Shown one piece after another: positions 1 to 53,744 of a stretch of 53,744 nucleotides of DNA. The DNA comes from Spirochaetaceae bacterium (GTDB lineage Bacteria > Spirochaetota > Spirochaetia > DSM-27196 > SKKC01). The translations under genes and the position numbers were made by a program. The notes beneath the pieces are model-generated. The model was not told where the DNA came from, ran no database searches, and was given only the letters and a program-made list of their open reading frames with translations. Within the stretch, counting starts at the first letter, position 1. Each line of letters starts with the position of its first letter. Location of the stretch: positions 1 through 53,744 of the forward strand of contig SKXQ01000072.1 in NCBI GenBank assembly GCA_007128315.1, written 5' to 3'.

Positions 1-2730
1 CAGGAGCGGGTTCACAAGGTTCTCGAACTGGCTCGCCATGACCATGTAGACAAGGCCGACTGCGAGCAGCAGCGCAAAGAAGAGGCTCTGAAAGCTGTCG
101 GTCATTTCGGCGCTCGAGCCGGTAAACTCGAGCTCCGTCCCCGAAGGCGAGGCGCCAAGACCCACGACAGCGGCCTGCACGTCGGTCATGACGCGGTTCA
201 GCGGACGTTCGCCGGTGAGGCTTCCGCGTATTTCTATGACCCGCTGCCGGTCTATGCGTTCTATGGCAAGCGGGCCGACGCCTTCCTGCATGTCCACGAC
301 GCTTTCGAGGGGGATTACGTCGCCTGCCGGGTTCACGAAAAACATGCTCGCGAAACGGTCGCGGTCGAGGCGGTCTGCGTCCTGCAGGAGCACGTCGATG
401 TCGAAGTCGTCGTTCTGCCGGGCGAAGGTGCCGACCGAGACGCCGTTATACGCGATGCGCAGTTCCTGCGCTATCCCGGCCGGGCTCAGGCCCAGGCTGG
501 TCGCTTCGCGCCGAAGCACGCGAAACTGCAGCTCCGGGCGCGCTTCGGAGTAGCTCGAGTGCACGCTTCGTGTGCCCGGAACGCTCCGCATGGCTTCAGC
601 GACGCGTTCTCCGTACGCGTTCATGATTCCGAGGTCGTCGCCGCTGATTCGTGCGACCAGGGGCGACGTAACACCCGAGGACGAGGCGGCGAGACTGCTC
701 ATGCCTTCGATTGATATGCGGGAGTCAACGTCGAGCAACTCGCGGGATATCCGATTCTCGACCCGGTTTACGACGTCCCAGAGCGATACGGTGCGAAAGT
801 CGAGATCGACGAGGCTCACGAAAACGGTGGCGAGATTGCTGCCGCCGTCACCGACCCGGCTGGCCAGACTCAGAATGTAGTCCTCGCTGACTTCCTCGCG
901 AATGATATCTTCGACCTGCGCCGCTTTTTCGGTGGTCTGGGCGTAGGTCGCTCCCGGGAAGGTTTCAAAGTCGACTCTGAACCGGCCTTCATCGGCTTCC
1001 GGGAGAAACTCCATACCGAGGAGCAGTATGCTTCCGACGCTCATGACGAGAATAATGACCGCCCCGCCAAGGATGGTTTTTGTGTGGTCAAGGCTCCACG
1101 AGATTGCCCGTTCGTAGACGGCGTCGAGGGTCTCGAGTGAACGCTGAATCCGGTCGAGAATGCGATTCAGCCACCGGTATCGGGTCACTACTTCGATGTC
1201 AGCCAGGCTGAGTTCGTGGTAGCCGTCGTGGTTGTGTTCGGCGCGAACCCGAATCGCTGATTTCGCGAGCAGTCGGGAGCTCATGACCGGTATCAGAATA
1301 AGGGCCGACATGAGTGACACGAAGAGACTGAACGAGATGGTCAGCGAAAGGTCCCGGAACATGATGCCCGCAATACCGTCGACAAAGAGCATGGGCAGAA
1401 ACACCGACATGGACGTAAGCGTGCTCGCGGTAACTGCCTTGCCAACTTCTTCGGTCCCGATTATGGCGGCTTCCTCGGCGTCGAGTCCGCCGAGTGATTT
1501 TCTGTAGACCGATTCCAGCACGACAATCGCATTGTCGACAAACATGCCGATCGCGAGCGTAATACCGGCGAGGCTCGTAAGATTCAGCGTCATGTCGGCA
1601 AAGTCGATCAGTGCGAAGGTGGCGACAACCGAAACGGGAATGACCGTTGTGACGATAAAGGTGCTTCGCATATTGCGCAGGAAGAACAGGAGCACCAGAA
1701 CCGCGAGCAGACCGCCCTGCCAGGCGGCTTCGGCCACGCCACCAATAGCATCGCGCACCGTATTAGCCTGATCTTCCTGTATTTCTATGCGTATGCTCGG
1801 GGGAAGGGTCTGCTCAAGATCGGCTATCCGCCTGAGAACTTCCTCGTTGACGTCAACCGTATTAAAACCCGGCCGCTTCTGTACGGCGATGCGAATTCCG
1901 TCACCGTCCCGGGTTCTCACGAACTCCCGTTGCGGCTTGTAGTCAAGTTCGATCTCCGCTATGTCTCCCAGCCGCACCGGCACACCGCCGATCATGGTTA
2001 CGAGCACATCGGAGATATCCGCCACGCTCTCGAACGCGCCGACTGTGCGCAGTACCAGTTCACGGTCTTCGAGGCCGACGGTGCCCGCAGGGAGGCTAAC
2101 GTTGTCGCCGGAGAATGCACGCACGACGCCGCTCAAGGGGATGCCACGCATTCGGATCTCGTCGAGATTCACCCTGACCATGACAGCCGGGTCCCTGCCC
2201 CCGAAAAGGTTGACCTGCGAGACGCCGGGGACGCGCTCGATCTGCGGAACAATGTCATTTTCTACCAGACGGCGGATATCGAGGCCTTCTGTAGAGCTGA
2301 GCACAACGAGCTGCAGACTCGGTACCAGCCCCGCGCTGAACTGGAAAATAGTCGACGGCATAGTCCCGTCGGGAAAGTCCCCCGTCACGTTGTTGATCCG
2401 TTCCCGGACGTCGGGGACGACGGTGTCGAGGTTGGTATCCTCCGAAAAATTCACGATAAGCAGGCTCAGTCCTTCCTCGGAGGTCGAGCTCTGACCTTCA
2501 ACGCCGCTGAGACCGGCCACGCTGTTCTCCAGCCTGCGTGTAATCTGCTCCTCGATATCAAAGGGACCGACTCCCGGACTGGGGGTGATAATGATCACGC
2601 TTGGCAGCGATACGTCGGGGAAGAGCTCAAGCCCGATTCGTGAAAGCGAAATCGCACCGAGGAGGGTGATCGCTGCAAAGATCATGGTCGAGGTTACGGG
2701 GTGTTTTACTGCGAAGCGCGGGATGCTCAT
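1..2730 (-). CDS. RND-family efflux transporter (AcrB/MexF-like), C-terminus cut by window edge
   Basis: Inner-membrane proton-driven pump subunit of a tripartite drug/solute exporter. Reading the minus strand from ATG at 2730 gives 910 uninterrupted codons running off the window. The start (MSIPRFAVKHPVTS) is the typical RND first cytoplasmic helix plus TM1. The porter region follows, then the TM2-TM6 block with motifs such as AGITLAIGMFVDNAIVVLES (1540s-1600), where the Asp of TM4 sits in the family's proton relay, and a second large periplasmic loop with an FLPEADEG-type sequence. The visible end (SLFFALLLAVGLVYMVMASQFE) is the start of the second TM bundle, so roughly 100-130 residues are missing. 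It follows the membrane-fusion gene by 10 nt and is surely co-transcribed with it. Substrate cannot be read; the family covers drugs, dyes, bile salts and metals. Confidence 0.93.
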   Translation of the reverse strand, partial: MSIPRFAVKHPVTSTMIFAAITLLGAISLSRIGLELFPDVSLPSVIIITPSPGVGPFDIEEQITRRLENSVAGLSGVEGQSSTSEEGLSLLIVNFSEDTNLDTVVPDVRERINNVTGDFPDGTMPSTIFQFSAGLVPSLQLVVLSSTEGLDIRRLVENDIVPQIERVPGVSQVNLFGGRDPAVMVRVNLDEIRMRGIPLSGVVRAFSGDNVSLPAGTVGLEDRELVLRTVGAFESVADISDVLVTMIGGVPVRLGDIAEIELDYKPQREFVRTRDGDGIRIAVQKRPGFNTVDVNEEVLRRIADLEQTLPPSIRIEIQEDQANTVRDAIGGVAEAAWQGGLLAVLVLLFFLRNMRSTFIVTTVIPVSVVATFALIDFADMTLNLTSLAGITLAIGMFVDNAIVVLESVYRKSLGGLDAEEAAIIGTEEVGKAVTASTLTSMSVFLPMLFVDGIAGIMFRDLSLTISFSLFVSLMSALILIPVMSSRLLAKSAIRVRAEHNHDGYHELSLADIEVVTRYRWLNRILDRIQRSLETLDAVYERAISWSLDHTKTILGGAVIILVMSVGSILLLGMEFLPEADEGRFRVDFETFPGATYAQTTEKAAQVEDIIREEVSEDYILSLASRVGDGGSNLATVFVSLVDLDFRTVSLWDVVNRVENRISRELLDVDSRISIEGMSSLAASSSGVTSPLVARISGDDLGIMNAYGERVAEAMRSVPGTRSVHSSYSEARPELQFRVLRREATSLGLSPAGIAQELRIAYNGVSVGTFARQNDDFDIDVLLQDADRLDRDRFASMFFVNPAGDVIPLESVVDMQEGVGPLAIERIDRQRVIEIRGSLTGERPLNRVMTDVQAAVVGLGASPSGTELEFTGSSAEMTDSFQSLFFALLLAVGLVYMVMASQFENLVNPLL

Positions 2731-2740
2731 GGTCCGTACC

Positions 2741-4018
2741 TCACGCGTCTTCGAGGACGCGTACCCGCTGTCCGTCTTCGAGGAAGCTGTTTCCTTCGAC
2801 GACGATCCGCGTTTCCAGCGTGATGTCACCGACGACTCCGACGAACCCGCCCTGGACGAGTCCCTGGCTTACCGGAACCTCACGTACCGTCTCGCCGTCG
2901 TCGTTCAGCACAAACACGAGTGCCCTGTCACCTCTGCGCACGATAGCCCGTTCCGGTACGGCGATGACGTCGCTCTCGCGTGCGACGGTGAACCAGCTGT
3001 TCACGAACATGCCTGGTCGCAGAAGTCCGTTCGCGTTATCCACGATCAGCTCGACCTCGAAGGTGCGGGTTGTCGGATCGATCGTTGTACCTACGCGACG
3101 GACTTCTGCACGCGCCGGGTCCATGCTCTGAAATGCGACGGCAGTGAGAAAGGCCTCCGGATTCAGTTCGCCCCGGGTAAACGCCTCAAAGCGCCGCTCC
3201 GGAACGCGGATGCGCGCGCGCACGAGGTCGTCGTTCATGATTACGGCTATAGGCCGCCCAGGCTCTACCGTACTTCCGATCTCTACGGGTACATCCGTAA
3301 CTCGTCCGGATACGGGAGCTCTGACCGTCGCGAAACTCAGATTCAACTGGGCAAGTTCGTACTGCCGTCTCGCAGCTTCGACGCCTGCTTCTGCCTGCTC
3401 GATCTCTTCCTCCGTTGCCCCCTGTTCAAGTATACGAAGGCTGCGGCGTGCGTTCTCGACGTCGGTTCGGGCGCGACGGAAGGCGTTCTCCGCGTTCTCG
3501 AATTCGCTGCGCGAGATAGTACCGGCGTCAAAAAGCCTGCGGGTCCGTTCCAGGTCGTTCTCGGCGTTGGCAAGGTCTTCCTCGGCCTGCTCGACGGCGG
3601 CCCGCGCGTTCTCCACCTCTTCGTCTCTCGCTCCGCGACGCGCTGCCCGTAACTGGCTTTCCCTGACGGTAAGGTTTGCCTGCGCCTGCGCGAGTTCCAG
3701 TCGGGGGACGTCATCTTCGATGCGGGCGATGATCTGACCGGTTTCGACCTGCTGATTGCGGGTCACAAGTACTTCGAGAATCTCGCCGCTGACTCGTGCC
3801 AGCGCGGCCGCAGTCTGCTCTGCCTCAAGGTTGCCGGCGTACTGCACACGCCGTTCGAGGGTTCGAAGCTCCGGTGACCCCAGGCGTACCGGAGTTCCGA
3901 CGTCCAGATCGTCCTCCTGAACGGCAAGGGCAATCTGCAGGGCTGGAATTCCGAGGAAGATGACCGGAACCAGGGCGAGCAACATTATGGTGAGGATTCT
4001 GCGGGTCATGCGCTTCAC
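2741..4018 (-). CDS. RND efflux membrane fusion (periplasmic adaptor) protein
   Basis: Periplasmic adaptor linking an RND pump to an outer-membrane channel (HlyD/AcrA family). About 425 aa: N-terminal signal/anchor helix (MTRRILTIMLLALVPVIFLG), a biotinyl-lipoyl half-domain (ARVSGEILEVLVTRNQQVETG), a long alpha-hairpin rich in Arg/Glu/Ala (about residues 95-205), the second lipoyl half (ATVRAPVSGRVTDVPVEIG), then beta-barrel and membrane-proximal domains ending in RVLEDA. The chosen GTG start at 4018 overlaps the tetR stop (GTGA), which implies translational coupling. An ATG at 4009 is equally possible and differs by three residues. An upstream extension overlapping tetR has low-complexity Arg/Ser sequence and is rejected. 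Confidence 0.92.
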   Translation of the reverse strand: MKRMTRRILTIMLLALVPVIFLGIPALQIALAVQEDDLDVGTPVRLGSPELRTLERRVQYAGNLEAEQTAAALARVSGEILEVLVTRNQQVETGQIIARIEDDVPRLELAQAQANLTVRESQLRAARRGARDEEVENARAAVEQAEEDLANAENDLERTRRLFDAGTISRSEFENAENAFRRARTDVENARRSLRILEQGATEEEIEQAEAGVEAARRQYELAQLNLSFATVRAPVSGRVTDVPVEIGSTVEPGRPIAVIMNDDLVRARIRVPERRFEAFTRGELNPEAFLTAVAFQSMDPARAEVRRVGTTIDPTTRTFEVELIVDNANGLLRPGMFVNSWFTVARESDVIAVPERAIVRRGDRALVFVLNDDGETVREVPVSQGLVQGGFVGVVGDITLETRIVVEGNSFLEDGQRVRVLEDA

Positions 4019-4620
4019 AGGCGGCCCCCAAACCTGCGGTTCATTTCGAGCCACGACTGCTCGTTCTGCTCGAGATCGTCGTGAAGCCGTTCCATCTCCT
4101 GATCGAGACCGTCCGCGTCGACGATGCTGATCTGCAGAAGCAGGCCACACGCGATGGTCCGGAGCAGAAAACGGCGCTGTCGGTGGTCCTGCAGTTCGTG
4201 TACTTCTCCCTTGCTCCGTCCCTCCAGATACAGCTCTTCAAGCTGGTCGAGAAAGCGTTCGAGGTTCTCGGTGAACAGATCCATTCGAACAGCCTCCGAA
4301 AACATTCCGTTGAGAATGGGATGCATGCGTTTGAGCAGGGCGAGCCCTTTGTGGCGCAGGCGGGTCAGTTTCTCCGCGTAGGAGGCGTTCTCTTTCCTGA
4401 TGGCGTCAAGCTCGGCATGAAGTTCCGTCCAGGCAGCCTGTACGGTCTGTCGGAAGAGTTCCCGTTTGTCGGAGAAATAGGTGTATACGGTGCCCGGAGC
4501 TATGTCGGCCCGTCCGGCGATGTCCTTGATCGTTGCGCTGGAGAAACCGACCTCACCGAAGGTCTGAAGGGCTGCATCGAGTATGCGGCTGCGTTTCGCG
4601 GAATCCTGAGGGCGTGACAT
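4015..4620 (-). CDS. TetR-family transcriptional repressor, first gene of the efflux operon
   Basis: 201 aa one-component regulator. The N-terminal TetR helix-turn-helix is clear: KRSRILDAALQTFGEVGFSS, then TIKDIAGRADIAPGTVYTYF and SDKRELF (residues 9-55). The all-helical C-terminal half (residues 60-200) would form the ligand pocket and dimer interface. It is the first gene of tetR-MFP-RND and its stop overlaps the next start. A promoter (TTGACA, 16 nt, TATTAG) and a 20-bp palindrome overlapping the -10 lie directly upstream, so autoregulation is likely. Many such TetR proteins derepress their pump when a pump substrate binds; that part is inferred from the family. Confidence 0.93.
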   Translation of the reverse strand: MSRPQDSAKRSRILDAALQTFGEVGFSSATIKDIAGRADIAPGTVYTYFSDKRELFRQTVQAAWTELHAELDAIRKENASYAEKLTRLRHKGLALLKRMHPILNGMFSEAVRMDLFTENLERFLDQLEELYLEGRSKGEVHELQDHRQRRFLLRTIACGLLLQISIVDADGLDQEMERLHDDLEQNEQSWLEMNRRFGGRL

Positions 4621-4639
4621 GGCAGGTAACTCTCCGTTT

Positions 4640-4659
4640 AGCTGAATATTCGTTCAACT
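4640..4659. promoter_or_regulatory. Candidate TetR operator
   Basis: Imperfect 20-bp palindrome AGCTGAATATTCGTTCAACT: half-sites AGYTGAA and TTCARCT separated by six bases, with an inner GAATATTC. It overlaps the end of the -10 of the tetR promoter, the usual position for an autorepressor operator. Confidence 0.6.
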
Positions 4660-4685
4660 AATAAGATAGCGATCCACTCTGTCAA
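4658..4685 (-). promoter_or_regulatory. Sigma-70-type promoter of the tetR-MFP-RND operon
   Basis: On the minus strand a perfect -35 TTGACA (4685-4680), 16-nt spacer and -10 TATTAG (4663-4658, 4 of 6). A GGAGAG Shine-Dalgarno lies further downstream, ahead of ATG 4620. Confidence 0.6.
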
Positions 4686-4753
4686 TTATCAAGCGGTATT
4701 GCGAGTTTTTCTTTCTTGACCGGCCACATGCGGCTATATAGGATGGAGCATCC

Positions 4754-5392
4754 ATGGCTACCACCCTGTTTGCGGGACATATGCACCCGGTTACCGATGA
4801 ACTGATACGTATCGTCAAAAGCGCCGGTAGAAACGTTGCCGTGGCATCCGCGCGCCATACCTCCCTGCATCAACCCGGCGAAGGCATGCTTCATGTACCC
4901 TGGTCTCCCCGATCATCGCTCTCCGCAAAAGCCGCGTGTACCCATGTCAGGAATGCGTTTGGATCTTTCGACGAATGTGTGCTGACGCTTTCCCCTGAGC
5001 CCTGTCGTGGATCGCTGCCGGAACTGGGCATATCCGAGATGGAACAGTACATGGACGAAACGCTGCGGGCGTCATTGTACTTTGCCCGCGAAGTTCTCGC
5101 GCTGTTTACCGCACAGTCCGAAGGGGTACTTTCGCTGGTGCTTCTGGACGATCCTGAGGCGGTGTACGCACCGCTTGAGCAGATGGTGCGGTCGGGACTC
5201 GCCGGTTTCGCGGAAAGTCTGGTGACGCAGTACAGGACCGGCGTTCCAGCCGTCTACGCGAGCGTCGGCGCTCCGGGCCCCGATCAGGTCGAAGAGTTCG
5301 CGACCTTCTGCCGGACGGAGCGCGGCGAACGCGCACGGGGTCGGGTGCAACGATACGGTCGGCGTGGGGCACTGCGCGGACTGTTCAAGTAA
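4754..5392 (+). CDS. Degenerate short-chain-dehydrogenase-like protein, function unknown
   Basis: 212 aa, cytosolic, no signal or TM segment. I do not recognise it as a named family, but its second half follows the SDR pattern: FGSFDECVLTLS (69-80) resembles the strand ending in NNAG, a long helix comes next, LSLVLLDD (127-133) sits at the catalytic-Ser strand, Tyr138 at the YxxxK position, and SGLAGFAESLVTQYRTGVP (147-165) at the following helix and strand, ending in VGAPGP like the SDR PG motif. The TGxxxGxG cofactor loop is absent, the Ser is replaced by Asp, and the Lys four residues after the Tyr is missing. If it is an SDR relative, it is probably not a dehydrogenase. GGAG lies 5 nt before the ATG. 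The transporter gene follows after 21 nt, probably the same operon. Confidence 0.7.
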   Translation: MATTLFAGHMHPVTDELIRIVKSAGRNVAVASARHTSLHQPGEGMLHVPWSPRSSLSAKAACTHVRNAFGSFDECVLTLSPEPCRGSLPELGISEMEQYMDETLRASLYFAREVLALFTAQSEGVLSLVLLDDPEAVYAPLEQMVRSGLAGFAESLVTQYRTGVPAVYASVGAPGPDQVEEFATFCRTERGERARGRVQRYGRRGALRGLFK

Positions 5393-5413
5393 GAGCATAA
5401 GGAACTACACATC

Positions 5414-6646
5414 ATGAAAATCTGGATCCGATATCTACTTGGTCTGACCACGGGTCTTATTATCGCGTTATTTTTCGTCGATCCCGTGTCGGCCAGCTCC
5501 GAAGTCTGGCTCGATCTGTCGGAGCTTGCAGTACGTGTCGGGCGATATCTGCTCTTACCGCTCGTGTTTTTCGGGACCCTTGTGTCGGTTCACGATCTTC
5601 GGGAACACAAGCAGGCGCTCTCGACCTGGACGCTGCTGATTATTCTGATCGTGGTTCTGCCTGCACTGGCGGTGACCGTCGGTGCGATTGCGCTGCTGTT
5701 TTTTCAGCCCGGCGTGCTTCCTATCATTCTCGAAGACGCAGTGCTGCAGGAAACCCCGGACATTCTCTCCATACTCGGAGTCATCTTTCCGGATAACGCG
5801 CTTTCGGTTCTGACTGGTCCCGGCAGGAATCTCCTCGCCGCTGTGATCCTTGGAGCAATGACGGGAATGACCATGAGCACGGACAGGCGCTTTGCGGGCC
5901 TTCTGGAGGACATCGCTGATGCCCTCTGCAGGCTGTTTTTCCGGCTGAATGCGGTCATTGTGCAGCTCTTCGGCATAGGCCTGCTTGCGATCACCGTCGC
6001 GACCGTATTGCGGTTTCGAAATCTCGGGAATCTTGAGTTCTATGCACCCATGATTCTGGTAATTTCGTTCACTGCGGGTGTGGTGACACTCGGTCTGTAT
6101 CCACTGCTCGTGTGGGGATTCGGTCGGAAGTGGAACCCCCTCCTGTGGATGTATTCGATGATCGCACCGGGTCTCGCGGCCCTCGTCTCAGGAGACGTGT
6201 TTCTGGCAGGCGGCACGCTCGCGTACACAGGACGTCACAACATCGGTGTGCGTCGGGAGGTCGGCGGCTCGGCCCTGCCGCTCGCGCTCATGTTTGCGCG
6301 TGCCGGAAGTGCGATGGTATCGGCGATGGCCTTTATTATGGTGCTGCGGTCTTTCTCCGGTCTTGAGCTGGGGATTGCCAGTGTAATCCGCGTCGTTGTC
6401 ATGAGTTTCGGGTTCTCATTTCTACTGCCGGCAGTGCCCGCCGGGGGCGTGCTCGTACTCCTGTCCATGCTCGCCTCGGGCTACAGTCAGGGCTTTGAGG
6501 ATGCCTACCTCATCCTCAGGCCTGCAGCACCGATCCTGCTCTCCATAGCCGCCTATGTCGACGTCATGACGGCAGGGGTCGTCATGCATATCGTGGCCGG
6601 GCGGCGAAAGCTCAGAGACCTTCCCGACACGGCCGATATGGTATAG
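5414..6646 (+). CDS. Dicarboxylate/amino acid:cation symporter (DAACS family)
   Basis: 410 aa multi-pass inner-membrane protein. The fold features of GltPh/DctA-type Na+ or H+ symporters are visible: TM1 (IRYLLGLTTGLIIALFF), a conserved early segment LSELAVRVGRYLLLPLVFFGT, repeated hydrophobic helices, and a late MTAGVVMHIVAG segment in the region that carries substrate-binding residues in this family. The classical NMDGT motif is not obvious, so the protein is divergent and substrate (C4-dicarboxylate, glutamate or Ser/Thr) cannot be assigned. AAGGAA precedes the ATG. The stop is only 7 nt from the stop of the convergent gene, with no terminator in between. Confidence 0.85.
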   Translation: MKIWIRYLLGLTTGLIIALFFVDPVSASSEVWLDLSELAVRVGRYLLLPLVFFGTLVSVHDLREHKQALSTWTLLIILIVVLPALAVTVGAIALLFFQPGVLPIILEDAVLQETPDILSILGVIFPDNALSVLTGPGRNLLAAVILGAMTGMTMSTDRRFAGLLEDIADALCRLFFRLNAVIVQLFGIGLLAITVATVLRFRNLGNLEFYAPMILVISFTAGVVTLGLYPLLVWGFGRKWNPLLWMYSMIAPGLAALVSGDVFLAGGTLAYTGRHNIGVRREVGGSALPLALMFARAGSAMVSAMAFIMVLRSFSGLELGIASVIRVVVMSFGFSFLLPAVPAGGVLVLLSMLASGYSQGFEDAYLILRPAAPILLSIAAYVDVMTAGVVMHIVAGRRKLRDLPDTADMV

Positions 6647-6653
6647 ATCCGCT

Positions 6654-7340
6654 CTATTCGCGAGGACGTATGAGTATGCCGAGCTGACCGGCTATCATGT
6701 GGGAATCCCACCACGGAAGATCGGGCCCATCATCCCAGAGGCGAAACACCGGAAAAAGCCAGCGTCCGGCAAACTGAAAGGTGATGCGCTCTTCCATGCG
6801 GTATCCGAAGCTCAGGCGTAGTTCCGGATACAGAAAGCGACCGCTTTCGTAGAAGAATCGTGACAGATTATCTGTTGGAGAGTTTTCCACCGCCAGCAGG
6901 GGAATGCGATACAGTGTTGTCGGAGAAAAACCGCCGCGCACGAACCACTGTTCGCTGACCGGCAGCGAATACTCCACGGGGACCGCAAGCATGATGCCGA
7001 GCGTGCCCGCTACTTCCCGGCCATCCGATGCCGAGGGAGCTGTTTCAATCTGCGTCGGTACTGCCCGGCCTTCGGTAAACGCGAAATCCTTGTACCAGAG
7101 ATCGATGCCTGGCGCGACCTGCCACCGCCCCTGCAGCGGAACGGTGTATCCGACGCCGGTCAGAGCGGTCAGCGTCGAGGCTTCACTTCCTTCAACCGTT
7201 TCTTCGGTCCATGGTTGACGGTAGGCATTCCCGATCCAGATGCTTCCCTGACGGAACTCAAGGCCCTCCGAGCCGGAAAGCTGTGCCGCGATCAGAAACA
7301 GGGTGATGGAACAGATGTACACTCTGACAGACGTTTTCAC
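6654..7340 (-). CDS. Exported probable outer-membrane beta-barrel protein
   Basis: 228 aa. A signal peptide is visible (MKTSVRVYICSITLFLIAAQ, then LSGSEG). The mature part alternates hydrophobic and polar residues with many aromatic residues (WIGNAYRQPW, GRWQVAPGIDLWYKD, YPELRLSFGYRME, ITFQFAGRWLFPVF) and ends in a short strand, as in small outer-membrane barrels. The GTG start has no Shine-Dalgarno; a TATACT hexamer ends 9 nt upstream. It lies 42 nt downstream of proS in the same direction, so it may also be read from there. Function unknown. Confidence 0.75.
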   Translation of the reverse strand: MKTSVRVYICSITLFLIAAQLSGSEGLEFRQGSIWIGNAYRQPWTEETVEGSEASTLTALTGVGYTVPLQGRWQVAPGIDLWYKDFAFTEGRAVPTQIETAPSASDGREVAGTLGIMLAVPVEYSLPVSEQWFVRGGFSPTTLYRIPLLAVENSPTDNLSRFFYESGRFLYPELRLSFGYRMEERITFQFAGRWLFPVFRLWDDGPDLPWWDSHMIAGQLGILIRPRE

Positions 7341-7382
7341 AACACAGAGAGTATATCACGTTCCGTGCTACGCGGCTTCCGA

Positions 7383-8816
7383 TCAGTACGACTTCGCGAA
7401 TACTGCGATGTGCTTCGCGGGGTTGCCGCTGATGGCACAGATCTTCCCTTTCGCCTTCTCCTCGTTCCCGAAGGGCAGAACCCGGATGGTCGCCTTCGTG
7501 TCCTCTTTGACCCGCGCTTCGCTTTCGGGGGATCCGTCCCAGGGTGCGACAACGAAGCCGCCTTCGTGCTCGAGGACTCGTTTCATGTCCTCGTAGGTTT
7601 CGACTTCGTGCGTGCACTCTGTCTGAAAGGCTTTCGCTTTCCGGAACAGCGAGGTCTGTATCTCATCGAGCAGTGAATGAACTCTCCCCGCCACTTCGGC
7701 GACGGGAACAGTTGCCTTCTCTCCAGTGTCGCGCCGGACCAGGACAGCCTGTCCACGTTCCATGTCACGAGGTCCGATTTCTACTCGTACGGGTACCCCG
7801 ACCATCTCCCATTCGGAGAACTTCCAGCCCGGGGAGTTTTTATCGTCTTCGTCGATCACGGTCCGGAGGTCTTTCCCGAGCGATGCGTGCACCCGGCGCG
7901 TGAACTCGATCACCTGATCCTTGGTGTCGTTTTTGAAGATGGGAATGACGACGACCTGTGTCGGAGCAAGTTTCGGAGGAAGTACAAGGCCGCTGTCGTC
8001 TGAATGTGCCATGATCAGAGCCCCGATCAGCCGGGTGCTTACGCCCCAGCTCGTCGCCCACACGTGTTCGAGGGTGCTCTCCTGGCTCTGGAATGTCACG
8101 TCAAAGGCTTTCGCAAAGTTCTGGCCGAGAAAGTGGCTCGTTCCCGCCTGCAGGGCCTTACGATCCTGCATCATCGCCTCAATTGCGTAGGTGTCGACGG
8201 CACCAGCGAACTTCTCGCTTTCGCTTTTTACACCGGTGTAAACCGGAAGGGCCATGTACTCTTCGGCGAAGGTTCTGTACACCTCAAGCATGCGAAGCGC
8301 TTCCTCGCGGGCTTCTTTCTCGGTCGCATGCGCGGTGTGCCCTTCCTGCCACAGGAACTCGGTTGTACGCAGGAACAGTCTCGTACGTTTTTCCCAGCGG
8401 ACGACGTTTGCCCACTGGTTAATCAGAAGCGGAAGATCGCGGTAGCTCTGTATCCACTTTTTGTACATGCTCCATATGATGGTCTCGCTCGTCGGGCGAA
8501 TCACAAGCGGTTCGTCGAGTTCCTCTCCGCCGCCGTGTGTAACCACGGCGCACTCCGGGGCGAAACCTTCAACGTGTTCGGCTTCCTTCCTGAGAAAACT
8601 CTCGGGGATAAGCAGGGGGAAATACGCGTTCTCGTGGCCTGTTGCCTTGAACATGGCGTCCAGAGCCGACTGCATGCGCTCCCAGAGCGCGTAACCCCGC
8701 GGACGTATAACCATCGTGCCTTTAACCGGGCTGTAGTCGGCGAGTTTTGCGTTGAGAACGATATCTACATACCAGTCAGAGTAGTTCTTGGACCGCGGAG
8801 TAATGCGTTGCGCCAT
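7383..8816 (-). CDS. proS: Prolyl-tRNA synthetase, archaeal/eukaryotic-type (no INS editing domain)
   Basis: Class II aminoacyl-tRNA synthetase that charges tRNA-Pro. 477 aa is the length of the short ProRS class (about 480) rather than the roughly 570-aa bacterial class with an inserted editing domain. Visible: N-terminal [20 protein letters not shown]; motif 1 region [27 protein letters not shown]; motif 2 [21 protein letters not shown]; motif 3 area [20 protein letters not shown] leading into the anticodon-binding domain; C-terminal zinc-type domain ending FAKSY. A strong promoter sits just upstream and GAGG precedes the ATG. Confidence 0.96.
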
Positions 8817-8855
8817 GAGACCTCACGTTCAGTATCTGTTGGATTCGGAAGTGCT

Positions 8856-8884
8856 ATTCTAAATTGCGGTACCCGGGGCGTCAA
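8856..8884 (-). promoter_or_regulatory. Promoter of proS
   Basis: Minus strand -35 TTGACG (8884-8879), 17-nt spacer, -10 TAGAAT (8861-8856); each hexamer matches consensus at 5 of 6. The expected transcription start is about 30 nt before the proS ATG, leaving room for its GAGG Shine-Dalgarno. Confidence 0.72.
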
Positions 8885-8889
8885 CGGCT

Positions 8890-9582
8890 TTAGAAGCGGA
8901 CGGTCTCTACCATGTACCGGATCGATATGCCGGTGTCCGTACGGCGTTCCATCTCTATGACGAACACCATACCGTTTCCATCCGGAGTCAGAATTGCCTG
9001 TCGCACGCGGTAGCTGCGTACTCCATCCCGGAAACGGTCCGGAAGACCGATCCTGTACTCGTGACTTCGTCCTGCGGCGCTTGTTCGCGTCAGGTCTATG
9101 TGAAACCGGGCCCGGACGTCGGCACCGGAGCCCTGTGACTCCTGTGTCAGCCGGACGTGGTAACTGTCACCACCGACGAAGTCCCGGAAGGTTATCTCCG
9201 ATCGAGGTTCTTCGTTATTCAGAAGCAGGTACACGAGACGCCCCTGAAGGAAATGACTGATGCCGCGGCTGCTGCGAACCGATTCAGCCTCACGAAGCAG
9301 CGTCAGCAGTGCCGCATGACCGGTCTGACCGGCGCTTACCGGTTCACTGAACCGCTGTCTGAAGACTCCCGAGGCGACAAACTGGTTTGCTGGAACGTCA
9401 ACGGTGTATATCTCAGCGTACGCCTGTCCGCTTGTACGTTCGATACCGTGCTGAGAGAACATAAGAAAGCGTCCGTCTTCGGAAAACCCGAGATTGGTGA
9501 AGATTGCCGCATCAGCGGCCGCACCATACGCGGCTGCAATGAGAAATACTGCCAGAAATGCAGAAAAAGGTCTTCGTCTCAT
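8890..9582 (-). CDS. Predicted secreted protein, DUF2259-like
   Basis: 230 aa with a signal peptide (MRRRPFSAFLAVFLIAAAYG, AAADA cleavage region). The mature N-terminus IFTNLGFSEDGRFLMFSQHG matches what I recall of DUF2259, a predicted secreted family found in spirochaetes; I could not verify this by search. The rest is beta-rich (YHVRLTQESQG, RVRQAILTPDGNGMVFVIE), reminiscent of a single-domain periplasmic or surface protein. The start ATG at 9582 is chosen because AGGGAGG lies about 10 nt upstream; a GTG at 9594 would overlap that site. No enzymatic motif seen. Confidence 0.75.
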   Translation of the reverse strand: MRRRPFSAFLAVFLIAAAYGAAADAAIFTNLGFSEDGRFLMFSQHGIERTSGQAYAEIYTVDVPANQFVASGVFRQRFSEPVSAGQTGHAALLTLLREAESVRSSRGISHFLQGRLVYLLLNNEEPRSEITFRDFVGGDSYHVRLTQESQGSGADVRARFHIDLTRTSAAGRSHEYRIGLPDRFRDGVRSYRVRQAILTPDGNGMVFVIEMERRTDTGISIRYMVETVRF

Positions 9583-9657
9583 GTGTATGCGCACCTCCCT
9601 CGTACACAGTATCGAGCAGTTTCCGCCAAACTGTAGTTTTTTCGACCCTTTCTACCG

Positions 9658-9663
9658 TATACT
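9658..9663 (+). promoter_or_regulatory. -10-like element just upstream of a start codon
   Basis: TATACT (5 of 6) ends 10 nt before ATG 9674. No good -35 is seen and no Shine-Dalgarno lies between it and the ATG, so a leader of only about 3-4 nt is suggested. Confidence 0.35.
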
Positions 9664-9673
9664 CAACGGCACC

Positions 9674-10519
9674 ATGACGCTGCGTGCCCGCAACCGATTC
9701 ATACTTTATACCGCGCTCGCAGTTCTTTTCGTAGCCGCCGTTCTGGCCGTCGTTGTCGGTGTGTTCGTGTGGTCAAACGGGGATCCTCGAACGGTTTTTG
9801 ATGCGGTTTCCGAGCTCGCCGAAGCCAGGAGTCTGTACGGGGTTTCCGTGCCGACCAGTGGGGCCGGTCCTGTCGGCGTGTTTCTGTCGCCCCTGATTCC
9901 GGTACCCATAGCGGTCGGAGCCGCACTGCTTACGAGGCGGTATTTTCGCTCAAGCGTCACACCAACAATCTTCTTCGTCACGCTCTCCATGGTGTTGTCT
10001 GGACTGACCGTGATTCGCTTTGCGCAGATCATTCTTCCCGGCTACGGCGTTTCTTCCACCTACGCGGCAACCCTCTCGCGAGCCGTCTATGCCGCTCACA
10101 TCGCGGGAGCCCTGGCGCTGTTCACCGCGAGCATTTATGCCGCCGGAGCTCAATACACGAGGATCTGGGGGGCGATGATCGCTGTCGTGACCATTGCGCT
10201 CGCCTTTGCCTACGTTCTGCCGGTGGATGCGTTTCAGCTCGACGAGGCGCTGCTGCACCGTCTCGAAGCACGGGGAAACATTCAGCTCATCACCGGTGCG
10301 CTCGCGGCACTGACGCTCGTTAATTTTCTGCGCTATGGAATCGAAGCCGAGGAATCAGCGAGGGTTGTGGTGCCTTTGGGGATTCTTGCGATACTCGTGT
10401 CGCGGGAACTGCTTTTCTACGTGTCCGGGCTGCCGCTACACCTCGCGACTGGCGTGCTGTATGTTGTCGGGTTCGCGCTTTTCGCGCGGAACAGCTATGC
10501 AGTGTATCTGTGGACCTGA
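9674..10519 (+). CDS. Multi-pass membrane protein of unknown function
   Basis: 281 aa; about seven or eight hydrophobic helices, starting RFILYTALAVLFVAAVLAVV and ending in GVLYVVGFALFARNSY. Charged or soluble loops are short (FDAVSELAEARSLYG at about residues 40-55; EALLHRLEARGN near 195). No transporter or enzyme signature is recognised. The ATG at 9674 is preferred over an upstream in-frame start at 9494, which would run through the divergent gene's 5' end with a non-membrane, low-quality sequence. It lacks a Shine-Dalgarno. Its stop is 1 nt from the stop of the convergent kinase-like gene. Confidence 0.72.
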   Translation: MTLRARNRFILYTALAVLFVAAVLAVVVGVFVWSNGDPRTVFDAVSELAEARSLYGVSVPTSGAGPVGVFLSPLIPVPIAVGAALLTRRYFRSSVTPTIFFVTLSMVLSGLTVIRFAQIILPGYGVSSTYAATLSRAVYAAHIAGALALFTASIYAAGAQYTRIWGAMIAVVTIALAFAYVLPVDAFQLDEALLHRLEARGNIQLITGALAALTLVNFLRYGIEAEESARVVVPLGILAILVSRELLFYVSGLPLHLATGVLYVVGFALFARNSYAVYLWT

Positions 10520-10520
10520 C

Positions 10521-11198
10521 CTATAGAATGATTGCGACAACCAGTCCCGTGCCGATAGGAAGGAGCAGGTTGTCGATGTCCTTACCCGGGGCCGCTTCCA
10601 GGGCGGTCGCGACCAGCGCTACGAGGAAGGCTTGCCCACTGTGCACGAGGAAGATCGAGGACGCTGCAAATACGGATGCGAAACAGGCCAGACTCCCCTC
10701 GATGCTTTTATTGCCCTGTGTAAAGGGAAGCGCATGACGTCCAACCGCCTTGCCGACCAGGCTGGCAAACCCGTCTCCGAACGCCAGGGCGTAAATCGCA
10801 ATCGCTGCGGCCGGGTACGGGTACAGAAGAAGCGCCGCCATGGCACCAAGGCCGAGTGTCACCGGCCCCATGACGAAATGGCCGATATCACGACTTCGCT
10901 GAGCCATGGCGGTCAGACGCCCGATTACGAACACCGGACGCCCGCTGAGACGCTCAATCTCGGCAACCGCGTAGAAAACCGTGCCGAAGGCGAGCAGCGA
11001 CATCGTAGCGACCGTTCCGATCGTGCGCGCGAACAGGGGTACGAACGCTATGAACATGTGTATGGACTTGCGTACGAGCTCCGTGCGAATATCCGCTGGA
11101 ACGGTACCGAAAACACGGCGGGCAGCTGAGGTACCTGGGTGCAGGCTTGTGTAATTTCTTGCGCGGGTCAGGCCTGGATATTCCATGAATACGAACAC
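10521..11198 (-). CDS. Dolichol/phytol kinase-like membrane protein (SEC59/DGK1/VTE5 family)
   Basis: 225 aa polytopic protein. The segment ELVRKSIHMFIAF (about residues 40-52) matches the ELxRKxxH signature of the CTP-dependent lipid/polyprenol kinase group, and YALAFGDGFASLVGKAVGRH and KSIEGSLACF match the later conserved GDGxAxxxG and K(S/T)xEGS motifs. The family phosphorylates long-chain alcohols or diacylglycerol using CTP, or acts as a cytidylyltransferase relative; which applies here is open. The first about 25 residues are not conserved-looking, and a later start is possible. The gene abuts the stop of the convergent membrane protein. Confidence 0.82.
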   Translation of the reverse strand: MFVFMEYPGLTRARNYTSLHPGTSAARRVFGTVPADIRTELVRKSIHMFIAFVPLFARTIGTVATMSLLAFGTVFYAVAEIERLSGRPVFVIGRLTAMAQRSRDIGHFVMGPVTLGLGAMAALLLYPYPAAAIAIYALAFGDGFASLVGKAVGRHALPFTQGNKSIEGSLACFASVFAASSIFLVHSGQAFLVALVATALEAAPGKDIDNLLLPIGTGLVVAIIL

Positions 11199-11447
11199 TC
11201 CGTACTGACCTCATGCAAGTTTCGTGCCGAGATGCGACATCGGAACAGCATGTTGCGTAAAGCATGGTAAAAGAGGAATTTAAGGACGCTCGTATCTACG
11301 GATTCTTCGGGTGAACTGGCTTGTTTGTACACATAATCATACAGCGCCGTTCTTTTATTACTACGCCTTTAACCTGTGCGCTTTACAAGACGCGGAGACT
11401 GCGGTAGGTATATCAGACACTCGCGCGGACGAGAGGGGTAGCGCATA

Positions 11448-12992
11448 ATGACAGATATTGATATTCGCAGCTTTCATCCACTTGAAATCAGGGTTCTTCT
11501 GCATTTTTCGGAAGCATCGGAACTCACTGTTCCCGAGATGGTGGCACGTGTCGGTCTCAAAGAGGGGCAGGGCAACCAGGTTGTGAGCTGGCTTGCGGCG
11601 AAAGGCCTTATCGAAGAGTCGTCACGGACGGCCAGAGTCTTCTACGAGCTTACCGAACTCGGGAAAGAGTATGTGGATACAGGTGTGCCGGAAGAACGGC
11701 TGATTCGTGTGCTTGAAAAGGACGGACCCACGCCCCTTCCAGCCCTTGCTTCAGCCTGCGGGCTTGAAATGCGCGACACGGGATCGGCGTTCGGAGCGCT
11801 TTCCAGGGTCGGGGCGGTGGAGATGGACTCGGATAAGCGTGCGGTTCTGATCGATCCGGCGAAGGCTGACTGGGTCGCCCGTGTTCGTGGAATTCTCGAA
11901 CGCGCGGCTCGCGACGGAGCACTGGCGGAAGAGAGTCTCGATGATGCCGAACGTACCGCGGTTCAGGGCATTGCGAAAAAACGGGGCGCCGGTACGGTCG
12001 CCTTTCGCATTGTTGAACGAAGCGAGGTCGTGTATCGCTTTACCGAATCCGGCGAGGCTGTCCGGAAGGCCGCCGCGGATTCCGGACTCACCGGGGAGGA
12101 AACGGGGTCGTTGTCACCGGCGATGCTGCGAGATGGTTCCTGGAAACGGGCCAGCTTTCGCTCCTATAACATTGACACGCCGCCCGCACGACTCATTCCG
12201 GGGCGCCGCAACCCCTATGCCGAGTACCTGGAATCGGTGAAAGACACACTGGTTGGACTCGGGTTCGAAGAGTTTGACGGACCGGTCGTCGAAACGGAGT
12301 TCTGGAACTCGGATGCACTGTTTATGCCCCAGTTTCACGCAGCCAGGGACATTCATGACGTGTATTACGTTGCCGAACCGACACACGCGCGCGAGATCGA
12401 ACAGCCCTACCTCGATCAGGTCGCTGCGGTTCACGAGAACGGCTGGTCCACCGGCAGCAGGGGCTGGAACTACGGGTTCGACAGGGACTTCACTCGCCGG
12501 CTCATCCTTCGGAGCCAGGGGACGGTGCTTTCCGCCAAACAGCTGCCGAAGGCGAAGGTGCCTGGCCGGTATTTCGGCATCGTGCGATGTTTCCGCTACG
12601 ATCAGGTCGATGCCACGCATCTGAGCGATTTTTACCAGACCGAAGGCATCGTGCTCGGCGAAGATGTGAATCTCAGAACGCTGCTAGGCATGCTGAAGAT
12701 GTTTGCTGAAGAGGTTGCAGGAGCGACTGAGGTCAAGTATGTGCCCGGCTATTTCCCGTTCACTGAGCCCTCGGTTGAGGTTCATATCAAGCACCCGAAA
12801 CTCGGCTGGTTTGAGCTTGGCGGTTCCGGGATATTCCGCCCCGAGGTCACCGCACCGCTCGGCATAGACGTTCCGGTGCTTGCGTGGGGGCTCGGTATAG
12901 ATCGAATGGCTCTCATGCATCTTGGTTTGAACGATCTGCGCGAGCTGTTCTCGAACGACCTTGAACGGGTTCGTCTGCGACGGAGGAAGTAA
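11448..12992 (+). CDS. pheS: Phenylalanyl-tRNA synthetase alpha subunit, archaeal/eukaryotic type
   Basis: 514 aa catalytic subunit of the alpha2beta2 PheRS. Spirochaetes carry the archaeal-type enzyme, and the length (about 510 against about 330 in most bacteria) and the N-terminal winged-helix tRNA-binding region (VPEMVARVGLKEGQGNQVVSWL, residues 30-60) fit that. The class II core is in the C-terminal half: RRNPYAEYLESVKDTLVGLGF, the motif 2 area YFGIVRCFRYDQVDATHLSDF, and motif 3 GLGIDRMALMHLGLNDLREL. GAGAGGGG lies before the ATG. The 249-nt upstream gap shows no convincing promoter; TTTACA, 17 nt, TAGGTA at about 11382-11410 is the best weak candidate. pheT follows after 3 nt. Confidence 0.96.
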   Translation: MTDIDIRSFHPLEIRVLLHFSEASELTVPEMVARVGLKEGQGNQVVSWLAAKGLIEESSRTARVFYELTELGKEYVDTGVPEERLIRVLEKDGPTPLPALASACGLEMRDTGSAFGALSRVGAVEMDSDKRAVLIDPAKADWVARVRGILERAARDGALAEESLDDAERTAVQGIAKKRGAGTVAFRIVERSEVVYRFTESGEAVRKAAADSGLTGEETGSLSPAMLRDGSWKRASFRSYNIDTPPARLIPGRRNPYAEYLESVKDTLVGLGFEEFDGPVVETEFWNSDALFMPQFHAARDIHDVYYVAEPTHAREIEQPYLDQVAAVHENGWSTGSRGWNYGFDRDFTRRLILRSQGTVLSAKQLPKAKVPGRYFGIVRCFRYDQVDATHLSDFYQTEGIVLGEDVNLRTLLGMLKMFAEEVAGATEVKYVPGYFPFTEPSVEVHIKHPKLGWFELGGSGIFRPEVTAPLGIDVPVLAWGLGIDRMALMHLGLNDLRELFSNDLERVRLRRRK

Positions 12993-12995
12993 ATA

Positions 12996-14732
12996 ATGCC
13001 GAAAATCGAGCTGTACAGAAACGCACTGGACACATACATCGGAGAGAAACTGCAGAACGACGTGCTGGAAGAACAGCTTTCTGTCGCCAAGGCAGAAGTT
13101 GATGAATGGGAAGACGAACACGGGCTTCTGAAAATCGAGCTCAACGACACGAACAGGCCCGATCTCTGGTCGACTGCGGGGCTAGGTCGACAGCTTCGCG
13201 TGTATCGCGGTGGTGACATCCCCGCGTATGACTTTTTCAGCACCACCGACGCACCGAAAGAATGTGGCAGCAGGGTAGTACATGTGGATGCAGGTCTGAA
13301 AAATATCCGGCCCTACATTGCAGGTTTCGTCGCCAGTGGCCCTTCTATAGATGCATCGACGCTCAACGATATCATCCAGACCCAGGAAAAACTCTGCTGG
13401 AACTACGGGCAGAAACGACGGGCCGTTGCGATGGGCATATATCGCAGTGATCTCATGCGTTTTCCTGTCTCGTACCGGGCAGCAGACCCCGACGCGACGC
13501 AGTTCGTACCGCTCGCCGAGGAACGGGCCATGAGCCTGCGACAGATGATCACCGAGCATCCGAAAGGGCGCGATTTCGGGCATATTGTGGCTGACTTTCC
13601 GAAGATGCCTTATCTCGAAGACGCTGGCGGGGACGCCCTCAGCTTTCCCCCTGTTATCAACAGCGCCCGTCTCGGTGCCGTCGAAGTCGGCGACAGTTCG
13701 CTTTTCATCGAGCTTACGGGAACCGATCAGAGCGTCCTGCACCTTGCGTGTTCCATCGTTGCCTGCGATCTCGCTGACGCCGGATTCACGATTGAGCCGG
13801 TTTGCATCGAGTATCCCTACGATACTCCTGCTGGCAGAACGGTCGTGACACCGCAGTATTTCCAGACTCCGGTCGAAATCGAGCCTGCCTTCGCGTCGAA
13901 GTGGCTCGGGGTACCGCTCACTGCCGACGACTGTATTCGGTTGCTCGGTCGCATGGGTTGCGTTGCAGCGGAGGCCAGGGGCAGCGTTCGTGTGCAACCG
14001 CCGCCGTACCGGAACGACTTTCTGCATCCGGTTGATATAGCCGAAGACATCATGATCGGGTATGGCATGGGCAATTTCGAGCCGACCATGCTTCAGGACT
14101 TTACCGTCGGGCGTCTGACCGCAGTCGAGGTTCTGTCCAGAGACGTGAAAACGGTACTTGTCGGCCTCGGCTTTCAGGAAATGGTCTTCAACTATCTCGG
14201 TTCCCGTCGCGACTATCTCGACCGGATGCAGCCGGTAGCGACCGATGAGTCCGATGCGGATGACTCCGCCATGGTGCGCATACAGAATCCCATGAGCGAA
14301 AACTATGAGTATGTGCGACCGTCGGTCTTACCGTCGCTCCTCTCTGCCGAGGCGGTTTCCGCCCACGCGGTGTATCCGCATCTGATATTCGAGATCGGTA
14401 AAGTTGCCGTTCGGGATGCCGCAGATTCCAGCGGAACACGGACGGACGATGTGCTGGGGCTCGTCCTGTCGGATGTCGAGTCAACGTTCAATACGGTACG
14501 CGATAAAGTGAATACCATGCTCTATTTTCTTAACATCGACGCGCGATATGAGGCGGCGGATGATTCGCGTTTTATTGCGGGTCGCTGTGCGAGGATACTT
14601 GTCGCGGGACGGACAGCAGGTATCATGGGCGAACTACACCCCCAGGTGCTAGAGAACTGGGGTATCAGTATGCCGACAACTGCTGCGGAGCTGAATATCG
14701 GTTCCTTGCTCTCCCGCGAATCCGGAGTATAA
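12996..14732 (+). CDS. pheT: Phenylalanyl-tRNA synthetase beta subunit, archaeal/eukaryotic type
   Basis: 578 aa against about 800 in most bacteria: the short archaeal/eukaryotic beta subunit without the N-terminal EMAP-like tRNA-binding domain and the C-terminal anticodon-binding fold. It starts directly at the B1-like region (MPKIELYRNALDTYIG). The B3/4 editing module is visible at about 100-260 (RAVAMGIYRSDLM, GHIVADFPKMPYLEDAGGD, INSARLGAVEVGDSSLFIELTG). B5 (RLLGRMGCVAAEARGSVRVQPPPYRNDF, DIAEDIMIGYG) follows, then the catalytic-like fold with NPMSENYEYVRPSVLPSLL. Co-transcribed with pheS. Confidence 0.95.
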   Translation: MPKIELYRNALDTYIGEKLQNDVLEEQLSVAKAEVDEWEDEHGLLKIELNDTNRPDLWSTAGLGRQLRVYRGGDIPAYDFFSTTDAPKECGSRVVHVDAGLKNIRPYIAGFVASGPSIDASTLNDIIQTQEKLCWNYGQKRRAVAMGIYRSDLMRFPVSYRAADPDATQFVPLAEERAMSLRQMITEHPKGRDFGHIVADFPKMPYLEDAGGDALSFPPVINSARLGAVEVGDSSLFIELTGTDQSVLHLACSIVACDLADAGFTIEPVCIEYPYDTPAGRTVVTPQYFQTPVEIEPAFASKWLGVPLTADDCIRLLGRMGCVAAEARGSVRVQPPPYRNDFLHPVDIAEDIMIGYGMGNFEPTMLQDFTVGRLTAVEVLSRDVKTVLVGLGFQEMVFNYLGSRRDYLDRMQPVATDESDADDSAMVRIQNPMSENYEYVRPSVLPSLLSAEAVSAHAVYPHLIFEIGKVAVRDAADSSGTRTDDVLGLVLSDVESTFNTVRDKVNTMLYFLNIDARYEAADDSRFIAGRCARILVAGRTAGIMGELHPQVLENWGISMPTTAAELNIGSLLSRESGV

Positions 14733-14781
14733 TTAACAGGGACAGTCGGCGTATTTACACAAGTATCGGAGTGGTGCAGTC

Positions 14782-15750
14782 GTGCCGCATGCAGATCAGG
14801 CCCCGACCGTCCTGGTGCCGTATACCGGACCCGCAGACGGACCCGAGGCGGAAGACATATTCATTTATCTCCGACCTGAGACGAACGGTGTCGAGGTCGA
14901 GAGCCGCCTCATGCGGGTCATCAAGCAGTGTCCTGCCTATCATAATGGCCTTGATCTTGTGTACATGGCGAACCTCCCCGGGGACTACATGCTCGAGCAG
15001 CATGTTGTCGAGAAGCACTACCGTCATAAGCTTCACTTTGCGGTTCATGGAAAACAGGCGTTCACGCCGTGGATGCAGACCGCCTTCGAGTCACAGACCG
15101 GAGAATCTTTCGAAACAGCGCATATTCTCGGGGCTTTTGAGGCCCTGCACACGCTCCAGATCGAGCCTGAGGGTATGTTTGCGCGTTGGGTCGACGAGTC
15201 GCAGATCTGCATCATTGCCGGCCAGACCCTCAAATATCTGGACGAAGCATGGGTCGTGGCCTCCGACATCCCGGCCGTATTACACAAGAACAATCGCGGT
15301 ACCGACATAGCCGTAATGCTCTTTCGATCACGCGTCGGATACAGCTACTTCGAGGAACTCGTACAGGAAATGTACGAGCAGATTATTGATGCAGGACTGG
15401 TGAACCCGCGCCTTCCGCTCAGTCGGATCTTCCACTATTCGCGAGGTCCCTTCGAGCAGATTATGGACGGGCTTGGATATCTTGTCGACAGTGACGGCTC
15501 ACCTCATCCCGTTGAGGATCTGGGTTTTGCACGCTACTGCAGTCATTGCGGTATTGGTACAAAAGCACTGCTCGGAGTTGTTCAGAATCCGCTGTTCGGC
15601 TGGGTGAACCGGCAGGGAGTATATTTCGAGGATGATGTATTCCGTATGACCGAACACGCTACCTACAGAGCCGCCCTCGAACGCCTCGATACGGCTGTGA
15701 CTCAGGTCCTCCTCAGGGCGCCGTCTGTAGTAGTATCCCCGCAGGGGTAG
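14782..15750 (+). CDS. Conserved-looking protein of unknown function downstream of pheST
   Basis: 322 aa, soluble, no signal peptide. I do not recognise the family. Visible: an N-terminal segment TVLVPYTGPADGPEAEDIFIYLRPETNG, repeated aromatic-rich helices, and a C-terminal Cys pair (C253-x2-C256 in RYCSHCGIGTKALLG), a possible half of a metal site. GTG start with GGAG 10 nt upstream (14768-14771). It follows pheT by 49 nt and precedes the cNMP-binding gene by 5 nt, whose Shine-Dalgarno overlaps its stop codon. The two downstream genes are therefore coupled and may act together. No function is inferred. Confidence 0.8.
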   Translation: MPHADQAPTVLVPYTGPADGPEAEDIFIYLRPETNGVEVESRLMRVIKQCPAYHNGLDLVYMANLPGDYMLEQHVVEKHYRHKLHFAVHGKQAFTPWMQTAFESQTGESFETAHILGAFEALHTLQIEPEGMFARWVDESQICIIAGQTLKYLDEAWVVASDIPAVLHKNNRGTDIAVMLFRSRVGYSYFEELVQEMYEQIIDAGLVNPRLPLSRIFHYSRGPFEQIMDGLGYLVDSDGSPHPVEDLGFARYCSHCGIGTKALLGVVQNPLFGWVNRQGVYFEDDVFRMTEHATYRAALERLDTAVTQVLLRAPSVVVSPQG

Positions 15751-15755
15751 CGTGT

Positions 15756-17834
15756 ATGAATGCACAACAGCGCGGGGACGCCGGTTCGAACAGCGAAAAG
15801 TCTGCACTTCTCGAATCGGTTATTCCATTCCGATTTCTGAACAGCGAGGAACGACTGGGGCTGCTCGACAGCATGGAGCGGTGTACCTACCGTGCGGGAG
15901 AAGCGATTATTGAGCAGGGTGCGACCGATACCCGGGTATACCTCCTCGGAGGGGGTACCGCTTCCATACAGTCGCCTCAGGAACTTGACAAGCGAAGCCG
16001 TCGTCCGAGAGTTATCAGCACCGTAGAAGAGGGGCACTACTTCGGTGAGTGGGAGTCGGTCTTTGACTGCCCGCGGACCTACGATGTAGTCAGTACAACC
16101 GATACCTGGGCGTACCGCATACCCGGCGACGTGTTTCTCGGTCTTCTGAACGTTTCGAGCGCATTTGCCCAGGGGCTTGGTACGCTTCTTCGCGATCGTC
16201 AGGGTATCTTTGCGGCCTTCGAGCGGTTCAAGGCCCAGCTGTTCCGGGACGTCACCAACGGGTATCTGGTCATCCGGCGCCTTTTACCCCTGTATGAGTC
16301 ACTTGAACCCGCGCTGCATCCCGGAGCTGCCAACCCTACGGCCATTGACGTGTCGGGTCTTTCGTATGCGGTACGGCGGCTCCCCGACAATATAACGCGC
16401 ACCTTCGCCCTGCTCCTGACCGACAATCTCGTCGGTGCATACAGTACGCCGGACCAGTACTTCGCCCAGGTGGAGACCTCGGCTCGTCGGCGCGAGGTAT
16501 GGGAAATGGTGCCGGGAAAGAACCTTGTTCTGCTCAGAAACGGTGTCTCAGATCTCATTGATTTTGTGACCTGCCTCTGCACCTACGCAGTGGAAGCGAA
16601 GAAGATCCGCAAACGACTGAGTACTCCCTCGTGTCTCGAAGCCCTTTCGGGCTATCTCTCTACCGGCGATCACCCGCCGCTGCACGACCTGCTCGCTGCG
16701 CTACCGTTCAGCGAGGAGGAGGCAGCCGGTATCACCAGAGTCTGGCCGGAGGAAACCGCGCGACGCCTGTTCGAGATCGTGCGCCATCGGGAGATGTTCG
16801 GCATCGATGTCAGGCGTGGCGCAAACACGTATAACAGCAGGCGAGCCGAACTCTGGGCGTCGCAGGTTGCACAGGCTGCCGGGCAGCTGCTGGGTTACCC
16901 GCCAGCGCTGCTGCCAGACGACGTTGAAGTTCACATCATCAGCAGTAACACACACTCGGTAACGAACTGTCTGAATCCCTGGTACCGGCGAAAGGGTGCT
17001 GCTCTCGAGCAGTGGGCAGAGGAGCATGAGCCGGAGCTCTACGAAGCGGCGTGGACGAACTCGTACGATCGCATGTATTCGGCTGCACGCTCGTACTTTC
17101 TTGCATATCCCGGGGAAGCCGAGGATGCTCACCGCGTCGCTGACAGCGCCGGGATATATCGCCTGCGCAGTACCGCTTCGACGGGAATACAGGTTCAGCT
17201 TATTGATGTTTCGCGTCTTTTCGACGACGAGATGGACCCGGGTATACGAAAACCCCCTGCCGAACGCCGTATTGTCCTCGTTAACATCGATTATGCATTC
17301 GGGGAGCAGGCCGAGCATATAATGCGCAATCTGCTGCTGCTGTTTGGCCGTAACGTGTCGAGTATCAACTTCCTCGGAAAAGCCGGGGCACTCGTCGGGA
17401 AACGGGGCGATATCCTTGAGCCGAGCGCTTTTATCGAGCAGTCCGGAGATCTGTTCCAGCCGGTTCCCGACCGGCCGGATACTCCCTGGAAACGTCTGCA
17501 GGAGCGCGTGCCTGCACACACGGTACATCGTGGCCCGATACTCACGGTGGACGGTACGCTTCTGCAGAACCGCGTCATGCTGAATTTTTACCGTCGGATA
17601 CGACAGTGCATCGGGCTCGAAATGGAAGGTACCTATTATTACCGACAGGTGCTGGAGTCTATGGAACTTGGGGTCGTTTCCCGGGACGTCGACCTGCGCT
17701 TTTTCTATTATGTGTCCGATCTTCCGCTGCAGCACGACCTCGCGTTATCGAGCCGTCTGCAGGTTTCGGAGGGGGTTCCTCCCTTGTACGGGATTACCCG
17801 CCATATACTCGACGAAGTCTTCCGGGGCCGGTGA
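15756..17834 (+). CDS. Cyclic-nucleotide-binding domain protein with nucleoside-phosphorylase-like C-terminus
   Basis: 692 aa, soluble. Residues about 22-150 form a Crp-type cNMP-binding beta-roll: FLNSEERLGLLDSMERCTYRAGEAIIEQG, VYLLGGGTASI, GHYFGEWESVF. The FGEWE segment occupies the phosphate-binding-cassette position (normally FGExAL), with no obvious conserved Arg after it, so ligand binding is uncertain. Residues 155-500 are mostly helical and unrecognised. Residues about 505-692 resemble the nucleoside phosphorylase fold: LGKAGALVGKRGDILEP (540-556, like the G-GG...GDI segment), GPILTVDG (593-600), GLEMEG (620-625, the EMEx ribose-binding motif) and YYVSDLP (651-657, the xSD catalytic Asp motif). 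Function unknown; a sensor-effector role in nucleotide metabolism is an inference. Confidence 0.85.
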   Translation: MNAQQRGDAGSNSEKSALLESVIPFRFLNSEERLGLLDSMERCTYRAGEAIIEQGATDTRVYLLGGGTASIQSPQELDKRSRRPRVISTVEEGHYFGEWESVFDCPRTYDVVSTTDTWAYRIPGDVFLGLLNVSSAFAQGLGTLLRDRQGIFAAFERFKAQLFRDVTNGYLVIRRLLPLYESLEPALHPGAANPTAIDVSGLSYAVRRLPDNITRTFALLLTDNLVGAYSTPDQYFAQVETSARRREVWEMVPGKNLVLLRNGVSDLIDFVTCLCTYAVEAKKIRKRLSTPSCLEALSGYLSTGDHPPLHDLLAALPFSEEEAAGITRVWPEETARRLFEIVRHREMFGIDVRRGANTYNSRRAELWASQVAQAAGQLLGYPPALLPDDVEVHIISSNTHSVTNCLNPWYRRKGAALEQWAEEHEPELYEAAWTNSYDRMYSAARSYFLAYPGEAEDAHRVADSAGIYRLRSTASTGIQVQLIDVSRLFDDEMDPGIRKPPAERRIVLVNIDYAFGEQAEHIMRNLLLLFGRNVSSINFLGKAGALVGKRGDILEPSAFIEQSGDLFQPVPDRPDTPWKRLQERVPAHTVHRGPILTVDGTLLQNRVMLNFYRRIRQCIGLEMEGTYYYRQVLESMELGVVSRDVDLRFFYYVSDLPLQHDLALSSRLQVSEGVPPLYGITRHILDEVFRGR

Positions 17835-17850
17835 TTCTCTGGGCTGGTGC

Positions 17851-18636
17851 TTACGCCCGCAGGAGCCCGCTGTCTTTCACCGCTGTCCGGACGCGTTCGA
17901 GCTCTTGTTCCAGGTCCCGCACCGCGTCCTTTGCCTGAACGCAATCCCCGGCACGTGAGGCCTGTTCAATGCGCGTGGAGATACGGGCGAGGTTTCGGGC
18001 AGACACATTCAGGGCTGCTCCCTGCAGATTGTGCGCAAGATTGCGGGCTTTCTGAAAGTCTTCCCGATCACACGCGGCGGTAATACCGTGTACGCGCTCT
18101 GCGGCGCTGTCAAGGAACATGGTGACAGTCCGTTCGACCAGCGCGCGGTCGTGTCCTGTCCGCGCCAGAGCATCTTCAAGGTCAAAACTGGCGGAACCAT
18201 GTGCATCGTGGTCATCCGGTCTATCGTGCTGGTCTCCGGAGGCTGACGGACTGGAGCTCTCCAGATGTTCCCTGACCGTCGTCAGAAAATGGTCAAGCTG
18301 CAGCGGCTTGGTCATGTAGTCATTCATCCCGGCGTTTTCGCAGCTTTCCCGGTCTTCGGCAGTGGTATACGCGGTCATTGCTATGATAGGTACGTGGGAG
18401 TTCGGCTGTTCATCCGGAAACGATCGTATGCGACGGGTGGTCTCTATGCCGTCGAGACCCGGCATCTGCACATCCATGAGAACGAGTCGATATCGCTCCC
18501 GTCCGAGCCGTGAGATCGCTTCTTCGCCGCTGGAAACCACTTCACAGGTGTAGCCCGCCTTCTTGAGAATCTGCTGTGCCACGAGCTGATTTATCGCGTT
18601 GTCGTCGACGAGAAGTACGTCTGAGTGTATTTCCAT
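17851..18636 (-). CDS. Response-regulator receiver plus HPt phosphotransfer protein
   Basis: 261 aa cytosolic signalling protein. Residues 6-126 are a receiver domain: acidic pair D11-D12, phosphoacceptor D55 in LVLMDVQMPG, T88 (AMTAYT) and K110 (MTKPL), all present. A polar linker (127-150) leads to an HPt domain at about 151-250 with phosphorylatable H202 in ARNLAHNLQGAALN. There is no output or kinase domain, so it is a phosphorelay intermediate resembling the C-terminal end of hybrid kinases, here as a free protein. No histidine kinase is seen in this window. The stop is 16 nt from the convergent cNMP-binding gene. No clear Shine-Dalgarno precedes the ATG. Confidence 0.93.
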   Translation of the reverse strand: MEIHSDVLLVDDNAINQLVAQQILKKAGYTCEVVSSGEEAISRLGRERYRLVLMDVQMPGLDGIETTRRIRSFPDEQPNSHVPIIAMTAYTTAEDRESCENAGMNDYMTKPLQLDHFLTTVREHLESSSPSASGDQHDRPDDHDAHGSASFDLEDALARTGHDRALVERTVTMFLDSAAERVHGITAACDREDFQKARNLAHNLQGAALNVSARNLARISTRIEQASRAGDCVQAKDAVRDLEQELERVRTAVKDSGLLRA

Positions 18637-18776
18637 TCAGTTCTTACGCCTGTTCAGTATCAGAAATCAGAATACCAGGCTCGGAAATGTGTATGCATCT
18701 CACCGTCCGGTTGCTGTATTGCACGAACATACTCGTGAATCGGGGCTATCGTCGACATTAATCGTACATAAAGCCC

Positions 18777-18799
18777 GGCGACCGTTCGACGGTGACGCC
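18777..18799 (-). terminator. Hairpin downstream of thrH, weak terminator
   Basis: Read on the minus strand: GGCG, bulge, ACCGT, CGA loop, ACGGT, CGCC, followed by GGGCTTTATG. The stem is stable but the T-run is poor. It lies 25-47 nt past the thrH stop. Confidence 0.35.
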
Positions 18800-18823
18800 C
18801 GAATCTGTTTCAGCGCGCCCTTT

Positions 18824-19423
18824 TCACCTTCCGTGCAGACCGGCCCAGTCAAGCAGTTCGGAGTAGCTGATGAACGAGGGAATGTCGGGATGATCCGCGA
18901 TGATCCTGTCAGGCGCCCGGAACAGCGCACCACGGTCCGCTGCACGAATCATGGAGAGGTCGTTATAGCTGTCTCCGGCGGCGAAAACCTCGAGGTTCAT
19001 TGCCTTGAAGCCCTCGACCGCACGCCGTTTACCCTCGTTCTGCCGCATGGAGTAGCCAGTGACGATGTTGTCGTGAATTTCGAGTCTGTTACAGAGGATT
19101 ACCGGGTAGTTCAGCTGTCGTGCAATGGACACCGAAAACTGTTCGAAGGTGTCTGAGAGAATAATCACGGGGAGAGAGGCTCTGAGCGTATTCAGAAACG
19201 GAACAGCACCGTCGAGAGGGCTCAGACTGTTCAATACCGTGGTGATCTCGCCCATGCCGATACCCGCGGTTCGCAGCACGTTGAGTCTGTGCTTCATGAG
19301 TTCATCGTAGTCGGGGATATCGCGTGTTGTCGCTTTCAGGTCGTCATTATCGAAATGTCTCGCAACAGCAATCCATACCTCGGGATACAGGACACCTTCA
19401 AGATCAAGGCACATTACTCGCAT
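18824..19423 (-). CDS. thrH: ThrH-type phosphoserine phosphatase / phosphoserine:homoserine phosphotransferase
   Basis: HAD-superfamily enzyme; the characterised Pseudomonas ThrH dephosphorylates phosphoserine and can pass the phosphate to homoserine. 199 aa from ATG 19423. The nucleophile motif CLDLEGVL gives D7 and E9, the same positions as in Pseudomonas ThrH. ALKATTRDIPDYDELMKHRL-like sequence (KATTRDIPDYDELMKHRL), PVIILSDTFEQF (motif II) and AAGDSYNDLSM (motif III/IV) all match. An in-frame GTG 18 nt upstream would add six residues and shift this numbering. No Shine-Dalgarno is seen; TACTAT lies 6 nt before the ATG. Confidence 0.9.
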   Translation of the reverse strand: MRVMCLDLEGVLYPEVWIAVARHFDNDDLKATTRDIPDYDELMKHRLNVLRTAGIGMGEITTVLNSLSPLDGAVPFLNTLRASLPVIILSDTFEQFSVSIARQLNYPVILCNRLEIHDNIVTGYSMRQNEGKRRAVEGFKAMNLEVFAAGDSYNDLSMIRAADRGALFRAPDRIIADHPDIPSFISYSELLDWAGLHGR

Positions 19424-19744
19424 GCGGCGATAGTAGCACACGCGACACGCTTCGGGTAATCCGCATTCACCGGAAGGAACAGACTGATTGGTGTACGAAA
19501 CATTAATAAGCGTAATTTGACAATACCAAAATAAATAGGTAGTATTACTTCAGTTAACACAATACACCTGTGCACCACTCATGCGGATTCGCGCGTCGGT
19601 CGTATCACGGCTGGAGCGATCTGCTGGTCTTGAGCGGTATCTGATGTTGTTCAGCTTCAGTGACAAGGCGTAGCGCGCTCGGGCTGGTCGTGTCTGCTTC
19701 TCTCGTATAGAGCCGGATACTGCACGTCTCGGAAAGGAAAAAAT
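19424..19744 (+). other. Intergenic region with the ProU promoter and a long leader
   Basis: 321 bp between divergent thrH and proV. It is AT-rich around 19500-19560, where a sigma-70-type promoter lies, then becomes GC-rich. The predicted leader from about 19552 to the ATG is roughly 190 nt, long enough to hold a regulatory structure, but I saw no known riboswitch consensus and no strong hairpin. AAAGGA precedes the proV ATG. Confidence 0.6.
19517..19545 (+). promoter_or_regulatory. Promoter of the glycine betaine/proline ABC operon
   Basis: Perfect -35 TTGACA (19517-19522), 17-nt spacer, -10 TAGTAT (19540-19545, 4 of 6), in an A/T-rich block. It is the only strong hexamer pair seen in this gap. 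Confidence 0.68.
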
Positions 19745-21058
19745 ATGTCTGATAACAATTCGGAGAAGGCGAACGTAAAGATCAGCCTTCGAAACGTATA
19801 TAAGGTATTCGGAAAGAACGCCGCACGCGGGGTCGAGCTTTCAAAGAAGGGCCTCAGCAAGGACGAAATCCTTGAAAAAACCAAACTGGCCGTCGGTGTG
19901 TCGAACGTCTCGTTCGACGTGTACGAGGGCGAAACGCTCGTTGTCATGGGGCTCTCGGGGTCCGGAAAGAGTACACTGATCAGATGCGTGAATCGGATCA
20001 TGGAGCCGACCGCGGGTGAAATTCTCATTGACGACGTCGACATCACAAAACTCAACGACGACGAACTGCGCGAAGTACGACGCAAGAAGTTTTCGATGGT
20101 TTTCCAGAGCTTTGCGCTTTTCCCTCACCGGAGGGTCATCGAAAACGTTGAGTACGGACTCGAAATTCAGGGTGTAGATAAAGACGTCCGGCGGGAGAAA
20201 GCCGAAACGGCGCTGAAACTCGTTGGTCTCGACGGATGGGGTGACTATTTCCCGGAAAACCTCTCGGGCGGAATGAAACAGCGGGTGGGTCTCGCGCGCG
20301 CTCTGAGCGTCGATCCCGACATTCTGCTCATGGACGAGGCCTTCAGTGCGCTTGACCCGCTGATTCGTTCAGATATGCAGGACGAGCTGATCGCTTTGAA
20401 CGACAGAGTCCGTAAGACCATCCTGTTTATCACACACGATCTTGATGAAGCGCTGAAGATGGGCGACCGCATTGTCCTCATGAAAGACGGATACGTAGTA
20501 CAGATCGGGACGCCCGAAGAGATACTTACGAATCCGGCGGACGAGTATGTTCAGCGCTTCGTCGCAAACGTCGATATCACGAAGGTTCTTACCGCGCAGG
20601 ATGTCATGAAGATCCACTCTCCTGTCGCGTTCGTAAAGGACGGGCCGCGAGTAGCGCTCCGGAAGATGAAAGAGCATGGCCTGAGCGGCATGTTTGTCGT
20701 GAAAAGCAGCGGAGAGCTTGTAGGGCATCTGACCGCAGACAAGGCAGCGCAGGCTGCCAAGGACGAAAAGAAGTGGCTTGACCAGGTGACCGACCGTGAT
20801 TCGGTTCTCTCGGTTCCGCTGGATCAGCCGGTGCGCACGCTCTTCCCCATGGTGGAAAGCGGGAACCCGATCGCCGTTGTAGATGAGGATCATCACTTCA
20901 AGGGCGTTATCGTGCGCGGCTCGATTCTGGCAGCCCTCGCGGAATCTCATTCGGATTCCGCGCCCATCGAGGAGCCGTCGGAACTTGCGAGCAAGGTTCT
21001 GACGCCGGGGACAAGCGATGAGCCCGCTTCCTCCGAAGCAGACAAGGAGAATAACTGA
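19745..21058 (+). CDS. proV: Glycine betaine/proline ABC transporter ATP-binding protein with CBS pair
   Basis: 437 aa ATPase of the ProU/OpuA osmoprotectant importer, on the cytoplasmic face. Walker A GLSGSGKST at 69-77, Q-loop FQSFALFPHR, signature LSGGM at 173-177, Walker B LLMDE with D197-E198, then SALDP and H-loop ITHDLDEA. The N-terminal extension GKNAARGVELSKKGLSKDEI is typical of ProV/OpuAA. A CBS-domain pair spans about 275-400; in OpuA this senses ionic strength or cyclic-di-AMP. An acidic Ser/Glu-rich tail follows. The permease starts 1 nt after the stop. Confidence 0.95.
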   Translation: MSDNNSEKANVKISLRNVYKVFGKNAARGVELSKKGLSKDEILEKTKLAVGVSNVSFDVYEGETLVVMGLSGSGKSTLIRCVNRIMEPTAGEILIDDVDITKLNDDELREVRRKKFSMVFQSFALFPHRRVIENVEYGLEIQGVDKDVRREKAETALKLVGLDGWGDYFPENLSGGMKQRVGLARALSVDPDILLMDEAFSALDPLIRSDMQDELIALNDRVRKTILFITHDLDEALKMGDRIVLMKDGYVVQIGTPEEILTNPADEYVQRFVANVDITKVLTAQDVMKIHSPVAFVKDGPRVALRKMKEHGLSGMFVVKSSGELVGHLTADKAAQAAKDEKKWLDQVTDRDSVLSVPLDQPVRTLFPMVESGNPIAVVDEDHHFKGVIVRGSILAALAESHSDSAPIEEPSELASKVLTPGTSDEPASSEADKENN

Positions 21059-21059
21059 T

Positions 21060-21923
21060 ATGGGAACACGTGAACTAATGGGGGATATAATACCCCGGGT
21101 ACCTCTCTCCGAATGGATTGAATCAATACTGGATGTGCTTACGACACTCCTTGCCACCGCGACCCGCGCGGTATCGACGGTCTTCCGCAACGGTATACGC
21201 GGGATCACCGGTTTCCTCGATACGCTTCCGCCCATTGTTCTGATACTCGTCCTCGTCGGTATAGCCTGGGCTATCGCGGGCAGACGTATCGCGATCGGTT
21301 CGTTCCTGGGGTTTCTGTTTATATGGAACATCGGTCTCTGGGGTGCAATGGTGTCCACACTCGTGCTGGTCTTCTTTGCCACCATATTGGCCGTAGCGTT
21401 GGGCCTTCCGCTTGGTATCGTCGCCGGACTCAGTGATCGCTTTTTCCTCATTGTAAAACCGATTCTTGACTTCATGCAGACGATGCCTGCCTTTGTGTAT
21501 CTGATACCCGCCATCCCCTTCTTCGGGCTGGGGGCCACGTCAGCTATCATGTCCACGGTAATTTTTTCAATTCCCCCGACGATACGACTGACTGCGCTCG
21601 GGATACGACAGATAGACAAAGAGCTCGTTGAAGCGGCCGATTCATTCGGGTCCACCACGTATCAGAAGCTCGTTAAACTGCAGCTTCCATTGTCGCTTCC
21701 GACGGTCATGGCCGGTATCAACCAGACCATCATGCTTGCCCTGTCAATGGTCGTTATTGCGTCCATGATCGGTGCGGGTGGTCTTGGTGGCGAAGTATGG
21801 CGGGCAATACAGCGCCTTCGCCCTGGTGACGGTTTTTCTGCCGGCCTTGCGGTCGTCATTCTCGCGATGATTCTGGACCGGGTCACACAGAAAATCGCGG
21901 CACAGGACAGGAAAGCGAGCTGA
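21060..21923 (+). CDS. proW: Glycine betaine/proline ABC transporter permease
   Basis: 287 aa inner-membrane subunit. Start ATG 21060 is chosen for the AAGGAGA a few nt upstream within the end of proV; an earlier in-frame start at 21018 overlaps proV by 41 nt. Visible: an N-terminal amphipathic region, about seven helices, the ProW-type LGLPLGIVAGLSDRF segment, and the coupling EAA loop ELVEAADSFGSTTYQKLVKLQLPLSLPTVMAGINQT. The C-terminus has MIGAGGLGGEVWRAIQRL. Operates with ProV and the binding protein. Confidence 0.95.
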   Translation: MGTRELMGDIIPRVPLSEWIESILDVLTTLLATATRAVSTVFRNGIRGITGFLDTLPPIVLILVLVGIAWAIAGRRIAIGSFLGFLFIWNIGLWGAMVSTLVLVFFATILAVALGLPLGIVAGLSDRFFLIVKPILDFMQTMPAFVYLIPAIPFFGLGATSAIMSTVIFSIPPTIRLTALGIRQIDKELVEAADSFGSTTYQKLVKLQLPLSLPTVMAGINQTIMLALSMVVIASMIGAGGLGGEVWRAIQRLRPGDGFSAGLAVVILAMILDRVTQKIAAQDRKAS

Positions 21924-21988
21924 TATTACTGGATCCGACTTGCCATTTATCTTTTCCGATAGGATATTTGGACGTGAAACTGTAGAGG

Positions 21989-22025
21989 ATCCCGATACCT
22001 GCTGCGTTGCAGTCTGTTTCGGGAT
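21989..22025 (+). promoter_or_regulatory. Intercistronic stem-loop between permease and binding protein
   Basis: Outer stem ATCCCGA (21989-21995) pairs with TCGGGAT (22019-22025), with an inner CTGC/GCAG pair. No T-run follows, so it is not a terminator. It may stabilise the 3' binding-protein mRNA, as such structures do in other binding-protein operons. Confidence 0.5.
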
Positions 22026-22058
22026 ATAACCACACAAAGCCATATTTAGGAGGCTTTT

Positions 22059-22973
22059 ATGAAAAATACGACAAAAATGATGCGAGGCATCATGCTTGTT
22101 GGTCTTATTCTGGTGTTTACGACCGGAATGGCCTTCGCCGGCGGCGCCGGTGAAGCAGCAGCGGACGATCTCGGTGTCGTCCGAATCGGGTATGTTGAAT
22201 GGGACCGCGAACCCGCTCACACCTTCCTGATCGGTGAAGTAATGGAACGGATCGGCTTTCAGGTCGAAGTTCTTTCGCTCGCAAATCCCGCCATGTGGGA
22301 AGCAATCGCCGTTGGAGACATCGACGCGCACGTTTCGGCATGGCTGCCGGCAACCCACGCGGCGTTCTGGGAAGAACACAGTGAGGTTCTCGAAGACCTC
22401 GGACCGCACTTCACCGGTGCCGGACTTGGTCTGGTCGTACCGACCTACCTCGAGGACATCAACAGCATCGAGGATCTTGCCGCGAATGCTGACATGTTTG
22501 ACAATACGATTACCGGCATCGACCCGGGTGCTGGTATGATGTCACAGACAGAAGGCGCCATCGACGATGACGTTGCCGGTCTTGGTGTATTCACCCTGAC
22601 GGAAGGCAGTGACGCAAGCATGATGGGTGCTCTCGCAGACGCGATTTCCCGTGAAGAACCCATTGTGGTAACCGGATGGGATCCCCACATCAAGTTTGCA
22701 CGCTTCGATCTCAAGATTCTCGAGGACGCGAACAATATCTTCGGCGACGAGGAGACAATCAACACGATCGTTCGCCAGGGACTCGCAGAAGAGAACGAAA
22801 TGGCATACCGTTTCTTTGCTGAAACCGACTGGTTTGCTGTTCACGAGCCAATCGACGAGATCATGGTTCTTTCGGCTGACGGAACACGCCCCGAAGCAGC
22901 AGCTGCTCAGGTAGTAGACGAGTACTTCGACATGATTAACGCAGCGCTTCCGAGTGGAATGCAGATGCAGTAA
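22059..22973 (+). CDS. proX: Glycine betaine/proline ABC transporter substrate-binding protein
   Basis: 304 aa periplasmic receptor of the same importer (OpuAC fold). Signal peptide GIMLVGLILVFTTGMAFAGG, with no lipobox Cys, so it is released by signal peptidase I. Trp residues in characteristic positions (W48 in GYVEWDRE, W80 in NPAMWEA, W95 in VSAWLPATH, W104) are likely candidates for the aromatic cage that binds the quaternary amine. GWDPHIKFARFDLKILED matches the C-terminal ligand-contact region. AGGAGG precedes the ATG. A strong terminator follows. Confidence 0.95.
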   Translation: MKNTTKMMRGIMLVGLILVFTTGMAFAGGAGEAAADDLGVVRIGYVEWDREPAHTFLIGEVMERIGFQVEVLSLANPAMWEAIAVGDIDAHVSAWLPATHAAFWEEHSEVLEDLGPHFTGAGLGLVVPTYLEDINSIEDLAANADMFDNTITGIDPGAGMMSQTEGAIDDDVAGLGVFTLTEGSDASMMGALADAISREEPIVVTGWDPHIKFARFDLKILEDANNIFGDEETINTIVRQGLAEENEMAYRFFAETDWFAVHEPIDEIMVLSADGTRPEAAAAQVVDEYFDMINAALPSGMQMQ

Positions 22974-23008
22974 GGATTGTTACACGACAGCATAGCTGCC
23001 GTTAACAG

Positions 23009-23042
23009 AAAAGCCGCCTCGTTAAGAGGCGGCTTTTTTTTT
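23009..23042 (+). terminator. Strong rho-independent terminator of the ProU operon, possibly bidirectional
   Basis: AAAAGCCGCCTC, loop GTTAA, GAGGCGGC, then nine T. The A-run on the left arm makes it also work on the minus strand for the convergent purine permease. Confidence 0.93.
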
Positions 23043-23078
23043 GCCCGACGGATCATTGTGACTTGCCAGTCGCGCCTG

Positions 23079-24398
23079 TCAGGCTCCGTAGACGAGCGCT
23101 GCGATTGCGAATGCGTCGACAACCCAGAGCATCGGCGTGATTTCTTTTCCCTTTCCGACGAGAACCTTGATTACGGTATACGACAGAAATCCCCAGACGA
23201 TACCCTGGGTGATGTTGTAGGTAAGGGGTATCAGGATCAGGGCGAGAAACGCAGGGATGCTCTCTTCGAAGTTACTCCAGTCTATACTCAGAACCGGCTT
23301 GATCATGAACACACCTACCAGGACCACGACTGGTGCCACGGCTACTTGCGGTACAAACTGAATCAGCGGGCTGAGAAACAGGAAAGGAAGGAAGAGCAGT
23401 CCGGCGACGACTGCCGTGAGGCCGCTTCGGCCACCTTCCTCGACACCTGCCGCGCTCTCAATGTACGTCGTGCCGCTTGATGTGCCGAACAGACCGCTCA
23501 GTGTGGTCGAAATAGCGTCAACAAACAGTGCTTTCCCGACGTTGCGAGGCTGTCCGGTTTCTTCGTCCGTGAATCCTCCGACTTCCGAAACACCAACAAA
23601 GGTCGAAATGCTGTCAAACATGTCCGTGAACAACAGCGTGAAGATCGGCAGGATCATGCTGACCGAAAGCGCTCCAACAAGGTCGAGCTGAAAGAAGACC
23701 GCCATGCTCGGAAGCGCGAATGCCCGGTCGGGAAGTCTCACGAAACCGTCGGCACCGGTGCTTTCGAGAATGAGACTGACACCGATCGCAATGACGCTGG
23801 TCGCCACGATTCCGATTATGAGCGCGCCGGGTATCTTCTTGATGACCATCCAGCTCGTCGCGAAGAGCCCGACCGAGAAGATGATAACCTCCGGACTCAA
23901 GCCGCCGAACTGAACCAGCGTCGCCGGACTTGCGGTAATAAACCCGGCCCACTGAAAGCCGATGAAGGCGAGGAACAGTCCTATACCCGAAGCGACCGCG
24001 TAGCGAAGGCTCCGTGGGATGGCCGCTACGATAAGCTCGCGAACTTTGAACACCGAGAGGAGGAGAAAGACGATACCGGAGATGAATACTGCCCCGAGTG
24101 CTGTCTCCCACGTCATTCCTTCTATCCCGAGTACGATGTTATAGGTAAAGAATGCGTTGATGCCCATTCCCGGTGCAAGCGCGAACGGCAGATTAGCCGT
24201 AAGCCCCATAAGGATGGAGCTGAGTGCGCTGACCATAATGGTTGCAAACACAACGCCCTCTACAGGCATTCCGGACGCGCTCAGTATCGCCGGGTTGACA
24301 ACGATAATGTACGCCATGGTGAGAAAGGTGGCAAAACCCGCGCGAACTTCCGTCTTAACGTCCGTCCCGAGTTCAGAAAGTGCGAAAAACTGCTTCAT
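23079..24398 (-). CDS. Xanthine/uracil/hypoxanthine-type permease (AzgA/PbuG, NCS2 group)
   Basis: 439 aa, about 12-14 helices. AzgA-like hallmarks: GFATFLTMAYIIVVNPAILS near the N-terminus, LPFALAPGMGINAFFTYNIV (TM3) and LFTDMFDSISTFVGV (the conserved TM8 block), and GLFGTSSGTTYIESAAGVEEGGRSGL (TM10 region). It probably imports hypoxanthine, guanine or adenine with protons. Start ATG 24398 has GGGAG 8 nt upstream; an in-frame start at 24413 would lie on that ribosome-binding site. The purine-riboswitch core is not seen in the 172-nt upstream gap. Confidence 0.93.
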   Translation of the reverse strand: MKQFFALSELGTDVKTEVRAGFATFLTMAYIIVVNPAILSASGMPVEGVVFATIMVSALSSILMGLTANLPFALAPGMGINAFFTYNIVLGIEGMTWETALGAVFISGIVFLLLSVFKVRELIVAAIPRSLRYAVASGIGLFLAFIGFQWAGFITASPATLVQFGGLSPEVIIFSVGLFATSWMVIKKIPGALIIGIVATSVIAIGVSLILESTGADGFVRLPDRAFALPSMAVFFQLDLVGALSVSMILPIFTLLFTDMFDSISTFVGVSEVGGFTDEETGQPRNVGKALFVDAISTTLSGLFGTSSGTTYIESAAGVEEGGRSGLTAVVAGLLFLPFLFLSPLIQFVPQVAVAPVVVLVGVFMIKPVLSIDWSNFEESIPAFLALILIPLTYNITQGIVWGFLSYTVIKVLVGKGKEITPMLWVVDAFAIAALVYGA

Positions 24399-24427
24399 AT
24401 CTGCGTCTCCCAAGAAAGGTTTGTATT

Positions 24428-24456
24428 TTTATAAACGAGTCTATCCCGGCCTGCAA
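24428..24456 (-). promoter_or_regulatory. Candidate promoter of the purine permease
   Basis: Minus strand -35 TTGCAG (24456-24451, 3 of 6), 17 nt, -10 TATAAA (24433-24428, 5 of 6). Leader about 20 nt including the GGGAG site. Confidence 0.45.
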
Positions 24457-24490
24457 GGAGAAGACCGGTACTTGCCTCGATTTTCTACCG

Positions 24491-24517
24491 TGAAAGTATA
24501 CGCTCAACTTACTTTCA
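24491..24517. promoter_or_regulatory. Inverted repeat in the divergent permease/cyclase gap
   Basis: TGAAAGTA (24491-24498) and TACTTTCA (24510-24517) are exact inverted copies 11 nt apart. It lies upstream of the permease promoter and about 55 nt before the cyclase start, so it could be an operator for either or both. Confidence 0.45.
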
Positions 24518-24570
24518 ATTATCCTGATCCTGGGTTACTCTGAGTGGGGCCTGTAAAAGGATAGCTGTGT

Positions 24571-26265
24571 ATGCAAGAAATTCTCGAAAGACTTGCCGGA
24601 CGCAAAATTAACGGGGTACGCGTTGTCCCCTTAATGACAAAGATCATTTTCATCTTTGCCGTGTTTCTGCTCGTTTCAAACTTCTTTTCTAACTACATCA
24701 ATCTCGTGCTTAATCGCGGGGAGCAGACGCGGTTGCTGAACCAGATCATGGTAAAAGATCTGAACGACCTGCATCTGTTCACAAGCAGGCAGGCGGAGTT
24801 ACTGTTGTTCACAGGCGACGAAGACCTCGCACGGGCAAACATGGAAGCGAGCGCTGCTACGCGGTTCGAGTTCGACGGGAGTCTCGCGCTTGCCGTTCGA
24901 CCCGATGGTGATATTCTGTTTTTTGCCGGTCCCGCCAACGGGCTCAGTTCATTTGATTCTGACGCCCTGGATCAGATGAACGACCGTCGCACTACGGGTG
25001 TTCTCGACGGAAGTTTTCCCTTCCAGATGGAAGGTGCATCACACCTCGGGGTGTATCGCTGGCACAGCGAATGGGACGCATACTTCGTGAGGGCTGAGCA
25101 GGAGTCTGAGTTTCTCGCCAGCTCGCGACGCATTTTCCTGCAGATTTCGGGTCTGATCGTTCTCATTTCCCTCGTGTGTCTCGTTGTCGGGGTCATCATC
25201 ATCCGTTACATCCTGCGCTTTGTCCCGATAATTACGCGTGCAATCATGGCCATGCAGGACTCGCAGGAGCTCAACCAGCTCGACATGTCCGGTGCTCCGA
25301 ATGACGACGTGACGTATCTCGGACTTGCGTTTAACAGTCTCGCCGGTACCATTGACAACCTCATGAACATCTTCAAGAAGTTTGTCGCACGCGATGTCGC
25401 CTCAAAGGCTTATGAGGAGCGCGAGATCCGTCTCGAGGGCGTGCAGCGGGAACTGACGGTTCTCTTCACGGATATTCGCAGCTTCACGTACATGACCGAG
25501 ACGCTCGGAACCGACATCATCAAGCTCCTTAATCTTCACTACGATCAGTCCATACGTCATATCCACAGCCACAACGGTGACATTGGCTCCATCATCGGGG
25601 ACGCGCTTCTGGCGGTGTTCGGTACCATGAAAGGAGACGATAACAAGTCCTACCAGGCGATCCGTTCAGCCTACCTGCTGCACGACGTTGCGTCATCGCT
25701 GCGCAGCAAAATGAGCGAGAAGCGTGAGGAGATTATCCGCAAGCGAGGATCGCTCACCGACGCCGAACAGCGCGTGTACGAGGCCGTACTCATCGAGATC
25801 GGCGTCGGCATCGACGGTGGGGTGGTCTTCTACGGAAATATCGGTAGTGAAGAGCGAATGGTGAACACGGTAATCGGTGATAACGTGAACTCCTCTGCAC
25901 GACTCGAAGGGCTCACACGCTTCTACAACGTACCGGTTATTGTGAGCGAGTACGTGAAAAACGAGGTGGAGCGCGATTTCGCAGATTACGTGTTCGTAGA
26001 ACTCGATACCGTCCAGGTGAAGGGTAAGACTCAGGGTAAGCAGGTTTACTGGCCCATAGAGCGGAGACGAATCGACGAAGCCTTTGAACAGGATATAGAG
26101 GCATACAGCGAAGGACTTCAACTGTATTACGAAGGAAAGTGGGCAGATTCGACACGCGCCTTCAAGCGTTGCGGGCTGAAGGTCGCCGAGGTCTTTACGC
26201 GTCGAATGAACGGTCAGCGGGCCCCAAGGAACTGGAATGGCGTATGGACAATGATGGAAAAGTAA
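24571..26265 (+). CDS. Membrane-bound class III adenylate/guanylate cyclase
   Basis: 564 aa inner-membrane protein. TM1 (about 22-40), extracytoplasmic sensor (about 45-185), TM2 (about 188-212), HAMP-like linker (213-268) and a cyclase domain (about 290-500). Both metal Asp residues are present: D301 in LFTDIRSFT and D344 in IIGDALLAVFG. The transition-state Asn and Arg appear in VIGDNVNSSARLEG (N440, R444). It contains a long Lys/Glu-rich insert at about 378-400 between the two core halves. The C-terminus (510-545) looks like one TPR-like helix pair. ATP versus GTP preference is not decided by what I can read. The next gene overlaps its 3' end by 22 nt. Confidence 0.93.
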   Translation: MQEILERLAGRKINGVRVVPLMTKIIFIFAVFLLVSNFFSNYINLVLNRGEQTRLLNQIMVKDLNDLHLFTSRQAELLLFTGDEDLARANMEASAATRFEFDGSLALAVRPDGDILFFAGPANGLSSFDSDALDQMNDRRTTGVLDGSFPFQMEGASHLGVYRWHSEWDAYFVRAEQESEFLASSRRIFLQISGLIVLISLVCLVVGVIIIRYILRFVPIITRAIMAMQDSQELNQLDMSGAPNDDVTYLGLAFNSLAGTIDNLMNIFKKFVARDVASKAYEEREIRLEGVQRELTVLFTDIRSFTYMTETLGTDIIKLLNLHYDQSIRHIHSHNGDIGSIIGDALLAVFGTMKGDDNKSYQAIRSAYLLHDVASSLRSKMSEKREEIIRKRGSLTDAEQRVYEAVLIEIGVGIDGGVVFYGNIGSEERMVNTVIGDNVNSSARLEGLTRFYNVPVIVSEYVKNEVERDFADYVFVELDTVQVKGKTQGKQVYWPIERRRIDEAFEQDIEAYSEGLQLYYEGKWADSTRAFKRCGLKVAEVFTRRMNGQRAPRNWNGVWTMMEK

Positions 26266-27851
26266 CAGATCTCGTAGAGCAGAGTAAGTCGGTATTTCTC
26301 AGTGATGCGGTCCAGGACTTCAGGCGTCGGCAGAGCCAGTACGATCTGGACGCTGAGTTTGCTAAAACGAGAAAGAATCGCACGTTTGTCGTTCCCGGCG
26401 TCATTATTGCAATGGTGCTTCTGTTCACCAGTGTCGCGTTTGCCGTGAACGTCGTGATCGAGCGAAGCTCACAGATCGAAGAAATCGTGTCGGGTGACTT
26501 CGAGCAGATCAACCTCCGCGACGTCCTGCAGGCGTGGCTGCGCACCGAAAACCGTCTCGAAGAAATCGAAGATCAGATCGGCAGGCTCGAGCAGGAGCGC
26601 GATGAGCGACTGGAGCTCGCGGATCAGAGAGCGGAACGCGACAGACGGCTTGCCCGCCTTCGTGCGGATGCAGGTATGGCAGTTCTCGGTGTGGAACTGA
26701 CCCGTACCCAACAGGCTCTGCAGACCGAGCGGCAGCAGATCCGCCTCGAATACACAGGAGAGCTTGAATCCCTCGCAGACGAACGCGAGCAGATACTCCT
26801 TCGCAGGGAGCAGGAGTTCGACCAGGTGCAGGTGAACGCCGCACTCGCCCGCCGCGGTATTCTCGATGATCAGCGACGTCTCTTTGACCTTGAGCTCGAA
26901 CGACAGCAGGAGTTCCTCACCGAACGGATTGCGTCCCTGAGAACAGCGTACCAGGAAGAACTCGGTGCCTTCGGGGAGCACCGGGACCAGGTTGAGTTTA
27001 CGCTCCGGCAGCAGTTCGCGCGCGAGATCGCACAGCTTGTCGCTGAACACGAAGCCGAGCTTGAAGAGCTTTTTCTCCTGTACAACCCTGATTTCAGCGA
27101 CGAAGAAATCGCGCGTCTTCTCGAAGCACCATTTTTCGACGAGCCTGCAGGGTCTGAAAGCGAAGACTTCGAGCGCGCGCTCCTCGAACAGGGTGTGCTG
27201 AGGCAGGCGGAACTCACCGAGTTGCGAAACGTCATGGATGAGCTCTTCGAGATTGTCGAGCGTCTGCGCGACGTACCCTACGAGAACAGCGTACCCGACG
27301 CGCTCGATCAGATCCTGTCACGATCACAGACACTCGTCGCAGGACTCAACCGGGCGGGATCGGATCTTGCGCGATCCTTTGAGGAATCGGTCGACACCCT
27401 GACTACCGAGCGCGATACCGCGAGCAGTGAGCTCGAGACGGTCCGCCGGCAACTGACCGAGACGAGGCGGGAGCTCTCGGAGGTTCGGACGGCTGCGGAG
27501 GAGCGAATTGCGAGCGAAACCGAGCAGCTGCGTGCACGGCTCTCGCAGTTCGAGCATGCCTTCAGCGAACTCATTCAGGATGACCGCGAGGACGGGTACG
27601 TCGTCGACCCGAGGGATGCGCAGCAGATACACATTTATCTTGATCCGAGTCGGGATGTTGACGAAGGAGTTCGTGCCTTCGTTTTCCGCGACCCGGAAGG
27701 CCTAATAGGCACGGTTGAGTTTTTTGAGACCGCACGCGGTTTTCGGGCACGTCTGCTCGATCTCGCCGACAATCGAAGCATACGCCCCTTCGATCGCGTA
27801 CTGCTGGACATTGCAGGCAGGACCGATCCCGCAGCGGATTCGACCGATTAA
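26244..27851 (+). CDS. Membrane-anchored coiled-coil protein, function unknown
   Basis: 535 aa. One TM helix (about 48-72, TFVVPGVIIAMVLLFTSVAF) follows a short cytosolic N-terminus. A long Glu/Arg/Gln-rich coiled coil spans about 75-450 with heptad-like repeats and a possible break near 290-330 (EELFLLYNPDFSDEEI). A compact C-terminal beta-rich part (about 455-535, VVDPRDAQQIHIYLDP, GVRAFVFRDPEGLIG) follows. Start ATG 26244 is chosen as the first codon that gives the charged N-terminus; it overlaps the cyclase, and GGAA lies about 8 nt before. Coupled translation with the cyclase suggests a shared envelope role. I do not recognise a family. Confidence 0.82.
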   Translation: MDNDGKVTDLVEQSKSVFLSDAVQDFRRRQSQYDLDAEFAKTRKNRTFVVPGVIIAMVLLFTSVAFAVNVVIERSSQIEEIVSGDFEQINLRDVLQAWLRTENRLEEIEDQIGRLEQERDERLELADQRAERDRRLARLRADAGMAVLGVELTRTQQALQTERQQIRLEYTGELESLADEREQILLRREQEFDQVQVNAALARRGILDDQRRLFDLELERQQEFLTERIASLRTAYQEELGAFGEHRDQVEFTLRQQFAREIAQLVAEHEAELEELFLLYNPDFSDEEIARLLEAPFFDEPAGSESEDFERALLEQGVLRQAELTELRNVMDELFEIVERLRDVPYENSVPDALDQILSRSQTLVAGLNRAGSDLARSFEESVDTLTTERDTASSELETVRRQLTETRRELSEVRTAAEERIASETEQLRARLSQFEHAFSELIQDDREDGYVVDPRDAQQIHIYLDPSRDVDEGVRAFVFRDPEGLIGTVEFFETARGFRARLLDLADNRSIRPFDRVLLDIAGRTDPAADSTD

Positions 27852-27875
27852 CAGGATGAAACAGAGGTGAACGAT

Positions 27876-28862
27876 ATGAAAACAGATGCCGGACGTTCAG
27901 GAAGCGGTGCAACAGCTGCGCTCGTCAGGGTTTTGCTGGTGGTTCTGCTGCTCGCACTCAGTTCCGGTGCGTACGCAAATACCTCGGAACGGGCAGCTGC
28001 AGTGGGACTGCGCTTGCTCGAAGAGACGGTTGAAGGCGGTGTGACGCGTTTCGTGCTGGAGACCGCGGATGGGGACCGCATAGACGTACGAAACGACCGG
28101 GTGGCCGACCTTTCCGAGCAGCAGACTGCCATTGTCGACGTAATCAGCACCATAACAGGCAATCTCCGGACGCTGGATGTGGAACGCCTGACGGTCACCT
28201 TCATCGGCGGATTTGCCGAGATAGCGCTCATTCCGTCGCGATTCGTGTACGAAGGCGTTAATCTTCTACCTCACGTTCCCGCAGGGTTACGCTTCCAGTT
28301 TGACGAGGTACTTGAGTATGACTTTCGTGTCCGCGTCGGGGATTATTTTATCCGTCTGCGAGGTCAGTATATCGGCGAGGAGCAGTTCGTCGGACGGATT
28401 CTCCGTGCCGTACAGGATCCGATCGCCTTTCTCGACAGTCTACGTCCCGAGATCGTGGCCGACAGGCTCAACGAACTCGACGAGCTTACCGCGGCACTGC
28501 TCGAAACTGTCGAGATCCTTGTAACCGATATTCAGGAACTGTCTGCGGAAAATCGGCGTCTTGCCGACGCCCTGGAGGAGCAGCGCGAAGAACAGCGCGA
28601 GCTCAGGAATGAGCTTCTTGCAGGCCAGGAGGCGGAGCTCTCCATTCTGCGCGCGGGCCTTCTTGCCGTTGCAAACCAGAGTTTCTTTGGTCGTCTTCGT
28701 GCCATCGATAATGATATCGTCGCGGCCGTTGTCGACGAGAAACGCAGTAATCCCGAGGCCACACTCGATGAGATCCGGTCCGCAGTCTCGGACAGAGGTA
28801 TCTCCGCATCGCGTTCGGAGGTCGAAGCCGTTCTCGCGGTGTATTTTGGCGTCGTGGAGTAG
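27876..28862 (+). CDS. Exported protein with C-terminal coiled coil, function unknown
   Basis: 328 aa with a signal peptide (VRVLLVVLLLALSSGAYA, cleavage before NTSERA). The first about 170 mature residues look globular and beta-rich (TLDVERLTVTFIGGFAEIALIPSRFVYEG region), followed by a Glu/Leu/Arg coiled coil at about 195-260 and a helical end. Start ATG 27876 is chosen over GTG 27867 because GAGGTG lies 6 nt upstream of it. Lies 24 nt after the preceding coiled-coil gene and is likely the third gene of the cyclase operon. Confidence 0.82.
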   Translation: MKTDAGRSGSGATAALVRVLLVVLLLALSSGAYANTSERAAAVGLRLLEETVEGGVTRFVLETADGDRIDVRNDRVADLSEQQTAIVDVISTITGNLRTLDVERLTVTFIGGFAEIALIPSRFVYEGVNLLPHVPAGLRFQFDEVLEYDFRVRVGDYFIRLRGQYIGEEQFVGRILRAVQDPIAFLDSLRPEIVADRLNELDELTAALLETVEILVTDIQELSAENRRLADALEEQREEQRELRNELLAGQEAELSILRAGLLAVANQSFFGRLRAIDNDIVAAVVDEKRSNPEATLDEIRSAVSDRGISASRSEVEAVLAVYFGVVE

Positions 28863-28932
28863 GTTTATTGCCGGCTGACGCTTGCATTTCTCCCGCGAAG
28901 TGTGAGACTACTATCATATCCCGTGAATGACT

Positions 28933-28951
28933 CCCGGTATTGATTATCGGG
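28933..28951. promoter_or_regulatory. Imperfect palindrome over the fusA -35
   Basis: CCCGGTA and TATCGGG (6 of 7 complementary) around TTGAT. It overlaps the candidate -35 of the EF-G gene, a repressor-like position. Confidence 0.35.
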
Positions 28952-28968
28952 GGCAGAGTCTTTACGAT
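28940..28968 (+). promoter_or_regulatory. Candidate promoter of the EF-G gene
   Basis: -35 TTGATT (28940-28945), 17 nt, -10 TACGAT (28963-28968), 4 of 6 each; leader about 85 nt. Confidence 0.42.
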
Positions 28969-29059
28969 ACAGCTCAACCAGCAAGACCGCACGGCTACAT
29001 TCAATCATATTTTTCAAGACGAAACACGTTTGGCATTTCGCATAAGGGGTCGAGGTGAT

Positions 29060-31153
29060 ATGAGTTCACTGCTAGAGAAACGACGTAACATAGGAATCAG
29101 CGCACACATTGACTCGGGTAAGACAACGCTCACCGAGCGGATTCTGTTTTATTGTGAGAAGATTCACGCTGTACATGAGGTTCGTGGTAAGGACGGTGTC
29201 GGTGCAACGATGGACTCCATGGAGCTCGAACGTGAGCGCGGTATTACGATTGCCAGCGCCGCCACGAACGTAGCCTGGAAAGAGCATCCCATCAACATTA
29301 TCGATACGCCGGGTCACGTTGACTTTACTATCGAGGTTGAACGGGCCCTTCGAGTACTTGACGGAGCGATACTCGTCCTCGATTCGGTCGGTGGCGTACA
29401 AAGTCAGACCTTGACGGTCGACAGACAGCTCGGCCGCTACTCGGTACCGTTTATAGCGTTCGTAAACAAGTGTGACCGTACCGGCGCAAGCCCGCGGCGA
29501 GTCGCCGAGCAGCTCAAGGAGAAACTCGGCCACAATGCGGTCATGGTGCAGATTCCCATAGGCCTTGAAGACAAGTTTCAGGGAATCGTAGACCTGATCT
29601 CGATGAAGGCTGTTTACTTCGACGGAGCTGCAGGCGAGATGGTACGGGAAGAGGAAATCCCCGAGGAGCTGAAGGCGGAGGCGGAAAAGCGCCACGAAGA
29701 GCTGCTCGACGCGGCAAGCATGTTCAGCGACGAGCTCGCCGAAGCGTATCTTGAAGGCGAGCATACGGTCGATCAGGTGCTCTCGGCCGTTCGGGCCGGT
29801 GTACTCAAGCGGGAGCTCCTTCCCGTTTTTATCGGTTCGGCCTACAAGAACCGGGGTGTCCAGCCACTGCTTGACGGCGTCGTAAATTTTCTTCCGAATC
29901 CTACTCAGGTCGCGAACATTGCTCTCGATCTCGACAAGGGCGAGGAACGCGTTACACTCGTCAGTGACGAAAGCAAACCAACCGTCGCACTCGCGTTTAA
30001 ACTTGAAGATACACAGTATGGTCAGTTGACCTATATCCGTATCTATCAGGGTTCGATCAAGAAAGGAGATGAGCTTTTCAATACCCGGTCACAGAAAAAG
30101 TTCAAGGTTGGGCGTCTTATTCGTATGCATGCGAATAAGATGGACGATATCACCGAGGCGCCCGTTGGCGACATCGTTGCGCTTTTCGGCATCGACTGTG
30201 CCAGCGGAGATACCTTCTGTGATCCCAGCTTCAACTACTCAATGACCTCGATGTACGTCCCGAATCCGGTCATATCCCTTGCGATCTCACCGAAAGACAA
30301 GAAATCCGAGGGGAACATGGGTAAGGCTCTGAACCGTTTCGCGAAAGAAGACCCGACGTTCCGTACGTTCGTGGATCCTGAATCAAATGAGACGATCATA
30401 CAGGGTATGGGCGAGTTGCATCTTGACGTATACATCGAGCGCATGCGCCGCGAGTACAAAGCCGATGTAGAGACCGGTGCTCCTCAGGTTGCCTACCGTG
30501 AGGCCATCAGCCAGATGGCGGAGTTTGACTATACCCACAAGAAACAGACCGGTGGTTCAGGACAGTTTGCACGGGTTGCAGGGTTCATGGAGCCGCTTAA
30601 TGAGGAAGGCAAGGATTACGAGTTCGTTGACGCAATCAAGGGCGGCGTCATTCCGAATGAGTATATTCCCAGTTGCGACAAAGGTTTCAAGGCGACCATG
30701 CAGAAAGGTTCGCTGATCGGCTTCCCCATCGTCGGCGTCAAGGTCACGATCAACGATGGAAGCACGCACCCGGTCGACAGCTCCGATATGGCCTTCCAGC
30801 AGGCGGCTATCGGCTGCTTCAAGCAGGCCTATGCGAAAGCGAAGCCCATCATCCTTGAACCAATCATGAAGGTCGTGGTCGAAGGGCCAACAGAGTATCA
30901 GGGCAACATTTTTGCCAGCATCAACCAGCGTCGAGGCATCATTCTCACGTCTTCTGACGAAGGCGTCTTCTCTGTCGTGGAAGCCGAAGTTCCGCTATCC
31001 GAAATGTTCGGGTACTCCACCGTGCTGCGGTCATTGACGCAGGGGAAAGCTGAGTATTCAATGGAATTTCTGAAGTACGGTAAAGTTCCTCAGAGCGTGT
31101 CTGAAGAACTCAAGAAGGAATATGAGGCAAAACGGAAGGCCGAGCAGAAGTAG
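29060..31153 (+). CDS. fusA: Elongation factor G, spirochaete/mitochondrial EFG1 (translocase) type
   Basis: 697 aa ribosomal translocase GTPase. G1 [10 protein letters not shown]3 DTPGH, and NKCD (G4 form of NKxD). The Switch-region text [29 protein letters not shown] is almost the mitochondrial EFG1 sequence, as are [11 protein letters not shown]-like ([10 protein letters not shown]) and [13 protein letters not shown]. This places it with the spdEFG1 group, whose Borrelia member was shown to translocate while a second EF-G recycles ribosomes. Start ATG 29060 has GAGGTG just upstream; an in-frame ATG at 28940 would add 40 residues that do not look like EF-G. The second EF-G is not in this window. 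Confidence 0.95.
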
Positions 31154-31205
31154 CTGTTTCGGGCATGCGATTATTATCTGAATGAGAGAACAGAGAGGCA
31201 CAGCA

Positions 31206-31916
31206 ATGGTTAAGGAAGAACTTGTCAAAAGAAGTCCCCTGCGGATACTCGAGCGCTCAACGCACGGGGGACTGAATCCGGGATCGATTGGAGTCATAGC
31301 GTCAAGGAAAGGCGTCGGAAAGACGGCCTGCCTGGTACATATCGCGACAGATTCGCTGTTTCAGGGGCAGCACGTGATTCATGTCAGTTTTGCCGGTAAA
31401 ACTGATCATATAATCAGCTGGTACGAGGACATTTTCAAGGAGATTGCCACCCGTCAGAATCTCCAGAATGCGATGGAAGTACACGACGAAGTAATCGAAC
31501 GGCGTGTTATCATGAATTTCAACGAAAAGGGTTCATCGCTCGAACAGGTCTTCCGAAGTCTCAGGGCCATGGTAACCGATGGCGGGTTCAGCGCCGACAT
31601 GATCGTTATTGACGGCCTTGATCTCACGTCGCTGAACACTGAGTCGATGGATGTCCTGCATAACTTTGCGCGAGAGCTCGGGGTTACCGTGTGGATCAGT
31701 GCGACGCTTCGTCGTGAGGATCCTGAACCCGATGAGCGAGGCGTTCCACACCGTCTCAAGCACATATCCGATGATCTGAGTCTGCTGATCACCCTGACCC
31801 CGGAACAGAACCATGTCACGCTCCGGCTTGTGAAGGATCACGAAACCTACCCCGGCGGCCAGGACCTGCATCTGAGGCTTGATCCCGCAACCATGCTGAT
31901 ACTTGAAGATCAGTAA
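31206..31916 (+). CDS. RecA/DnaB-fold P-loop ATPase-like protein, function unknown
   Basis: 236 aa cytosolic protein. Walker A at ASRKGVGKT (about 32-40), Walker B at DMIVIDGLDL (about 130-139), and the text LGVTVWISATLRRE and LKHISDDLSLLITLTPEQNHVTLRLVKDHE resemble KaiC/RadA/DnaB-type domains, where the last is the beta-hairpin region that contacts the ligand. GAGAGG precedes ATG 31206; an upstream ATG at 31182 lacks one. It follows fusA by 52 nt and is probably co-transcribed. No known RadA zinc finger or Lon-like tail is present, so I do not name it. Confidence 0.8.
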   Translation: MVKEELVKRSPLRILERSTHGGLNPGSIGVIASRKGVGKTACLVHIATDSLFQGQHVIHVSFAGKTDHIISWYEDIFKEIATRQNLQNAMEVHDEVIERRVIMNFNEKGSSLEQVFRSLRAMVTDGGFSADMIVIDGLDLTSLNTESMDVLHNFARELGVTVWISATLRREDPEPDERGVPHRLKHISDDLSLLITLTPEQNHVTLRLVKDHETYPGGQDLHLRLDPATMLILEDQ

Positions 31917-31930
31917 GAACTCTTAGCGAT

Positions 31931-31966
31931 TGCGCGCCACTCCGCTACGCCGGACAACGGCGCGCA
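31931..31966. terminator. Hairpin between convergent genes
   Basis: TGCGCGCC (31931-31938) and GGCGCGCA (31959-31966) are exact inverted copies around a 20-nt loop, followed on the plus strand by GACCTTTTGC. Weak T-run; may terminate the fusA-ATPase transcript. Confidence 0.45.
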
Positions 31967-32054
31967 GACCTTTTGCACGAAGAGCACCATCATTCTCTTT
32001 CCGCGAATCCCGTACCGATACAGAAAACCGGCAGCCAGCACCTTTCGGTCTCTT

Positions 32055-32651
32055 CTAGAACTCTTCATCCAGATCGTCGTCATCATCCACAGGCATGGAT
32101 GCTGCTTTGGCGGACGCAGCGGCTGCCTGTCGTTCATGGACCACGTTGAGCTTCTCGAAAATATTCTTTTCAACATCGGCCTTCGGCTTGTTCAGAGAAA
32201 ACCCTACCTCGTCTACCAGAAGCTTCAGAGCGCTGTCGAACAGCTTCCGCTCAAGGATAGGCAGTTCCTTGACCTTGCTGCGGTGATAGAGTGCGCGGAC
32301 AACGGTCGCAATGTCCTTCACACTTCCCTGTTTTAGCAGATCATGGTTCATCTGATAGCGCATTTTCCAGTCTGCCGTTACCGGTTCATAGTCCTCGGTA
32401 ATGAGCTTAAGGGCCGCGTCGGCTTCTTTTTTGTTTACGATTGCGCGAATTCCGAGTTCCTCTGCCTTGTCCACCGGTACCATAACCGTCATGTCGGAAA
32501 CTTCGAGATAGATTATGTAATACAGCAGATCTTCGCCGCGGAAGTTGCGCTCCTCAATGCTTATTACTTTACCGACACCCTGCAGCGGATAGACCACTTC
32601 CTGATCTTGTTGGAAGGTGGTTTTCTGTTTTGTCTTGGAGCTTTTGGCCAT
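32055..32651 (-). CDS. CarD/CdnL-family RNA polymerase-binding regulator
   Basis: 198 aa. The Tudor-like RNA polymerase-interaction domain is clear at about 15-70: DQEVVYPLQGVGKVISIEER, YIIYLEVSDMTVMVPVDKAEELGIR. The helical DNA-binding part follows: KMRYQMNHDLLKQGSVKDIATVVRALYHR and LPILERKLFDSALKLLVDEVGFSL, typical of CarD/CdnL. A low-complexity tail of Ala then Asp (MPVDDDDDLDEEF) is unusual. CarD proteins stabilise open complexes at rRNA and other promoters. No Shine-Dalgarno is present; a strong promoter's -10 ends 8 nt before the ATG, so the mRNA is probably leaderless. Confidence 0.93.
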   Translation of the reverse strand: MAKSSKTKQKTTFQQDQEVVYPLQGVGKVISIEERNFRGEDLLYYIIYLEVSDMTVMVPVDKAEELGIRAIVNKKEADAALKLITEDYEPVTADWKMRYQMNHDLLKQGSVKDIATVVRALYHRSKVKELPILERKLFDSALKLLVDEVGFSLNKPKADVEKNIFEKLNVVHERQAAAASAKAASMPVDDDDDLDEEF

Positions 32652-32659
32652 AGGTGAAC

Positions 32660-32689
32660 AGTATATCGAAAAACGGGTACACAGGTCAA
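32660..32689 (-). promoter_or_regulatory. Promoter of carD placed for a leaderless mRNA
   Basis: -35 TTGACC (32689-32684, 5 of 6), 18-nt spacer, -10 TATACT (32665-32660, 5 of 6). Only 8 nt separate the -10 from the ATG, so transcription should start at or next to the start codon. Confidence 0.68.
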
Positions 32690-32703
32690 AATACCGAAGG
32701 AAA

Positions 32704-32732
32704 TTGAACTTTCGTCGGTGTGGTAGTACTGT
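32704..32732 (+). promoter_or_regulatory. Candidate promoter of the small membrane-protein gene
   Basis: -35 TTGAAC (32704-32709), 17 nt, -10 TACTGT (32727-32732), weak; the -10 ends 10 nt before ATG 32743 and no Shine-Dalgarno lies between. Confidence 0.4.
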
Positions 32733-32742
32733 CTAATGAGCG

Positions 32743-33207
32743 ATGGGTAAAAGAAAGAACCGGCTTATTCAGGATTTCGTCTCAAGCTTGTCAACGAGCG
32801 TTATATTCGGGTCGTTGTGGCTCATTACCGGATCAAACATCTGGTTGCTCATAGGTCTGTTCGCCGGCGTATTACCGACGATAGGAAGCGGAGGAAAGCT
32901 TCTCGCCGAAATGACGGAGGGGAAAAAGCTCTCAACCGAGGCTCCGAAGATTGCACGGGTTCGTCAGGAGAAGGAGATTCTGAGAGTTGCAAAGACCGAG
33001 CACGGGCGGATCACGCCAGCCGTTGCCGCGCTGAAAAGCAGTTGCTCGATCGAAGAGGCGAACCAGATACTCGACAGTATAGTCGAGAAAGGTTACGCGC
33101 AAATGGACGTAGACGACAATGGACGCATTGTATATCTGTTCCCCGAATTCTATCAGGATGACTCATCGCAGTCTGACGACACAGAACGCTTCAGACAGGG
33201 TTCGTGA
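32743..33207 (+). CDS. Small membrane protein with winged-helix-like C-terminus
   Basis: 154 aa. Two hydrophobic segments (about 17-29 and 32-47, VIFGSLWLITGSNIWLLIGLFAGVLP) are followed by a charged stretch and a helical segment AKTEHGRITPAVAALKSSCSIEEANQILDSIVEKGYAQMDVDDNGRIVYLF-type (residues about 85-140). That last stretch looks like a winged helix: a helix-turn-helix with a two-strand wing ending in IVYLFPEF. A similar fold is common in membrane-anchored regulators. No family recognised. Divergent from carD with 91 nt between starts. Confidence 0.75.
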   Translation: MGKRKNRLIQDFVSSLSTSVIFGSLWLITGSNIWLLIGLFAGVLPTIGSGGKLLAEMTEGKKLSTEAPKIARVRQEKEILRVAKTEHGRITPAVAALKSSCSIEEANQILDSIVEKGYAQMDVDDNGRIVYLFPEFYQDDSSQSDDTERFRQGS

Positions 33208-33228
33208 CAGGGACACGACGCATCGGGT

Positions 33229-34830
33229 TCATCGAAGAACTACTCCCGGTGCGGGCTCGTCACCGGTCCGTCTGAGGAAGCGCACCGGATGTATGTCGAG
33301 CGGATTCGGAAACCACCCCTCGAAGGATTCGAGGTTAATCAGATTGAACGCTGCTGCATGACTCACGGGGAGTATCGTCCCGCTTGAAAGCAGCAGACTC
33401 TCTGCTTCCGCCATTCGCGCAAAGCGGGGAGCACCTTCGAGGGCGGAGGCCTCTTCGATCAGGATGTCATAGCGCTCAGAAACGAGACCGGCCTCATTCA
33501 GGGTGCTTTCTGATATCCACAGTTTTAGGAATGTTACCGGGTCGGTGAAATCACCTATCCAGCTCAGGATTCCGACTGTGACCTCCGGGTCCGATGCCCG
33601 TGCGAAATACTCCGGATACCTGACCGTTTCGATCTGTGTATCCAGGCCGAACGCAGTGTTCCAGCTTTCGCGCATGATCCCGGCTACCCGTTCGGAGTCA
33701 CCTCCCGGTATGCGAATCAGGGGATCGGGAAGACCTGACCCGTCAGGGTAACCCGCGTCTGCGAGCAGGTCCATCGCTTCGTCCAAATCACGTTCCGTTA
33801 TCATTTCGGGCGCAGGATACCCTGGAATCTCGGGTACCAGGCGCGAGGTAGGCGTAAAGTAAACGTCCTGGCTTCGTATCTCATCCCAGGGAAGGACAAG
33901 CGCAAGCGCCCGCCTGACGCGTTCGTCGTTCCACGGTTCCTGTTCGGCGCGGATGTAGTAGAACGTGGTGGCAAAAAGTGGATTGACCACCAGATCGCTA
34001 CTGTCAAAGTCGCCGTCGAAGGCAATAAGCCCGGTATTCCAGTCGATCTCGCCGTTGAAAAACAGGTCCGTGGCGTTGCGGGCGTCGGCAAACCGTTCGT
34101 AGACGATGCGGTCCATCGAAACCGATTCAGACGCCCAGTAGTGCTCGTTCCGGTCCATGACAATCCCGGAAGCGTCGAAGGCCGCCAGCCGGAACGGGCC
34201 GTTGCCCACGTGAATGTCCGGATCGGACAGATCCCGGATATTTCGAACATCCGGGTGTAGTGGACCAAAGCTGTGATGGGCCAGTAGTTCGGCGAAATGT
34301 GGCGTCCTTCGTCTGAGAGTGACTTCGAGGGTCAGGTCATCGACTGCCCGCACGCCAACTTCGTCGGGATCGCTTATACGTCCCCGGCGAAAGTCCCTCG
34401 CGCCGACGACATCGTCGAAAAGCGAGCCGTAGGCCGCATCGTCACCGAGCGACAGGAGAGCAATCCAGGTATCCCGGAAGTGTTCGGCGCGAACGCGATC
34501 ACCGTTGTCGTAACGCGCATCCGGTCGCAGGTAGAACCGGTACAGCGTGCCGTCTTCCAGAACTTCCCACCGACGAGCCACCCCGGGAATCGGAGACAGT
34601 GTTAAGGGATTATATCCAACCAGTCCTTCGTACAGCCCCGTAAAGATCTGCGCTTCGGTCGCTACAAAGGCATACAGGGGATTCATCTCGAAGTCGGAGT
34701 CCTCTACCGCGACTCGAAAGGTCGCCGACCGCGGCGTTGAGGACAGGTCGGAGCGCTGATCGGGTTGGGCGTGTGCCACAACGGTGAAAACAGCGGACAG
34801 CAGTATGACGGTCAGGCGGGTTGTCTGCAT
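33229..34830 (-). CDS. OppA-type extracellular solute-binding protein (family 5)
   Basis: 533 aa exported protein with signal peptide MQTTRLTVILLSAVFTVVAHA and no lipobox. Family 5 features: ATEAQIFTGLYEGLVGYNPLTLSPIPGVARRWEV, GTLYRFYLRPDARYDNGDRVRAEHFRDTW (the signature block) and VRRALALVLPWDEI later in the chain. It would bind peptides or other solutes for an Opp/Dpp ABC importer, but no permease or ATPase is in the window, so it is an orphan receptor or works with a distant transporter. It starts 3 nt after the alanine dehydrogenase stop, so the two are likely co-transcribed, which suggests a peptide/amino-acid theme. Confidence 0.92.
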   Translation of the reverse strand: MQTTRLTVILLSAVFTVVAHAQPDQRSDLSSTPRSATFRVAVEDSDFEMNPLYAFVATEAQIFTGLYEGLVGYNPLTLSPIPGVARRWEVLEDGTLYRFYLRPDARYDNGDRVRAEHFRDTWIALLSLGDDAAYGSLFDDVVGARDFRRGRISDPDEVGVRAVDDLTLEVTLRRRTPHFAELLAHHSFGPLHPDVRNIRDLSDPDIHVGNGPFRLAAFDASGIVMDRNEHYWASESVSMDRIVYERFADARNATDLFFNGEIDWNTGLIAFDGDFDSSDLVVNPLFATTFYYIRAEQEPWNDERVRRALALVLPWDEIRSQDVYFTPTSRLVPEIPGYPAPEMITERDLDEAMDLLADAGYPDGSGLPDPLIRIPGGDSERVAGIMRESWNTAFGLDTQIETVRYPEYFARASDPEVTVGILSWIGDFTDPVTFLKLWISESTLNEAGLVSERYDILIEEASALEGAPRFARMAEAESLLLSSGTILPVSHAAAFNLINLESFEGWFPNPLDIHPVRFLRRTGDEPAPGVVLR

Positions 34831-34833
34831 TCC

Positions 34834-35970
34834 TCAGCGTCCGGATTTTTGCCCCGTCTCGTCAAGTGGTCCAAAGGGAGACAGGTCGATACCACAGCTG
34901 CGAGCCACGCCCGGTTGTACGCATGTACCGTCGTGTACGTTAACCCCGAGGGCTAAAGCCCGATCCGCTTCACATGCCTTCTGCAGCCCGTGGTCGGCAA
35001 TCGCAAGTCCGTACTTGAGCGTGACGCTCGTAAGCGCGATGGTGCTCGACCTTGCGACTGCACCCGGCATGTTTGCCACACAGTAGTGAACCACGTCGTC
35101 GATAATGAATATCGGGTCGTCGTGCGTCGTAGCGCGTGATGTCTCGGCGAACCCGCCCTGGTCGATCGCGACGTCGACGAGTACCGCTCCCGGCTTCATG
35201 ATTGACAGATGCTCGCGGCGAACGAGCTTCGGCGTCGACTCGCCGGGCAGGAGTACCGCCCCTATCACGATGTCTGATTCGCGGAGTACAAACTCGATAT
35301 TTGCCTCAGTGGCGTAGAGTGTCGTTATTGCGCTGCCGAAAATGTCGTCCAGGTAGGCGAGGCGTCTCGCGTTCACGTCGAGAATCGTCACGTTTGCTCC
35401 GATACCGACAGCGATTTTACAGGCGTTCGTTCCGACTACTCCGCCTCCGAGGATCGCAACGTTTCCCCGAGGAACTCCCGGAACCCCACCGAGGAGGATT
35501 CCTCGTCCTCCGAAGGCTTTCTCGAGATACTTGGCCCCTTCCTGCACACTCAGGCGCCCTGCGATCTCGCTCATCGGCGTAAGGCAGGGTAGACTCCCGT
35601 CAGGCAGCTGGATCGTTTCGTAGGCGACCGACTGCACCTTTCGCGACATGAGTACATCGACCAGTTCCCTGTTCGCCGCGAGGTGCAGGTACGTGTACAT
35701 GATCTGTCCGGATCTCATGAGCTCGTACTCGGGCGGAAGCGGCTCTTTGACCTTCACGATCATGTCTGCCTGTTCGTAGACGGCTTCTGCCGACGACAGG
35801 ATGGTCGCCCCTGCCGCCTCGTACTCAGCATCCGTATACCCGCTCCCGTCACCGGCCGCGCGCTCGATCAGTACCGAATGTCCGTGACTGACATAACTTT
35901 TTGCACAGTGGGGGGTAACACCGACACGATACTCGTGTCGCTTTATTTCTCCTGGGACACCAATCTTCAT
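34834..35970 (-). CDS. ald: Alanine dehydrogenase
   Basis: NAD-dependent L-alanine/pyruvate interconversion. 378 aa from ATG 35970, which gives catalytic residues K75 (VKVKEPL) and H96 (TYLHLAAN) in the canonical positions of characterised Ald. NAD-binding glycine-rich segment VAILGGGVVGTNACKIAVGIGANVTILD, then the PGAVLVDVAIDQGG segment carrying the catalytic Asp. A GTG at 35979 would add three residues. No Shine-Dalgarno is visible for either; TACTAT lies 9 nt before ATG 35970. Confidence 0.95.
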   Translation of the reverse strand: MKIGVPGEIKRHEYRVGVTPHCAKSYVSHGHSVLIERAAGDGSGYTDAEYEAAGATILSSAEAVYEQADMIVKVKEPLPPEYELMRSGQIMYTYLHLAANRELVDVLMSRKVQSVAYETIQLPDGSLPCLTPMSEIAGRLSVQEGAKYLEKAFGGRGILLGGVPGVPRGNVAILGGGVVGTNACKIAVGIGANVTILDVNARRLAYLDDIFGSAITTLYATEANIEFVLRESDIVIGAVLLPGESTPKLVRREHLSIMKPGAVLVDVAIDQGGFAETSRATTHDDPIFIIDDVVHYCVANMPGAVARSSTIALTSVTLKYGLAIADHGLQKACEADRALALGVNVHDGTCVQPGVARSCGIDLSPFGPLDETGQKSGR

Positions 35971-36053
35971 AGTGGGCACATAGTATCATGCCCTGTGGCG
36001 ATGCGCTGCAGTTTGGCGCGTTTTTTGCCGATACGTGCTTCTAGGGGGTATCC

Positions 36054-37745
36054 ATGATATCTGGTTTCAGGCGAGTGTTCGCCGGTCTCCTGTGTGCCAT
36101 GCTTTTTGCCGGTTTTGTCGGTCATGCACAGACACTTGAGGAGCTCGACTTCTCCCAGGTAAGACTGAGCATAGCCGGTCCCGAGCAGTTTTACGTGCGG
36201 AACGTGATGCTTGACGGTACTGCGATGTCCGGTACGATCGCGCTCGGGCACGACGGTCGCTGGTATATCGTTGACTTCTTCTCCTCTGACCGTGACCTGT
36301 GGGACGAAAACCTCGTTCTCGACTTCGTTGAAGTGACCACCGACGGCTTGAATACCGTTCATGTTGACGGGATCATTCTGGGTAGCCAGGTATTTCGGGG
36401 AAGCTTTCGGGTTGATGAGGCCGCCGGCATAGACTTTGACGGCAGCTTTGAACCGGGCATACCCGGGCAGCGGGCGATTGACGCCGCCGCCGTCCTTGGC
36501 GACCTTCTCGCCGAAGGTGAGCGAAGGGCCTATCAGCGTCGCATACACGAACTCGAGACCGACCTTGAACACACTCGTCGCGACCGGGAGATCCTCCTTA
36601 TGATCCTCGAAGACGATCCTGATCAGGAGCTCCTTGCACGGGAAGCTCGACGGCTCGACGAGCGAATCCGAGGTCTGGAAGACGATCTGTCGCGTCTCGG
36701 AGCCGCGAGGGACGAGCTCGCGGAACGTCTGGCTGCCACCGAACAGGACAGAGACCGGCTGATTGTAGAGAACGATGATCTGAGGGCCGAAATCCGCGCA
36801 CTTGAACAGACCGTGGCGCGTCTCGACGAAGAGATTATTCACCTGCAGTCGGAAATCGTGAGGCTTTCCCGAAGCCGGGAGCACACCGACGGGCTTACGG
36901 CAGAGGAATTCAATCGCGAGGCTGAAGCGTTAAGACAGTTTCTCGCGGAGGCCGACGCCCGGCTCCGGGATATCGAGCAGCGGTCCCGCGAAACCGAAAC
37001 CAGGGAGGAGGCCGACACGCGCACCCGGGCTCTGGAGGCACGCCTGCGCAGCGAGCTGACGCTTCTTCGCTCGGAAATCACGGCGACCCGGAGCGAACGC
37101 GATCATCTGGAGCAGCGCACGCTGCTGCGGCTCCTCGACGACGGCATCGTTTCGGGAGTCGCGGAACTCCCCGGAAGCACCCTGCAGCGGGGATTCGCCG
37201 GCGGCGTGCCGCAGCTCGGCACCTGGTTCGTGTCGGACAACCTGCTCGAGCAGACCTCTGAGCGCGAATTCTTTGCGAAGTACACCATTCCGGTGCAACA
37301 GGGATCGAGCGTTACGCTCTATAGCTTTGACGTGGAAACCGGGCCTCGCGGTTGGGTGGGTGCGGGTCTTCACTTCAGCGCATCGAACTCTTTCCGTCGC
37401 GGATACGGATTCGGTGAATCGCTTCTCGTGTGGTTCACGCGTGATCCGGCCCACTACCAGAATGACCGCACGTACCTGCAACTCTATCGGAGCGACGACG
37501 ACGTCCGCATGGAAAGGGTGCTCGATGCGCAGATAGAACCGCATATCGCCGATGGTCTGAGGGTTGACGTGCTGTATGAACCGGACTCAGGCTACGTGAC
37601 AGTCGCGGTAAACGGCCTTGATACGGTTCGGTACCGTACCTGGTTCGATGTGGAGGCTGGATTTGAAGTCGCGCTTCGTTCGCTCGGGGACGGAGCCCGC
37701 TTCCGTAATCTTGAGATCATCGAGATCGAAGGTGATCGGCGATAA
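36054..37745 (+). CDS. Exported coiled-coil protein with C-terminal lectin/LamG-like domain
   Basis: 563 aa. Signal peptide (VFAGLLCAMLFAGFVGHAQ). Residues about 25-150 are beta-rich (LSIAGPEQFYVRNVMLDGTAMSG, WYIVDFF), then a long Glu/Arg/Leu coiled coil about 155-335 (RIHELETDLEHTRRDREILL onward), then a C-terminal beta-sandwich-like part about 345-560 (TLQRGFAGGVPQLGTW, VTLYSFDVETGPRGWVGAGLHF, YLQLYRSDDDVRMERVLD, TVAVNGLDTVRYRTWF) that resembles concanavalin/LamG-type modules. A surface or periplasmic spacer-plus-binding-module protein is inferred. AGGGGG precedes the ATG. Its 3' end overlaps the convergent DAHP synthase by 29 nt. Confidence 0.8.
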   Translation: MISGFRRVFAGLLCAMLFAGFVGHAQTLEELDFSQVRLSIAGPEQFYVRNVMLDGTAMSGTIALGHDGRWYIVDFFSSDRDLWDENLVLDFVEVTTDGLNTVHVDGIILGSQVFRGSFRVDEAAGIDFDGSFEPGIPGQRAIDAAAVLGDLLAEGERRAYQRRIHELETDLEHTRRDREILLMILEDDPDQELLAREARRLDERIRGLEDDLSRLGAARDELAERLAATEQDRDRLIVENDDLRAEIRALEQTVARLDEEIIHLQSEIVRLSRSREHTDGLTAEEFNREAEALRQFLAEADARLRDIEQRSRETETREEADTRTRALEARLRSELTLLRSEITATRSERDHLEQRTLLRLLDDGIVSGVAELPGSTLQRGFAGGVPQLGTWFVSDNLLEQTSEREFFAKYTIPVQQGSSVTLYSFDVETGPRGWVGAGLHFSASNSFRRGYGFGESLLVWFTRDPAHYQNDRTYLQLYRSDDDVRMERVLDAQIEPHIADGLRVDVLYEPDSGYVTVAVNGLDTVRYRTWFDVEAGFEVALRSLGDGARFRNLEIIEIEGDRR

Positions 37746-39078
37746 GAAAGGCCACCTCAAGACTCTGCGCATAGTTCAGCCGCGGGTCACACCACGACTG
37801 GTAGTTTCGTGAGAGGTCGGCCTCGGCGAGGCCGATCGAGCCCCCGATGCACTCGGTGACCGGATCCGCGGTCATCTCGAAGTGCACCCCCGCGAGAACC
37901 GTACCCGCTTCGCGATGCGCGGCGAACGTATCCCGCAGTTCCGAGACAATGTGATCGAAACTGCGGGTCTTGTGTCCGGCTGAGGTTGTAACGGTGTTTC
38001 CATGCATGGGATCACAGCACCAGACCACGGGCATCCCGTCGCGCTGCACGGCCCCAACCAGCGGGGTTATGCGCTGAGCGGCCTCGCGGTACCCGAGGCG
38101 GGTAATGCATACGACCTTTCCGGTTTTTCGTGTGGGGTTGAGTCTGCGGCACACGTCGCGAAGATCGTCAGGATCAGTGTCCGGTCCCAGTTTGACGCCA
38201 ACCGGGTTCGAAAGACCACGAAGGTATTCGAGGTGAGCTCCGTCCAGGCCGCGTGTGCGGTCTCCGATCCAAAGCATATGTGCACCGAGGTTATACCATT
38301 TTTCCCCATCGCGGCGGGTGAGCGATTGCTCATAGGCGAGATGCAGGGCTTCATGCGACGTGAAAAAGTTTACCCCCCCGACCGTTCCCCGATCGAGTCC
38401 GCCAAAGCTTTCCATGAAATGTATCGCGTCCTGAACGCGTTCTACGATGCCCTGATACTCCGCATACCGGGATGCGTGTTCCATATCCCTGAGATTCCAG
38501 TAGTCAGGATGATGGAGATCGGCGAAACCACCGGCGATCATTGCCCGAACATAGTTGAGTGTGGCAGATGCACGGAAGTACCCCTGCAGAAGGCGCGACG
38601 GGTCCGGTTCGCGCTGTGTGGCTTCGAAGCCGTGGACGGCGTCGCCTTTGTAGGTCGGCACCTCGTGCCCGTCGAGCAGTTCCGTCTCCCGGCTGCGCGG
38701 TTTGAAGAACTGGCCGGCCATCCGTCCGATACGCACGACCGGTTTCCGCGCCGCGTGGGTCAGGATAATGCTCATCTGCAGCAGGATGCGGATACGGTTC
38801 GCAATCGTCACCTCATTGCAGTCGGCGAAACGCTCTACACACTCTCCTCCATGCAGAATGAACCGGCTGCCTTTTGACGCATCGGCGAGTTCAACGGCCA
38901 GACGATCGACCTCACCGGGGAAGACGAGGGGAGGAAGCGTCTCGAGCAGGTCGAGCACCTCGCTGAGCCTGCCGACGTCCCGATATTCGGGCTGATGCAG
39001 CGCAGGCCTGCTGCGCCAGCTGTCAGGATTCCAGTTGTGGGTACTCTCTGCCGATGATTGGTGAAACGAAGACATCAT
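37717..39078 (-). CDS. Class II (plant-type) 3-deoxy-7-phosphoheptulonate synthase
   Basis: 453 aa, first enzyme of the shikimate pathway, condensing phosphoenolpyruvate and erythrose 4-phosphate. Class II hallmarks: FILHGGECVERFADC with the metal Cys C80, VRIGRMAGQFFKPRS, TSHEALHLAYEQSLTRRD, IGDRTRGLDGAHLEYLRGL, GVKLGPDTDP, WCCDPMHGNT and HFEMTADPVTECIGG. The N-terminus NWNPDSWRSRPALHQPEY is conserved in this class. Two adjacent ATG codons (39078, 39075), no Shine-Dalgarno, divergent from the methyltransferase. A second, class I DAHP synthase lies 1.6 kb away. Confidence 0.95.
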   Translation of the reverse strand: MMSSFHQSSAESTHNWNPDSWRSRPALHQPEYRDVGRLSEVLDLLETLPPLVFPGEVDRLAVELADASKGSRFILHGGECVERFADCNEVTIANRIRILLQMSIILTHAARKPVVRIGRMAGQFFKPRSRETELLDGHEVPTYKGDAVHGFEATQREPDPSRLLQGYFRASATLNYVRAMIAGGFADLHHPDYWNLRDMEHASRYAEYQGIVERVQDAIHFMESFGGLDRGTVGGVNFFTSHEALHLAYEQSLTRRDGEKWYNLGAHMLWIGDRTRGLDGAHLEYLRGLSNPVGVKLGPDTDPDDLRDVCRRLNPTRKTGKVVCITRLGYREAAQRITPLVGAVQRDGMPVVWCCDPMHGNTVTTSAGHKTRSFDHIVSELRDTFAAHREAGTVLAGVHFEMTADPVTECIGGSIGLAEADLSRNYQSWCDPRLNYAQSLEVAFLIADHLRSR

Positions 39079-39121
39079 AACGCGATAGTGACACTATGGC
39101 GTGAAACAGGAGCGTCGGACA

Positions 39122-39823
39122 ATGACCAGACAGGGAGAATCGGGTGATCAGCGGTACACGGCACCGGGGTATGAGCGCGTTGAGCCACGAGCTACCTACG
39201 CTCCCTGGCAGGGTGATGAGCGCTTTCACGAAGTCAACGTAATTACCCGGGAGCAGACCCTGGTCGATCTGTATCGAAGCTACGAACTCTGGCAGCTTGC
39301 AGCCGAAGCTTCAAAAGTCCCCGGGGATATACTCGAAGTCGGGGTCTGGCGGGGTGGAACCGGTGCGCTCATAGCCGCCCGCATCGCCGAGCTTGCTCCC
39401 GACACGACGGTATATCTTGCCGATACCTTCCGGGGTGTCGTAAAAGCCGGGCCGAAAGATCAGTACTACCGGGGTGGTGAACACGCCAACGCGAGCCCCG
39501 AGGACGTCCAGCGGCTTGTTGATCGCCTGGGGTTGCAAAACGTGCGTGTTCTCCGCGGCGTCTTTCCTGACGATACCGCCCATGAAATCACATCCGCGCA
39601 GATATCGATGTGCCATATTGACGTCGACGTATACCAGGGCGCGAAAGAGGTGACCGAATGGGTCTGGCCCCGACTACCGGTCGGAGGTATCGTTGTTTAC
39701 GACGATTACGGCTTTTATGGCTGCGAAGGCGTGACCGCCTACGTCGACGAGGTCGCACATCTCGCTGACCGGGTGCGTGTACACAACCTCAATGGACATG
39801 CTGTGTTCGTGAAAACTGTCTGA
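39122..39823 (+). CDS. TylF-like SAM-dependent methyltransferase
   Basis: 233 aa. The SAM motif I is DILEVGVWRGGTGALIAARI, followed by TVYLADTFRGV. ISMCHIDVDVYQGAKEVTEWVWPRLPVGGIVVYDDYGF matches the TylF/macrocin O-methyltransferase family, which has the HIDxDxY metal-site pattern and the GGxxxxDDY end. It likely methylates a small molecule or sugar; the substrate is unknown. ATG 39122 is chosen because AGGAG lies about 9 nt upstream; GTG 39101 would add seven residues. No glycan cluster surrounds it, so its pathway is not evident. Confidence 0.87.
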   Translation: MTRQGESGDQRYTAPGYERVEPRATYAPWQGDERFHEVNVITREQTLVDLYRSYELWQLAAEASKVPGDILEVGVWRGGTGALIAARIAELAPDTTVYLADTFRGVVKAGPKDQYYRGGEHANASPEDVQRLVDRLGLQNVRVLRGVFPDDTAHEITSAQISMCHIDVDVYQGAKEVTEWVWPRLPVGGIVVYDDYGFYGCEGVTAYVDEVAHLADRVRVHNLNGHAVFVKTV

Positions 39824-39842
39824 CGCGCAGTAGACGGAATAC

Positions 39843-39872
39843 TTGCCACTCGATCAGGCGATTCGGTACATT
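39843..39872 (+). promoter_or_regulatory. Candidate promoter of the lytic transglycosylase gene
   Basis: -35 TTGCCA (39843-39848, 5 of 6), 18 nt, -10 TACATT (39867-39872); the -10 ends 14 nt before ATG 39887 and no Shine-Dalgarno is seen. Confidence 0.4.
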
Positions 39873-39886
39873 ATGGTTTCCGCCGT

Positions 39887-40666
39887 ATGAATTACCGTTC
39901 AAAATCCGCATACAGTCACGAATACTCCACCCCGTATGACCAGCATCCGGCAGCCCGGTATATTCTGCTTGCGTGTGTCTTCGTTCTCCTTTCGTCGAGC
40001 AGCGCCGCGGTACCGGACCTTCTGCCGTCGGGCCGTATGCCTGCACAGACCGCGGCTCGGGAGAACGAGGCGAACTGGACATCACCGTACTGGCTCGGTT
40101 CGGGCCGGTACTTTCCGAACATTGCGAATTTTCTGCAGCTGCACGATCCGGCGCTTGCTCTGTATCGGGAGAACGTGACACGCCGGGCGGTTATTGAGTT
40201 CTTTGCCGGCCATACTGGCGATGAGGTCATGGCCTCGACCATTGCCCACCACGCCGACCAGTACGATATCCCGCTGACGCTGGCGTTTACCGTCGCGTTC
40301 ATCGAAAGCAGCTATCGAACCAACGTCGTGAACTACAACGAGCGCTCCATAGATCGTGGGCTGTTTCAGCTGAACAACCGGACGTTTCCTCATCTGTCGG
40401 AAGAGGATTTTTTTCACATTGACACGAATGCGAGACACGCGATGGGTCATCTCAGGTATACGCTCGACCGGGCAGGTGGAGATTACCGGACCGCGATCGC
40501 AATCTACAACGCTGGCGAAGGGCGGGTGCTTGCAGGACTCACCCCCCCCTCCACGCAATTGTACGTGCAGCGCGCCTCAGCCTATCGTGAGCAGCTTCTC
40601 CGGAGTTTCCGGGCACACATAGAGCGCCACTTCCCGCCGGGACCCGTAGACGTCGCCGGGGTGTAA
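39887..40666 (+). CDS. Lytic transglycosylase (SLT domain)
   Basis: 259 aa exported or membrane-anchored murein-cleaving enzyme; a hydrophobic helix (about 25-41) near the N-terminus acts as signal or anchor. The SLT lysozyme-like domain is at about 110-230: IPLTLAFTVAFIESSYRTNV with the catalytic acid E140, GLFQLNN (158-164, the GLMQ-type motif) and AIAIYNAGEGRV (the AYNAG motif). An unusually long cytosolic/pre-signal stretch of about 24 residues precedes the hydrophobic part; a shorter start is not available as ATG. Its likely role is cell-wall turnover or insertion of envelope machines. Confidence 0.9.
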   Translation: MNYRSKSAYSHEYSTPYDQHPAARYILLACVFVLLSSSSAAVPDLLPSGRMPAQTAARENEANWTSPYWLGSGRYFPNIANFLQLHDPALALYRENVTRRAVIEFFAGHTGDEVMASTIAHHADQYDIPLTLAFTVAFIESSYRTNVVNYNERSIDRGLFQLNNRTFPHLSEEDFFHIDTNARHAMGHLRYTLDRAGGDYRTAIAIYNAGEGRVLAGLTPPSTQLYVQRASAYREQLLRSFRAHIERHFPPGPVDVAGV

Positions 40667-40719
40667 GCAACGCTGCTTCGATTGACACACGGAATGCTGC
40701 TCCGTACTGTGTCAGGTCT

Positions 40720-42624
40720 ATGGTAGTCGTTCTTGAGCGGGACATCCGCAATGCACAGAAAGAGCAGATACGAAGTTTTCTCGAAAACCACGGGTTCCAG
40801 GTACGCGAGATCGTCGGCGTGGAAGAGACAATTTTCGGCGCGGTGGGGGCGTCCCCTATAGACCTGCGTGAGGTCGAGATCCTTCCCGGTGTGGACAAGG
40901 TCATCCCGATCACGAAGCCGTACAAGCTTGCGAGCCGCGAGCTCAGGAAAGACGATACGGTCGTTCAGGTCGGACCGGTACGCTTTGGGGGATCGCGTTT
41001 CACGGTTATTGCCGGACCCTGTGCCGTAGAGAGCCGGGAGCAGATCCTGGAAGTCGCCCGTATTGTTCGCAAGTCGGGTGCGGTCATGTTGCGGGGCGGT
41101 GCGTTCAAACCCCGGACGTCACCTTACAGTTTTCAGGGGCTCGGCGAAGAAGGCCTTCGCTTCCTCAAGGAAGCAGGTGAAGCGACGGGAATGCCGGTGA
41201 TCAGCGAGGTGGTTTCGCCGTCGCATGTCGCGATGATGCGTGAATACGTCGATATGTTTCAGATCGGTGCACGCAACATGCAGAACTTCGAACTTCTGAA
41301 AGAAGTCGGGGCGACCGGTATGCCGGTCATGGTCAAGCGGGGGCTGTCGGCCACTATCGAAGAGTGGCTCATGGCAGCCGAGTATGTGCTTGCCCATGGA
41401 ACCGAGAACGTAATTCTCTGTGATCGCGGCATACGAACCTTCGAGACTTTCACCCGGAACAGTCTCGACATCTCCTCTATACCCGTGGTCAAGAAACTCA
41501 GTCACCTCCCGGTCGTGGTCGATCCGAGTCATGCGACGGGTATACGGGAGAAAGTTCCTCCCGTTGCGCTGGCCGCAGCAGCGGTCGGCTCTGACGGCAT
41601 TATCGTGGAGGTGCACTCGGATCCGGAACACGCGATGAGTGATGGGCCACAGACCCTGTATCCGGAGCAGTTCGAGAAGCTCATGCGGGATATTGAGGCT
41701 ATAACCCCCGTGCTCGGTCGGGAGCTTGTTCGGCTCCCGGACCGGCCGGATGTCCGTCCGGTATTCGGCGGGGGTGCCCCCGTGTCCGAAATCGACGGGA
41801 GTACCACGTTGAGAATCGCATTCCAGGGTGCACGGGGTGCCTACAGCGAGACTGCACTTCTGCGGTACTTTCAGGCGAACGATGTGACCGCCGAAGCGAA
41901 GGAGGCGTTCCGCGACGTATTCGAGGCGGTACTGCAGGGCCAGGTCGAGTACGGCGTGATTCCGCTTGAAAACAGCCTGGCGGGCAGCGTACACGAAAAT
42001 TATGACCTGCTTTTACGCTATCCTGATGTAACGATACTTGCAGAGACGAAGATCAGGGTCGAGCATTGTCTCATCGGTCCGGCGGCAGCATCGACTGAAA
42101 CAGTCAGAACGGCGTATTCGCATCCCCAGGGACTGGCCCAGTGCAGGCAGTTTCTTGAGGATCACGGAATTGCCGCATTGCCACACTACGATACGGCGGG
42201 GTCGGTTGCCCTGGTTGCGGAAAAAAACGATCCGGCGGTCGCCGCGATTGCCTCGCGCGAAGCGGCGAGTATATACGGTATGACCGTTCTGCGCGAAGGA
42301 ATCGAGACCAATCCCCACAACTACACCCGCTTCGCCATCGTCGGACACAGGGATCACCCTCCCGTTGACACGCCGAACATGGCAGCTCTGGTTCTTGCTA
42401 CGCCCGACGCTCCGGGAGCGCTTTCCGTGTGTCTGCAGGTTCTTGCCGAACGAAGCCTGAACCTGCAGAAACTTGAGTCACGACCCATTCCCGGTAAGCC
42501 GTGGAACTACATGTTCTACCTCGACATACAGATCCCTGAGGATAAGGAAAAATTCGCAGAAGGAATGAGCGCCCTCGCTGCAGTCAGTGAGGACCTCAGA
42601 ACGCTCGGGTTGTACCGCGTATAG
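40720..42624 (+). CDS. Fusion of class I DAHP synthase with prephenate dehydratase and ACT domain
   Basis: 634 aa. Residues 1-70: ferredoxin-like regulatory domain (MVVVLERDIRNAQKEQI, IPITKPYKL). Residues about 75-335: class I DAHP synthase of the Bacillus/Thermotoga type, with IAGPCAVES (97-105, metal Cys C101), PRTSPYSF (131-138) and VVVDPSHATG (H271). A Pro/Gly-rich linker 336-362 follows. Residues 365-545: prephenate dehydratase, FQGARGAYSE, PLENSLAGSV, and the NYTRF motif at 534-538. Residues 553-634: ACT domain with DAPGAL and ESRP (586-589), the Phe-binding residues of bacterial PDT. It would catalyse the first shikimate step and phenylpyruvate formation, with Phe feedback on one chain. 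Catalytic signatures look intact. Confidence 0.93.
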   Translation: MVVVLERDIRNAQKEQIRSFLENHGFQVREIVGVEETIFGAVGASPIDLREVEILPGVDKVIPITKPYKLASRELRKDDTVVQVGPVRFGGSRFTVIAGPCAVESREQILEVARIVRKSGAVMLRGGAFKPRTSPYSFQGLGEEGLRFLKEAGEATGMPVISEVVSPSHVAMMREYVDMFQIGARNMQNFELLKEVGATGMPVMVKRGLSATIEEWLMAAEYVLAHGTENVILCDRGIRTFETFTRNSLDISSIPVVKKLSHLPVVVDPSHATGIREKVPPVALAAAAVGSDGIIVEVHSDPEHAMSDGPQTLYPEQFEKLMRDIEAITPVLGRELVRLPDRPDVRPVFGGGAPVSEIDGSTTLRIAFQGARGAYSETALLRYFQANDVTAEAKEAFRDVFEAVLQGQVEYGVIPLENSLAGSVHENYDLLLRYPDVTILAETKIRVEHCLIGPAAASTETVRTAYSHPQGLAQCRQFLEDHGIAALPHYDTAGSVALVAEKNDPAVAAIASREAASIYGMTVLREGIETNPHNYTRFAIVGHRDHPPVDTPNMAALVLATPDAPGALSVCLQVLAERSLNLQKLESRPIPGKPWNYMFYLDIQIPEDKEKFAEGMSALAAVSEDLRTLGLYRV

Positions 42625-42637
42625 TCCTGACTCGTAT

Positions 42638-44059
42638 CTACTGATCTGTAACACCGAGCTTTCGCAGCTGGTCGGCTTCTTCTTTTCGGGCTACATACTC
42701 GTGACGGAGCTGATTGGATTTCCGGATATGGTCGCGTATTGAACCGAGCTCGATGCGTATCCCCCGGCTTTGCGAACCCGGTATCTGTTCCCGCTGTCGG
42801 CGAAAGAACTCGTCGAGTGCAGCCAGGGTGCGGTGCAGGAGCTGAAGCTCTTCGATACTCCGAGTCAGAAAGGCAAGGACCTGGTCTTCGTCGGCTGTCT
42901 GCAGACGAGACCACGCCTTTCCGGAGCGGTGACCCAGTGCCGACAGCTGCCGGGCCTTCTTGCTGAGTTTCTCCATAAATACGGTAAAGTCGACGGTCTC
43001 ACTGTGCTTTGCCGATGTGGTAATATCGGTGTACTCCACGTCGTAGGTCGTATGAGGTGTCTCTCCCTGAACGCGCTGTAAAAGCCAGCGCCTCAGCGCG
43101 TGCAGGATGCCGCGGCGTTGAGACTGCAGTTCTTCGCTGCTCTCAGTCAGACGTTCTGCGCATTCCTGCAGCGACCGGCCAGCGGCCGACAGTGCATGTA
43201 CGGCATCGAGCAGAGCTTTCCTGTCCTGGGCCTGCTTTTTTCTGGATTTTTCACCACCCGTAGTCTGTGGTGCAAGGGTCTGCAGTCGTGCATCACGATC
43301 GCGACGGCCGTCCTCCGTGTAGTCTTCGGCGAGGACCTCGCGCAACAGATCGCTGTAGAAGGGCGCCTGCACACCATTGGCCTTCCACGCCTTCTTGATC
43401 CTGGTAATCGCAGCGTCGAGATCGGACGGGTTGACATCTGAGGTGAACAGGGTATCCGTGACCTCCAGGCGAGCATTCAGCTTGTACTCTTCGCGCTTGT
43501 ACTGTGAGAGCTCCTTAAGACCCGAGATGACGCTATTCTGCGCGCGTACCAGTTGATTAACGTTTTCGGTGAGCACACCGGACTGCATCGGGTTCAGTGA
43601 GGCTCTCAGTTTGATGATCATCTCGGCAAGGGCGCGGGTCGTGCCGTGTGTGCTTCCGCGGCCGGTGACCTGCTGCCACTTGAAAAATCCGACCGTATCG
43701 GCCACCTGCTTGATATCGCGTATCGAAAGCACGTCGAGACTGAGCTGGTAATAGTTTGTCAGAAAGTCGAGCATCGCATCATAGAAGCTCAAGCGTCCGC
43801 TGATCACGTGGTCGCGCTCGCTGTCTGTGACCGGATCGTTCTCCGGCGGCATCACATCGGAGATCTTGTGATCCTGCGCGTAGGGGTCTTCGGAGACCGC
43901 TGCGTTTCGAACGAGAAGTTCGAGAAGACCCTTGAATGCTGCACGATACGTTCGAAGCGTTTCCTTCATACCGGGCAGCAGTGCCCGGTTGATCTGATCC
44001 CGCCAGTTGTTCAGAGACTGCTCAAGTTGTTCCGTGTATTCACTCTGTTCGTTCGCCAT
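42638..44059 (-). CDS. Helical protein of unknown function
   Basis: 473 aa, soluble, no signal. Almost entirely helical and charged, with coiled-coil-like runs (about 1-60, 150-260 and 400-470), and no catalytic motif I can name. A central part (about 215-300) is Lys/Arg-rich (RIKKAWKANG, RKKQAQDRKALLDAVHAL). Composition matches neighbours, so no sign of transfer. Convergent with the DAHP synthase fusion (13 nt apart) and divergent from the lipoprotein gene. A candidate promoter TTGCCC, 18 nt, AATACT lies upstream on the minus strand; the ribosome-binding site is weak. Confidence 0.72.
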   Translation of the reverse strand: MANEQSEYTEQLEQSLNNWRDQINRALLPGMKETLRTYRAAFKGLLELLVRNAAVSEDPYAQDHKISDVMPPENDPVTDSERDHVISGRLSFYDAMLDFLTNYYQLSLDVLSIRDIKQVADTVGFFKWQQVTGRGSTHGTTRALAEMIIKLRASLNPMQSGVLTENVNQLVRAQNSVISGLKELSQYKREEYKLNARLEVTDTLFTSDVNPSDLDAAITRIKKAWKANGVQAPFYSDLLREVLAEDYTEDGRRDRDARLQTLAPQTTGGEKSRKKQAQDRKALLDAVHALSAAGRSLQECAERLTESSEELQSQRRGILHALRRWLLQRVQGETPHTTYDVEYTDITTSAKHSETVDFTVFMEKLSKKARQLSALGHRSGKAWSRLQTADEDQVLAFLTRSIEELQLLHRTLAALDEFFRRQREQIPGSQSRGIRIELGSIRDHIRKSNQLRHEYVARKEEADQLRKLGVTDQ

Positions 44060-44144
44060 ACCTGTCGCCGTCAGTATTGCGTGTTTCCTGTAGACGGGGC
44101 AAGTAAAACGCGTTTCTTCCGCGTATATCAGAATGAGGTGACAA

Positions 44145-44906
44145 ATGAAACGAGAGTATCAGTATGGGATAATGCGAGCCCTTGTTCTGTTCCCGGCTTC
44201 CCTGGCGATAATCGCATCGTGCGAGCTCTTCTCAGGTACACGAACGGTCGTGCTTCATACACCGGAGCTCCCTTCGTCATGGCAGGAGTTTGCAGCGGAT
44301 CTGTGGTTTGACGTTACCGTGAACGGAACTCACGAAGGCTCAGTCAAGCCCGGAGATTCGCTGCATCTTGCGATACCGGCGGAAGGTCCATCGGTGGTTC
44401 TTGTCCTGCCCCGAATCGCACCGCGCGGCATAATTCTGATGCCGGCAGGTGCGGTAATCCGCGACAGTGAGGATATCGTATGGACATCGTGGGAAGACGG
44501 CCCGCTGGCAACGATTCTGAGACAGGTCGCCGAGGCAGGGTACCCGCTCCGCAGGGTCAATACGGTTCGCCTGCGCGAGGAGATCTCCACGCGGGCAGGC
44601 CGGCGCGCGTGGAGTATGAGCATTCCGCGGGTGGTCGACGCCATCGTCAACGAGCGCCTGCGTGTGTACGATCTGGCGCCGCAGTCTGCTGTCGATGTCG
44701 CGATAAACGCAGTGGCCGTCCCCGGGGGGGCACAGACATGGTTCAGGACAGATCCTCTGAATCCTGAGCCTGTAGAACGCCTTGGGAACGGACAGCTGGC
44801 CTTGTCGCTTCCCCCGGGAACGCACCTGCTTCTGAGCGTCGATGCAGTACGCGTGCTTGCTGTGCAGGTCTACGAGGACGGTACTGCGGTCGCGATCAGC
44901 CGATAA
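44145..44906 (+). CDS. Probable lipoprotein, function unknown
   Basis: 253 aa. Signal peptide with a lipobox-like end: [17 protein letters not shown], with Cys26 preceded by Ile-Ala-Ser, a form acceptable for spirochaete lipoproteins though not canonical L-A-G-C. The mature part is beta-rich ([49 protein letters not shown]). The central [23 protein letters not shown] region is helical. GAGGTG lies 5 nt before the ATG. The 3' end overlaps convergent leuS by 11 nt. Confidence 0.75.
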
Positions 44907-47364
44907 CGAAGTTAACCAGGCGGTTCGGGACAGTAATGATACGTTTGACCTCTGCGTCTGCAAGATAGCCTTGTATCTTTTCGAGCGAACGAGCAGTCTC
45001 TTCGAGAACTTCTTTTGAGCTGTCCCGGTCTGCCTCGAACTCCGCTCGGACCTTCCCGTTCACCTGAACCACGATCGTCAGTTGATCGTCGATCGCGAGT
45101 GCTTCGTCGTAGTCCGGCCACGGCGCGAGTGAGACGGGCGCTTCATACCCGGCACGTTCCCACAGTTCTTCCGCGATATGAGGAGTGTACGGTGCGAGAA
45201 CGCGCAGGAAGGGTTCCCAGAGCATGCGGTACAGACTGTCTTCCTTGTACAGCTCGTTCACGAAGATCATCATCTGTGAGATTGCCGTGTTGAAATCAAG
45301 ATTCCGGGTGTCCGATTCGACTTTCTTGATGGTTTTGTGGAGCATTCTCTTCAGGGCCAGCGGGGGCTCTCCGTCAAAGAGTTCCCGTTCACCGAGGCGC
45401 CATACGCGATCAAGAAAGCGATGCATACCCATAAGCCCGCTCGTTGACCAGGGTTTGCTCTGACGAAGCGGGCCCATGAACATCTCGTAGAGACGAAGAC
45501 TGTCTGCCCCGTACTCAGCGACTACATCATCGGGGTTTACGACGTTTCCGCGGGACTTCGACATGCGATTCCCGTCCGAGCCGAGTATCATTCCCTGATT
45601 AACCAGGCGTTGAAAAGGTTCGTTGTGGGAGACAACTCCAATATCGAACAGAACCTTGTGCCAGAATCGTGCATAGAGCAGATGCAGCACCGCGTGTTCG
45701 GCGCCACCGACGTAAAGATCGACCGGGAGCCAGTAATCGAGTTTTTCCCTGTCTGCGATAGCGTTCGTGTTTTTCGGATCGATATATCGAAGGTAGTACC
45801 AGCAGGATCCCGCCCATTGCGGCATAGTGTTGGTCTCGCGCCGTCCGGTTCGGCCCGACCCGTCGGGGCACCCGCAGTGTACCCAGTCATCAACCTTCGC
45901 CAGTGGCGATTCTCCGGTGCCGGCCGGTTTATAGCTCTCGACCTCGGGCAGGGTCAGCGGGAGCTGATCTTCCGGGACGGGAACGATATCGTCCCCGCAG
46001 TGGACAAGCGGAATCGGCTCGCCCCAGTATCGCTGCCGGGAGAAGATCCAGTCTCTCAGTTTATAGTTGATCGAATGAGCGCCACACTTGTGCTTTTCAA
46101 GCCAGCTGACTATCTCGCGCTTTACCGTTCCGGTATCTTTTCCGTCAAACTGACCGGAATTGCAGGCCACCCCGTCACCGGAAAAAGCCCCGTGGGCGAT
46201 TGTCTCGCCCTGACCCCCGGCCGGCACGTCTTTCCACGACTCCACCGCCGTATCAGTGACGACCTGAATGATCGGAAGTCCGAATGTTTCGGCGAACTCG
46301 TGGTCGCGCTCGTCATGACCGGGAACGGCCATAATAGCGCCTGTTCCGTAGCTCATGAGGACGTAGTCGCTGATCCAGACAGGGATCCTCTCCCTGTTGA
46401 CCGGGTTTACTGCATACGAGCCGGTAAAGGCACCGGTCTTGTCTTTGGCGAGATCTGTTCTTTCAAGGTCGCTTTTCAGGCGTGACCGGTCGATATACCG
46501 TTGTACCTCATCAGCCTGCCCGGAAGAGGTGATTTCCTTGACTACGGGGTGCTCGGGCGAGACAACCATATAGGTTGCCCCGAAGAGCGTGTCCGGCCGG
46601 GTTGTAAAGACTTCGAGTACCTCTGTACTGTCCTCGAGCGCAAACCGCACATTCGCACCCTCGCTGCGACCGATCCAGTTCCGTTGCATGGCCTTGATGC
46701 TTTCGGGCCAGTCGAGGTCTTCGAGTCCTTCCAGCAGTCTATCGGCGTATTCCGTTATCCTGAGCATCCACTGCCGGAGCGGACGCCGCTCGACGGGATA
46801 GTCACCACGTTCGCTCCGCGGACCGTCGGGGGTTGTCAGGACTTCCTCGTTGGCCAGGACGGTTCCCATGTCCGGGCAATACCATACTGGCACTTCCTCC
46901 ATGTACGCGAGTCCCCGTTTATAGAGCTGAAGGAAGATCCATTGTGTCCAGCGGTAATAATCGGGATCGTGCGTCGATACCTCCCGGTCCCAGTCGTACG
47001 AAAACCCGAGGCTTTTGATCTGTACGCGGAAGCGATCGATATTCTCTTCGGTGGTTGTACGGGGATGCGTGCCGGTTTTCAAGGCATAGTTTTCGGCTGG
47101 AAGGCCAAAACTGTCGAACCCCATGGGATGCAGAACCGCATAGCCCTGCATCCGAAGAAATCGTGAGTATATGTCCGTAGCGGTATAACCCTCGGGGTGA
47201 CCGACATGGAGGCCCGCTGCTGATGGATAGGGAAACATATCGAGGACGTATGCCCGCTTCTCCCGGGGAATCGACGGATCCTCGGTAATCCGGAAGGTCT
47301 TGTGAGACTCCCAGTAATCCTGCCACTTCTTCTCGATAGACTTGAACGGGTATTTTCTGCTCAT
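44896..47364 (-). CDS. leuS: Leucyl-tRNA synthetase
   Basis: 822 aa, bacterial-type class I synthetase. HIGH-type motif HVGHPEGY, the CP1 editing domain with the T-rich [17 protein letters not shown] and the conserved [19 protein letters not shown], and the KMSKS-type loop [11 protein letters not shown]. The C-terminal anticodon-binding and [17 protein letters not shown] ends are complete. The ATG lacks a Shine-Dalgarno; a promoter -10 ends 9 nt upstream. A structured non-coding region with its own terminator lies 66 nt and more before the ATG, so leuS is probably transcribed independently of the CorC gene. Confidence 0.97.
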
Positions 47365-47373
47365 GATCCGGAA

Positions 47374-47403
47374 ATACTACCGAGAACGGAGAATACGGGT
47401 CAA
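47374..47403 (-). promoter_or_regulatory. Promoter of leuS placed for a near-leaderless mRNA
   Basis: -35 TTGACC (47403-47398, 5 of 6), 18-nt spacer, -10 TAGTAT (47379-47374, 4 of 6). The -10 ends 9 nt before the ATG, giving a predicted leader of about 2-3 nt. Confidence 0.6.
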
Positions 47404-47430
47404 CGAAGCGTTCAGTGATTAAAAAAGGGC

Positions 47431-47469
47431 AAAAAAATCCCCTCAGGAAAGGAGGTAGAACCTGAGGGG
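47431..47469 (-). terminator. Strong rho-independent terminator upstream of leuS
   Basis: Read on the minus strand: nine-bp GC-rich stem CCCCTCAGG/CCTGAGGGG, 13-nt loop, then A and seven T. It would end transcripts from the CorC-like gene or a separate RNA before leuS. Confidence 0.85.
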
Positions 47470-47696
47470 CAACGCGGAAAGGACAACGTACAACCACACG
47501 ACTCGTTTCCGCTGACGACCACTTCATATCCGTGCTCACTCCGGATGGTGTGCCCGAAGTGAAGGTGGCGACTTACACGGGTGAAGCCACGTCAGCGTTG
47601 TGAATGTGCTGTCGGATTAGTCGCCAACGGCGGTGCATCGTCAAACACATTCACCCTGTAAACACAGACAGAGCTTCTCTGGTTACAGTTTTTTTT
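47470..47696. ncRNA. Structured non-coding region, candidate small RNA or structured 3' UTR
   Basis: Between the CorC-like gene and leuS there is no plausible gene, but the DNA holds a nested, ordered set of inverted repeats. GCGGAAA (47474) pairs with TTTCCGC (47506). CGCTGACG (47510) pairs with CGTCAGCG (47590), enclosing CACTTC/GAAGTG (47520, 47556) and ATCCG/CGGAT (47528, 47542). GTGAATGTG (47600) pairs with CACATTCAC (47646), enclosing CGCC/GGCG (47622, 47629). A competing pair, GGCGACT (47567) with AGTCGCC (47619), cannot coexist with two of these unless pseudoknotted. Terminator-like hairpins face outward at both ends, so strand is undecided. No tmRNA, SRP, RNase P, 6S or T-box consensus was recognised. 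Confidence 0.6.
47656..47696 (+). terminator. Plus-strand terminator-like hairpin at the CorC gene end
   Basis: CTGTAA (47656-47661), inner CAGAG/CTCTG, TTACAG (47683-47688), then eight T. It includes the minus-strand CorC stop codon. No plus-strand gene ends here, which supports a plus-strand RNA. Confidence 0.5.
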
Positions 47697-48960
47697 CAGA
47701 TTCCTGTATTTCGGTGGTTTTTTTTGGAATAAAGCGGACGGAAAGCACCTGTTTTCTCGATATCTCTTCAATGCTGAAGGCTCCAAAGGGTGTTTCGACG
47801 CGCTCCGAAGCCTGGGGTATACGGCCGATTTTCTCGGAAATATACCCGGCGACCGTCTGTATGTTTCGCCGATGGGGGAAATTGACCGCAAGATAGTCGT
47901 TCACGGCGTACAAGGGGGTATCACCGGCCATGCGGTAACTGCCGTCGGGCTGGTGGACAATGCGCTGCTGTTCACCCTGATCGCTTTCATCGTAAATTTC
48001 GCCGAAAATCTCCTCGACTACATCCTCGAGGGTCACGATTCCCGCGAGCCCTCCGTATTCGTCGAGCACGACTGCGAGGTGTTTCCGTTCGCGGCGAAAC
48101 TGCGCGAGCATGGCCTGTATCTTGTGCGTCTCCGGTACGAAAATCGGGCTCATCATAACGTCCTTGAGACGCAGATCACCGATGCTGCTTTCGTCGGAGG
48201 ACACGCTCTGAGCGAGATCCCGGGCGTGCACGACACCGACGATCCGCTCGGGATCACGATCGTACACCGGAAATCGCGAGAACCCCCGATTCAGGATCAC
48301 AGGAAAGACGTCGGAGACGAGGGTGTTTTTGTCCAGGCTGAACACCTGTGTGCGGTGCGTCATGATCATACTGACGGTCACGTCGTTAAAACGAAAGACG
48401 TTCTTCACCAGCCAGGATTCATGACTGGACAGCACTCCTACGCTCGCCGCGTGTCTCACGAGCGAAAGGATGCCCTCGGTCGTAGGCGTCCTGTGGGTGC
48501 TTCCACCGGTAAGTCGGCTGATTCCGCTGCTGACCCAGGAAACGAAGAGCACGAGTGGGAGAAACAGGATCTCGAGAATCCTGATCAGCCGTGCCGTATG
48601 GCACGCTATGCGTTCATTATGAACTATAGCGATCTGCTTCGGAGTAACCTCGCCGAAAATCAGAATGAAGAGCGTAAGGACACCGGTGGCTATACCCGGT
48701 CCGGAATCACCGAAGTAACGGGTTGCCAGCACAGTCGCCAGGCTCGCCGCGGTAATGTTCACGAGATTATTTCCAATCAGGATCGTCGAGAGCAGGCGAT
48801 CGGGACGCTGAATCAGCTTCTGTACGTGCTTCCCCTGGCGAGGCCAACGATCAGTAATGCCGTGAAGCTGGGACGGGCTGAGCGACGTGTACGCTGTTTC
48901 AACCCCCGAGAAGAATCCGGACAGGCCAAGCAGGCCGACCAGAAAGAAAGCCCCTGTCAC
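47683..48960 (-). CDS. CNNM/CorC-family membrane protein (HlyC/CorC-like)
   Basis: 425 aa. N-terminal CNNM transmembrane domain (about 1-190; the initial FFLVGLLGLSGFFSGVETAYTSL is characteristic), a CBS pair at about 205-335 (MIMTHRTQVFSL, GFSRFPVYDRDPERIVGVVHARDL; HLAVVLDEYGGLAGIVTLEDVVEEIFGEI is the second CBS with the family's signature) and a C-terminal CorC_HlyC domain (about 345-425, GSYRMAGDTPLYAVNDYL). Family members affect Mg2+ or Na+ transport, or were named after hemolysin C. GTG start with GGAG 8 nt upstream. Confidence 0.94.
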   Translation of the reverse strand: MTGAFFLVGLLGLSGFFSGVETAYTSLSPSQLHGITDRWPRQGKHVQKLIQRPDRLLSTILIGNNLVNITAASLATVLATRYFGDSGPGIATGVLTLFILIFGEVTPKQIAIVHNERIACHTARLIRILEILFLPLVLFVSWVSSGISRLTGGSTHRTPTTEGILSLVRHAASVGVLSSHESWLVKNVFRFNDVTVSMIMTHRTQVFSLDKNTLVSDVFPVILNRGFSRFPVYDRDPERIVGVVHARDLAQSVSSDESSIGDLRLKDVMMSPIFVPETHKIQAMLAQFRRERKHLAVVLDEYGGLAGIVTLEDVVEEIFGEIYDESDQGEQQRIVHQPDGSYRMAGDTPLYAVNDYLAVNFPHRRNIQTVAGYISEKIGRIPQASERVETPFGAFSIEEISRKQVLSVRFIPKKTTEIQESEKKL

Positions 48961-49107
48961 AGCACGTTCTCCACCGGGTACAGCATCCGATAGCTTGCGA
49001 TTATGTGATGTATTGAATGATGTGGAAGAGGGTCGGGATCGTCCATGACGTTACCTGCAGGAAACTATACCCGCAGGTTTCTGCATGGGCAAGTGGATAC
49101 GGTGGTA

Positions 49108-49464
49108 TCAGCTGACTTTCAGAACGTCGCCGATAACCTGCTCGAGCGTTTCCTTGGGCAGGGCTCCCGCGGCCATCTGAGGCTTCTCGTCTACAGGTAT
49201 GAAAAGTATGGAAGGAATGCTCTGTATTCCGAATGCTCCTGCGAGCTCCTGTTCCTTGTCGGTATCAACCTTATAGATGTCGATCCTGTCCTTGTAGTTT
49301 TCGGACAGTTCTTCAAGGATGGGGGCCACCATTTTACATGGGCCGCACCAGTCGGCGTAGAAGTCAATAATTGCGGGACGCTCACCTTTGAACGACCACT
49401 CGCTCTCGTTCTTGAAATCGAAAACCTTGTTAATGAAATCATCGGTTGTCATTTTTTGTGTCAT
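49108..49464 (-). CDS. trxA: Thioredoxin
   Basis: 118 aa, standard thioredoxin with a slightly long N-terminus. Active site WCGPC at 39-43 after IIDFYAD, the buried Asp of the family in IDFYADW, cis-Pro in SIPSILF, and the C-terminal helix ending LKVS. Cytosolic disulfide reductant. Preceded by AAAGGAG 7 nt from the ATG and a promoter with TTGTCA, 17 nt, TATCTT. Read toward the CorC-like gene on the same strand with 147 nt between. Confidence 0.96.
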   Translation of the reverse strand: MTQKMTTDDFINKVFDFKNESEWSFKGERPAIIDFYADWCGPCKMVAPILEELSENYKDRIDIYKVDTDKEQELAGAFGIQSIPSILFIPVDEKPQMAAGALPKETLEQVIGDVLKVS

Positions 49465-49492
49465 AAGAATGCTCCTTTCTGTTTATATATGA

Positions 49493-49521
49493 AAGATAAT
49501 ATATTTAAATGTATCTGACAA
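49493..49521 (-). promoter_or_regulatory. Promoter of trxA
   Basis: -35 TTGTCA (49521-49516, 5 of 6), 17 nt, -10 TATCTT (49498-49493, 4 of 6), in an A/T-rich stretch. Confidence 0.6.
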
Positions 49522-49529
49522 GCCCCGAA

Positions 49530-50996
49530 TCACAGATATGGCGACAACAGTCGGGCGACACCGTCTCGCAGCTTGACCGCAACCGGTCTGCCGTCTACAT
49601 CGTCCAGGGTGACCGGTTCGGAGCGGTCGATAACCGATCGTATATGGCCGTCGAGCTTATCGGCAAGCTCGGTGCCGTAACATTCCATTCCAAGCTCAAA
49701 ATTGAGCCTGAGACTGCGCGGATCCCAGTTGGAGCTGCCGATCAGTGCATACGTGCCGTCCACGACAAGCAGCTTCGTGTGGTCGAACGGTGGTGGGCTC
49801 ATCCACACATTGCAGCCCCACTCGAGAACCTGCCACAGCTGTGCCGCGGCCGCCCACGCGACGAGCTTGAGATTGTTTTCGCGGGGCAGAACAATATCCA
49901 CGTGTACGCCCCGAAGAGAGCAGGTGTTCAGCGCGGTTATGAGTGATCGGTCCGGGAGGAAATAGGGGGTCATGATCCTGACCGAGGTCTCGGCGACGCT
50001 GAGTGCACCCTGAAAAGCCATACTCATCTTGTCGAGGTCCTGGTCGGGTCCGTCAGGGATGACCCTGCAGCACAAGGTGCCGTCGGTGTGGTCGGGCGGG
50101 TAGAACCATGGCTCTCCGGAAAGATGTTCGCCGGTCGTGAAGATCCAGTCCTCAACAAAGGTCGCCTGCAGCTCTGTCACAATAGGTCCCAGAACCCGAA
50201 AATGCATGTCGTGGGTCGGATGAACGGTGTTGCCATCAATTATGTGGTTTCCGCGTATGTTCATACCGCCGGTGAAGCCCAATCGGCCGTCCACGACCAT
50301 GATCTTACGGTGGTTTCTGAGATTCAGATACGGCGAGCTCGACGGAAGCAGCCCCGACATGAACGTCGCCGTTCGTACGCCCCGCTTGCGAAGCCGGTAG
50401 GTAATGGGGGGAAGTGAGTAACGGGCACCGGCAGCATCGATCATGACCCGAACCGCAACGCCACGCTCGACGGCAGCAGCGAGGGCGTCTTCGAAGCGGT
50501 GGCCAAGCTCATCGTTGGAAAATATATATACCGTGAGCGTGATCGACTTTCGGGCCGAACTGATCGCCTCGAGCATCGCCGGATAGGCCTCGTCTCCATC
50601 CTTGAGCGGCTCTACGGCGTTGCCTTTCAGCAGGTGCAGCTGTGTCAGCATGCCGGTGAGGCGCGCCATTTCAACAAGATTTGACCGTTCGGCGGGGATG
50701 AACTCGCTCAGTTCTTCCAGTGAACACGCAAGCTCGTTGATAGTCGGGAGATGATTGAGCTCGTTACCCCGCATTCCTGCAACCCGCCGGCGGATGCGGT
50801 TTATACCCAGAAGCACGTACAGGACAGGACCAATAAAGGGGGCGAGCCAGCACAGACCGACCCAGGCAACTGCCGCACGACTGTCGCGTTTATAAAGGAC
50901 CGCGTGTACGGACGCAGTCACTGACAGACCCAGTCCTATCGCGGCAGTGAAAAGAGGCCAGAGAGAACGGAAAAGCTGCACAATCGTTTCGGTCAT
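49530..50996 (-). CDS. cls: Cardiolipin synthase (phospholipase D superfamily)
   Basis: 488 aa membrane-associated enzyme, condensing two phosphatidylglycerol molecules into cardiolipin. Two N-terminal TM helices (about 8-35 and 45-65) precede two HKD motifs: H229-x-K231-x4-D236 (NHRKIMVVDGRLGFTGG) and H406-x-K408-x4-D413 (DHTKLLVVDGTYALIGSSNWDPRSL). Both are complete, so an active enzyme is expected. The 5' end is divergent from htpG. Confidence 0.95.
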   Translation of the reverse strand: MTETIVQLFRSLWPLFTAAIGLGLSVTASVHAVLYKRDSRAAVAWVGLCWLAPFIGPVLYVLLGINRIRRRVAGMRGNELNHLPTINELACSLEELSEFIPAERSNLVEMARLTGMLTQLHLLKGNAVEPLKDGDEAYPAMLEAISSARKSITLTVYIFSNDELGHRFEDALAAAVERGVAVRVMIDAAGARYSLPPITYRLRKRGVRTATFMSGLLPSSSPYLNLRNHRKIMVVDGRLGFTGGMNIRGNHIIDGNTVHPTHDMHFRVLGPIVTELQATFVEDWIFTTGEHLSGEPWFYPPDHTDGTLCCRVIPDGPDQDLDKMSMAFQGALSVAETSVRIMTPYFLPDRSLITALNTCSLRGVHVDIVLPRENNLKLVAWAAAAQLWQVLEWGCNVWMSPPPFDHTKLLVVDGTYALIGSSNWDPRSLRLNFELGMECYGTELADKLDGHIRSVIDRSEPVTLDDVDGRPVAVKLRDGVARLLSPYL

Positions 50997-51056
50997 ATGA
51001 TATGCTCACTATATTCTCACGCACCGTGATAACTGCCAAGAAGAATAGCGTGACAA

Positions 51057-51085
51057 TTGCCCAACGACCGCGGCTTTGCTACATT
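51057..51085 (+). promoter_or_regulatory. Candidate promoter of htpG
   Basis: -35 TTGCCC (51057-51062), 17 nt, -10 TACATT (51080-51085), 4 of 6 each. No CIRCE or sigma-32-like sequence was seen in the gap 50997-51171. Confidence 0.45.
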
Positions 51086-51109
51086 TTAGACGCAAATCTG
51101 AAACGGAAT

Positions 51110-51132
51110 CGCATTCACACGCGGTGAATGCG
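51110..51132. promoter_or_regulatory. Perfect palindrome in the htpG leader
   Basis: CGCATTCAC (51110-51118) and GTGAATGCG (51124-51132), exact inverted 9-bp arms around a 5-nt spacer. It is about 17-40 nt past the predicted transcription start and 26 nt before AAGGAGG. It could be a repressor site or an RNA hairpin. Confidence 0.6.
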
Positions 51133-51171
51133 CATCGTGAAACACACGAACACATGCAAGGAGGATTGGCC

Positions 51172-53037
51172 ATGCCAGTCGTTACACACAAATTCGAGAC
51201 GGAAGTCTCGCAGTTACTGCAACTGATCATCCACAGTCTCTACTCCAACAAGGAGATATTCATTCGGGAGCTCGTTTCGAACTCGAGCGATGCTCTCGAC
51301 AAGCTCAAGTATCTCACCCTCACTGACGAGTCCATGAAGTCGCTCCCCTTCGATCCCCGGGTGGATATCGAGTTCGATGAGGAGAACTACAACACGATCA
51401 CGATTCGCGATACCGGCATAGGCATGAACGAGGAAGACCTGATCGCGAACCTCGGAACCATCGCCTCGAGCGGGACCAGGAATTTCATTGGAAATCTGAC
51501 TGGTGATGCGAAGCGCGACTCGAACCTGATAGGTCAGTTTGGCGTGGGATTCTATGCCTGCTTCATGGTCGCAGACCGGGTGCAGGTCATTAGCCGCAAG
51601 GCAGGAGAAGATGCTGCCTGGCGCTGGGAAAGCGACGGCAAGGGCGAGTTCAGTGTCGAGCCCACGGTGAAAGACAGCCACGGGACCGACGTAATCCTGC
51701 ACCTGAACGACGAAGGCAAGAGCTTTGCGTCACGATGGCGCATCGAGGAAGTAGTCAAAAAGTACTCCAACCACATCGCTTTCCCGATATGGCTCCACTA
51801 CGAGAAGAAAGAGTACGACGACAAGGGAGCGGTTACCGGGTCCACTCCTGTCAGCGATCAGGTCAACTCTGCAAGCGCCCTGTGGAAGCGCTCCAAGTCG
51901 GAAATCACCGACGAAGAGTACAAGGAGTTCTACAAGACCATTTCCCACGGAGACGAGGAACCGCTTTTCTGGCTCCATACGCAGGCGGAAGGGACGCTCG
52001 AGTACACCACGCTGTTTTTTGTGCCCAAGCACGCTCCTATGGACATGTACTACGTCGACTACCGTCCGGGGGTAAAACTCTACGTGAAGCGAGTGTTTAT
52101 TACCGACGACGAGAAGGAGCTTATGCCCGCATATCTCAGGTTCCTGCGTGGTGTTATCGACAGCGAGGACCTGCCGCTGAACGTGAGCCGGGAGATCCTG
52201 CAGGAAAACAGGGTACTCGCTACCATCAAGTCGCAGTCGGTCAAAAAAGTGCTCGCCGAGCTCGAACGTATTGCGAACAACGACCCCGACACCTACAAGG
52301 CGTTCATTGAACAGTACAACCGGCCCCTCAAGGAAGGCCTGTACTCGGATTTCGCCAACCGCGAGCAGCTTCTGAAACTCATCCGCTACAAGAGCTCGTC
52401 GGTGGACGGCATGACGAGTCTTGCCGACTACAAGAGCCGCATGCTCGAAGACCAGAAGGCGATTTACTACATAACCGGCGACAAGGAACATAACCTCAGG
52501 AACTCTCCGCTTCTCGAGGCTTACCGCAGGAAGAACATCGAAGTCCTGATCATGGACGACGACCTCGACGAAATAGTCGTTCCCACCCTCGGCGAGTACG
52601 ACGGGGTGGAGCTCAAGCCGGTAAACCGCAGCGATGCGGGCGAAGACATAAAAGACGAGAAAGACGAGCAGAAGGAAGCAGAACTCAAACCGGCGCTCGA
52701 ACGCGTCAAACAGGCTCTCGGAGACCAGGTCAAGGACGTCCGTTCGAGCGTGCGTCTCGCCGACTCACCAAGCTGCATAGTAGTGGACGATTCTGACCCC
52801 ACCATGAAGATGCAGCAGCTGCTCAAGGCAATGGGCCAGCAGGACGCCCCGGAAGTCGTGCCGATTCTCGAAGTCAATCCCGACCACGAGCTGGTCAAGC
52901 GGCTGATCAATGCCGATGACGACGCACTCGAAGACCTCAGCGTTATACTCTTCGGGCAGGCAGTGCTTGTCGAAGGTGGGGAACTCAAGGACCCTGCCGA
53001 TTTCGTGAAGCGAATGAATCGAAGGCTCGGAAGCTGA
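51172..53037 (+). CDS. htpG: Hsp90-family chaperone HtpG
   Basis: 621 aa ATP-driven dimeric chaperone. GHKL ATPase motifs: ELVSNSSDALDKL (motif I Asn), IRDTGIGMNEEDL (motif II) and GQFGVGFYACFMVAD (motif III); middle domain SREILQENR; C-terminal dimerisation domain ending MNRRLGS. Start ATG 51172 has AAGGAGG upstream; an in-frame start at 51076 would read through the leader palindrome. Cytosolic. Close to the K+ channel gene, 3 nt downstream. Confidence 0.97.
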   Translation: MPVVTHKFETEVSQLLQLIIHSLYSNKEIFIRELVSNSSDALDKLKYLTLTDESMKSLPFDPRVDIEFDEENYNTITIRDTGIGMNEEDLIANLGTIASSGTRNFIGNLTGDAKRDSNLIGQFGVGFYACFMVADRVQVISRKAGEDAAWRWESDGKGEFSVEPTVKDSHGTDVILHLNDEGKSFASRWRIEEVVKKYSNHIAFPIWLHYEKKEYDDKGAVTGSTPVSDQVNSASALWKRSKSEITDEEYKEFYKTISHGDEEPLFWLHTQAEGTLEYTTLFFVPKHAPMDMYYVDYRPGVKLYVKRVFITDDEKELMPAYLRFLRGVIDSEDLPLNVSREILQENRVLATIKSQSVKKVLAELERIANNDPDTYKAFIEQYNRPLKEGLYSDFANREQLLKLIRYKSSSVDGMTSLADYKSRMLEDQKAIYYITGDKEHNLRNSPLLEAYRRKNIEVLIMDDDLDEIVVPTLGEYDGVELKPVNRSDAGEDIKDEKDEQKEAELKPALERVKQALGDQVKDVRSSVRLADSPSCIVVDDSDPTMKMQQLLKAMGQQDAPEVVPILEVNPDHELVKRLINADDDALEDLSVILFGQAVLVEGGELKDPADFVKRMNRRLGS

Positions 53038-53040
53038 TAC

Positions 53041-53744
53041 ATGAACATACACCGGCGCACCGCTGCGGCAGTCATTCTGAGTTTTATTCTTGTCGCAGGA
53101 GGTGTCGTCGGTTACATGCTCATTGAAGGATGGTCATTCAGCGAGAGCGTATACATGACCGCGATCACCCTGACTACAGTTGGATTCGGCGAAGTTCGCC
53201 CGCTGAGTGAAACCGGACGGTTCTTTACCGTCGCTTTTCTTGCCTTCGGGATTGCAACCATCGGATACAGTATCAGTGCTGTTTTCGGGTATATCTTCGA
53301 AGGACAGGTGTCCGAGGCGATCAAAATGCGTCGCATACGGCGGGAGCTGCAAAGAATGAGAGATCACTATATAGTCTGCGGATTTGGCGATGTCGGACAC
53401 GTCATTATTGAAGAGTTTCTGCGAAGCGGTGATCGATTCGTTGTAATTGATCGGGAGTCGGAACGGTTCGCACATGGAAAGGAAGTTGAATATCCCCGCG
53501 TCATAGGGGACGCGTCAGACGAAGCTGTGCTCGAGGAAGCCGGGATCGAGTATGCACGCGGACTCATGGCAGTGCTTCCGAATGAACAGGACAACGTTTT
53601 TGTCGTCCTGACCGCGCGGCAAATGAACCCGAGTCTGACCATTGTTGCGAAGGCGGCGGAGGGAAAAACCGTACGCAAACTCGAAAAGGCAGGAGCCGAC
53701 AGGGTAATAAGTCCCGCGCAGATCGCCGGGCGTCGCATGGTCGC
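53041..53744 (+). CDS. Two-TM potassium channel with TrkA-N (RCK) domain, cut by window end
   Basis: 234 codons to the window edge. TM1 (about 8-28), pore loop with the selectivity filter TTVGFGE (45-51, GFG instead of GYG, as in some bacterial channels), TM2 (about 60-82), then a cytosolic RCK/TrkA-N domain with the Rossmann glycine motif IVCGFGDVGHVI, IDRES and GDASDEAVLEEAGIE. The MthK-like arrangement gates K+ with a ligand or NAD(H). The missing end would hold the rest of RCK and maybe TrkA-C. Starts 3 nt after the htpG stop; probable co-transcription. Confidence 0.92.
   Translation, partial: MNIHRRTAAAVILSFILVAGGVVGYMLIEGWSFSESVYMTAITLTTVGFGEVRPLSETGRFFTVAFLAFGIATIGYSISAVFGYIFEGQVSEAIKMRRIRRELQRMRDHYIVCGFGDVGHVIIEEFLRSGDRFVVIDRESERFAHGKEVEYPRVIGDASDEAVLEEAGIEYARGLMAVLPNEQDNVFVVLTARQMNPSLTIVAKAAEGKTVRKLEKAGADRVISPAQIAGRRMV

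Follow-up and report, generated by a model that had tools for sequence, protein, structure and literature searches.

Between a CorC/CNNM-type gene (corC, 47683-48960) and leuS (44896-47364), both read from the minus strand, contig SKXQ01000072.1 of a Spirochaetaceae bacterium carries a stretch with several long stems, which raises the question of what is encoded here, on which strand, and how the product might act. Throughout, the window denotes the whole 53,744-nt stretch of DNA that was analysed. The original prediction proposed a structured, unannotated RNA at this place, probably a small RNA (sRNA), and our analysis bears this out, with a revised strand and revised ends. The loop complementary to Shine-Dalgarno (SD) sequences and the promoter, both informative features, were absent from that prediction. 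At a probability of roughly two in three, we favor the reading that the element is an sRNA of an ECF sigma regulon that pairs with SD sequences without canonical Hfq.

Fold, strand and extent of the predicted RNA

The stems that had been proposed were found in their places: the arms at 47439-47447/47461-47469 and at 47600-47608/47646-47654 are complementary at 9 of 9 positions, those at 47510-47517/47590-47597 at 8 of 8, and those at 47474-47483/47503-47512 at 90% of 10. A competing pair, GGCGACT/AGTCGCC (47566-47573/47619-47626, 8 of 8 complementary), had been taken to force a switch or a pseudoknot; because L003, the third member of the genus, retains only part of this pair (by eye), neither is supported. 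The claim that such stems are unlikely by chance held up, most clearly on the minus strand, where the fold of the region (z = -4.35) beat all 200 shuffles, compared with z = -2.16 on the plus strand, where 4 of 200 shuffles were as good. For the predicted RNA alone, the scores were -3.9 on the minus strand (0 of 300 shuffles as good) and -2.0 on the plus strand (9 of 300).

The predicted RNA runs on the minus strand from about 47655 to 47431, is about 225 nt long, and is closed by a terminator hairpin; its predicted folding energy at 225 nt is -89.8 kcal/mol. Its ends are placed from the promoter and the terminator, such that the 5' end would lie about 5-8 nt past the -10 box and the 3' end at the U-run. 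Each of the three frames on the RNA strand holds at least one stop, and there is no clear coding sequence. The 5' hairpin domain (47600-47654, minus strand, arms 47646-47654 and 47600-47608) folds by itself with z = -2.5 (4 of 300 shuffles as good) and contains two double-changed pairs among three genus members. Compensating changes within the genus were also found in an internal hairpin (47534-47563, minus strand; genus alignment columns 98-124), and across the whole RNA double changes occur at 8 of 68 predicted pairs, a count drawn from three sequences only. By eye, a box at 47483-47500 on the minus strand (CGUGUGGUUGUACGUUGU), partly unpaired in the fold, has CGUGUGGUUGUACGU invariant in the own-family loci L001-L007.

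Rfam 15 gave no match at the gathering score in the window or in 20 homologous loci, in keeping with the claim that no known family fits; the best hit of a relaxed search reached 19.9 bits against a cut-off of 56.4, and ARAGORN found no tRNA or tmRNA in the window.

The minus-strand hairpin from 47469 to 47431 has the form of an intrinsic terminator, with a G+C-rich stem followed by a U-run. Its 9-bp stem, CCCCUCAGG/CCUGAGGGG (47439-47469), encloses a 13-nt loop, UUCUACCUCCUUU (47448-47460), and the U-run occupies 47431-47437. The terminator scan is weak evidence by itself, because it lists three minus-strand sites against 1.7 expected in shuffles; the hairpin is also seen in the stem check, in relatives, and in covariation.

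Of the two outward-facing terminators that had been proposed, the minus-strand one thus stands, and the plus-strand one (47656-47696) is better read as an ECF-type promoter on the minus strand. An RNA on the plus strand ending at 47696 would account for the hairpin followed by eight T at that position, but the hairpin is imperfect (13-nt arms, 85% complementary) and is not listed on the plus strand by the terminator scan, the plus-strand fold is the weaker one, the wobble pairs described below favor the other strand, and L003 keeps the outer boxes while the inner stem changes (by eye). We find this reading hardly credible.

Distribution, covariation and the conserved loop

A raw DNA search with the 396-nt region against 61 genomes (its own and 60 relatives) matched the whole region within the genus (91% and 79% identity) and 70-73 nt of it within the family. 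For 31 genomes from outside the family, the best match (E <= 2.9e-4) fell in query positions 58-127, which is the terminator hairpin. A covariance model built from 15 hairpins matched 44 of 46 order genomes at E <= 0.1. Of the 394 class genomes, it matched 170 at E <= 0.01, leaving 224 without a match at this threshold, and about 145 at E <= 1e-4. At E <= 1e-4, only 2 of 292 genomes in an unrelated control class matched, and a draw from the phylum gave 31 of 296 genomes, six of them outside the class (G410, G427, G433, G445, G451, and G457, at 31-38 bits). The own genome holds one strong copy at 63.9 bits, with the next match at 19.6 bits. A pattern scan of named genomes returned 33 loci, of which 25 carry spirochaete labels (Alkalispirochaeta alkalica included) and 7 are from non-spirochaetes; the non-spirochaete matches were taken as chance, since the best scores were 22.7-28.3 bits in 6 of the 7 genomes and one had no model match.

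The terminator stem covaries in relatives, as would be expected of a structured RNA. Across 91 distinct rows, its nine pairs are paired in 99.0% of 814 cells, and each of the nine has changed on both sides. The covariation score reaches 0.521, compared with 0.206 for shuffled and at most 0.132 for slid alignments, although the alignment was fitted to the structure of the model, which favors that structure. These counts are from 97 of 98 sources, with L050 omitted as a duplicate of L086; they are slightly stronger than a first count made on 87 of 98 hand-chosen sources. The stem contains 13 G-U or U-G cells against 1 A-C cell, a bias that favors the minus strand of the window as the RNA.

Within the stem, the loop is predicted to be open (unpaired probability at least 0.99) and, by its anti-Shine-Dalgarno (anti-SD) core ACCUCCUUU at 47448-47456, complementary to SD sequences, so that it could present an accessible seed for SD antisense pairing. 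The same ACCUCCUUU is also the 16S rRNA end in the four relatives checked; the 16S end, which reads GGATCACCTCCTTTCT, could be located in just these 4 among the 46 order genomes, the own genome not being one of them. A fifth candidate, L181, was rejected as not being 16S. Because ACCUCCUUUC, which is the loop plus the first stem base, is identical to the 16S tail of the four relatives, the hairpin repeats ten 16S-tail bases; unlike the 16S rRNA tail, it sits in the intrinsic-terminator loop of a separate RNA. On the RNA strand, ACCTCCTTT was present at the loop position in all 20 loci fetched. The model gave 123 matches, reduced to a working list of 103 by dropping 17 opposite-strand shadows, the weak same-strand match L158, and two duplicates (L050); the CTCCTT core is missing in 2 of these 103. 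Loop conservation among model matches is partly circular, because the model was trained on the loop, and the raw DNA search is its sole independent support.

The extent of the 16S identity raises the alternative that the hairpin serves as a decoy. It would then attract a protein with affinity for the 3' end of 16S rRNA, be it a ribosomal protein, an endonuclease, or a factor of 30S maturation, and ribosome assembly or activity would thereby be tuned in stress. The ten copied bases go beyond the CCUCC core needed for SD pairing, and many loci carry the motif twice, with a second CCUCCUU no more than 70 nt upstream in 41 of 103 rows. On the other hand, GAUC, which adjoins the core on its 5' side in 16S rRNA, is not copied, and a U-rich sequence stands there instead. 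We regard the decoy as a minor possibility beside SD pairing by an sRNA. The second CCUCCUU lies in a short 4-bp stem with 84.2% of cells paired in 20 aligned twin-type loci, which is modest support for that stem.

Promoter motif, sigma factor and neighboring genes

Upstream of the RNA lies a predicted ECF-sigma-type promoter, TGTAACC-N17-GTTT (47660-47687, minus strand), with its -35 box at 47681-47687 and its -10 box at 47660-47663. The motif has three exact matches in the own genome, the window site being one of them, and a reversed-pattern control had none. Among the other two, L167 (G000:C129:30440-30466) precedes an ABC-permease-like open reading frame (by eye) that may be a further member of the regulon, and L168 lies inside a gene. 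In relatives, TGT[AT]AC-N-(15 to 18)-GTT was found 5' of the hairpin in 53 of 96 loci (those of the 97 whose upstream sequence spans at least 120 nt). The spacer is 16 nt long in 47 loci and 17 nt in 6; the controls gave a mean of 1.02 and a maximum of 5 (shuffles), 4 (reversed), and 0 (reverse complement). By eye, L051 and L105 carry a sigma-70-like sequence in place of the ECF-type motif.

We take this motif to resemble ECF promoters with their SigX-type TGTAAC box, leading us to examine sigma loci for it. Among 20 of 55 places matching sigma-70 region 2 (PF04542), taken with flanks from six genomes, each genome has the motif in front of exactly one ECF gene (6 of 20 sigma loci). Three further matches (one in L184 and two in L187) in 30 scanned sigma loci were well away from the sigma-70 match. 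At all six ECF loci an in-frame ATG lies 29-33 nt downstream of the point where the -35 box begins; this ATG starts the ECF frame, except that in L219 it falls inside the frame. The ECF sigma gene thus appears leaderless, with almost no 5' UTR, in 6 of 6 genomes (L212, L216, L219, L223, L228, and L231). On its 5' side, a cysteinyl-tRNA-synthetase-like frame was seen by eye in 5 of 6 loci (not for L219). On its 3' side, all six have a putative membrane protein followed by a frame whose start looks like that of a secreted protein, partly cut by the end of the stretch; one such membrane protein weakly matches an anti-sigma model (22.8 bits against a cut-off of 100). Because the same motif precedes both the sRNA and the ECF gene, the sRNA appears to belong to an autoregulated ECF regulon, with a promoter type in common that is defined by the motif only and was not found in 43 of the 96 sRNA loci.

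The position of the promoter bears on the relation to corC, whose stop codon lies inside the -35 box. Since the two are on the same strand, read-through from corC would end at the same terminator, and the link to corC that had been proposed is in this respect fair, with the RNA gene lying 3' of corC on the same strand; the idea of a corC 3' UTR alone fared less well, as the RNA has a promoter motif of its own. Were the element only the corC terminator and 3' UTR, any small RNA would arise by processing, and the overlap of the corC stop with the promoter would fit, as would the presence of corC near 15 of 97 loci. However, the promoter motif lies between corC and the RNA, 82 of 97 loci have no corC match (some are cut), and a plain terminator would not preserve its loop, making this account quite unlikely.

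On the other side, a sigma-70-type promoter is predicted for leuS at 47374-47403 on the minus strand, although one promoter-like site was found there against 0.9 expected by chance; by eye, a promoter-like sequence follows the sRNA terminator in several relatives as well. A cis-acting leader or attenuator of leuS would explain why 23 of 97 loci have leuS on the 3' side in the same orientation, but this own predicted promoter past the terminator (in the window and, by eye, several relatives), the 74 of 97 loci without leuS (some cut), and the lack of an Rfam match make it very unlikely. Since leuS has its own promoter-like sequence past the terminator, the RNA is most likely its own gene, that is, a stand-alone sRNA gene on the minus strand. 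We also observed that leuS looks leaderless from the predicted TTGAC-type promoter, its start lying about 7-9 nt past the -10 box (window 47364-47403, L003, L051, L105, and L160, by eye).

Neighbors were counted over 97 loci of 1.6-8.2 kb, some of them cut, using window and L098 proteins as tblastn queries. Both leuS and corC are near in 13 loci; phosphofructokinase is near in 31 (L144 at only 27% identity), phosphoglucose isomerase in 21, and both of these in 18. None of the four is near in 38 of the 97 loci (some cut), and leuS and phosphofructokinase occur together in none. It is the order and families f15 and f35 that show the leuS context.

Proposed action, targets and related RNAs

We propose that the ECF sigma factor is autoregulated, with the anti-sigma-like membrane protein next in its operon, and that envelope or other stress would free the sigma factor to transcribe the sRNA. 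The terminator stem would keep the ACCUCCUUU loop open, and the loop could then pair with strong, accessible SD sequences of the AAAGGAGGU type in selected mRNAs, keeping 30S subunits off and reducing their translation, with no need for canonical Hfq. Which mRNAs are chosen would depend on the bases on either side of the core and on the 5' domain.

Targets were sought among 273 open reading frames of at least 200 aa in 443,586 bases (the window and 20 stretches of the own genome). SD sequences of 6 nt or more precede 21% of these 273 frames against 6% in the control; strong SDs being a minority, such an RNA could be selective. No target stands out among the 273 sampled frames. The loop forms its strongest duplexes (-14.5 kcal/mol and weaker) in front of ordinary genes, including those of a TolC-like protein and two solute-binding proteins (from their N-termini, by eye), which is weak evidence for any of them. 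The loop matches the general anti-SD, which by itself would not make it specific and counts against the favored reading.

This generality invites a class-wide reading in which the RNA mimics the ribosome tail and serves as a stress switch that would cover SDs in general, disfavoring SD-led mRNAs and sparing leaderless ones. It can be linked to the leaderless-looking mRNAs of the ECF sigma gene (6 of 6 genomes) and leuS (several species, by eye); we consider it unlikely. As for Hfq, a search of 394 class genomes yielded the canonical protein in just 1, as a contig-edge fragment, and it was not found in the own genome. Elsewhere among spirochaetes, Hfq is reported to be missing from Borrelia burgdorferi and present in two Leptospiraceae (PMC11607428).

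A search of the open-access literature returned no report of this RNA, and we place it as a new family within a known kind of sRNA. Like the proposed RNA, RepG of Helicobacter pylori uses a C/U-rich terminator loop as the seed for a G-rich sequence in mRNA leaders, and this loop works without a seed recruited elsewhere in the RNA; unlike it, RepG targets the tlpB G-repeat rather than SDs in general (PMC8295292). The spirochaete RNA also differs from RepG in sequence, lineage, and its ECF-type promoter. MicA and RybB are Sigma-E-dependent sRNAs. A further such RNA, VrrA of Vibrio cholerae, is driven by an envelope-stress sigma factor and is reported to pair near the mRNA 5' region to repress, with Hfq not strictly needed (PMC2628432). 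VrrA is nevertheless a different RNA under a different sigma factor, and for the spirochaete sigma factor envelope stress is a candidate signal. The LhrC sRNAs have C-rich loops or motifs. Members of this Listeria family are multicopy and induced by cell-envelope stress (PMC4132741 and PMC5880928). Their control is by the two-component system LisRK, not an ECF sigma factor, and their sequence and lineage differ.

If our favored reading is true, this would be a widespread and undescribed family of spirochaete regulatory RNAs, linked to a conserved ECF sigma system within a class whose genomes so rarely showed canonical Hfq. It would offer a concrete handle on post-transcriptional gene control in spirochaetes, and nature would here provide a test of how targets are chosen by an RNA with a near-universal anti-SD sequence.

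Additional anti-SD hairpins were observed in relatives. Five loci (L051, L086, L087, L088, and L089) each carry two such hairpins in tandem, the second being the terminator. Within the own genus and family, a second, weaker hairpin at 25.7-35.3 bits was found in L146-L150 (G001, G002, G003, G005, and G006), adjoining a lipoyl-synthase-like gene in L146; it was not found in the own genome (about 91% complete). The motif GUAC[G/A]UUGU lies 5' of this second hairpin in L146-L150, and is also present in the window RNA.
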